Source: an uncultured Saprospiraceae bacterium (GTDB lineage: Bacteria; Bacteroidota; Bacteroidia; Chitinophagales; Saprospiraceae). From it: 33,744 bases of DNA. The stretch lies in assembly GCA_937921555.1 (NCBI GenBank), contig CAKZUV010000295.1:1-33744 (forward strand), given 5' to 3'. This document shows, one piece after another, positions 1 to 33,744 of the stretch (position 1 is the first letter of the stretch; each line of letters opens with the position of its first letter). The notes under the pieces are model-generated. The model did not search any database, was not told the origin of the DNA, and saw only the letters and a program-made list of their open reading frames with translations. The position numbers and the translations under genes are program-made.

Positions 1-10
1 CCTCAAAACA

Positions 11-45
11 AAAACCCTGATAATCAACTGACTATCAGGGTTTTT
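11..45 (-). terminator. Intrinsic terminator of the tRNA-Cys gene
   Basis: A perfect 12-bp stem (arms at 11-22 and 33-44, AAAACCCTGATA and its complement) closes a 10-nt loop. A-tracts and T-tracts flank both sides, so it can work in either direction. It lies just downstream of the minus-strand tRNA. Confidence 0.8.
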
Positions 46-55
46 AAGAATGCTT

Positions 56-129
56 TGGAGGTCGCGGACGGATTCGAACCGCCGTACAAGCTTTTGCAGA
101 GCTCTGCCTAGCCACTCGGCCACGCGACC
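56..129 (-). tRNA. tRNA-Cys (anticodon GCA)
   Basis: The minus strand folds into a full cloverleaf. The acceptor stem GGTCGCG (123-129) pairs with CGCGACC (60-66), the anticodon loop is CTGCAAA with anticodon GCA, and the T arm carries GGTTCGAATCC. The discriminator base is U73 (position 59), the main identity base of cysteine tRNAs. The 3' CCA is encoded in the DNA (56-58). A strong terminator follows. Confidence 0.96.
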
Positions 130-231
130 ATTAAATAGATCCTGTCTTTCAACGGGAAGGCAAATATAAATACTTTTTTATACATCTGCCCAAATATTTT
201 CAACAACTTCTACTTTAAAAACGAATAAATT

Positions 232-239
232 TAGTTTTG
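232..239 (+). promoter_or_regulatory. Putative Bacteroidota -7 element upstream of galK
   Basis: TAGTTTTG matches the TAnnTTTG -7 consensus of the primary sigma factor of Bacteroidota. It overlaps a TTG codon at 237 that would otherwise extend galK by 18 residues, which favours the ATG at 291. No clear -33 element is visible. Confidence 0.4.
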
Positions 240-290
240 GTTCCAATTGTTGGGGCTATCTTTCTATTTTTACAAAAAAATATCCCGTTG

Positions 291-1433
291 ATGACCCTAT
301 CAGAAGTACTGATCGCCTTTAAATCTACTCATGAAACGGAACCCATACTTTTTCGTGCACCCGCAAGAATAAATCTGATCGGTGAACACACCGATTACAA
401 CGATGGATTTGTGATGCCCGCCGCGGTCGACCGGGAACTCTTCTTTGCCATCGCTCCCAACCGGAAAGATATTTACGAATTAACGGCGCTGGAGATGAAG
501 GCATCCGTTAGCATTAATGCGGGACTTAATCAGGTTCCCGGACAAGGCTGGGCTAAATATTTTTACGCGGTATTGGAGGTTTTACATGAAAAAGGACTGC
601 CTCTGAAAACGGTTGCTTGTGTTTTTGGCGGGAACATTCCGATTGGATCGGGGATGTCGTCTTCGGCAGCTTTGACCTGTGGATTTGCTTTTGCGCTCAA
701 TGATTTATTTGACTGGAAATTGTCCCGGCTGGAATTGGCAAAAGTTGGTCAGGCGGTGGAACACCGGGTGGGCATCAAATGTGGATTGATGGATCAGTAC
801 GCGGTACTTTTTGGTAAAAAAGAACAGGTGGTAAAACTGGATTGCCAACAACATACACACGAATATGCACCCCTGAAACTTGGAGATTACCGACTGGTAC
901 TTTTTAATTCTATGGTACAACATTCTCTGGCAGATTCCGCTTATAATGACCGCAGAAAAAGCTGCGAATCGGTTCTGGATTTTCTAAATAAAAAAACAGG
1001 AATTACTTCCCTGAAAGATCTGACGATCGAAAAACTGGTAGCGTTTAAATCAGAAATTGATTCGGTTGCTTATCAGCGGGTAAGATATGTACTGGAAGAA
1101 AATCAAAGAGTCCTTGCTGCCCAAAAAGCGCTGATGACTGGAGAATTAATGACACTTGGACAGTTGATGTATGCTTCGCACGAAGGTCTGAGTAATGAAT
1201 ACGAAGTGAGTTGTGAAGAACTTGATTTTTTAGTTGATCAGGTGCGGGACGAAGCGGGTGTTTTGGGCGCGCGGATGATGGGGGGTGGTTTTGGGGGATG
1301 TACGCTTAACTTGATTCACGCAGATGCAATTGAGCGTATTCAGAAAAAACTCAATAGAAAGTATGACGAAAAATTTGGTAAAAAACCGGAGATGACGGAA
1401 GTGGTTACGGCGGATGGAATTAGTCGGGTGTAG
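291..1433 (+). CDS. galK: Galactokinase
   Basis: This 380-residue GHMP kinase phosphorylates alpha-D-galactose to galactose 1-phosphate with ATP, the first committed step of the cytoplasmic Leloir pathway. The galactokinase signature (ARINLIGEHTDYNDG) lies at about residues 25-39, the Gly/Ser-rich ATP loop (GGNIPIGSGMSSSAAL) at 113-128, the likely catalytic Asp in MDQYAVLFG at about 168, and the C-terminal GHMP motif (MMGGGFGGC) near 333. Length is normal for the family. The frame stays open upstream to a TTG at 237, but that start overlaps a promoter-like element and adds a hydrophobic stretch foreign to the family, so the ATG at 291 is chosen. It ends 5 bp before the convergent AdoMet decarboxylase gene. 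The mutarotase gene galM lies on the far side of the polyamine cassette. Confidence 0.95.
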   Translation: MTLSEVLIAFKSTHETEPILFRAPARINLIGEHTDYNDGFVMPAAVDRELFFAIAPNRKDIYELTALEMKASVSINAGLNQVPGQGWAKYFYAVLEVLHEKGLPLKTVACVFGGNIPIGSGMSSSAALTCGFAFALNDLFDWKLSRLELAKVGQAVEHRVGIKCGLMDQYAVLFGKKEQVVKLDCQQHTHEYAPLKLGDYRLVLFNSMVQHSLADSAYNDRRKSCESVLDFLNKKTGITSLKDLTIEKLVAFKSEIDSVAYQRVRYVLEENQRVLAAQKALMTGELMTLGQLMYASHEGLSNEYEVSCEELDFLVDQVRDEAGVLGARMMGGGFGGCTLNLIHADAIERIQKKLNRKYDEKFGKKPEMTEVVTADGISRV

Positions 1434-1438
1434 ATTGG

Positions 1439-1810
1439 TTATACCTTATTGGTTAGTTTTTTATCCAGATTTCCTCGCTGTATTTTTATAATTTTTAATT
1501 CTTCTGCGGCCAGCGCTTTTTTGAGATAAGTAACCCCTGCTTCCATATCAATTTCGCCACAAGTAAAAATATCAACGGCTGCGTACGCATACTCGGGCCA
1601 GGTATGGATGGTCAGGTGACTTTCCTGAATGACCACTACACCCGACACACCCAGCGGAGAAAAATGGTGAAACGTACTCGTTACGATGGTCGCTCCCATG
1701 ATCTCGGCGGTTTTTTTCAGAATCGTCTCCATCGCTTTCGGATCAGACAGCAGCCGGGCATCGCAGTGATAACCTTCAATTAGCCAGTGTTGTCCGAGAA
1801 AATTTGTCAT
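1439..1810 (-). CDS. speH: S-adenosylmethionine decarboxylase proenzyme (prokaryotic class 1B)
   Basis: This 123-residue protein matches the small prokaryotic AdoMet decarboxylases that make decarboxylated AdoMet, the aminopropyl donor for spermidine. The self-cleavage site is ESHLTIHTWPEY. Ser64 would become the pyruvoyl cofactor of the alpha chain, with His69 and Cys84 at the positions of the processing and catalytic residues (Ser63, His68, Cys83 in the Thermotoga enzyme). It lies 106 bp downstream of the membrane spermidine synthase on the same strand, so donor and transferase are probably made together. A 14-bp tandem repeat occupies the gap between them. Placement beside a glutathionylspermidine-synthetase-like ligase suggests it serves a dedicated polyamine pathway; that is inference. 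Confidence 0.93.
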   Translation of the reverse strand: MTNFLGQHWLIEGYHCDARLLSDPKAMETILKKTAEIMGATIVTSTFHHFSPLGVSGVVVIQESHLTIHTWPEYAYAAVDIFTCGEIDMEAGVTYLKKALAAEELKIIKIQRGNLDKKLTNKV

Positions 1811-1821
1811 GTTTTTTAAAT

Positions 1822-1867
1822 GCTTTTGGCTGTTCGCTTTTGGCTGTTTGCTTTTGGCTGTTTGCTT
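1822..1867. repeat. 14-bp tandem repeat, about 3.3 copies
   Basis: GCTTTTGGCTGTTC (1822-1835) is followed by two copies of GCTTTTGGCTGTTT (1836-1849, 1850-1863) and the partial unit GCTT. It fills the short gap between the spermidine synthase and AdoMet decarboxylase genes. Similar GCTnnnnGCT runs occur in other gaps of this window (near 7490-7520 and 12708-12722). Confidence 0.85.
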
Positions 1868-1916
1868 CTCTTTAACGTGAATGAGAAAAACATATAGTCA
1901 GTAGCAAATGGCAATT

Positions 1917-3464
1917 TTAGTTCTTTTTATCCTTTCGCCAGCGTTCCCAGTCTTTTAAAAAATATTCTAAAAGTACCGGATGATCCAGTCGGTTGATTTC
2001 CAGATTTTCCGGATTGTCAATATCCGGTTCAAAATAAAACATTCTTGCTACATTCTCAGTATTTAAATATTTTAATGGCAAATCGGAGTCGAATGTCTGT
2101 GGGTTGATGGGATGATTGGCCGCAATGATAAATCCCCAGTCTCCGAAGGAAGGGACGTACGTGTGGTAAGGATAAACCTCCGCAAATCCACTGACTTTCA
2201 GGGATTCGTAAATACACCAAAAGGCCCGTCGCGTATGAAAAGGGCCGGTGGCCTGCGTGGCAAATATCCCGTAACGGCTCAGTTTGTTTTGTGCCAGTTT
2301 AAAGAACGCAGTGCTGTACAATCGGGCAATTCCTTCGTTGGACGGGTCGGGCAAATCTGCAATGATGACGTCGTAGACTTCGGTCGTCGTACGCAAATAA
2401 GCCATGGCATCTTCGGGAATCAACGTTACTTTGGGATTGTGTAACGCATTGCCGTTTACCGCTTGTAAGAATTTATTTTCCTTGCCCAGCCGGAATACTT
2501 CCGGATCCAGATCTACGATGGTAATGTTTTCTACTTTTGGATCTTTTAAAATTTCCCGCGCCAGTAATCCTTCGCCGCCGCCCAGTACGAGTACTGATTT
2601 TTTGTACGGCGCGGACTGTAACGGAATCATGGCCAGCGATTCGTGGTAGCGATATTCGTCCAGGGAAGAGAACTGAATAATCCGGTTGATATAGAGCCGT
2701 AGGTCTTCTTTATTTTTGGTTAAAACGAGTTTTTGGTAAGGCGTTTCTTTGCTGTAAATAATTCTGGCGGTGTAAAAATTATCTTCCCAATGGCCAAGCA
2801 GACGATCCGAAAAAATACCGATCAGCAGAAATCCGACGAGGCAGGCCATCATCGTTGGTTCCATCCACCGCTTTTTCTTGATTTCTAACCGGTTGGTAAA
2901 AAAACGATAAATACTCAATCCCAAAAAAACGTTGACGGCCCCGAAGATGATGGAGGTTTTAAAAGTCCCCACGAACGGTAACAGCAAAAACGGGAAAAGT
3001 AACGTCGCAAATAAAGCACCCACATAATCCAGACTCAGCACGTAGGCCAGATTGCTTTTAAGCGGATAATACGTTTTTAAGATTCTCACTAACAATGGAA
3101 TTTCAAATCCGGTAAGTACCCCAATCAGAAAAGTAATACCCAACGTCAGAAACTGATAACTGTCTACCGATAACTGATCAAATCCATAATATAAGATTGG
3201 AACACTCAGACCTCCGATAATTCCCAGTAATACTTCTACTTTTACAAACCAGCCCAGCAAGTCATCCGGCAAATAACGGGTGAGATACGAACCCAGTCCC
3301 ATCGCTGCCATATAAATTCCGATTGTCAGCGAAAACTGTTTAATACTATCCCCCAAAAAATAAGAAGCAGTCGTACTAATGAGTAATTCATAAATCAGCG
3401 AACATAATCCGGCAATAAATACCGCCAGAAAAAAAGCCACCCGTTCTAACGGTCCCACCTTCAT
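1917..3464 (-). CDS. Membrane-anchored spermidine synthase (polyamine aminopropyltransferase)
   Basis: A 515-residue fusion. Residues about 8-220 form a hydrophobic domain of roughly seven to eight membrane segments. Residues about 225-515 are a spermidine synthase domain with the AdoMet-type nucleotide loop VLVLGGGEG (292-299), acidic residues in VDLD (317-320), and IIADLPDP (367-374) in place of the usual DxxDP active-site stretch. It should move the aminopropyl group of decarboxylated AdoMet to an amine at the inner face of the membrane. The frame stays open to about 3689, but that extension would run through the divergent lipoprotein gene. The ATG at 3464 starts a typical N-terminus (MKVGPLERVAFF) and leaves a 91-bp divergent promoter region. 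Members of this fused family recur beside YgiC-like ligases. The exact amine substrate cannot be read from sequence. Confidence 0.9.
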   Translation of the reverse strand: MKVGPLERVAFFLAVFIAGLCSLIYELLISTTASYFLGDSIKQFSLTIGIYMAAMGLGSYLTRYLPDDLLGWFVKVEVLLGIIGGLSVPILYYGFDQLSVDSYQFLTLGITFLIGVLTGFEIPLLVRILKTYYPLKSNLAYVLSLDYVGALFATLLFPFLLLPFVGTFKTSIIFGAVNVFLGLSIYRFFTNRLEIKKKRWMEPTMMACLVGFLLIGIFSDRLLGHWEDNFYTARIIYSKETPYQKLVLTKNKEDLRLYINRIIQFSSLDEYRYHESLAMIPLQSAPYKKSVLVLGGGEGLLAREILKDPKVENITIVDLDPEVFRLGKENKFLQAVNGNALHNPKVTLIPEDAMAYLRTTTEVYDVIIADLPDPSNEGIARLYSTAFFKLAQNKLSRYGIFATQATGPFHTRRAFWCIYESLKVSGFAEVYPYHTYVPSFGDWGFIIAANHPINPQTFDSDLPLKYLNTENVARMFYFEPDIDNPENLEINRLDHPVLLEYFLKDWERWRKDKKN

Positions 3465-3555
3465 AATAATATTTTTAACAAAAAACAAACAAAATACTCT
3501 GGAGTTGATTATCTTGGTCGCGGATTTATAATAAATTACATTAAAACACAAAATT

Positions 3556-4089
3556 ATGAAATCATCAGCAATTAAAACCATTATTCCCGCATTGCTATTA
3601 ATCTTTTTGGCCTGCGGTCTTATTTTTACCAGTTGTGGAAGTGAAAGCAGTGACACCGAAATGGTAGAAGTTCCAACCGAAGGACTCATTACGACGGTTC
3701 AGGAAGTAAGTGCAGATCAATTTAAAATTGAAAGTGAAGAAACCGTGCAGGATACGGCGGACAGCCGCATTATTGCAAACTATATGAACGAAACCAGCGA
3801 CACCTTTACGCTGCAGGAAGCACGATTGATGCGAAGCAGTGGTTCTGAGCGTCAGCAGTCGGTGGTACGTTCTGCCGGACTGGGATATTTTGGATTTATT
3901 ATGTTGGGTCGAATGGGCGGAATGGCGCCACGATCAGGTGCTTATACGAGTGCGAGCGCGCATAATAAAGCAACCAGCGGTGCTGGTCAAAAAATGAAAA
4001 GTTCTGCTAATCGAGTTACCCGTACGCGTCCTTCCAGTGGAAAATCAGGTTACGGCTCCGGAAAATCTACCCGTTCTTATGGTGGATAA
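3556..4089 (+). CDS. YgiB-like (DUF1190/UPF0441) lipoprotein with C-terminal Gly-Gly
   Basis: This 177-residue precursor has a Lys-led hydrophobic signal (residues 4-26) and a lipobox ending in FTSC, so Cys27 is the likely lipidation site; Cys20 (FLAC) is a weaker alternative. An acidic region (about 28-95) is followed by a short Gly/Met stretch (YFGFIMLGRMGGMAP) and a Ser/Gly/Lys/Arg-rich disordered tail that ends in STRSYGG. The order of parts, the GRMGG-like patch and the final Gly-Gly resemble E. coli YgiB, whose gene precedes ygiC. Here too the next gene is a YgiC-like ligase, and its start lies inside the last four codons. The tail is a plausible substrate for the ligase. Recognition rests on architecture and context more than on strong sequence identity. 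Confidence 0.8.
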   Translation: MKSSAIKTIIPALLLIFLACGLIFTSCGSESSDTEMVEVPTEGLITTVQEVSADQFKIESEETVQDTADSRIIANYMNETSDTFTLQEARLMRSSGSERQQSVVRSAGLGYFGFIMLGRMGGMAPRSGAYTSASAHNKATSGAGQKMKSSANRVTRTRPSSGKSGYGSGKSTRSYGG

Positions 4090-5266
4090 TCGCATTGTTT
4101 CGGTTCGGCCACTCGATGAAGTGGTTATCAAAGACCTGGAACTGGAATGGCTGACCGTCGGAGAAAACGAGGAATACCTGTCCAATGAGTTTTTGCAGAT
4201 GACCAAAAAGGAGGTCGATGCACTCCGCGACGCGTCCGAAATTACGTACCGGATTTTGCTCAAAGCGGCGGAACATGCCGTGGAGCAGGGGGAATGGAAA
4301 TTGCTCGGGATTCCTCCGCACGCTATTGATCTGGTAAAATATTCGCTGTCCCATGAGAAAGATACGCATCTGCTCGGACGGTTTGATTTTTCGGGTGGAA
4401 TGGACAACGTGCCTATTAAATTGCTGGAAATAAACGCGGATACCTGCTCTTTACTGGCAGAGACCGCTTACATCCAGGAACAGCAATGGAAACAGGACGA
4501 AGAAAAACTCAAAGGTAGTCCTTATAATCCGTTGATTGAAGAGTTGATCGTTCGTTTTCGGCGGATTATCAATCAGCATCCGGAACGGGATCCTACGTTG
4601 TTGATCTCCACGCTGGGATACGAAGAAGACTGGATCAATGCGGATGTGGTGGCCGAGGCTGCCCGCGAAGCTGGATTTGAAGAAGTCGAGTCGGCGATTT
4701 TAGAGCGGGTAATTTTCTCTCCGGAGGAAGGGATTTTTATCGAAGAGGACGATGGTGCTTTCGTACGTTATGATTTCTGGTATAAATTTATTCCGTGGGA
4801 TTTTATCGCTTACGAAGAACCCGATCTTTTTGATGATCTGGAGAAATTAATTATTGATCAGAAAGTGGTCGTCCTTAATCCGGCGTACACCATGTTATTA
4901 CAATCCAAAGCATTGTTGAAATATGCTTACGATTTGTATCCCGAAAATCCTTACTTGCTGAAAACTACTTTTTCGGCGGCGGATTTTCCGGATCATAAAT
5001 ATGTGGCCAAGCCGATCTATGGTCGTATGGGGGAAAATATTTCATTTTACGACGGAGAGCAAGAGCCGATTTATCAGACCGAAGGAGATTATGACAATCT
5101 TCCGGTGGTCTATCAGGAACTGGCCCCATTTAATTTTGATCTGGAAGGACATCGTTATCAGCCGAGTATTTTTTGGACGGGACTCCCCTCCGGTTTATGC
5201 TTCCGGCGTCAGGATGATTTAGTCATCGATGATGATGCGGAATTTGTCGGGCACGTGGTGGGATAG
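4079..5266 (+). CDS. YgiC-like glutathionylspermidine synthase family ATP-grasp ligase
   Basis: This 395-residue protein belongs to the glutathionylspermidine synthetase preATP-grasp family, which forms an amide bond between a Gly carboxylate and an amine using ATP. Family blocks are visible: LGRFDF near residues 99-104; KLLEINADT (114-122), a hallmark substrate/metal block; YVAKPIYGRMGENIS near 310, the ATP-grasp Lys and Gly-rich loop; and VYQELAPF with the Arg/Asp/Asn-rich C-terminus. There is no amidase domain, as in YgiC/YjfC and unlike bifunctional E. coli Gsp. The ATG at 4079 overlaps the lipoprotein gene by 11 bp, indicating translational coupling. GTG codons at 4037 and 4082 are other possible starts. 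A terminator follows at 5302. The real substrate is unknown; the neighbouring lipoprotein tail is a candidate. Confidence 0.9.
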   Translation: MVDNRIVSVRPLDEVVIKDLELEWLTVGENEEYLSNEFLQMTKKEVDALRDASEITYRILLKAAEHAVEQGEWKLLGIPPHAIDLVKYSLSHEKDTHLLGRFDFSGGMDNVPIKLLEINADTCSLLAETAYIQEQQWKQDEEKLKGSPYNPLIEELIVRFRRIINQHPERDPTLLISTLGYEEDWINADVVAEAAREAGFEEVESAILERVIFSPEEGIFIEEDDGAFVRYDFWYKFIPWDFIAYEEPDLFDDLEKLIIDQKVVVLNPAYTMLLQSKALLKYAYDLYPENPYLLKTTFSAADFPDHKYVAKPIYGRMGENISFYDGEQEPIYQTEGDYDNLPVVYQELAPFNFDLEGHRYQPSIFWTGLPSGLCFRRQDDLVIDDDAEFVGHVVG

Positions 5267-5301
5267 GTTTTAAATAAATCTTTATATTGAAAAGAATAGA
5301 G

Positions 5302-5336
5302 AAAGCATTTACCGTTATCAGGTAGATGCTTTTTTT
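5302..5336 (+). terminator. Intrinsic terminator after the ligase gene
   Basis: Arms AAAGCATTTACC (5302-5313) and GGTAGATGCTTT (5321-5332) form a 12-bp stem with one T-G wobble and a 7-nt loop, followed by a T tract. It separates the polyamine cassette from galM. Confidence 0.8.
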
Positions 5337-5353
5337 GACTAAAATGTTTAACA

Positions 5354-6406
5354 ATGTATATTTTAAAAAATAAATTTGGCCAACTAGAAAATGGCGAACC
5401 GGTAACCCTTTTTACTTTAAAAAATAAAAACGGATTGACCGCTAAAATCATGAGTTACGGCGGAATCTTAACGGAACTGTGGACACCGGATAGGAACGGA
5501 AAATTTATTAACATTGTACTGGGTTATAAAAAAATAGAAAGTTATTTAAAGCACAGTCCTTATTTCGGTGCCACTATCGGGCGGTACGCCAACCGAATTG
5601 CGAAAGGCCGTTTTAAACTTAATAATAAAACTTACCGACTCGCCACCAACAATCCTCCCAATCATTTGCACGGCGGACCCGGCGGATTGGCTCTGCAAAA
5701 CTGGCAGGCAAAACCCGCTGAAACTTCCGCCGGGCCTGCGCTTATTTTAAGTAGTAAAAGTCCCGACGGCGCGGAAGGCTTTCCCGGCAATCTGACTACA
5801 ACGGTCACCTACACGCTGACTCACAAAAATGAATTAAAGATCGAATACCACGCTGTAACCGATCAGACGACTGTCGTTAATTTTACCCATCATTCTTATT
5901 TTAATCTGAGTGGAAAGGATAGTGTGCTGGATCACGTTTTACAAATAAAAAGCGACCGGATTACACCGACGGACAAGACCCTGATTCCAACGGGTAATTA
6001 TTTACATGTTCATAATACGCCCTTTGATTTCAGAAAGCCTACACCAATCGATGCGCGAATTTTTGACCCGCATATCCAACTAAAAAATGCCAGTGGTTAT
6101 GATCATAATTGGGTGTTGAATAATTGGAATGGCCGGTTGCAGCCCGTCGGGTCTTTGCACGATCCGGAAAGCGGAAGAACCGTAAAGGTCACTACCACCG
6201 AACCGGGTTTACAAATTTATACCGGAAATTTTTTGGGTGAAATTCCAACGGAAAAGAAGGGCGTGAAATTTAAAAATTATCAGGCCGTTTGTCTGGAGAC
6301 GCAGCACTTTCCGGATAGTCCTAATAAATCGCATTTTCCGAGTACGGTATTGAAAGCAGGGGAAGTGTTTAAGAGTGAGACGGTTTATGGATTTGGGGTC
6401 AGGTAA
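5354..6406 (+). CDS. galM: Aldose 1-epimerase (galactose mutarotase)
   Basis: This 350-residue cytoplasmic enzyme interconverts alpha- and beta-galactose, feeding the alpha anomer to galactokinase. Family motifs are all present: GRYANRI (77-82), NHLHGG (103-108) with a substrate-binding His, the catalytic His in HHSYFNLSG (about residue 180), and the catalytic base Glu in CLETQHFPDSPN (about 315). There is no signal peptide, so it is the cytoplasmic form. It is separated from the polyamine cassette by a terminator and probably has its own promoter. Together with galK it makes a split galactose locus; galT is not seen in the window. Confidence 0.95.
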   Translation: MYILKNKFGQLENGEPVTLFTLKNKNGLTAKIMSYGGILTELWTPDRNGKFINIVLGYKKIESYLKHSPYFGATIGRYANRIAKGRFKLNNKTYRLATNNPPNHLHGGPGGLALQNWQAKPAETSAGPALILSSKSPDGAEGFPGNLTTTVTYTLTHKNELKIEYHAVTDQTTVVNFTHHSYFNLSGKDSVLDHVLQIKSDRITPTDKTLIPTGNYLHVHNTPFDFRKPTPIDARIFDPHIQLKNASGYDHNWVLNNWNGRLQPVGSLHDPESGRTVKVTTTEPGLQIYTGNFLGEIPTEKKGVKFKNYQAVCLETQHFPDSPNKSHFPSTVLKAGEVFKSETVYGFGVR

Positions 6407-6498
6407 GTTTGGTTACCAAATTTTTGTGAAAATTTTCAGCCTTGCGAAGTATGTGTCAGGCTTTTAAAATGATGAATTAGCGGATTAATAGTTTTGTT

Positions 6499-7413
6499 CT
6501 AATGTCCCCCCTTCCTATTCCAGTTAATCAACACCACCCCAACAATCAACAACCCCGCCGCCAGTAACGACTGTCCGCTGATTCCTTCCTGATTTAAATA
6601 ATAACCCAGCAGCAGTGCCACCACCGGATTGATATACGTTGAGGTTACAATTTTGGTGGGAGAAACATTTTTCAATAAAAAATTAAAAGCGGTAAATGCC
6701 ACAATCGAACCGAAGATAATCAGGTATCCCAGCGACCAGAATGCCCGTGCCCCGATCTGCTGATAATCAAATAGCGGATATTCTCCCAGCAATAATCCCA
6801 TTGATAACATAATAACTCCGCCAAAAAACATTTGTAGTGCAGCACTCTGTAACAGCGATTCGGGCAAATTGGCATCCGTGATCCAGATCGAAATATATCC
6901 CCACGAAATGATCGCTCCAAATATTGCTGCGACCCCCCACAACCAGTTGACATCGTTAATAAATTCCGGTTGACCGACCAGTAATCCCATTCCCAGAATA
7001 CCCAAAAATATTCCACTCCAGACATTGATCGTCGGCTTTTCGGCTTTCATCTTCCACATCATGAGTACGACTACCAATGGTTCAAAGGCCACCACTAATG
7101 CTGCAATTCCCGAATCCACAAATTGTAACGCCCAAACCACCAATCCATTACCCATCGCAAATAAAAACAACCCCGCATAAAGGGTGTTTTTGATTTGCAT
7201 TCGAGTCGGTGATTTCTTTCCAATCAGCAAGCAGTATCCGTACAACAATACGCCCGCAAAAATGAAACGCATTCCCGCCATCATAAACGGAGGCATGTCG
7301 GCGATTGCCCAGGTATTGGCCAGATAGGTAGATCCCCACACAAAATAAATGATAAAAAAAGCCAGGATAATTTTAATATCCGGTGCTGCTTTCTTTTGAT
7401 TGGTGATGGACAT
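6499..7413 (-). CDS. EamA/DMT-family permease (YedA-like)
   Basis: A 304-residue inner-membrane protein with ten predicted hydrophobic segments in two EamA repeats. Repeat one starts at about residue 14 with the typical YFVWGSTYLA...MRFIFAG pattern; repeat two starts at about 155 and ends with TSTYINPVVALLLGYYLNQE. These are signatures of the RhaT/YedA branch of the drug/metabolite transporter superfamily, which usually exports amino acids or other small metabolites. The substrate cannot be told from sequence. It ends 92 bp from galM, convergently. A 112-bp gap with GCT-rich repeats separates it from the TauE/SafE gene upstream, so co-transcription is uncertain. Confidence 0.9.
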   Translation of the reverse strand: MSITNQKKAAPDIKIILAFFIIYFVWGSTYLANTWAIADMPPFMMAGMRFIFAGVLLYGYCLLIGKKSPTRMQIKNTLYAGLFLFAMGNGLVVWALQFVDSGIAALVVAFEPLVVVLMMWKMKAEKPTINVWSGIFLGILGMGLLVGQPEFINDVNWLWGVAAIFGAIISWGYISIWITDANLPESLLQSAALQMFFGGVIMLSMGLLLGEYPLFDYQQIGARAFWSLGYLIIFGSIVAFTAFNFLLKNVSPTKIVTSTYINPVVALLLGYYLNQEGISGQSLLAAGLLIVGVVLINWNRKGGH

Positions 7414-7525
7414 AGTTTTTAAAATTTATGCAGAGGATCGCTTGTTAGTCAGCGTTTGCTTTCCTCAATTCGTATATCGCGTTAGAGGGAAGCTAACCGG
7501 TCAACGGCTAATAGCTAACAGCTTT

Positions 7526-8296
7526 CTAAAACACCCAATGATGCAGATTAAATAATTTGACAATTGCGAAGATCACGATAACCACTAACAAGCGGTACGC
7601 CCATAAGTTCGCCGATGCGTAACGGGAAGCAAAAGTGGCGGCCCACCAGCCACCCGTCGTTTGTCCGAGTGCCATCAGCGCGCCCATTTTCCAGTCAATC
7701 AATCCCTTCCACTGAAAGATCGCAATAACCACAATCGTATAAATGGCAATGACAAAGCTTTTTACCGCGTTGGCGTCCGTCATACTGTGACGGGCGCCGA
7801 GAACCATGATGGCCAGAAAGAAAATACCCATACCCATCTGGATAAAACCACCGTAAAAACCAATCGCCAGAAAGCCGGGAATGATCAGCCAGTAATTGCG
7901 TTTAATGGTCAGATCGGTTTCGCGGAGCCAGCGTTTGGGTTTGACCAGAATGACCAAAAACATGGCCACCATCATAAAACTAAAAACCTGCTTAAATTGC
8001 TCGTTGCTTACCCAGACGGCCACCAGCACGCCGAAGATGGCGCCGATAATTGTAGGAATACCGTAAACCCAGCTGCGTTCCAGATCCAGTTTTCCATTTT
8101 TATAAAAGACCCAGCTACCGACCAGCGACTGGGAACAGATACCCACCCGGTTGGTTCCGTTGGCTACGTTGGGAGGCAGTCCCAGTACTTCGGTCAGGAT
8201 AGTTAACGTAATGGCTGATCCGTTTCCGGCCAGGGTATTGATGACGCCCGCGATGCCACCACCGACGATGGCGATCAGATAATGGTAGAACTCCAT
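7526..8296 (-). CDS. TauE/SafE (DUF81) family membrane permease
   Basis: A 256-residue protein with about eight hydrophobic segments. The N-terminal pattern AIVGGGIAGVINTLAGNGSAITLTIL and its second-half counterpart PGFLAIGFYGGFIQMGMGIFF are the two Gly-rich repeats of TauE/SafE permeases. Members export sulfite, sulfoacetate or other organic anions; substrates are often unknown and none is claimed here. Its ATG overlaps the TAA of the methylmalonyl-CoA epimerase gene by one base (8296), so the two are translationally coupled. That coupling hints at an organic-acid or CoA-ester related substrate, but only weakly. Confidence 0.9.
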   Translation of the reverse strand: MEFYHYLIAIVGGGIAGVINTLAGNGSAITLTILTEVLGLPPNVANGTNRVGICSQSLVGSWVFYKNGKLDLERSWVYGIPTIIGAIFGVLVAVWVSNEQFKQVFSFMMVAMFLVILVKPKRWLRETDLTIKRNYWLIIPGFLAIGFYGGFIQMGMGIFFLAIMVLGARHSMTDANAVKSFVIAIYTIVVIAIFQWKGLIDWKMGALMALGQTTGGWWAATFASRYASANLWAYRLLVVIVIFAIVKLFNLHHWVF

Positions 8297-8697
8297 TATT
8301 CAGTGATCTGTTGACATAATTCTACCAAAACACTGTTGGCTGATTTGGGATGGATAAAACAGACGAGTTTGTTATCCGCACCGCGTTTGGGTTTTTCGTT
8401 GAGTAGCCGAAAGCCTGCTTTTTTCAATCGCTCCATTTCGGCGTAAATATCTTTGACTTCAAAGGCAACGTGGTGAATGCCTTCTCCCCTTTTTTCGATG
8501 TGCCGTGCGATGGCACTTTCGGGTCCGGTGGCTTCGAGTAATTCTACTTTGGAAGATCCGGTTTTAAAGAACGAGGTGTTGACTTGTTCGGATTCGACGG
8601 TTTCCGTTTTGTAATGTTTTTCACCGAGGAGGAGTGCGTAGAGGTCGTTGGCGGTTTCCAGATTTTTGACGGCGATGCCGATGTGTTCTAGTTTCAT
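8296..8697 (-). CDS. mce: Methylmalonyl-CoA epimerase
   Basis: This 133-residue vicinal-oxygen-chelate (glyoxalase-fold) protein converts (2S)- to (2R)-methylmalonyl-CoA in the propionate/succinate pathway. It has the typical start KLEHIGIAVKNLE (metal-ligand His4), the mid motif VELLEATGPES, a second His in GIHHVAFEV, and the end LIHP-like CFIHPKSANSVLVEL with a Glu ligand. Length and motif order match the family closely. The downstream TauE/SafE permease starts on its stop codon. No mutase gene is in the window. Confidence 0.93.
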   Translation of the reverse strand: MKLEHIGIAVKNLETANDLYALLLGEKHYKTETVESEQVNTSFFKTGSSKVELLEATGPESAIARHIEKRGEGIHHVAFEVKDIYAEMERLKKAGFRLLNEKPKRGADNKLVCFIHPKSANSVLVELCQQITE

Positions 8698-8778
8698 GAT
8701 TTTTATGATGAAGAATTGATGGTGTTTTTATTGGTAGTCACAGGAATTTCTTATTACTACTATTCTAATCTTCTGAAC

Positions 8779-9855
8779 TTAGATTTCTCCTTTTTTGCTA
8801 TCGCTAATGATATAAATTGTGGCCCTTGCTTTCCCTATCCGTTGTATTATTCCCTCGGAAATTAAATATGTCATATCTTTTTTCAGTGTATGGCTTTTGT
8901 AGTTTGTTAAAGCCGCAATAACATCTCTGATTTTTACAGGCTCATTTTCTTTAATGAATTTAAATAGTTCCTTTTGTCTATCATTCAGATAACTTTTCTT
9001 CTCTTTTATATGTTGATATCGGTTTTCGAGTTTAACGATAGTTTGTTCTAGTGTTTCTAAAAAAAATAGTAGCCACCTATCAATTTTCTCAGATTTTTTA
9101 TAACGATTTTTTTGTCCATCCATCAAAGCATTGTAATAATCTTTTTTTCGTTTTTCGATTTCTAATTCCATTGATGAAAACTGAATGAAATCGTAATTAT
9201 TTTTTAATAAAATTAGCGTGGTTAGTAGTCTTGATAATCTACCGTTACCATCCTGAAATGGGTGAATTGATAAAAATTCATAGACAAAAGTTGCAATTAC
9301 TATCAGTGGATGAATAATTTCTTCTTCTAAATTTTGGTTTGTCCATTTTAATAATTCAGCCATTTCCTGTTTGACCAGGAATGGCTTGGTAGTGTTAAAA
9401 ATTACCTTTTGTCTGCCACCAGGATAATTAGCAACTACTTTGTTAGATAGCTTTTTATATTGACCTCTATGATGTTCATCTTTACTGCTTTTACTTAAAA
9501 GTAATTTGTGGAGATGGTAAATATGATTCTCTTTTAAATCTATTTCTGTATAGGAATCAATTATTAAATTTAATACTTCGTAATAACCATAAACTTCCTG
9601 CTCATCCCTTGTTTTAAACTCACTGATTTTGATCGAGTTAAGCAATTCCGCCACTTCCTCATCCGTTAGTGTAGATCCTTCAATTCTGGTCGAGGAACCT
9701 ATACTCTCAATTGAGGCAATTTTTTTTAATTCTTTCAAATATTTCGATTCCTTTCCCTCTAATCCAACCCATTTACCTTTAAATGAATCAATTACACTTA
9801 TTTTTTTAATAATTATCTGCGTAGTTTTGAAGTCAAATTCTAGCTTAGATTCCAT
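8779..9855 (-). CDS. Fic family protein (AMP-transferase) with N-terminal inhibitory motif and C-terminal winged helix
   Basis: This 358-residue protein has the Fic active site HPFQDGNGRLSR at residues 198-209 with all key residues (catalytic His198, metal Asp202, Gly-Asn-Gly, Arg206, Arg209), so it should transfer AMP to hydroxyl groups of target proteins. Residues 55-60 (STRIEG) match the class II inhibitory motif [ST]xxxE[GN], which blocks ATP until displaced. Residues about 290-350 look like a winged-helix DNA-binding domain. No separate antitoxin gene is adjacent, consistent with built-in inhibition. The coding region is visibly richer in A+T than its neighbours, suggesting transfer. The upstream gap holds an 11-bp repeat array and inverted repeat next to a promoter-like element, so autoregulation is plausible. 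Confidence 0.92.
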   Translation of the reverse strand: MESKLEFDFKTTQIIIKKISVIDSFKGKWVGLEGKESKYLKELKKIASIESIGSSTRIEGSTLTDEEVAELLNSIKISEFKTRDEQEVYGYYEVLNLIIDSYTEIDLKENHIYHLHKLLLSKSSKDEHHRGQYKKLSNKVVANYPGGRQKVIFNTTKPFLVKQEMAELLKWTNQNLEEEIIHPLIVIATFVYEFLSIHPFQDGNGRLSRLLTTLILLKNNYDFIQFSSMELEIEKRKKDYYNALMDGQKNRYKKSEKIDRWLLFFLETLEQTIVKLENRYQHIKEKKSYLNDRQKELFKFIKENEPVKIRDVIAALTNYKSHTLKKDMTYLISEGIIQRIGKARATIYIISDSKKGEI

Positions 9856-9884
9856 AGTAGTTGCTTAATTATTTGGTCTATATT

Positions 9885-9892
9885 CAAAATTA
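9885..9892 (-). promoter_or_regulatory. Putative -7 element of the fic gene
   Basis: On the minus strand the sequence reads TAATTTTG, matching TAnnTTTG, 30 bp upstream of the fic start codon. The region where the -33 element should lie is occupied by the repeat array at 9901-9941. No TTG is seen at the expected spacing. Confidence 0.45.
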
Positions 9893-9900
9893 CTATTAAA

Positions 9901-9941
9901 AATCGAAATATTCGATTCTTATTCGATTCTTATTCGATTCT
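9901..9941. repeat. Inverted repeat plus 11-bp direct repeats upstream of fic
   Basis: AATCGAA (9901-9907) and TTCGATT (9911-9917) form a perfect 7-bp inverted repeat with a 3-bp spacer. From 9910 the unit ATTCGATTCTT repeats (9910-9920, 9921-9931, and 10 bp at 9932-9941). The array lies just upstream of the promoter-like element of fic, an operator-like position. Confidence 0.85.
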
Positions 9942-10074
9942 CCAATTAGCTAAAGCAATTAACCCCTAATCGCCAAAAATCATTTCCCTTTTCCACTACA
10001 ACCAACACATATTTCACTCTTATAATTTCCACAATTCCCACATTATTCGTTAAAAACCCATTAAAAACAAACCC

Positions 10075-10863
10075 CTACAAAGACTTCGTCCGTCCACCGT
10101 CCACCACCAGATTGGTCCCTGAAATATACGCAGCCGCTGGACTAGCCAGAAAAGCCACGGCGGAGCCAATCTCGGCAGGCGTTGCAAACCGTCCGAGCGG
10201 AACCGTCTTTCTCATTTTTTCCGCCTCTTCGTCCCGGGAAGTTCCATTTTTGATTGCCCGGGCCTTAAAAATATCTTCCAGACGTCCGGTGGAAGTAGAA
10301 CCGGGGAGTACATTATTGACCGTAATGCCGTGCGGGCCAAGTTCGTTCGCCATTGTTTTTGACCAGTTGGCAACCGCTCCGCGAATCGTGTTGGAAACGG
10401 CCAGTCCCGTAATGGGTTGTTTGACAGAAGTAGAAATAATATTGATAATCCGGCCATAATTATTGTCGATCATACCTTTGACGACTGTGGTGACCAGTAG
10501 TTGATTGCAGATCAGATGATTGTTGAAGGCGGCCAGAAAAGCCTCCGGTGTGGCATTCAGAATTGGACCCGATGGTGGTCCGCCCGTATTGTTGATTAAA
10601 ATATGAATGGGTTTGATGAGCAGCAGTCCGGCAATCTTCTTTTTCAAATCTGTTTGATCGGTAAAATCTGCCACGAGGAAATCGTGGTCCTGATTCTTGG
10701 CAATAATGGCCAGTTCGTTGACCGTATCGCTCAGTGCCTCCGCGCTGCGGGAAACGATTGTCACATTGGCACCAAGCAACGCCAGTTCGATGGCCGTTGC
10801 CTTACCGATTCCTTTGCTGCCACCACAGACCAGGGCATTCTTTCCGGATAAATCTAAATTCAT
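10075..10863 (-). CDS. SDR family oxidoreductase with atypical active site
   Basis: A 262-residue Rossmann-fold protein of the short-chain dehydrogenase/reductase superfamily. The NAD(P)-binding loop GGSKGIG (14-20), the structural NNTGGPPSG (91-99) and the C-terminal block ISGTNLVVDGG are present. Active-site Ser144 is kept (IIST). The usual YxxxK is not: the aligned stretch reads SNTIRGAV, with Ser157 for Tyr and Arg161 for Lys. From memory, a recognised subgroup of SDRs shares the NNTGGPP and LxxSNxxR patterns, so this is probably a subgroup feature and not decay. Substrate and even catalytic activity are open. A canonical promoter element lies 72 bp upstream. Confidence 0.9.
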   Translation of the reverse strand: MNLDLSGKNALVCGGSKGIGKATAIELALLGANVTIVSRSAEALSDTVNELAIIAKNQDHDFLVADFTDQTDLKKKIAGLLLIKPIHILINNTGGPPSGPILNATPEAFLAAFNNHLICNQLLVTTVVKGMIDNNYGRIINIISTSVKQPITGLAVSNTIRGAVANWSKTMANELGPHGITVNNVLPGSTSTGRLEDIFKARAIKNGTSRDEEAEKMRKTVPLGRFATPAEIGSAVAFLASPAAAYISGTNLVVDGGRTKSL

Positions 10864-10934
10864 TTTTTAGTTTGTATTATCAGTTGATAAAATATTTTTA
10901 ATTTAGGGTTTTGTTTGCTAACAAATTTTACGTG

Positions 10935-10942
10935 CAAAGGTA
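10935..10942 (-). promoter_or_regulatory. Bacteroidota -7 element of the SDR gene
   Basis: The minus strand reads TACCTTTG followed by CA, a very typical TAnnTTTG element. It lies 72 bp upstream of the SDR start codon. No clear -33 TTG is seen at 19-21 bp. Confidence 0.6.
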
Positions 10943-11071
10943 GTGCTTATTAAGGTTTAAGTGAAAGAATTTTAAGTATAAGACAGGTTGCTGCGTAGCT
11001 TGTTAGGTGCAGACAATTCCCAAAAAGTAAATTCACACGACAGAAGGAAGGCCAACCAGCTAATTATATAA

Positions 11072-11845
11072 ATGAAGAAAGATAAAATATACTTCGCCTC
11101 GGATTTTCATCTGGGGTCGGATGGCAAATTGACGAGCCGGGAGCGGGAAAAACAAATAGTACGCTGGCTGGAAATGATACGTGTGGATGCGCTGGCGATT
11201 TACCTGGTAGGCGATATATTTGATTTTTGGTTTGAATATAAAACGGTGGTCCCGAGAGGGTATATTCGTTTGTTTGGCAAACTGAGGGCTTTGCGCGACG
11301 AAGGAATTGAGATCTTCTTTTTTACGGGCAACCACGATATGTGGATGTTTGATTATTTTGAAAAAGAACTCGATATTCCAATCTACCGGGAACCCATTGT
11401 CCGAAAATTGGGAACGAAAAACTTCTTTATCGGCCACGGCGACGGTCTGGGCCCCGGAGATCATGGCTATAAATTTTTGAAAAAAGTACTATCCAATCCC
11501 CTCTGCCAGTGGTTGTACGCACGCCTGCACCCGAATTTTGCGCTCTGGCTCATGCAGTTTTCTTCCGGAAAAAGTCGCGAAATGGAACACGGAATTCCGT
11601 CTTTTAAGGGGAAAGACAAAGAATGGCTGGCAATTTTTGCCAATAATTATCCCGCAACACCTCCAATTGACTATTTTATTTTCGGACACCGGCATTTAAC
11701 CATTGATTGTGCGCTAAACCGGTCGCCAGGACGTTATATTAACCTGGGAGAATGGCTGCACACTTGTTCGTACGCAGTATTTGATGGAAAAGAATTAGTG
11801 ATTAGATTTTTTGAAAATGAAAATGGAAAGATTATCAAGGATTAA
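11072..11845 (+). CDS. lpxH: UDP-2,3-diacylglucosamine diphosphatase (LpxH-type metallophosphoesterase)
   Basis: This 257-residue calcineurin-like phosphoesterase carries the metal-binding motifs in order: SDFHLG (10-15), GDIFDFW (about 47-53), GNHD (about 86-89), HGDG (about 125-128) and GHRH (about 207-210). The GDIFDFW block and the overall length fit the LpxH branch, which hydrolyses UDP-2,3-diacylglucosamine to lipid X in lipid A synthesis at the inner membrane. A related Bacteroidota phosphatase with another substrate cannot be excluded. The next gene starts inside its last dozen codons, so the two are coupled. Confidence 0.85.
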   Translation: MKKDKIYFASDFHLGSDGKLTSREREKQIVRWLEMIRVDALAIYLVGDIFDFWFEYKTVVPRGYIRLFGKLRALRDEGIEIFFFTGNHDMWMFDYFEKELDIPIYREPIVRKLGTKNFFIGHGDGLGPGDHGYKFLKKVLSNPLCQWLYARLHPNFALWLMQFSSGKSREMEHGIPSFKGKDKEWLAIFANNYPATPPIDYFIFGHRHLTIDCALNRSPGRYINLGEWLHTCSYAVFDGKELVIRFFENENGKIIKD

Positions 11846-12665
11846 ATATTGGGTAATGTTAGTGGCGGGATTGTTGCCGCTGCTGGTTTTGGCACAACCG
11901 GAGTCCAAACCACTGGATTATACTTTATTGTACACGCTGGATATTTCTTCCCCCATTTTTACCACCGATCAGCTCCGCAATGTTTATACGGTCACCAAAA
12001 CAAACGAGGTGATCAAATATACCCCGGAAAGTAAAATACAATTTCGTTATAACAATAATACCCTGGGAAATCTAACTTTTATTGATGCGACCGATCCGTT
12101 CAACTTGTTGTTGTTTTATCCGGATTTCCGGCGGGTAATCTTACTGGACCGGACGCTGAGTGAAACCAGTTCCTTTGACCTTTTTAATCTGGATGTAATT
12201 GACGTGCCGGCGGTAGGAATTTCCAGTGATAACAATCTTTGGATTTATGATGATCTGAAATTTAACCTGAAAAAAATAGACCGTAGCGGAAACATCGTTC
12301 AGGAAAGTAATAATATCAGCCTCGTTCTGGGAAAAACATTATCCCCCAATTTTATTTTAGAAAGAAATAACGCGGTGTACATCAACGACCCCGAAACGGG
12401 AATTCTGGTCTTTGATTTATTTGGCAATTATACCAAAACCATCGACGTAAAAGGACTCAGACAATTTCAGGTAATCGATCAGCAATTAATTTACTGGCAA
12501 GACGAAAAACTGAATGTTTTTAATCTGAAATCCTTACAAACCCGCTCAATGGACTTGCAATTGCCACCCGGCGAAAATCAACTGGTACGCATAGAAAAGG
12601 ACCGGCTCTACGTGAGAAGCGGTCCTTGCCTGAAGATTTTTCAAATAAATAGGAAGACGAAGTAG
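11811..12665 (+). CDS. Secreted beta-propeller-like protein of unknown function
   Basis: About 280 residues. The N-terminus has a basic start, a hydrophobic stretch (YWVMLVAGLLPLLVLAQ) and a likely signal peptidase site after LAQ, so it is exported to the periplasm or beyond. The remainder is a chain of short beta-strand repeats of the kind x-hydrophobic-x-D/N-x-x-G-N-hydrophobic (for example LKKIDRSGNIVQE, VFDLFGNYTKTID, LNVFNLKSL), which suggests an NHL/WD-like propeller. No enzyme motif is seen. Met codons at 11811, 11817, 11823 and 11856 are all possible starts. Those before 11846 overlap the LpxH-like gene in another frame, so the pair is probably translationally coupled. Confidence 0.8.
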   Translation: MKMKMERLSRIKYWVMLVAGLLPLLVLAQPESKPLDYTLLYTLDISSPIFTTDQLRNVYTVTKTNEVIKYTPESKIQFRYNNNTLGNLTFIDATDPFNLLLFYPDFRRVILLDRTLSETSSFDLFNLDVIDVPAVGISSDNNLWIYDDLKFNLKKIDRSGNIVQESNNISLVLGKTLSPNFILERNNAVYINDPETGILVFDLFGNYTKTIDVKGLRQFQVIDQQLIYWQDEKLNVFNLKSLQTRSMDLQLPPGENQLVRIEKDRLYVRSGPCLKIFQINRKTK

Positions 12666-12735
12666 TTAGTGCATTCGGCAGTATTGTGTTAGTATTCACG
12701 TTGAAGAGAAGCCAACAGCTTCCTAATATTAGAGT

Positions 12736-12881
12736 GTTTAATCGTTTATAATGTTTAATCGTTTAGCTTTTTTTCCAAAGTTAGGTTAAAGACTTGAGGC
12801 ATGTGTACTGAACGGTTTATTATTAAAATGTTCAAATCTTAAAAACCAATCATTCATATTATAAAGTCGAAACGATTAAAC
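12736..12881. repeat. Dispersed 13-bp repeat, two direct copies and one inverted copy
   Basis: GTTTAATCGTTTA occurs at 12736-12748 and 12753-12765. Its complement AAACGATTAAAC occurs at 12870-12881. The copies bracket the gap between two convergent genes, so transcripts from either side would contain pairable arms about 120 nt apart. Confidence 0.8.
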
Positions 12882-12897
12882 AAATAAACAAGTAAAC

Positions 12898-13461
12898 CTA
12901 TATCGTCATAATATCTTTTTCCTTCGCCTCAATCATCTTTCCGATTTTAGCATTAAAGCTTTCCACGGATTCCTGCACTTCGTTTTCTTTGCGTTTGCCC
13001 TGATCTTCCGGATAGCCATCTTTGACCGCTTTTTTAATAAAATCCATGGCCTTCTGGCGGTGATTTCGGATAGAAACTTTTGCATCTTCTCCCAGAGACT
13101 TTGACTTTTTAACCAGATCTTTTCTTCTTTCCTCCGTCAGTGGCGGAATATTAAGGATCACCATTTCCCCGTTATTTTGGGGCGTGATACCAAGGTTGGC
13201 TTCAAAGATAGATTTCTCAATCGGGCCGATCATCGGTTTTTCCCACGGCTGAATACTGATGGTTCTGGAATCGGAAAGGATGATATTGGCCACCTGATTA
13301 AGCGGTGTTGGTGATCCGTAATAATCGACCATCAGACCATTTAACATGGAAGCAGAGGCTTTACCCGCACGGACTTTGAGCAACTCGTTTTCGAGGTGTT
13401 CGATCGTTTCGTGCATTCCTTTACCCGTCTTTGCGATAATTTCTATTACTTCTTCGTGCAT
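12898..13461 (-). CDS. frr: Ribosome recycling factor
   Basis: At 187 residues it is the usual length. RRF releases mRNA and tRNA from the ribosome after termination, together with EF-G. Conserved blocks are LLKVRAGKASASMLNGLMVDYYGSPTPL (about 27-54), IQPWEKPMIGPIEKSI, the proline-rich NIPPLTEERRKDLVK (about 114-128) and the basic VSIRNHRQKA. It lies 12 bp downstream of the PIN-like gene on the same strand and is probably co-transcribed with it. No pyrH or tsf is adjacent, unlike the arrangement in many bacteria. Confidence 0.97.
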   Translation of the reverse strand: MHEEVIEIIAKTGKGMHETIEHLENELLKVRAGKASASMLNGLMVDYYGSPTPLNQVANIILSDSRTISIQPWEKPMIGPIEKSIFEANLGITPQNNGEMVILNIPPLTEERRKDLVKKSKSLGEDAKVSIRNHRQKAMDFIKKAVKDGYPEDQGKRKENEVQESVESFNAKIGKMIEAKEKDIMTI

Positions 13462-13473
13462 AATAGTTATGAT

Positions 13474-14229
13474 TTAAAAATTGTATTTAATAATTCCTTT
13501 GCGAACTTCAATCTGCTTATCTTCTACCAATTTATTGATAATCTGATCTGCCTGTCCGTCATTGTCCTCAATTCCCTGATGAAAGAGTGCAATATAGTCT
13601 CTTAGTAACACTACTTCCGCCGGACGATTGCCGGTATACTGTAATCGCTGTACAGTTTCCAGGGCTTTACTTTCAATATCCTCCTTGCTGACCACTTTTG
13701 GCTCCGCAGATACCGCAGTGCCGAGGCCAGTTCTTTCTTTTTTCGTAGCGGTATTACCTTCGCTGAGGTCGATTTGCATTTCACTTTCTGTTTCGTACTC
13801 TTCCGGTGCTTCGTCTGAAAGATATGCCTCGTCTTCGTAAACTTCGGTTTCCAGTTCTGCTTCCGTTTCTTCGACCGTTACCCGGAGGCAACTTCTGCCA
13901 CTTTGATTGATAAAATCGATCACGGGATCAAGGTTGGTAGATCCGGACAAAAGTGCAAATTCAATTTCTTCACTCAGTTTTTCATCCAGTTTTCCTAATA
14001 AAAAAGAAAGATGAAATTCCAGTGATCCACTGTCCGTGGCTTTAGCGACAATCCATTTGGCGTTCTTTCCCATTCGTTGCATAGCTAAAACCAGCGGAAA
14101 AGGAATTTGTTGTTCCTGTGGTCGAATTAGTACGAAAAGTTTGTCGCAAACTTTTTCCAGTTTCTCAAAACTAATGTGTTGCAGCGTCTTAAATTCTGTA
14201 AAGACAAATCGTTTCTTCTTGATACTCAT
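13474..14229 (-). CDS. PIN-like domain protein with acidic linker and C-terminal helical domain
   Basis: 251 residues. Residues about 5-120 resemble the PIN-like nuclease fold common in Bacteroidota: a first strand and helix, then PFPLVLAMQRMGKNAKWIVA, LEFHLSFLLGKL, IEFALLSGSTNLDPVIDFIN and CLRV. Residues about 120-165 are a highly acidic linker rich in Glu. The C-terminal 75 residues form a helical, winged-helix-like domain. Several acidic positions expected for PIN metal binding look changed: TEFKT at the first strand, LEFH for the usual DFH, and TNLDP for TDFDP. It may therefore bind RNA without cutting it. It heads a probable operon with frr. The family assignment comes from pattern recall and is moderate. 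Confidence 0.75.
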   Translation of the reverse strand: MSIKKKRFVFTEFKTLQHISFEKLEKVCDKLFVLIRPQEQQIPFPLVLAMQRMGKNAKWIVAKATDSGSLEFHLSFLLGKLDEKLSEEIEFALLSGSTNLDPVIDFINQSGRSCLRVTVEETEAELETEVYEDEAYLSDEAPEEYETESEMQIDLSEGNTATKKERTGLGTAVSAEPKVVSKEDIESKALETVQRLQYTGNRPAEVVLLRDYIALFHQGIEDNDGQADQIINKLVEDKQIEVRKGIIKYNF

Positions 14230-14393
14230 AGTGCTTTTTGGAGCTGTAAAATTCGGGATATCCCTTCCTGGTGGCAGGTACTAGGTTTGCAAAAAGCATT
14301 CCTAATGTTCTGCCATTCTACAGCAAATTAGTGAAAAAATTATGTCGATTTTTCGGATTGCTAAGTTATATTAAAATCAGCGAGGAACAAAAT

Positions 14394-14431
14394 AAAACCC
14401 TAAAAACTGACCACTCAGTTTTCAGGGTTTT
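14394..14431 (-). terminator. Intrinsic terminator of the metallopeptidase gene
   Basis: Arms at 14394-14410 and 14415-14431 pair over 17 positions with one mismatch (AAAACCCT...AAAACTGA against TCAGTTTT...AGGGTTTT) around a 4-nt loop. T and A tracts flank it. It lies 77 bp past the stop of the minus-strand metallopeptidase gene. Confidence 0.85.
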
Positions 14432-14507
14432 AATTTTTTTTAATTTTATCAAAAACGCTTTGTCCGGAATTTAAATTTATTAAAAATCATTTTTCCGGTA
14501 TGATCTC

Positions 14508-15203
14508 TTATCGGTTGCTTCCTGCGTAACGGAAAATTAGATAAACCAGAATTACCAGCGAAGATAAAGCGGCAGAAACATACGTCATGGCGGCCCACCA
14601 AAGTGCATCTTTTGCTCCTTCCTGTTCTGCTCCGGCAGTGGCTCCACTTTCGTCCAGCCAAACCAGCGCCCGCTTACTCGCATCAAACTCAACGGGTAAG
14701 GTTACAAAAGCAAACAATGTAGTTACGGCAAAAGCAATGATCACTGCCAGTAATAATTGTGGAATACTACCCGCCAGCATCAGCGCAATCATCAGTCCGT
14801 ATCCCTGCGCAATCGAAGCGACTTTTACCATGGGGACTAGCTTGGACCGCAGCGTCAAAAACGAATAAGCTTCTGCGTGCTGTACGGCGTGTCCGCATTC
14901 GTGAGCCGCTACGGCGGCAGCGGCTACGTGACGGCCATCGTGCACCTCCGGACTCAAAGAAACAGTTTTGGTCAACGGATTATAATGGTCGGTCAGGACG
15001 CCCTGACCACGAACAATCTTAACGTCATTAATCCCGTAAAATGCCAGCATTTCAGCGGCAATATCTCTTCCGCTTTGTCCTTTTCTCAGAGGCACCTTAG
15101 TGTATTTGGCAAATTTTGCTTTCAGGCGTCCGCTCACAGCCGCGCCGATCATAGTCATGACCCCGGCAATTGCGTAATAAATCATGTAATCCATGCTAAA
15201 CAT
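14508..15203 (-). CDS. Membrane zinc metallopeptidase, YugP family
   Basis: This 231-residue protein has the zinc motif HECGH at residues 101-105 within AAVAAHECGHAVQHAEAY. Hydrophobic segments lie at about 6-22, 128-170 and 205-225. It fits the YugP/DUF neutral-zinc family of inner-membrane peptidases. The LPVEFDASKRAL block near residue 172 is also typical and likely supplies the third zinc ligand (Glu). The substrate is unknown; related HtpX-type enzymes act in membrane protein quality control. The gene stands alone between a promoter-like element (15398) and a strong terminator (14394). The leader is about 190 nt. Confidence 0.88.
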   Translation of the reverse strand: MFSMDYMIYYAIAGVMTMIGAAVSGRLKAKFAKYTKVPLRKGQSGRDIAAEMLAFYGINDVKIVRGQGVLTDHYNPLTKTVSLSPEVHDGRHVAAAAVAAHECGHAVQHAEAYSFLTLRSKLVPMVKVASIAQGYGLMIALMLAGSIPQLLLAVIIAFAVTTLFAFVTLPVEFDASKRALVWLDESGATAGAEQEGAKDALWWAAMTYVSAALSSLVILVYLIFRYAGSNR

Positions 15204-15397
15204 AAGCTCTTTTTTTATTAAACCTTGTTCTGAAAAAGAATAAAGTTTATTATTTAAATATTAAATTTTTACTTTAAAAACGGTGGTGTCTTGATATTAA
15301 CACCTTCTGTTATTTATCTGACCGTAAATCGTCTTCTAAGTCACATTATTATTACGTTATTATTTTTAACGTTTATCAGGTATTCATGGTTCGGGTA

Positions 15398-15405
15398 CAA
15401 AGGTA
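15398..15405 (-). promoter_or_regulatory. Bacteroidota promoter upstream of the metallopeptidase gene
   Basis: The minus strand reads TACCTTTG (-7) with TTTG at 15425-15428 as a -33 element, 19 bp apart. The -33 box lies inside the last codons of serS, so the promoter starts right at the serS stop and gives a leader of about 190 nt. Confidence 0.6.
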
Positions 15406-15410
15406 TTCTA

Positions 15411-16694
15411 TTATTTAATGATGGCAAAGCCGGTATATTTTTGCAGTGCCTCGGGTATTTTGATTCCCTCTTCCGTTTGATTATTTTCCAAAAGTGCCGC
15501 GACGATTCTGGCCAGTGCCAGTGCACTGCCATTGAGGGTATGCGCAAGCTGCATTTTTTTGTTTTCGCCGCGAAAGCGTAGCTTCAGTCGGTTGGCCTGA
15601 AAGGTCTCAAAATTAGAAACGGAGCTGACTTCCAGCCATCTTTTCTGAGCCGCACTGTACACTTCAAAGTCAAAAGTCAAGGCAGAAGTAAAGCCTAAAT
15701 CACCACCACAGAGTCGCAGAATCCGGTAAGGAAGTTCGAGTTTTTGCAGCAACCCCTCTACGTGGGCGAGCATTTCCATCAATGTATCGTAAGATTTGTC
15801 AGGGTGTTCAATTTGTACAATTTCTACTTTGTCGAACTGATGGACTCGATTGAGGCCACGGACATCTTTTCCGTGGGCGCCCGCTTCGCGCCGAAAGCAG
15901 GGCGTGTAACCCGTTAATTTTATTGGAAAATCTTTTTCATCTAAAATTACGTCCCGGTAAATATTGGTGATGGGAACTTCGGCGGTTGGAATCAGATATA
16001 AGTCATCTTTTTCCATGTAGTACATCTGTCCTTCTTTGTCCGGGAGTTGTCCGGTGCCTCTGGCGCTGGCCTCGTTGACCATCAGTGGAGGAACAATTTC
16101 TTCAAATCCGGCATCGGCGGCTTCATCCAGAAACATATTGATAAGAGCTCTTTCCAGTCTGGCACCTTTACCCCGGAAAAGTGGAAATCCGGCACCGGTA
16201 ATTTTTACACCAAGTTCAAAATCAATCAGATTGTATTTCTGGACCAGATCCCAGTGTGGCACGGCACCCTCAGCCAGAACGGGCAGCGGAGTAGCACACG
16301 GCTTGTATAATTCATTATCTTCATCCGTATTACCAGCCGGAACGGAAGGATGGGGTATATTCGGTAAGTTGAGTAATAAATTTTCCATTTCCTGCTGAAC
16401 GACGTGTTGACGTTCCTGCAGCACGTTGGTTTTTTCTTTTCTTTCGGCTACCTGGGCTTTCAGTTGTTCCGCTTCGTCTCTTTTACCTTCTTTATATAGC
16501 TGTCCAATTAATTTGGCCGCTTTGTTATTTTCGGATAAAATCTGATCGTTTTGGGTTTGATTATCCCGTCTTTCATCGTCAAGGGCGATCAGATTGGTGA
16601 GCATTTCCTTCGTTTCGTCCGCTTTCAGGTTTCGAACCTGTAGTCTTTCAACCAGTAAATCCTGGTTTTCTCTAATAAATTTTATGGTTAACAT
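15411..16694 (-). CDS. serS: Seryl-tRNA synthetase
   Basis: 427 residues, the normal length for this class II aminoacyl-tRNA synthetase, which charges tRNA-Ser. Residues 1-110 form the long antiparallel coiled-coil arm that reads the tRNA variable arm. The catalytic core has the TAEVPITN block, motif 2 (CFRREAGAHGKDVRGLNRVHQF) and motif 3 (LNGSALALARIVAALLENNQ) in the right order and spacing. A canonical promoter element lies about 75 bp upstream of the start codon. It appears to be transcribed alone. Confidence 0.97.
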   Translation of the reverse strand: MLTIKFIRENQDLLVERLQVRNLKADETKEMLTNLIALDDERRDNQTQNDQILSENNKAAKLIGQLYKEGKRDEAEQLKAQVAERKEKTNVLQERQHVVQQEMENLLLNLPNIPHPSVPAGNTDEDNELYKPCATPLPVLAEGAVPHWDLVQKYNLIDFELGVKITGAGFPLFRGKGARLERALINMFLDEAADAGFEEIVPPLMVNEASARGTGQLPDKEGQMYYMEKDDLYLIPTAEVPITNIYRDVILDEKDFPIKLTGYTPCFRREAGAHGKDVRGLNRVHQFDKVEIVQIEHPDKSYDTLMEMLAHVEGLLQKLELPYRILRLCGGDLGFTSALTFDFEVYSAAQKRWLEVSSVSNFETFQANRLKLRFRGENKKMQLAHTLNGSALALARIVAALLENNQTEEGIKIPEALQKYTGFAIIK

Positions 16695-16768
16695 TAAAAT
16701 ATATAGTTATAAATAGTGATAAAATGGCATTTAACAGAACTTTGTAGAAAAATTATCGTTTCTTTTTG

Positions 16769-16776
16769 CAAAGATA
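16769..16776 (-). promoter_or_regulatory. Bacteroidota -7 element of serS
   Basis: The minus strand reads TATCTTTG followed by CA, matching TAnnTTTG, about 75 bp upstream of the serS ATG. A -33 element is not obvious. Confidence 0.6.
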
Positions 16777-16875
16777 ATATTTGGATTTATAAAATATTGT
16801 GTATTTTTACGCCGTAAGAAAGTTAATCACGCCTGTTTTTTACTTTTTCAGCATTAATTCCCGAATATTATCGAG

Positions 16876-16891
16876 CTTAAACATGTTTAAG
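16876..16891. repeat. Perfect 16-bp palindrome
   Basis: CTTAAACATGTTTAAG is fully self-complementary. It lies about 100 bp upstream of the serS promoter element and 340 bp upstream of that of rho, and could be a binding site for a dimeric regulator. Confidence 0.8.
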
Positions 16892-17229
16892 TAGTATTCC
16901 CTTTAATTCCCACTTTTTACTATTCCTCTTTATATTATACCTCCTTAGAGGTTCAAAGGTTTACAAATTTGAGGTTTTATTAAAATAAATAACGCGCACA
17001 GGCAGGTCAACAGTTCCATACTTAGGATCAGCAAAAGAATAACTTACAACATTTGATTACTTCTTCTATTTTTACTATTCGCCTCTGAAAAAAACATTAT
17101 GTTCAGCATAAATAATTTTTTAGTTGCCCGTTTAGTCGTAAAGTAATTGATTCAGACCTTATTTTAAATTGACCCTTAACATTTCTCCACTGGGATTATA
17201 AATAGAATAAATGAGCAAATTAAAGCCTG

Positions 17230-17237
17230 TAGCTTTG
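17230..17237 (+). promoter_or_regulatory. Putative -7 element of rho
   Basis: TAGCTTTG followed by C matches TAnnTTTG, 121 bp upstream of the rho start codon. No -33 TTG is seen at the usual spacing. Confidence 0.5.
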
Positions 17238-17358
17238 CTCACAAACTTATCAAAACAAAGATATTATTATCAAATAACGTGAAAATAATTATAGCACGAT
17301 ACCGGGCTAAGCTAATCTAACAATAATTGAATAATTACTTTTCTTAAAAAACACTTGT

Positions 17359-19083
17359 ATGTACGACATTTTGCAGCTAAATGATATGCTGGTACCCGAA
17401 CTAAAAGACCTGGCGGAAGAACTGGGATTGAAAGGGTATAAAAAATTGACCAAAAAAGAACTCATCTATAAAATCCTCGACGAGCAGGCGGTAGGTAAAG
17501 ACGATAGTAGCAAAAAAGAGGTGAAGAAAGAAAAAGTGGCCGAGCGCGCCAAGCCGATTTCAAAATCGACAAAATCAGATGGTGATGATTCTGAGGAAAG
17601 GTCTTCCAATCGAAATTACGGAGATCGTAAAATGGCCACTCGTCGTTCCACTGATAGAGATAATCGAAGCCGGGACAACCGAGACCGGGATGATCGCCGT
17701 GACCGGCGGGATGACCGCGATGACCGGGACGACCGCGATCGAAGAGATAGTCGGGATAACCGCGACCGGGATGATCGCCGCGACCGCCGGGATGATCGGG
17801 ACGACCGGGACGACCGCGACCGCAGAGACAGTCGCGATAGCCGCGACCGGGATGACCGCCGGGACCGGCGGGATGACCGTGACCGCGATCGCAGAGACTC
17901 CCGCGACGACCGCCGGGAAGCACCCGAAGCACCGGACCCAAACAAATTTGATATTGAGTTAGATGGTATTATTGAAGGAGAAGGAATTCTGGAAATGATG
18001 CCGGATGGTTACGGTTTTTTACGTTCTTCCGACTATAACTACCTAACGTCTCCCGATGATATTTATGTTTCTCCCAGTCAAATTAAATTATTCGGACTCA
18101 GAACCGGAGATACCGTCAAAGGGGCAATTCGTCCGCCAAAAGAAGGAGAAAAATATTTTGCTTTATTAAGAGTATCGAATATCAATGGCCTCGAACCACA
18201 ACAGGTAAGAGACCGGGTACCATTCGATTATCTGACGCCATTATTTCCAAACGAAAAATTTCAGCTAACAGATGCTAAAGGTAATGGTAAGGATTACGGA
18301 GAACGAATGATTGATCTTTTCTCTCCCATCGGAAAAGGGCAGCGTGGTTTGATTGTGGCACAACCCAAAACGGGTAAGACGTTTTTATTAAAAGATGTTG
18401 CTAATGCAATTGCAAAAAATCATCCTGAATGTTATTTACTGGTTTTGCTAGTAGATGAACGCCCGGAAGAGGTAACAGATATGAAACGTCACGTGGACGC
18501 GGAAGTAGTGGCATCAACGTTTGATGAGCCGGCGGATAACCACGTAAGAGTCGCAAACATAGTGCTCGAAAAAGCCAAGCGACTGGTAGAATGTGGTCAC
18601 GATGTGGTGATCCTTCTCGATTCGATCACGAGATTAGCACGGGCTTATAACACCGTGGCACCAGCAAGTGGAAAAGTATTGTCGGGTGGTGTGGAAGCAA
18701 ACGCTTTGCACAAGCCGAAAAAATTCTTTGGTGCGGCGCGTAATGTTGAAAATGGTGGTTCTCTAACGATTCTGGCTACGGCGCTGATTGATACAGGTTC
18801 CAAGATGGATCAGGTGATCTTCGAAGAATTTAAAGGTACGGGTAACATGGAATTACAGTTGGATCGTTCTTTGGCCAACAAGCGTCTCTACCCCGCTATC
18901 GACCTTACCAAGTCGAGTACGCGTCGCGAAGACTTGCTGTTTGATAAAGAAACTTTGCAGCGGATGTTTATCCTCCGTAAGCACTTGTCAGATATGAAGC
19001 CGGACGAAGCAATGGAATTCCTGCGCAAGCACATGTTACATACGCAGACAAACGAGGAGTTTTTGACGTCGATGAATGGTTAG
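17359..19083 (+). CDS. rho: Transcription termination factor Rho with long Arg/Asp-rich insertion
   Basis: 574 residues, much longer than E. coli Rho (419). Residues 1-45 are the helical Rho N-terminal domain. Residues about 45-195 are a charged disordered insertion, basic first and then almost only Arg and Asp with two identical 27-residue repeats (105-131, 132-158) and a 23-residue partial copy (159-181). The RNA-binding OB fold follows (GYGFLRS near 218-224). The ATPase core has the Walker A block ([11 protein letters not shown]), the Walker B block ([16 protein letters not shown]) and the R-loop/Q-loop region. It acts as a hexameric RNA helicase that ends transcription. Large disordered insertions in Bacteroidota Rho are known, and in Bacteroides thetaiotaomicron one drives phase separation. 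A Rof-like inhibitor gene lies 5.5 kb downstream. Confidence 0.97.
17671..17901 (+). repeat. 81-bp in-frame tandem repeat inside rho
   Basis: The DNA coding for residues 105-181 of Rho consists of two 81-bp units (17671-17751, 17752-17832) that encode the same 27 residues, plus a shorter third unit. Each begins RDNRDRDD or RDSRDRDD and ends DRRDS. The DNA copies differ at many third positions, so the protein sequence looks maintained. The high G+C and sense/antisense symmetry also open long spurious frames on the other strand. Confidence 0.85.
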
Positions 19084-19118
19084 AGGAGCAGTTTCTGTCT
19101 GAGTTTTATAAAAAATAT

Positions 19119-19154
19119 AAAAGGGTTGTCAGCGTGATGTTGACAACCCTTTTT
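19119..19154 (+). terminator. Intrinsic terminator between rho and the lipoprotein gene
   Basis: Arms AAAAGGGTTGTCA (19119-19131) and TGACAACCCTTTT (19141-19153) form a perfect 13-bp stem with a 9-nt loop and a T tract. A-tracts on the other side let it also serve the convergent minus-strand gene. Confidence 0.88.
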
Positions 19155-19186
19155 CTTTGTTGGTAATTATGTGTTTTTTGTGTCTT

Positions 19187-19633
19187 TTATTCCGGATGAA
19201 CGTGAAATTCGATAGACTCAATCATTTCTGCTTTTCCGGCTTCATGTCCCCAGACCTTTGCTTCCAGAATCCAGTCGGAGTGGGCCGCTACTCCTTTTTC
19301 TGCGGTCAGTGGAAAGTCGTCATGGTATTCGTAAATTCCCTCTTCCGCGTGTACGTGAGCATCAATGGGCAAATCGTAGATCACCTGAGAAGCATCCGCT
19401 TTGTTGTAGATTTTTACATTGACGTGGTGGACTGTCTCTCCCGTTTGACTTTCAAAGTCAACGTGAATGTGAATGGAATCGCCTACGTGTTTGTCGGCTG
19501 TACTCGGAGAGTTAACTTGCGCGCGATAGTCGAATTCAATTGCATCCGGTTCGGGTTCCTCGTCTTTGTCACAAGACACAAAGAAAAAAGTAAAAGAAAA
19601 TAATAATAGCGTTGAAAATAATAATTTATTCAT
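19187..19633 (-). CDS. Histidine-rich lipoprotein of unknown function
   Basis: 148 residues with a signal peptide and lipobox FFVSC (Cys21), followed by an acidic Asp/Glu/Pro linker as in Bacteroidota surface lipoproteins. The rest is a single beta-sandwich-like domain with about a dozen His residues, many in HxH pairs: SIHIHVDF, TVHHVNV, DAHVHAEE, EYHDDF and the final FHVHPE. The pattern suggests metal binding at the cell envelope, though no enzyme motif is present. It may belong to one of the Bacteroidota-specific DUF lipoprotein families (possibly DUF4625); that is a guess. A canonical promoter element is 36 bp upstream. It ends at a shared terminator with rho. Confidence 0.85.
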   Translation of the reverse strand: MNKLLFSTLLLFSFTFFFVSCDKDEEPEPDAIEFDYRAQVNSPSTADKHVGDSIHIHVDFESQTGETVHHVNVKIYNKADASQVIYDLPIDAHVHAEEGIYEYHDDFPLTAEKGVAAHSDWILEAKVWGHEAGKAEMIESIEFHVHPE

Positions 19634-19668
19634 TGTTAATTTTTTTTATGATTGACTTATGCACAAAA

Positions 19669-19676
19669 CAAAGGTA
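19669..19676 (-). promoter_or_regulatory. Bacteroidota -7 element of the His-rich lipoprotein gene
   Basis: The minus strand reads TACCTTTG, a full match to TAnnTTTG, 36 bp upstream of the start codon. Confidence 0.6.
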
Positions 19677-19860
19677 CGGATTCTATGGTATGCTGAGTTG
19701 GATGATTTTGTCATCTGCAAGTTAATTCGCGGGAAAAACGGGAGGACAACCAATGAGAACAGGTTGATAAAATTCAGAATCAGGAGATGAGGAGCAGCTT
19801 CTCAAATTTAAAAGAAGAATAAAAATACTGTCAGAACAGCAGACGGATTGATCATTTACG

Positions 19861-20967
19861 CTATTGAGCCACTACCAGTTTTTGTCCGAATCGTTGCTGT
19901 CCACGATCCGTTCTGACTACTAATTCATAAAAATAAACACCCGACTGGTTTAATTTCACTGCAGTTTCGTAATCACCAGCAGGTTGGGTAACATCGTCGA
20001 CGACGGTCTTTACCAAATTTCCCAGCAGATCAAATATTCGTAGTTGTACGCTCGCCGTGGCTCCCAGTGTATAAGGAATCCGGGTAACACCCGTTGTTGG
20101 ATTCGGTAAGTTTTGTCCCAGATAGAACCCCGGTAAATCGGTGGTACTCGTCGGGACCGTCAAACCACAAACGCCCCCCGTATCATCTGTACAATAAACC
20201 CGGTAGGCCAACAATGTATCAAGAATAAAGGGATTGGGTTTATCAGACTGATAATCGGCGATTTGAAAAGTACGATCATATTCTTTTTGATCGACAGGAT
20301 CTTCCTGGTGCCAGCGCAAAAGTGTGGCGCGCTGTGTTTCAAAAAAATTAGGATCTGCACTATTCGCCTGATTGCGATAGATGGTATAAAAATAAAAAAC
20401 AGCACGAGCTACATTTCCTTTATGGTCTTCCCGGGGTTCAAAACTACCGTTGCGTGACTCACTGAATTCGTCGATAATGGCCGGTGAAGGAATACTGCTT
20501 TGCGAAGAATTATTTCGAAACCAGCTTTCTGTAACATTATCTGCAATGTCTGCAAAAGGAAAACTGCCACGCGCCGAATTGACGAGTATCCGCGTCGGGA
20601 AAAGATGGTGCATGTCACTACGGGCGTTGCCATCTTCTGCTCCTTTGGAACGGGGATACGTGTGTTCGGTGTTGATGCCGTTGCTCGCACCGTTCATAAA
20701 GGCTGCCTGGGTAGGATCTTCATTCGGGTTGAGATAAATCTGGTGACCACTATAGACACAACTTAGACTGTCGTTGTTATTATAAATTTTGGAAAACATC
20801 GTATCACGGGCCATTCCATAAGACAGTACATTGCCTGGCGTATAGGTATCTTGAATCGCATCAAAAAGTGCTTCATCCGTCAGATCGGGAAAAAGCGGGG
20901 TGTGCGTCTGAGCCGAAATAAAAAACGGAAACAGCAGCATTCCTAACAAAAAAATAATACGATTCAT
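19861..20967 (-). CDS. Secreted endonuclease I family nuclease with T9SS sorting domain
   Basis: 368 residues. Signal peptide 1-20 (cut after SAQ). Residues about 25-255 are an endonuclease I (EndA/BsnI) domain, with the beta-beta-alpha-metal active site in NTEHTYPRSKGAEDG (99-113) and SDMHHLFPTR (117-126). The catalytic His is most likely His102. The C-terminal 80 residues (from LGQNLPNPTTGVTRIPYTL) are a type A T9SS sorting domain ending in QKLVVAQ, so the protein crosses the outer membrane and is attached or released there. It probably degrades extracellular DNA or RNA for nutrients. The frame stays open 7 codons upstream, but the promoter element at 20986 lies there, which fixes the ATG at 20967. 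Confidence 0.93.
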   Translation of the reverse strand: MNRIIFLLGMLLFPFFISAQTHTPLFPDLTDEALFDAIQDTYTPGNVLSYGMARDTMFSKIYNNNDSLSCVYSGHQIYLNPNEDPTQAAFMNGASNGINTEHTYPRSKGAEDGNARSDMHHLFPTRILVNSARGSFPFADIADNVTESWFRNNSSQSSIPSPAIIDEFSESRNGSFEPREDHKGNVARAVFYFYTIYRNQANSADPNFFETQRATLLRWHQEDPVDQKEYDRTFQIADYQSDKPNPFILDTLLAYRVYCTDDTGGVCGLTVPTSTTDLPGFYLGQNLPNPTTGVTRIPYTLGATASVQLRIFDLLGNLVKTVVDDVTQPAGDYETAVKLNQSGVYFYELVVRTDRGQQRFGQKLVVAQ

Positions 20968-20985
20968 AATTAAGTGGTTTGCTAA

Positions 20986-20993
20986 CAAAGCTA
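20986..20993 (-). promoter_or_regulatory. Bacteroidota promoter of the endonuclease gene
   Basis: The minus strand reads TAGCTTTG (-7), with TTG at 21014-21016 as a -33 element 20 bp further upstream. The expected start of transcription is about 10-15 nt before the ATG at 20967, so the leader is very short. Confidence 0.6.
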
Positions 20994-21071
20994 CGAAAAC
21001 GATACCGTACCATCAAGCCTGTCATTTGACATCCCGCACCTCCTTTTCTTTACGCAAGGAAGCCGAAAAAG

Positions 21072-21107
21072 AAAAACCCCCGTTCGATCAACCGAACGGG
21101 GGTTTTT
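21072..21107 (-). terminator. Intrinsic terminator of the glycoside hydrolase gene
   Basis: A perfect 15-bp stem (21072-21086 and 21093-21107, five G-C pairs in the middle) with a 6-nt loop and flanking A/T tracts, 18 bp past the stop of the glycoside hydrolase gene. Confidence 0.92.
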
Positions 21108-21125
21108 ATACTGGTAGAACATTCC

Positions 21126-23279
21126 TTAAAGTTTCACCTTTAAAAATCTACGGGTAAAGTAATCTTCCCCTTTTACTTTCATTCTGATAAAATAATGTCC
21201 GGTATCCAGTTTATCAATATCAATAGAGATCGCATTTCTGCCGGCTGGTAAAACCTCATCCATCCTTTTACGCCCAAGTACATCAAAGACAGCGAGTTCA
21301 ATATCTTTATCATAAAAATCGTAAAATTCTACGTGAATCTCGTCGTCCGCCTGCGTGGGACGAACTGTAAACAAATCTCCGGATTGAATTTCCACGACGA
21401 CCACTTCGCTGTATTCAAAACTACCATCCGTATCTATCTGCTTGAGACGGTAATAATTATTTCCACGGATGGCCCGGTGGTGCTTGAAAGTATAATACTG
21501 TGTTTCGTTGGTCGTCCCGGCTCCGGGCCGTTCACCGATGGCTTCAAAATTACGGGCGTCGGCGCTATGTTCTACCACAAAGCGATCGTTGTTTTCCTCC
21601 GATTCTGTTACCCATTCCAGAATCACGTCCGCGTTATCACGGTAACCGCGGAAGGCAATTAATTCTACCGGCAAAATAACCTGAGTAGATGGCTGGATAA
21701 AGACGGGAGAGGCTCCAATGGAAATGCCCTGTGCTGCCCGCACCGTAGTTATTTCACCGGTTCGGGAGTGATCCCAGTCAAAGATCTTTACCTCATCGTG
21801 CAATAATACGGGTGGCAGGAGGTACGGAATTTCCGCTACCCATTCGCTCTGATCGTGTTGTGTTTCCGCCCACAGTACGTAGGTATACTCTTCCACAAAA
21901 GGATTTTTGAAGGCACCCCCTCTGATTCCGGCAGGTAAATTCAGGGCGGTGGTCCGCTCCGGGTCATAACGCAGGAATTTTAAAAGATCAGACGTAGTTT
22001 TATAGGCAATTCCACCATCGGTTGCTTTTTGCTGGTAAGGAGGAGTCTCTTCGAGGCTTTCATAAAGTCCCATCATATCGAACGCACCACGGGCTTCGGA
22101 TTCCAGTTCTTTTTCACCCAGATCGTAAATACACAATTGTTGAATATCATTTTGCTGAGCCGCCACAATACTCTTGATCAGATAATTACGCTGTGCTTTT
22201 TCACTACCGATATAATTATCAAATTGCTTACTTGGAATATTGGTTTCGGTAACGATAAATACCTTTTCCGGATAATTCCGGCCATTATAACCATAGTTAT
22301 GCAATACTGCTTCAAACTCATTTTTTTTGGTAATTAATCCATCTACCGCGGCGTCTGAATGACGGTAATAGTCAAAATCACCCAGATCGTTGTTCCAGTC
22401 GCGGAGACTACCGTCGATGTGTGGGTAAGAATGAAAACTCATTACGTCAAAGTAGGCACCTCCGTTGAGTGGATAATTGGGGCTGGTGCCACCTCCGTTC
22501 GGATTATCGGTATTCCGCATGATGGCATCCAGAAAGCTGGGATATCCCAGACCTCCTACGGCGATGTACGCATCAGGGTCAATGTATTTGATGACTTCGT
22601 AGCTGATCCGCAACATCCGGATATAAGAATAAATGGGGGCGTGCAGTTTGAATTCACAGGGTTGTGGATCGGTATCCCACCAGCTACCTTCCGGATCACC
22701 GGGTTGTCGCCAGGCGAGGTCTGATTCTGCGAGGTCCGGTTCGTTCCAGATTTCCCAGAATTTTACGTGGTCTTTGTAAAGGTGAACCATATCCCACAAA
22801 TATTTAGCGTAGTAATTTTCGTCATTGATAGGCGTTCCGTTTTCTCCGTTGTCCCAGATATCACGGTACAATCTTTTGAATACTTGAGAAGGATCGTCCG
22901 GACAGTATTCGGTCCAGTCTCTCTGATCGTCGGAAGGATACCCAATAAAAACGGTATTGTTGACGATACCCAAGCTGGTATAATGTTCAAATTCGTCAAT
23001 TTTATTTTCGAGGCCCCAGCGTTGCAGGAACTTATGTGGCAGGGTCGGACGGAGTGAATTAACACCAACTCCTTCGATTCTCTTGGTCTTATCACCGGCG
23101 GCGATATCGGCTAGTTGTTTGTCGTCCCAGGGAGAATAGTAGCCGAGGTTGGAACCAAATAGGAAATAGTCCTGATAAGGGGGGACGGTATCCATGGCGG
23201 TGTAAGTAACAGGGGAAGTTTGGGCGTTGATTTGAGCACAGAGAAAAATCAAACACAAATGGGTAATAATCCTTTTCAT
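21126..23279 (-). CDS. Secreted clan GH-A glycoside hydrolase (GH39/GH5-like) with T9SS sorting domain
   Basis: 717 residues. Signal peptide 1-20 (cut after NAQ). Residues about 35-440 form a (beta/alpha)8 barrel: acid/base Glu180 in FWEIWNEPD and nucleophile Glu345 in FIVTETN, at strands 4 and 7 as in clan GH-A. MSFHSYP (280-286) fits strand 6. A beta-rich domain follows (about 440-535), then a fibronectin-like region (PVELIAFRGYRDNADVILEW...) and a type A T9SS domain ending in RRFLKVKL. It should cut plant or algal polysaccharide or a glycoside outside the cell. The exact family and substrate cannot be assigned by eye. It lies upstream of the secreted endonuclease on the same strand, but a strong terminator separates them. 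Confidence 0.87.
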   Translation of the reverse strand: MKRIITHLCLIFLCAQINAQTSPVTYTAMDTVPPYQDYFLFGSNLGYYSPWDDKQLADIAAGDKTKRIEGVGVNSLRPTLPHKFLQRWGLENKIDEFEHYTSLGIVNNTVFIGYPSDDQRDWTEYCPDDPSQVFKRLYRDIWDNGENGTPINDENYYAKYLWDMVHLYKDHVKFWEIWNEPDLAESDLAWRQPGDPEGSWWDTDPQPCEFKLHAPIYSYIRMLRISYEVIKYIDPDAYIAVGGLGYPSFLDAIMRNTDNPNGGGTSPNYPLNGGAYFDVMSFHSYPHIDGSLRDWNNDLGDFDYYRHSDAAVDGLITKKNEFEAVLHNYGYNGRNYPEKVFIVTETNIPSKQFDNYIGSEKAQRNYLIKSIVAAQQNDIQQLCIYDLGEKELESEARGAFDMMGLYESLEETPPYQQKATDGGIAYKTTSDLLKFLRYDPERTTALNLPAGIRGGAFKNPFVEEYTYVLWAETQHDQSEWVAEIPYLLPPVLLHDEVKIFDWDHSRTGEITTVRAAQGISIGASPVFIQPSTQVILPVELIAFRGYRDNADVILEWVTESEENNDRFVVEHSADARNFEAIGERPGAGTTNETQYYTFKHHRAIRGNNYYRLKQIDTDGSFEYSEVVVVEIQSGDLFTVRPTQADDEIHVEFYDFYDKDIELAVFDVLGRKRMDEVLPAGRNAISIDIDKLDTGHYFIRMKVKGEDYFTRRFLKVKL

Positions 23280-23838
23280 AATCGTTTTTTACAGTTCGGT
23301 TTGTGAATTTGCTGACTACATGCCAGGCACTAACGACTATATCAATCGACTAAGACGATTATTTCCCAGGTTGGAAATAATTACTTATTTAACTAAATAG
23401 TAGTGTGTGGCCCGGTCATACAACCAGATTTAAAGAAGCGGAATGAAGCATTTAAAGTAATCCTGCTTTTGTGTTTGCAGCCACAAAAACGGATCGGGAT
23501 CATTCAACTTCAACTTCAAATTCAACAGGCATATTAATTGTCTTACGACAATAATATTCAAAACAGGTATTTTGAAAACTTTAAAATTCGGTAGTGGTAA
23601 CTCCCCTCGGAAGTTACATCGGTCAGGTTTTTAGAATTAAATGCAATGCAACGGACACGATATTCGTAGTCGTTGCGTTCTTGCAGGTAGGTTATATTTT
23701 GCTTTTTGTGAAAGTCCGTTAAGAGAAAAAGTAGGATGTGTTAATCACAATAGGCACAAATATAAAAAATACAAATTTAAAAATCCTACTTTTGACAAAA
23801 TATTTTTTAAATTGTTTTTATTCATAATGTGGATAGGA
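23280..23838. other. 559-bp intergenic region with inverted repeats
   Basis: I see no convincing gene. It holds a small hairpin (ATTGTC at 23537-23542 with GACAAT at 23547-23552) and a larger inverted repeat at 23727-23793. A minus-strand TATATTTG (23757-23764) resembles a -7 element and could start a long leader for the glycoside hydrolase gene, but support is weak. An open plus-strand frame at 23641-23892 overlaps the next gene's end and looks spurious. Confidence 0.6.
23727..23793. repeat. 11-bp inverted repeat with 45-bp spacer
   Basis: AAAAGTAGGAT (23727-23737) and ATCCTACTTTT (23783-23793) are exact complements. The spacer is very A+T-rich and contains a minus-strand TAnnTTTG match. 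Confidence 0.75.
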
Positions 23839-24426
23839 TCACTTTCGTACGTTTGTCAGCGGCTGGTTTTTGATATTTTCAAGAATAGATAATGGATTTA
23901 TTTCTGAATTTATCAGGTTAGAAAGTTGTAGAATACGGGATTCTTTGCTGATGATCCCCGTGTTTTCTATAATATGCAGGTTGCAAAAGATATTTTGTGA
24001 ATTTATTTTCCCAGCGTTTCTCAGGGTACCATGATTAATCAGTTTGCCACGATTATGGAGTTCCCCTTTTTCTTCAATTTTCAGAATACCAAAATTCTGG
24101 AGCAATCCGTTCTTGGTGACCTCAACTTTTTCCCGGTTAGCAATAATCCCTTCATTTTTGATGGTAAACTCGATTTGACAGGCCTCGGCAATTTGTGGAA
24201 AATGATTTCCCCTGGGCACCCGGGGAATAAAAGCGTGCAGATATCTGAAAGGAAGACCATCGGACCAATTATCCGCATTGTGCCAATTATCGTCTATTTG
24301 TCCGGTCCATTCTGTATATTTAAGGTTGGTATTTACCTTTAAGTGATTATTTGTCAGCGGACTTACTTTAAAAATCTTTCTTTTTATTACATTTATAGAC
24401 GTCTGTAAAAATGCAAATTGATCCAT
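23839..24426 (-). CDS. Orphan surface-type beta-repeat protein, possibly truncated
   Basis: About 195 residues from the ATG at 24426; an upstream ATG at 24465 would add 13. After a basic 40-residue leader it reads WTGQIDDNWHNADNWSDGLP, the opening of a module seen many times in large Bacteroidota surface proteins, where it normally precedes a beta-helix. The following repeats (NEGIIANREKVEVTKNG, NFGILKIEEKGEL, NRGKLINHGTL, NAGKI, NTGII) form short N-x-G rungs of such a helix. No signal peptide and no T9SS domain are visible, although homologous modules are exported. It may be a remnant of a larger gene, a recently rearranged copy, or an intracellular variant. Stop and strand are clear; function is unknown. 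Confidence 0.65.
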   Translation of the reverse strand: MDQFAFLQTSINVIKRKIFKVSPLTNNHLKVNTNLKYTEWTGQIDDNWHNADNWSDGLPFRYLHAFIPRVPRGNHFPQIAEACQIEFTIKNEGIIANREKVEVTKNGLLQNFGILKIEEKGELHNRGKLINHGTLRNAGKINSQNIFCNLHIIENTGIISKESRILQLSNLINSEINPLSILENIKNQPLTNVRK

Positions 24427-24551
24427 AGTGGATGATTTTAAATAAAATTTGCCAATTGCAGCCAAATAATGGAAGTGTAGACAAGTTCTTAATGATGGAA
24501 ACAGGGTGTACCTGAATTATCAATCAATTATTATGCTAAAACTGATCAAAT

Positions 24552-24803
24552 ATGTCAGAAAACAAATATCATCCAATCGACTGTAACTATTACGATGAAT
24601 TGGTCTTGCTAGTCATGCAAAAAAAAGAATGTGAAATCGTCTACCGGAATTCAGCGGAAGAGCAGGTGCACGTGATTACTAAAATCGCAGACGTTTTCAC
24701 CAAAGAAAAAGCGGAATATCTGAAATTGGAAGATGGCCAGCTCATCCGGCTGGATCACCTCATCTCCGCAGACGGTAAAGAAAATAAACTATCTTGCTCC
24801 TGA
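24552..24803 (+). CDS. Rof-like Rho-binding antiterminator
   Basis: 83 residues. The N-terminus YHPIDCNYYDELVLLV matches the Rof (YaeO) signature Y-x-P-I-x-C-x-x-Y-D-x-L, and the order of strands, including EYLKLEDGQLIRLDHLIS against the EYL...RLDKI region of E. coli Rof, also agrees. Rof is a small Sm-like protein that binds the primary RNA site of the Rho hexamer and blocks termination. The gene is the first of a tight plus-strand unit: 11 bp to the TonB-dependent receptor, which is 9 bp from the cyclase. Rho itself is encoded 5.5 kb upstream. The assignment rests on motif recall but the match is good. Whether it binds this Rho, with its disordered insertion, is unknown. Confidence 0.82.
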   Translation: MSENKYHPIDCNYYDELVLLVMQKKECEIVYRNSAEEQVHVITKIADVFTKEKAEYLKLEDGQLIRLDHLISADGKENKLSCS

Positions 24804-24814
24804 TTTAATCTGCT

Positions 24815-27142
24815 ATGAAAAATTACCTGATATTTATTTGTTTATTTTTTTTCGCGAATCTTCTTGCTCAGGAACCCTCCGGAGATTTGCTTTCTTTTGA
24901 CCGTTTGGGACAGAGTGATGTCAAGATTCATCCTCCCGGTGAAAACGAACAGCGCGTTTTGTCGGCCAGCCGGACGCTGCAATCGGTAGAGGAACTGCCC
25001 TTCACCATCCACGTTGTAACTCGCGAAGAGATTTTTAAAAATAATTACACCACGCTGGTGGATGTCCTTAAAACTGTTCCTGGAATCAGGGTTTCCCAGC
25101 CGGGGTCTGCCCTCGAGGGCGAAACTTTTGTCATGCGGGGACTTCTGGGAAATGGTTACACCAAAATTCTGATCAACGATCTTCCTGTCAAACCTTTTGT
25201 GGTGAGTGGCATGGCTATCGGCGCGCAGTTGCCCATCAAAGAGGCAGAGCGTATTGAAATTATCTTTGGACCCGGAGCGTCCATCTACGGGGCGGATGCC
25301 TCGGCGGGCGTCATCAATATCATCACCTCGCAGACAGAACGGCCCATCTACGCACAGGCAGACCTGAGTATCGGCAGCAATCAATACAATCACCTCAGTG
25401 TGATGTTTGGTGGGAAAATCGGCAAAGGAAAACGGATTCTGAAATTTTCAGTTTACGGAAGTACCACAGAATTTGATAAATGGAGGGTAGACCTGGATGC
25501 GCCCGACTTGTACAACCCGCTCAGTTACAGCGGGGCGCAGGATACCAGTTTTTTGCAAAACCCAAATTACAGCGGTAGCGCCAATCAGATTGTTATCAGT
25601 GATCTGCCACACCTCAGTAAATCGCTGGGCGTGCAACTGAAATATCGTTCCCTGAATTTTTCTTTTAGCAAAATGTATCGCCGGGATCACAGTGCAATTG
25701 GACTTAATCCATTAGCCGTGTCGTACGCAGATCCTTCTACCTTTACCGGTGAAACCATCAATACGGTAAACTTTGGATTCAATCGCCGAACTCCGAAATG
25801 GGGCATCAATACCAACATTAATTATATCGGTTACCGGGCAGATAATAATTCGTCTACTATCTACGTCGATAATGCGTTATCCAGATTGCTTAAGTTTTAT
25901 GTAAATACATTTCTGGAGCCATTTCCGGAGTTGAGGGATTCTATTAATAATGATAATTTTAATCGCTTTTTTTCCGGTCGGCGGTATCAGTATGCTGCCT
26001 CTGATGACATACGATTAGAACAGCTTTTTAACGTCAGACCCATAAAAAATGTAGAAGCGATCATTGGGATAAATCTCGCCGGAAGTTTCTATCAACCCCA
26101 AATTAACTTCCTTCAAAATCCCAACTCCCGGGACCGGATCATCACAACGGATACCTCCGTTGTTTTTGTGGGTGGACCCGTATTTGTGGACGATAATTTT
26201 CTCGGTAGCTGGGGCGTGTTTTCTCAGATATATTTAACCTTAAAAAAGTTAAACGTAGTCGCTGGTATCCGGTACGATTCTTTCTCTGACCTTAGCCCTT
26301 TTGATGCGGATGGGGTCAGGACGATTAATCCCAGGGTCGCTATTTTATACAAATTAAACGAAAAAACAAAAATTTACGGAGCGGCGGCCACCGCGTTCAG
26401 ATTACCTTCTCCTTTCTATGGAGCCAATACATTTCTAATTCGGGAAACAAATTTTACGGACTTTGAGACTAATCCATTTGAGGTGAAGCCGGAAAGAACC
26501 AGGAGTGCAGACATAGGATTGCGCTACCGGATAAACAAAAATATCAGAACAGATTTTAATGTTTTTTTGAATCAGACTAGTAATTTTATTTCTCCGTTTT
26601 TTGATATTGATTTTTCTAATCCACAAAATATCGAAGCTGTGATCGGTTTTGCCAACGATGATCTGTCGGAGATACTTTTATACGGTGGTCAAGCCACGAT
26701 CAAGTGGGACAATCTTTGGCCGTACTGGAATCTGGACGTGGCTATGAACTTGAATTTTAGCAGAGGCAGAGAAATTTTACCTTTTGACGGCGGAGAGTTG
26801 GACAGGGTCCGGATGCAACCTGATTTCTCGGGGCAATTGCAGGCCTCCTTTGAGTTGTTTGACCGTTTTTACGTCCATCTGAATTGCATTTTTGCGGACG
26901 ACTGGAACAATCGAAATTTTACGGATGTGAATACGCGCCAATTTACCAGTTTTGGTTATTTTAGCATGGATGCCATGGGACGGTTACAACTCAGTCCGAG
27001 TTTTAACGCTTTTGTAAAAGTAAGGAATATTTTTAATGCCTACTATGGCGGGATCGGAGCAACGGGGACCTTTGATGATCTGCTCTACAACCCACAGGAG
27101 GCAAGGACCATCCGGCTCGGTATGAGCTACCGGATGCAGTAA
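24815..27142 (+). CDS. TonB-dependent outer membrane receptor
   Basis: 775 residues. Signal peptide 1-18 (cut after LLAQ). Residues about 45-160 are a plug domain: RTLQSVEELPFTIHVVTREEI, LVDVLKTVPGIRVSQPG, MRGLLGNGYTKILINDLPV, and the EAERIEIIFGPGASIYGADASAGVINIIT end. The remainder is a 22-strand-type barrel closing with ARTIRLGMSYRMQ, including the LxPERTRSADIGLRYRI block typical of siderophore/vitamin receptors. There is no SusC-type N-terminal carboxypeptidase-like domain and no SusD partner, so it is more like a BtuB/CirA-type receptor for a metal chelate or cofactor. It lies between a Rof-like gene and an adenylate cyclase gene with gaps of 11 and 9 bp, suggesting one transcript. Confidence 0.92.
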   Translation: MKNYLIFICLFFFANLLAQEPSGDLLSFDRLGQSDVKIHPPGENEQRVLSASRTLQSVEELPFTIHVVTREEIFKNNYTTLVDVLKTVPGIRVSQPGSALEGETFVMRGLLGNGYTKILINDLPVKPFVVSGMAIGAQLPIKEAERIEIIFGPGASIYGADASAGVINIITSQTERPIYAQADLSIGSNQYNHLSVMFGGKIGKGKRILKFSVYGSTTEFDKWRVDLDAPDLYNPLSYSGAQDTSFLQNPNYSGSANQIVISDLPHLSKSLGVQLKYRSLNFSFSKMYRRDHSAIGLNPLAVSYADPSTFTGETINTVNFGFNRRTPKWGINTNINYIGYRADNNSSTIYVDNALSRLLKFYVNTFLEPFPELRDSINNDNFNRFFSGRRYQYAASDDIRLEQLFNVRPIKNVEAIIGINLAGSFYQPQINFLQNPNSRDRIITTDTSVVFVGGPVFVDDNFLGSWGVFSQIYLTLKKLNVVAGIRYDSFSDLSPFDADGVRTINPRVAILYKLNEKTKIYGAAATAFRLPSPFYGANTFLIRETNFTDFETNPFEVKPERTRSADIGLRYRINKNIRTDFNVFLNQTSNFISPFFDIDFSNPQNIEAVIGFANDDLSEILLYGGQATIKWDNLWPYWNLDVAMNLNFSRGREILPFDGGELDRVRMQPDFSGQLQASFELFDRFYVHLNCIFADDWNNRNFTDVNTRQFTSFGYFSMDAMGRLQLSPSFNAFVKVRNIFNAYYGGIGATGTFDDLLYNPQEARTIRLGMSYRMQ

Positions 27143-27151
27143 ACAAACATT

Positions 27152-29650
27152 TTGAAAACAACGATTAAAATTGTCTTGCTTTTTATCTGCTGCTTGCTCA
27201 CCTGTTTTTGTACGGCGCAAGAAGAAGATTTCGACTGGTCGGAAAGTACGTCGGTCTTCATCTTGCTGGATCAATCCCGGAAGGTAGAAGATCCGGATTC
27301 TGTACGGGTTCTGCTGAAAAATGCTTATAACATTGCGAACTCTATCAATGATACCTGGGCCATCCAGCGTACGCTGGCGGAGTTGTCTTATTTTGAAAAA
27401 AAACAAGGCAACCTGCCGACCGCTCTGCGCTACGCCCTGCAGGTAATCAGAGAGGGGCGCCGGGATGAACAGGATAACCAGATGATGCACTATGAGATGA
27501 TGATTCAGATGGGAGATATTTATCAACTGGAAAACCTCAATGATCAGGCGAAAATTTATTACCAGCGGGCAGTAGAGATTATCGGTGATGACTTTGAATT
27601 ATCCGAAGGAACTACACTCTACAAAAAAATCGGAGAAAATTATTTTCTGACGGGACAACCAGACAGCGCTATGATTTATTTTGAAGCGTTGGAAACACTG
27701 TATTCGGCGCAGCAGAATGATGACGCGCAGGTAGGACTTTACCAGCAGATCGTCAACCTTTACAAAGGTGCGGGTATGCTCAACGAAGCACTGGTGTACA
27801 ATGAAAAAATAAAAGAAATCATTACGCCTAAAAACGATCCCGCCGCGATAGCAACCATTATTAACAATATTGGTTACATCAACAGTATCCTCGGAAATCA
27901 CGATCAAGCACTGGACTATTTTAAACAAACCAAGTCGATCTGCGAAAAAAAACCATACGTGGACCAGGCAGCACTGATGACCAATATCGGAATCACCTAC
28001 CATAATCTGAAACGTTCCAAAGAAGCCATCAGCTATTTGCGACAGGCAGAAAAAATTCTGCGGAAAAATAAAGATCCCAACCAGGAAATGGCCAGTCTGA
28101 TCTATACTCTTTCTGTTATTTACTTGAATGAAAATGATATTTATAATGCCAAAATATCAATCGACGAAGCGCAAAAAATTGCCACTGGAAATAATAACCA
28201 AAAACTCCTGGCGGATATCTACGTGACCGCTGGAAATATTGACGAAAAATTATATCAGTACGAATCTGCGCTTGACTTTTACCAGCGTCACCTCCTGCTC
28301 CGGGATTCCTTTCTGCTCGAAGACCGGAAGCGCCAGCAGGATTTATTGCAACAACAGTTTTTGCTCAATCGCTCGGAAAAGGAAATGCAGTTAGTGATGG
28401 TTCAGCAGGATATTCAAAATTTGATGATCAGACAACTTAATCTGGAAAAAGATAAAATTTCGCTGGAATCTGAAAAGTTGCAACTGGAAAATAAAACAAA
28501 AGAAAACGAACTGATTCGTTTGCAACAGGAACGGGCGATTCAGGAGGGAGCGATGCGAAATAGAGCGCTGGAAGCGGAACGAACAGAGCAAACCCTGCGC
28601 CTCACCGCACAACGATTGGCAACAGAACAACAGGAACGGGCCCTCAGTGAACTCCGTCAAAAAGAAGAACTGGAACGGCTTAAACAACAAAATTTATCCA
28701 AAGAAAATGAGGTGCTCAAAAAAGCTAAAGATCTGCTCACTAAAGATAAAAATCTACTGACTCAGCGGCAGGAATTGGATCGTTTGAATCTCGAAAAAAG
28801 ACAGGCAGAACTGGAAAGTATTTACGTCTTATCCGGAATTGGTTTTCTGATTTTACTGATGATTCTGGCAGGGCTGTTTTATTTTCGCAGCGCCAATCTG
28901 AGACTGGCGCAGCAAAACGAACAAATCGAAAATCAGAAAGTCGAAATCGAACAAAGTCACCAGCAAGTAGAACAGGAAAGGCAAAAAGCGGAGGAAATTC
29001 TCCTTAATATTTTACCCGCAGAAACGGCCCGTGAACTCAAAGAGACCGGAGTAGCAACCCCCAGGAATTACGAAATGGTTTCTGTTCTTTTTTCTGACTT
29101 TACTGCTTTTACCTCGGCGGCGGAAGAGATGGAACCGGATGAGCTGATCGGAGAACTCAATATCTGTTTCATGAAATTTGATGAAATTATGGAACAGAAT
29201 AACATGGAGAAAATAAAAACGATTGGAGATTCTTATATGTGTGCCGGAGGAATTCCTGCGGCCAACAATACCAATCCGCTGGATGCGGTTAACGCTGCGG
29301 TCGCTATGCGGGAATACATTCATAGCCGCCGTAAACTGAAAGAACAAGAGGGTCGGAAATACTGGGGAATGCGAATCGGGATTCATACCGGAGAGGTGAT
29401 CGCGGGAGTTGTAGGCAAAAAGAAATTTGCTTATGATATCTGGGGTGATACCGTTAATCTGGCCAGCCGGATGGAAAGCAGCGGGGAAGATGGACGAATT
29501 AATATTTCGGATGCTACGTACAAACACGTAAAAAACATCTACAAATGTCAGTACCGGGGAGGGATTGTAGCTAAAAATAAAGGCTCGGTAGATATGTATT
29601 TTGTGGAAGAAAAATTAACCACTCCTGTTCTAAAACACGGCTCCACGTGA
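27152..29650 (+). CDS. TPR-coiled-coil membrane adenylate cyclase (class III)
   Basis: 832 residues, starting at TTG (27152), 9 bp after the receptor gene; no ATG precedes the signal peptide (1-22, cut after CTAQ). Residues about 30-400 are TPR repeats, predicted periplasmic. Residues about 400-550 form a long coiled coil; 555-577 a membrane helix; 585-620 a second coiled coil; 625-825 a class III cyclase domain. Metal-binding Asp residues are in LFSDFTAFT and KTIGDSYM. The Lys of KTIGD and the Asp of YDIWGDTVNLASRMES fit adenine, not guanine, specificity, and the transition-state Asn and Arg are present. A signal sensed outside, perhaps through the receptor encoded before it, may be turned into cAMP; that link is inference. 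Its 3' end overlaps the convergent DUF885 gene by 21 bp. Confidence 0.92.
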   Translation: MKTTIKIVLLFICCLLTCFCTAQEEDFDWSESTSVFILLDQSRKVEDPDSVRVLLKNAYNIANSINDTWAIQRTLAELSYFEKKQGNLPTALRYALQVIREGRRDEQDNQMMHYEMMIQMGDIYQLENLNDQAKIYYQRAVEIIGDDFELSEGTTLYKKIGENYFLTGQPDSAMIYFEALETLYSAQQNDDAQVGLYQQIVNLYKGAGMLNEALVYNEKIKEIITPKNDPAAIATIINNIGYINSILGNHDQALDYFKQTKSICEKKPYVDQAALMTNIGITYHNLKRSKEAISYLRQAEKILRKNKDPNQEMASLIYTLSVIYLNENDIYNAKISIDEAQKIATGNNNQKLLADIYVTAGNIDEKLYQYESALDFYQRHLLLRDSFLLEDRKRQQDLLQQQFLLNRSEKEMQLVMVQQDIQNLMIRQLNLEKDKISLESEKLQLENKTKENELIRLQQERAIQEGAMRNRALEAERTEQTLRLTAQRLATEQQERALSELRQKEELERLKQQNLSKENEVLKKAKDLLTKDKNLLTQRQELDRLNLEKRQAELESIYVLSGIGFLILLMILAGLFYFRSANLRLAQQNEQIENQKVEIEQSHQQVEQERQKAEEILLNILPAETARELKETGVATPRNYEMVSVLFSDFTAFTSAAEEMEPDELIGELNICFMKFDEIMEQNNMEKIKTIGDSYMCAGGIPAANNTNPLDAVNAAVAMREYIHSRRKLKEQEGRKYWGMRIGIHTGEVIAGVVGKKKFAYDIWGDTVNLASRMESSGEDGRINISDATYKHVKNIYKCQYRGGIVAKNKGSVDMYFVEEKLTTPVLKHGST

Positions 29651-30916
29651 CAGGATTTTTTGATGAAAATCTTTCAGGTTGAATCCGCTTTTCAATCTGG
29701 CGGCTCTCCGTTTTTCCAGTATTCTGGCGGCTCCGTATTTGTACGTAATTACCTGTACCGGCCAGCGTCTGATCCGGTCAATTTCCCGTTGGGCAATATC
29801 TTCCTGATTATTGATATTGTTTTTCCAGAATGCCAGCGCTTTCTCATCGCTCCAGCCCTGGTAATTTAATCCGACATCTAAAACGACGCGTACCGATCTG
29901 ACCAGATTCCACTCGTGTTTTCCCATCAAATCGTACAAGGTACGGTACAATCCCATTTCTTCTCCCAACTCTTCTACGTAAGCCGCCCAGCCTTCCCGGT
30001 ACACACTTTTTGGCAGATATTGGTAGAATGCCGGAACCGAATCCTGGTATATTTTTTCAAGCTGCAACTGGTAATGATGACCAGGAATTGCTTCGTGCAA
30101 ATAAAGCAAATCGACGAGTCTTTTATTGAAGGGTTGCTCAAAAACATTATAGTAAAAAGTTTCTGTTTCGGGATTGTAATAAGCGGGCACCTGACTCAAT
30201 TCTGGATCGGTTCCACGGCTTATATCCGGCAAACTGACCGCTGTATTTATAAAAGCATTGTGTAGATTTTTTTTAACAATCTCTTGTCTTCCTTCAAAAA
30301 GTCGTTGTATTTTTCGCTTGCTTCTTTCTTTAAATAATGGTTCGTTTAAATGCTCATAAAAGGCAAGTGTATCCGTTCTGAATCCGAGATCCCGCTGCAA
30401 TTTTTGAATATCCCGTTGCACGGATTTGATTTCTTTTATACCAAAATCAATGACCGCCTGAGGTTCTAAATCCGCTATGAGCCAGCGCTTTAAATAATAT
30501 CTGTACCAGGCTTTTCCGTTCGGAACAAAATAAATACCTCTTTCTCCAAGTGGTCGGTTTTGATAATTATCCAGATGAGTTTGTGTGAGCTGAATACGTT
30601 CCAGTTGTAACGAAATTTCAAAAGACAGGAGTTCAAAATCCTGCAGCAAATCTTCGGGCAGATAGGCCGGGTCAATCTTGTCCAGTTCTTTTTGGTATTG
30701 TTGAAAAAAAACTTTCTGTCGTTCTAAAGTGTCGGGAGAGACCTGATTGTTTTTTAAATTAGTTTGATACGAAAGTTCTAAAGCAGGAATCGCAAGTGTA
30801 TCGTATCCCACCGCGTAGTCGGTCATTAATTTTTTGGTGGCCTTCACTACTTTGTCATCCGTAGACTGGCATCCGTACAGAAAAATTAAAATTAAAATAT
30901 AGAGACTTCGTTTCAT
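29630..30916 (-). CDS. DUF885 family lipoprotein, putative metallopeptidase
   Basis: 428 residues with a lipoprotein signal (lipobox FLYGC, Cys16). The DUF885 signature HEAIPGHH lies at residues 274-281 (LLYLHEAIPGHHYQLQLE), resembling a zinc-peptidase helix. The C-terminus KILSRGAVF fits the usual family ending ILSRGAVP. It is shorter than common DUF885 proteins (about 550-600 residues), with most of the loss in the N-terminal half. It is anchored to the envelope and probably cleaves peptides. The aminopeptidase P gene lies 8 bp upstream on the same strand, so a peptide-degrading operon is likely. The last 21 bp overlap the cyclase gene on the other strand. Confidence 0.88.
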   Translation of the reverse strand: MKRSLYILILIFLYGCQSTDDKVVKATKKLMTDYAVGYDTLAIPALELSYQTNLKNNQVSPDTLERQKVFFQQYQKELDKIDPAYLPEDLLQDFELLSFEISLQLERIQLTQTHLDNYQNRPLGERGIYFVPNGKAWYRYYLKRWLIADLEPQAVIDFGIKEIKSVQRDIQKLQRDLGFRTDTLAFYEHLNEPLFKERSKRKIQRLFEGRQEIVKKNLHNAFINTAVSLPDISRGTDPELSQVPAYYNPETETFYYNVFEQPFNKRLVDLLYLHEAIPGHHYQLQLEKIYQDSVPAFYQYLPKSVYREGWAAYVEELGEEMGLYRTLYDLMGKHEWNLVRSVRVVLDVGLNYQGWSDEKALAFWKNNINNQEDIAQREIDRIRRWPVQVITYKYGAARILEKRRAARLKSGFNLKDFHQKILSRGAVF

Positions 30917-30924
30917 CTGGTTCT

Positions 30925-32313
30925 TCAGGATTTCATGACCCGTTCGATTTCTGTGATAGTTTTTGGAATCGGATCGCCTAACAATTGATATCCTTTAGCA
31001 GTAATAATTACGTTATCCTCGATCCTGATTCCGCCAAAATCGCGGTATTCGTTTACTTTTTTATAATTAATAAAATCCAGAAACTTACCTTCTTTTTTCC
31101 ATTGGTCTATTAATTCCGGAATAAAATAAATACCGGGCTCTATAGTAATCGCATAACCTTTTTTTAATTTTTTTCCCAGCCGTAAATACGCCAGGCCAAA
31201 CTGGTCACTGCGTTTCACCGTCTCATCGTAGCCCACGTGGTCTTCCCCCAAATCTTCCATGTCGTGCACATCCAGACCGATCAGATGCCCCAATCCGTGC
31301 GGAAAAAATAAAGCGTGTGCCCCAGCCTCCACCGCTGCGTCCGTATCGCCTTTCATTAACCCCAGTTTTTTCAAACCTTCTACTTTTACTTTGGCCGCCA
31401 GTAGATGCATAGACCGGTAAGTGATGCCCGGTTTTAAGGCGTCGAGTACTGCCAGCTGTGCGTCGAGTACAATTTGATAAATTTCTTTTTGCTTTTTAGA
31501 AAATTTTCGGGAAACCGGAAAAGTACGCGTAATATCACCCGCATAGTGCAGCGAAGATTCAGCGCCCATATCGGCCAGAATCAGTTGTCCTTTTTTTAGT
31601 TGCTGATCGTGGTGGTGATTGTGCAGTGTCTGACCATTGACAGTCAGAATAATGCCGTAAGCGGGATGACTATTTTTTTTGAGTGTTTCTCCCTGGGCGA
31701 CTGCTACCAAGTCCGATTCGTACAGTCCCGCACGGGTCGCCCGCATGGCCGCCAGATGCATGGCCGCACTGAGGTTGACAGCTTCGTGGAGTTCTTTGAT
31801 TTCTTCGGATTTTTTAATAGAACGCTGTTCGGCAACGGCACGGACCAGCGCGGGCGAATAGTCCCGTTCGATGGCTCCCATTGGTTTGTTAAGCCATTCG
31901 TGAATTTTAATTTTATTGGTCGCGCGGTAAGGAGGCAGATAGTGAACCCTTCGGTTGATGGGATTGATGGCTTGCAGATATTTGGTCAGCTCCGCTTTGG
32001 TTTTTACCTCGGTAATTCCGACTTTTTTTGCCAGCGAACGGATCGTCGGCTGCGGACCCGTCCAGACTACATCGTCCAGGGTGAGTTCATCACCATAAAT
32101 AATTGTGCGGCCTTCTTCGGGGTCAATGGTTGCGACGAGTCCGGGCTGATCCAGTCCAAAATAATAGAGGAAACTACTGTCCTGTCGGAAGTGGTAAGGA
32201 TTACCTTGGTAGTTCATCGGACTGTAGCCATTTCCTAAGAAGAGCAGGACGCCCGAATTTATTTTTTTGGTCAGTGCAGTCCGGCGACTGCGGTAAATCT
32301 TGGCAGAAAACAT
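30925..32313 (-). CDS. pepP: Xaa-Pro aminopeptidase (aminopeptidase P, M24B)
   Basis: 462 residues. It removes N-terminal residues that precede proline. Residues 1-140 are the aminopeptidase P N-terminal domain; about 170-450 the pita-bread catalytic domain. The dinuclear metal ligands are visible: two Asp in LADMGAESSLHYAGDITRTF, a His in HGLGHLIGLDVHD, a Glu in ITIEPGIYF and a Glu in GGIRIEDN. There is no signal peptide, so it acts in the cytoplasm. Its stop is 8 bp from the DUF885 lipoprotein start, and the two are probably co-transcribed. A small inverted repeat (TTGTAA at 32338-32343 and TTACAA at 32349-32354) lies 25 bp before its start codon and might be an operator. Confidence 0.95.
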   Translation of the reverse strand: MFSAKIYRSRRTALTKKINSGVLLFLGNGYSPMNYQGNPYHFRQDSSFLYYFGLDQPGLVATIDPEEGRTIIYGDELTLDDVVWTGPQPTIRSLAKKVGITEVKTKAELTKYLQAINPINRRVHYLPPYRATNKIKIHEWLNKPMGAIERDYSPALVRAVAEQRSIKKSEEIKELHEAVNLSAAMHLAAMRATRAGLYESDLVAVAQGETLKKNSHPAYGIILTVNGQTLHNHHHDQQLKKGQLILADMGAESSLHYAGDITRTFPVSRKFSKKQKEIYQIVLDAQLAVLDALKPGITYRSMHLLAAKVKVEGLKKLGLMKGDTDAAVEAGAHALFFPHGLGHLIGLDVHDMEDLGEDHVGYDETVKRSDQFGLAYLRLGKKLKKGYAITIEPGIYFIPELIDQWKKEGKFLDFINYKKVNEYRDFGGIRIEDNVIITAKGYQLLGDPIPKTITEIERVMKS

Positions 32314-32389
32314 AGAAGTTTGTTTGTATTCAAAAAATTGTAAACGGGTTACAACGCCAAGATAAACAAAAGTCTTTGATCAGGAGGTT

Positions 32390-33307
32390 TTACCGTCGTG
32401 GAATTTTCACTTGATAAGTTCTGCCGGAACTATTGGGCAGACTGCTACCCAGCAACCACGGGTTTAATAATTTAACCATCCGGTAGGTGGTTCCATTCTG
32501 AATGGCAAAATCTCCGAGGTTAGGAATTGTTTTGGTGACGGTAGTGGTCACGTAATCAAAAGGGGCATATTTATCTTCGGGATTTACGTAAAAACCAAAT
32601 TGTTCCGGATGGGATAGAATTTCCTTGATGGCCACGATTCTAAGTACGTACTTCATCGTTTCCTGATTGAGATTCATATCGTAGTAACTCTTGGTCCGTT
32701 GGGTAGCGATCTCTTTACGCAGCCGCGTGTTGCCCATATTGTACGCGGCGGCGGCCAGGGTCCAGGAGCCAAATTCTCTTTTATCTTTTTTGAGTTTTTT
32801 ACAGGCAGCTTCGGTTGCCTTTTCGAGATGATACCGTTCGTCGATTCCGGAATTAATTTCCAGTCCGGCGGCCTTTCCCGTCGCTTTCATAAATTGCCAG
32901 ATGCCTTTTGCGCCCGCCGGAGAAGTAGCATTGCGCAGATCACTTTCTGCCACGGCCAGATATTTCAGATCGTCTGGTACGCCGTGCTTTGCCAGAATCG
33001 GCTCGATGACCGGAAAAAAGCGGGTCGCTTTTTTAATATTCAGAATAGTATTAGAATGATAATAAGCATTTCGTAAAAGTTCCTGATCCAGTCTTTCCCG
33101 GACATCAAAATTTTCGTGTGTAGGCAATAATTCGCCTCCCAGATCAAACGTCTTGTTAAGGGTAATGGCCCTGATCACTTGTGGCAGATCAGTCGCAGTT
33201 GCAGGGGCAACATTCTTGGTCTGACGATCATCTTCCGTGTAGGAGACAAACAGCGCAAAGGTCAGAAAAGTGGCGATCACAATGGAGTAGATGGATATAG
33301 GTTTCAT
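32390..33307 (-). CDS. Lytic murein transglycosylase (MltD-like, SLT domain)
   Basis: 305 residues. An N-terminal membrane segment (about 6-22) acts as a signal or anchor. Residues about 95-260 are the SLT domain, with catalytic Glu121 in LAVAESDLRNATSPAGAKGIWQFM, the ATGKAAGL block and AAAYNMGNTRL. It should cleave peptidoglycan glycan strands in the periplasm with formation of anhydro-muramic ends. The C-terminal 60 residues (TKTIPNLGDFAIQNGTTYRMVKLLNPWL...TYQVKIPRR) look like a LysM-related wall-binding module. It ends 76 bp before the aminopeptidase start. Palindromic repeats lie upstream. Confidence 0.92.
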   Translation of the reverse strand: MKPISIYSIVIATFLTFALFVSYTEDDRQTKNVAPATATDLPQVIRAITLNKTFDLGGELLPTHENFDVRERLDQELLRNAYYHSNTILNIKKATRFFPVIEPILAKHGVPDDLKYLAVAESDLRNATSPAGAKGIWQFMKATGKAAGLEINSGIDERYHLEKATEAACKKLKKDKREFGSWTLAAAAYNMGNTRLRKEIATQRTKSYYDMNLNQETMKYVLRIVAIKEILSHPEQFGFYVNPEDKYAPFDYVTTTVTKTIPNLGDFAIQNGTTYRMVKLLNPWLLGSSLPNSSGRTYQVKIPRR

Positions 33308-33320
33308 AATTCGGTAGTAC

Positions 33321-33337
33321 TAGTGCCGAAGGCACTA
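33321..33337. repeat. 17-bp palindrome, copy 1
   Basis: TAGTGCCGAAGGCACTA: 7-bp arms around GAA. An identical copy is at 33469-33485. It lies 14 bp upstream of the transglycosylase start codon. Confidence 0.9.
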
Positions 33338-33397
33338 AATTGTTATTTAATTTTTTTGTGCTTTTCGTATTTTTATTTTGCCACTAAGAGCTTGTCT

Positions 33398-33434
33398 AAA
33401 ACACGAAGAACACAAAGTTTTTTCTTCGTGTTTT
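33398..33434. repeat. 13-bp hairpin between the two palindromes
   Basis: AAAACACGAAGAA (33398-33410) pairs with TTCTTCGTGTTTT (33422-33434). The surrounding sequence (GCCACTAAGA before it, TGACTTTGTGGC after it) is also partly inverted, so a longer imperfect stem of about 80 nt is possible. Confidence 0.8.
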
Positions 33435-33468
33435 TGTGACTTTGTGGCTCCAGAATTACATATAAGCT

Positions 33469-33485
33469 TAGTGCCGAAGGCACTA
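33469..33485. repeat. 17-bp palindrome, copy 2
   Basis: Identical to the copy at 33321-33337: TAGTGCCGAAGGCACTA. Confidence 0.9.
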
Positions 33486-33614
33486 TTTTGTTTGTTATAC
33501 TGAATTTTCCGGTCAATTGATTCGTTCAGCCACTAAGTTAACGTTTATAATCAATTAACAATTATAAGTACGTGGACAAAATAAAATCACTTTTTAGAGT
33601 AGGCTCCATAGCCG

Positions 33615-33744
33615 TCAGGCTAACGAATGAATAATTTTCATAGGAGATAGTTTTGGAGGCTCTCCTTTAACTTGTCGAACCTCTTTTTTTGCTCTTTTAT
33701 ACAGTAATTTTGCCATTTTATTCAGCCAAATTGTTAAGGCAGCT
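33615..33744 (-). CDS. C-terminal end of a protein running off the window, possibly a transposase
   Basis: The minus strand is open from the window edge to a TGA at 33615-33617. The last 42 codons encode a very basic, Leu/Lys-rich helix (LTIWLNKMAKLLYKRAKKEV) followed by RQVKGEPPKLSPMKIIHSLA. The basic C-terminal tail and the repeat-rich surroundings would fit the end of an insertion-sequence transposase. This is a guess, as no catalytic part is inside the window. An internal Met at about 33715 could instead start a 33-residue peptide. Only the open frame itself is certain. Confidence 0.4.
   Translation of the reverse strand, partial: AALTIWLNKMAKLLYKRAKKEVRQVKGEPPKLSPMKIIHSLA

Follow-up and report, generated by a model that had tools for sequence, protein, structure and literature searches.

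Glutathionylspermidine synthetase (Gss) proceeds through an acyl-phosphate, and its ligase family joins an amine to a Gly carboxylate. Pederick et al. (2023, Biochemistry 62:899, as cited in PMC12568646, PMC10948618 and PMC12270671) reported that the E. coli ligases YgiC and YjfC join spermidine to peptides, and RefSeq likewise calls both products peptide-spermidine ligases. A physiological acceptor of either enzyme is not named in the openly readable literature searched here, in which no paper giving YgiB or YjfM as the substrate was found. Operons combining PspA, DUF350, membrane SpeE, lipoproteins, GspS-type ligases, and AdoMet decarboxylase were described by Ravi et al. 2024 (PMC11237479), the accessible text of which proposes a link between polyamines and the envelope, credits Li et al. 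2019 for this linkage, and names a Ctha_1186 domain. The initial annotation of the locus studied here considered the product of such ligases as yet to be established, which holds for the acceptor; it does not hold for the reaction type, already reported for YgiC and YjfC. The present comparison names one concrete candidate acceptor, namely the tail of the lipoprotein encoded next to the ligase, encountered in two phyla and on two apparently unrelated protein bodies.

The window, i.e. the whole stretch of 33,744 nucleotides of Saprospiraceae DNA that was analysed, carried all four genes of the cassette in the divergent two-gene units described initially (Table 1). SpeD passed the TIGR03330 equivalog (137.3 bits; cut-off, 75.65) and SpeE passed NF002956, the equivalog for membrane-fused polyamine aminopropyltransferases (559.5 bits; cut-off, 472), the other two genes encoding the PF03738 ligase and the lipoprotein. 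The probable start codon of the ligase (ATG at 4079) lies within the last Tyr and Gly codons of the lipoprotein gene (TAT GGT GGA TAA / ATG GTG GAT). For speE, a listed open reading frame starting at 3689 was rejected as over-long and position 3464 was used instead. No genes for PspA, DUF350, or CesT/Tir were found near the cassette, which is flanked by genes coding for galactokinase (237-1433) and aldose 1-epimerase (5354-6406) and looks inserted into a galactose gene pair. The gap between speE and speD contains a short tandem repeat (1811-1880) with a unit like GCTTTTGGCTGTTT. Elsewhere in the window (27152-29650), a large protein combining TPRs and a class III adenylate/guanylate cyclase domain adjoins a TonB-dependent receptor.

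Table 1. Features of the polyamine and lipoprotein-ligase cassette, with positions in the window.
Feature	Position	Strand	Description	Evidence
speD	1439-1810	-	AdoMet decarboxylase, B. subtilis type, 123 aa	PF02675, E 1.7e-39
speE	1917-3464	-	~7 N-terminal membrane helices and aminopropyltransferase domain, 515 aa	PF01564, NF002956
Divergent intergenic region, speE / lipoprotein gene	3465-3555	.	91 bp	Gene coordinates
Lipoprotein gene	3556-4089	+	177 aa; signal helix, Cys27 (3634-3636), small beta/alpha body, disordered tail	
Lipoprotein C-terminal tail SGKSGYGSGKSTRSYGG	4036-4086	+	Proposed ligase recognition element	
Terminal Gly-Gly codons of lipoprotein	4081-4086	+	Proposed acceptor	
PF03738 ATP-grasp ligase	4079-5266	+	395 aa; YgiC/YjfC/GspS type	

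Profile searches of 100 Saprospiraceae genomes retrieved ligase matches in 27, 25 of which belonged to the clade of the window's ligase, as set by E <1e-30, and two to a second, more YgiC-like class. Of the 25 genomes with a ligase of the window's clade, 24 matched the lipoprotein profile, versus 0 of the 75 others; every lipoprotein homologue of this sample thus came with a ligase, which supports a tight coupling of the two. The 25th clade genome (G569) displayed a stop codon inside the ligase gene and no lipoprotein match. A membrane-fused SpeE was present in 22 of the 25 clade genomes versus 11 of the 75 others (long matches only); SpeE is hence associated with the ligase clade, less strictly than the lipoprotein. 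Polyamine genes occurred repeatedly near the ligase genes of the window's clade, in varied layouts, with speD either next to speE or downstream of the ligase gene.

The window's lipoprotein ends in STRSYGG. In its AF2 model, pLDDT was approximately 97 at residues 41-80 and approximately 53 at residues 161-177, consistent with the disordered, Gly-Gly-ending tail that had been described. A set of 122 distinct ligase loci yielded 76 lipoproteins of <75% identity to one another, with two tail types. Among the 48 G[F/Y]G-type tails, 47 end in Gly-Gly and one in Ser-Gly, Gly being the last residue throughout; their C-terminal consensus is S-(T/S)-R-S-(Y/F)-G-G, and Gly-Gly is the end in each of the 31 cases whose fetched locus includes speD or speE. 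The GFF-type tails (n = 28), mostly from Cytophagales, end in Gly-Gly in 12 cases and in Gly, Ser, or Ala in all 28, and their fetched loci contain neither of the two polyamine genes. As background, 5 of 817 open reading frames of at least 200 aa in the same loci, some of which are possibly not genes, end in Gly-Gly, and 146 of 821 end in Gly, Ser, or Ala. The Gly-Gly end is thus conserved beyond chance. The partners of the second Bacteroidota ligase class, the ligases of which share at most 27% identity with the window's ligase, are short proteins with an RGGFG-like motif that end in SS, GS, AA, HA, VS, and, twice, GE; a Gly-Gly end is rare among them. Since these partners mostly end otherwise, Gly-Gly is not universal beside PF03738 ligases; it is a trait of the window's clade and of the DUF1190 proteins. 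The expected conservation next to ligases therefore applied to the G[F/Y]G-type and DUF1190 tails and failed for the GFF-type tails and the second class. On the ligase tree, the Gly-Gly end and the adjacency of polyamine genes changed eight times each and seldom jointly on independent branches (approximately 0.5 independent contrasts), so that their association is inseparable from ancestry.

The same type of tail occurs on DUF1190 lipoproteins. Indeed, E. coli YgiB carries a GGFG...SSRSMGG tail and YjfM a GGYG...SARGHWGG tail, and the initial statement that YgiB ends as the window's lipoprotein does was correct. In a sample of proteobacterial DUF1190 proteins encoded beside YgiC/YjfC ligases, drawn from plasmid records, eight of nine distinct proteins (near-copies set aside) end in Gly-Gly, the exception being that of Halomonas (GGWGS). 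The gene order is reversed in Sulfitobacter, Loktanella, and Paracoccus: as the ligase gene precedes the DUF1190 gene, its start codon cannot overlap the Gly-Gly codons, and the DUF1190 protein still ends in Gly-Gly. Similarly, 10 of the 11 G[F/Y]G-type loci in which the lipoprotein and ligase genes do not overlap encode a Gly-Gly end. As both the non-overlapping and these three reversed-order loci retain the motif, its origin as a by-product of an overlapping ligase start codon was ruled out.

The hhalign alignment of the Bacteroidota lipoproteins with DUF1190 (probability 92.4, E 5e-7) covered the C-terminal 66 columns only; with the tails cut off, the probability was 9.6 and the signal peptide alone aligned. 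This loss upon tail removal indicates that the two lipoprotein groups have a common tail and that their bodies appear unrelated. A Pfam search gave no PF06693 (DUF1190/YgiB) match for the window's lipoprotein, and 5 of 43 of its homologues matched PF06693 weakly (best E 0.00037). Membership of the whole lipoprotein in DUF1190 was ruled out on these grounds, the likeness being confined to the C-terminal region; the label YgiB-like given initially is appropriate for that region and not for the family. The body corresponds with no known family, and the lipoprotein model had no significant fold match in the PDB. The homologues of loci L007, L011, L012, and L022 include some without a lipobox Cys, possessing an N-terminal membrane helix only, so that the system does not depend on lipidation. 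In locus L005 (2443-3811), the lipoprotein gene occurs as a tandem duplicate; the body of the outer copy is partly lost and its GFG...SFSG tail is retained.

The window's ligase matched PF03738 with an E-value of 3.3e-79, and the initial description of its family as joining an amine to a Gly carboxylate agrees with PF03738/Gss family chemistry. Its AF2 model (pLDDT 95.5) was closest in the PDB to YjfC (7uk6; TM 0.85), followed by Gss and YgiC. A phmmer comparison with YjfC 7uk6 gave an E-value of 1.7e-25, identity to E. coli YgiC and YjfC amounting to approximately 23-25%. It is not a Gss proper, as it scored 99.8 bits against the Gss equivalog NF007801 (cut-off, 882) and lacks the amidase domain. 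As judged from the alignment, its active site is intact. Indeed, residues R101, D103, E117, N119, K277, K311, and R376, equivalent to the Gss Mg/ATP/acyl-phosphate residues R316, D318, E330, N332, K498, K533, and R598, are kept throughout. Of the spermidine contacts of Gss, Glu391 is key to spermidine binding and Ser337 contacts N1 (PMC6272389); they correspond to E183 and S124, the latter position being Thr or Ser in the clade. Asp610 of Gss, which recognises the N8-amine (PMC2702004), corresponds to E388. This position is the column that best separates the tail subclades, with Glu in 41 of 45 ligases of the window's clade versus Gln in 25 of 28 of the GFF-tailed subclade. YgiC and YjfC carry Arg there, so that this residue does not decide the choice of amine, and position 388 may be taken as a lead on amine choice rather than as proof. 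Gss residues C338 and K607, which have been linked solely to non-productive glutathione binding (PMC2702004, PMC6272389), are not kept.

Concerning the supply of the amine, SpeD was the only AdoMet decarboxylase match in the genome and SpeE its sole full-length aminopropyltransferase, the other PF01564 match being a partial relative of 226 aa. Because the genome has no other copies (full-length ones in the case of SpeE), SpeD and SpeE likely serve the spermidine synthesis of the cell at large, the ligase being one consumer. The self-contained system that had been proposed is therefore not supported, as both enzymes presumably make bulk spermidine too; the proposed addition of the aminopropyl group at the membrane likewise gained no support as a step on the lipoprotein itself. 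SpeE presumably converts putrescine into spermidine. The genome contained two PF02784 decarboxylases, one of which was LysA, above its cut-off; the other, encoded away from the cassette, had the biosynthetic arginine decarboxylase as its best match, under the cut-off of that family. A third PF02784 gene that could be a candidate carboxyspermidine decarboxylase was not found. Residues 1-225 of SpeE comprise approximately seven helices, of which helices 2, 4, and 6 are each followed by a loop rich in Lys/Arg. Read literally, the positive-inside rule would, from this crude hydropathy count, put the catalytic domain on the outer side of the membrane, an unexpected place for an enzyme acting on cytoplasmic decarboxylated AdoMet. 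Among the window-type genomes without a local speD, eight of nine encoded a strong SpeD elsewhere. In the GFF-type set, an AdoMet decarboxylase match occurred in only 7 of 29 genomes and was each time more divergent, so that the GFF-tailed subclade may attach a different amine. Among relatives with a Gly-Gly tail, SpeD was not found in the genomes of two of the three loci L104-L106, nor in that of L118.

Lipoprotein and ligase are probably a substrate and its dedicated modifier, spermidine amidating the C-terminal Gly of the former before export. SpeD would produce decarboxylated AdoMet, from which the membrane-fused SpeE would form spermidine, presumably from putrescine. The ligase would use ATP to activate the C-terminal Gly carboxylate of the disordered tail, and a primary amine of spermidine would then form an amide with it in the cytoplasm. 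Since ligase and lipoprotein finish in different compartments, this modification would be required before export, after which the lipoprotein would carry a polycationic C-terminal cap. The acceptor, the amine, the order of ligation and export, and any function of the cap are inferred.

An unlikely alternative is that the ligase attaches a different amine to the tail (putrescine, homospermidine, an amino acid, or a peptide) and that the neighbouring speD and speE are chiefly the general spermidine genes of the cell, although several observations agree with it. As sole copies, both genes must cover bulk polyamine needs; lipoprotein-ligase pairs persist in the Cytophagales-type species, in which AdoMet decarboxylase is scarce; and the residue equivalent to D610 differs by subclade (Glu versus Gln). 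However, polyamine genes recur beside the pairs of the window's clade in varied layouts, Glu is retained at the N8-amine position, and the characterised relatives use spermidine.

It is even less likely that the product is a small soluble conjugate of a peptide with spermidine, comparable to the glutathionylspermidine made by Gss, and that the lipoprotein binds or senses this conjugate instead of being the substrate. Gss and trypanothione synthetase offer a precedent, the ligase is cytoplasmic and the lipoprotein exported, and some pairs lack Gly-Gly; yet the strict co-inheritance of the ligase with the lipoprotein, the RSxGG end that hardly varies across two unrelated bodies, and the disordered tail in the model argue against this explanation, and YgiC has been reported to lack Gss activity (PMC12506659, citing Sui et al. 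2012). Very improbable, finally, is a role of the tail as a docking or regulatory element only, with the covalent change taking place on a third protein or elsewhere on the lipoprotein, for example in the region of the internal GFG motif. Conservation of the internal (R)GGFG/SGFG motif does extend further than that of the terminal Gly-Gly, including to the pairs of the second class ending in SS, AA, and GE. Nevertheless, the family activates carboxylates, and the window's tail has neither Asp nor Glu, so that its C-terminal carboxylate is the only one available.

It is conceivable, though rather less than probable, that C-terminal polyamine amidation of envelope lipoproteins via a portable GFG...RSxGG tail, common to unrelated lipoproteins of Bacteroidota and Proteobacteria, is widespread in bacteria, the ligase and tail subclades having changed together and possibly attaching different amines. 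If so, bacterial envelope proteins would bear a general C-terminal polyamine cap, linking polyamine supply to the envelope.

Compared with known systems, the PspA/CesT-Tir operons of Ravi et al. 2024 have in common with the window a membrane-fused SpeE, a lipoprotein, a GspS-type ligase, and an AdoMet decarboxylase. They carry PspA, DUF350, DUF1190, DUF2491, or DUF4247, whereas the four genes of the window adjoin none of these; the accessible text of that study (PMC11237479) names no acceptor or tail motif. Among the fetched Bacteroidota loci, E. coli YjfI, YjfJ, and YjfK as queries retrieved no open reading frames and YjfL retrieved one. The conjugation of SUMO and ubiquitin to spermidine in eukaryotes (PMC12270671) also places a spermidine amide at a protein C-terminal Gly-Gly; this is an analogy only, as it relies on E1/E2 thioester chemistry and on enzymes and proteins unrelated to those of the window. 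The Gss synthetase domain and trypanothione synthetase share with the window's ligase the fold, the ATP/Mg residues, and the spermidine-contacting acidic residues, and their ATP-dependent amide formation between a Gly carboxylate and spermidine is the reaction proposed here. The window's ligase differs from Gss by the missing amidase domain, the absence of C338 and K607, differences at T446 and W571, and its dedicated lipoprotein partner. The closest counterparts are the E. coli pairs ygiB-ygiC and yjfM-yjfC. Their lipoprotein bodies are unrelated to that of the window, they have no speD or speE beside them, and the yjf operon contains PspA and DUF350 genes, both lacking in the window. As in the window, however, the lipoprotein gene lies directly upstream of that of a PF03738 ligase with the same fold and active site, and the lipoprotein carries a GGFG...RSxGG-type tail.
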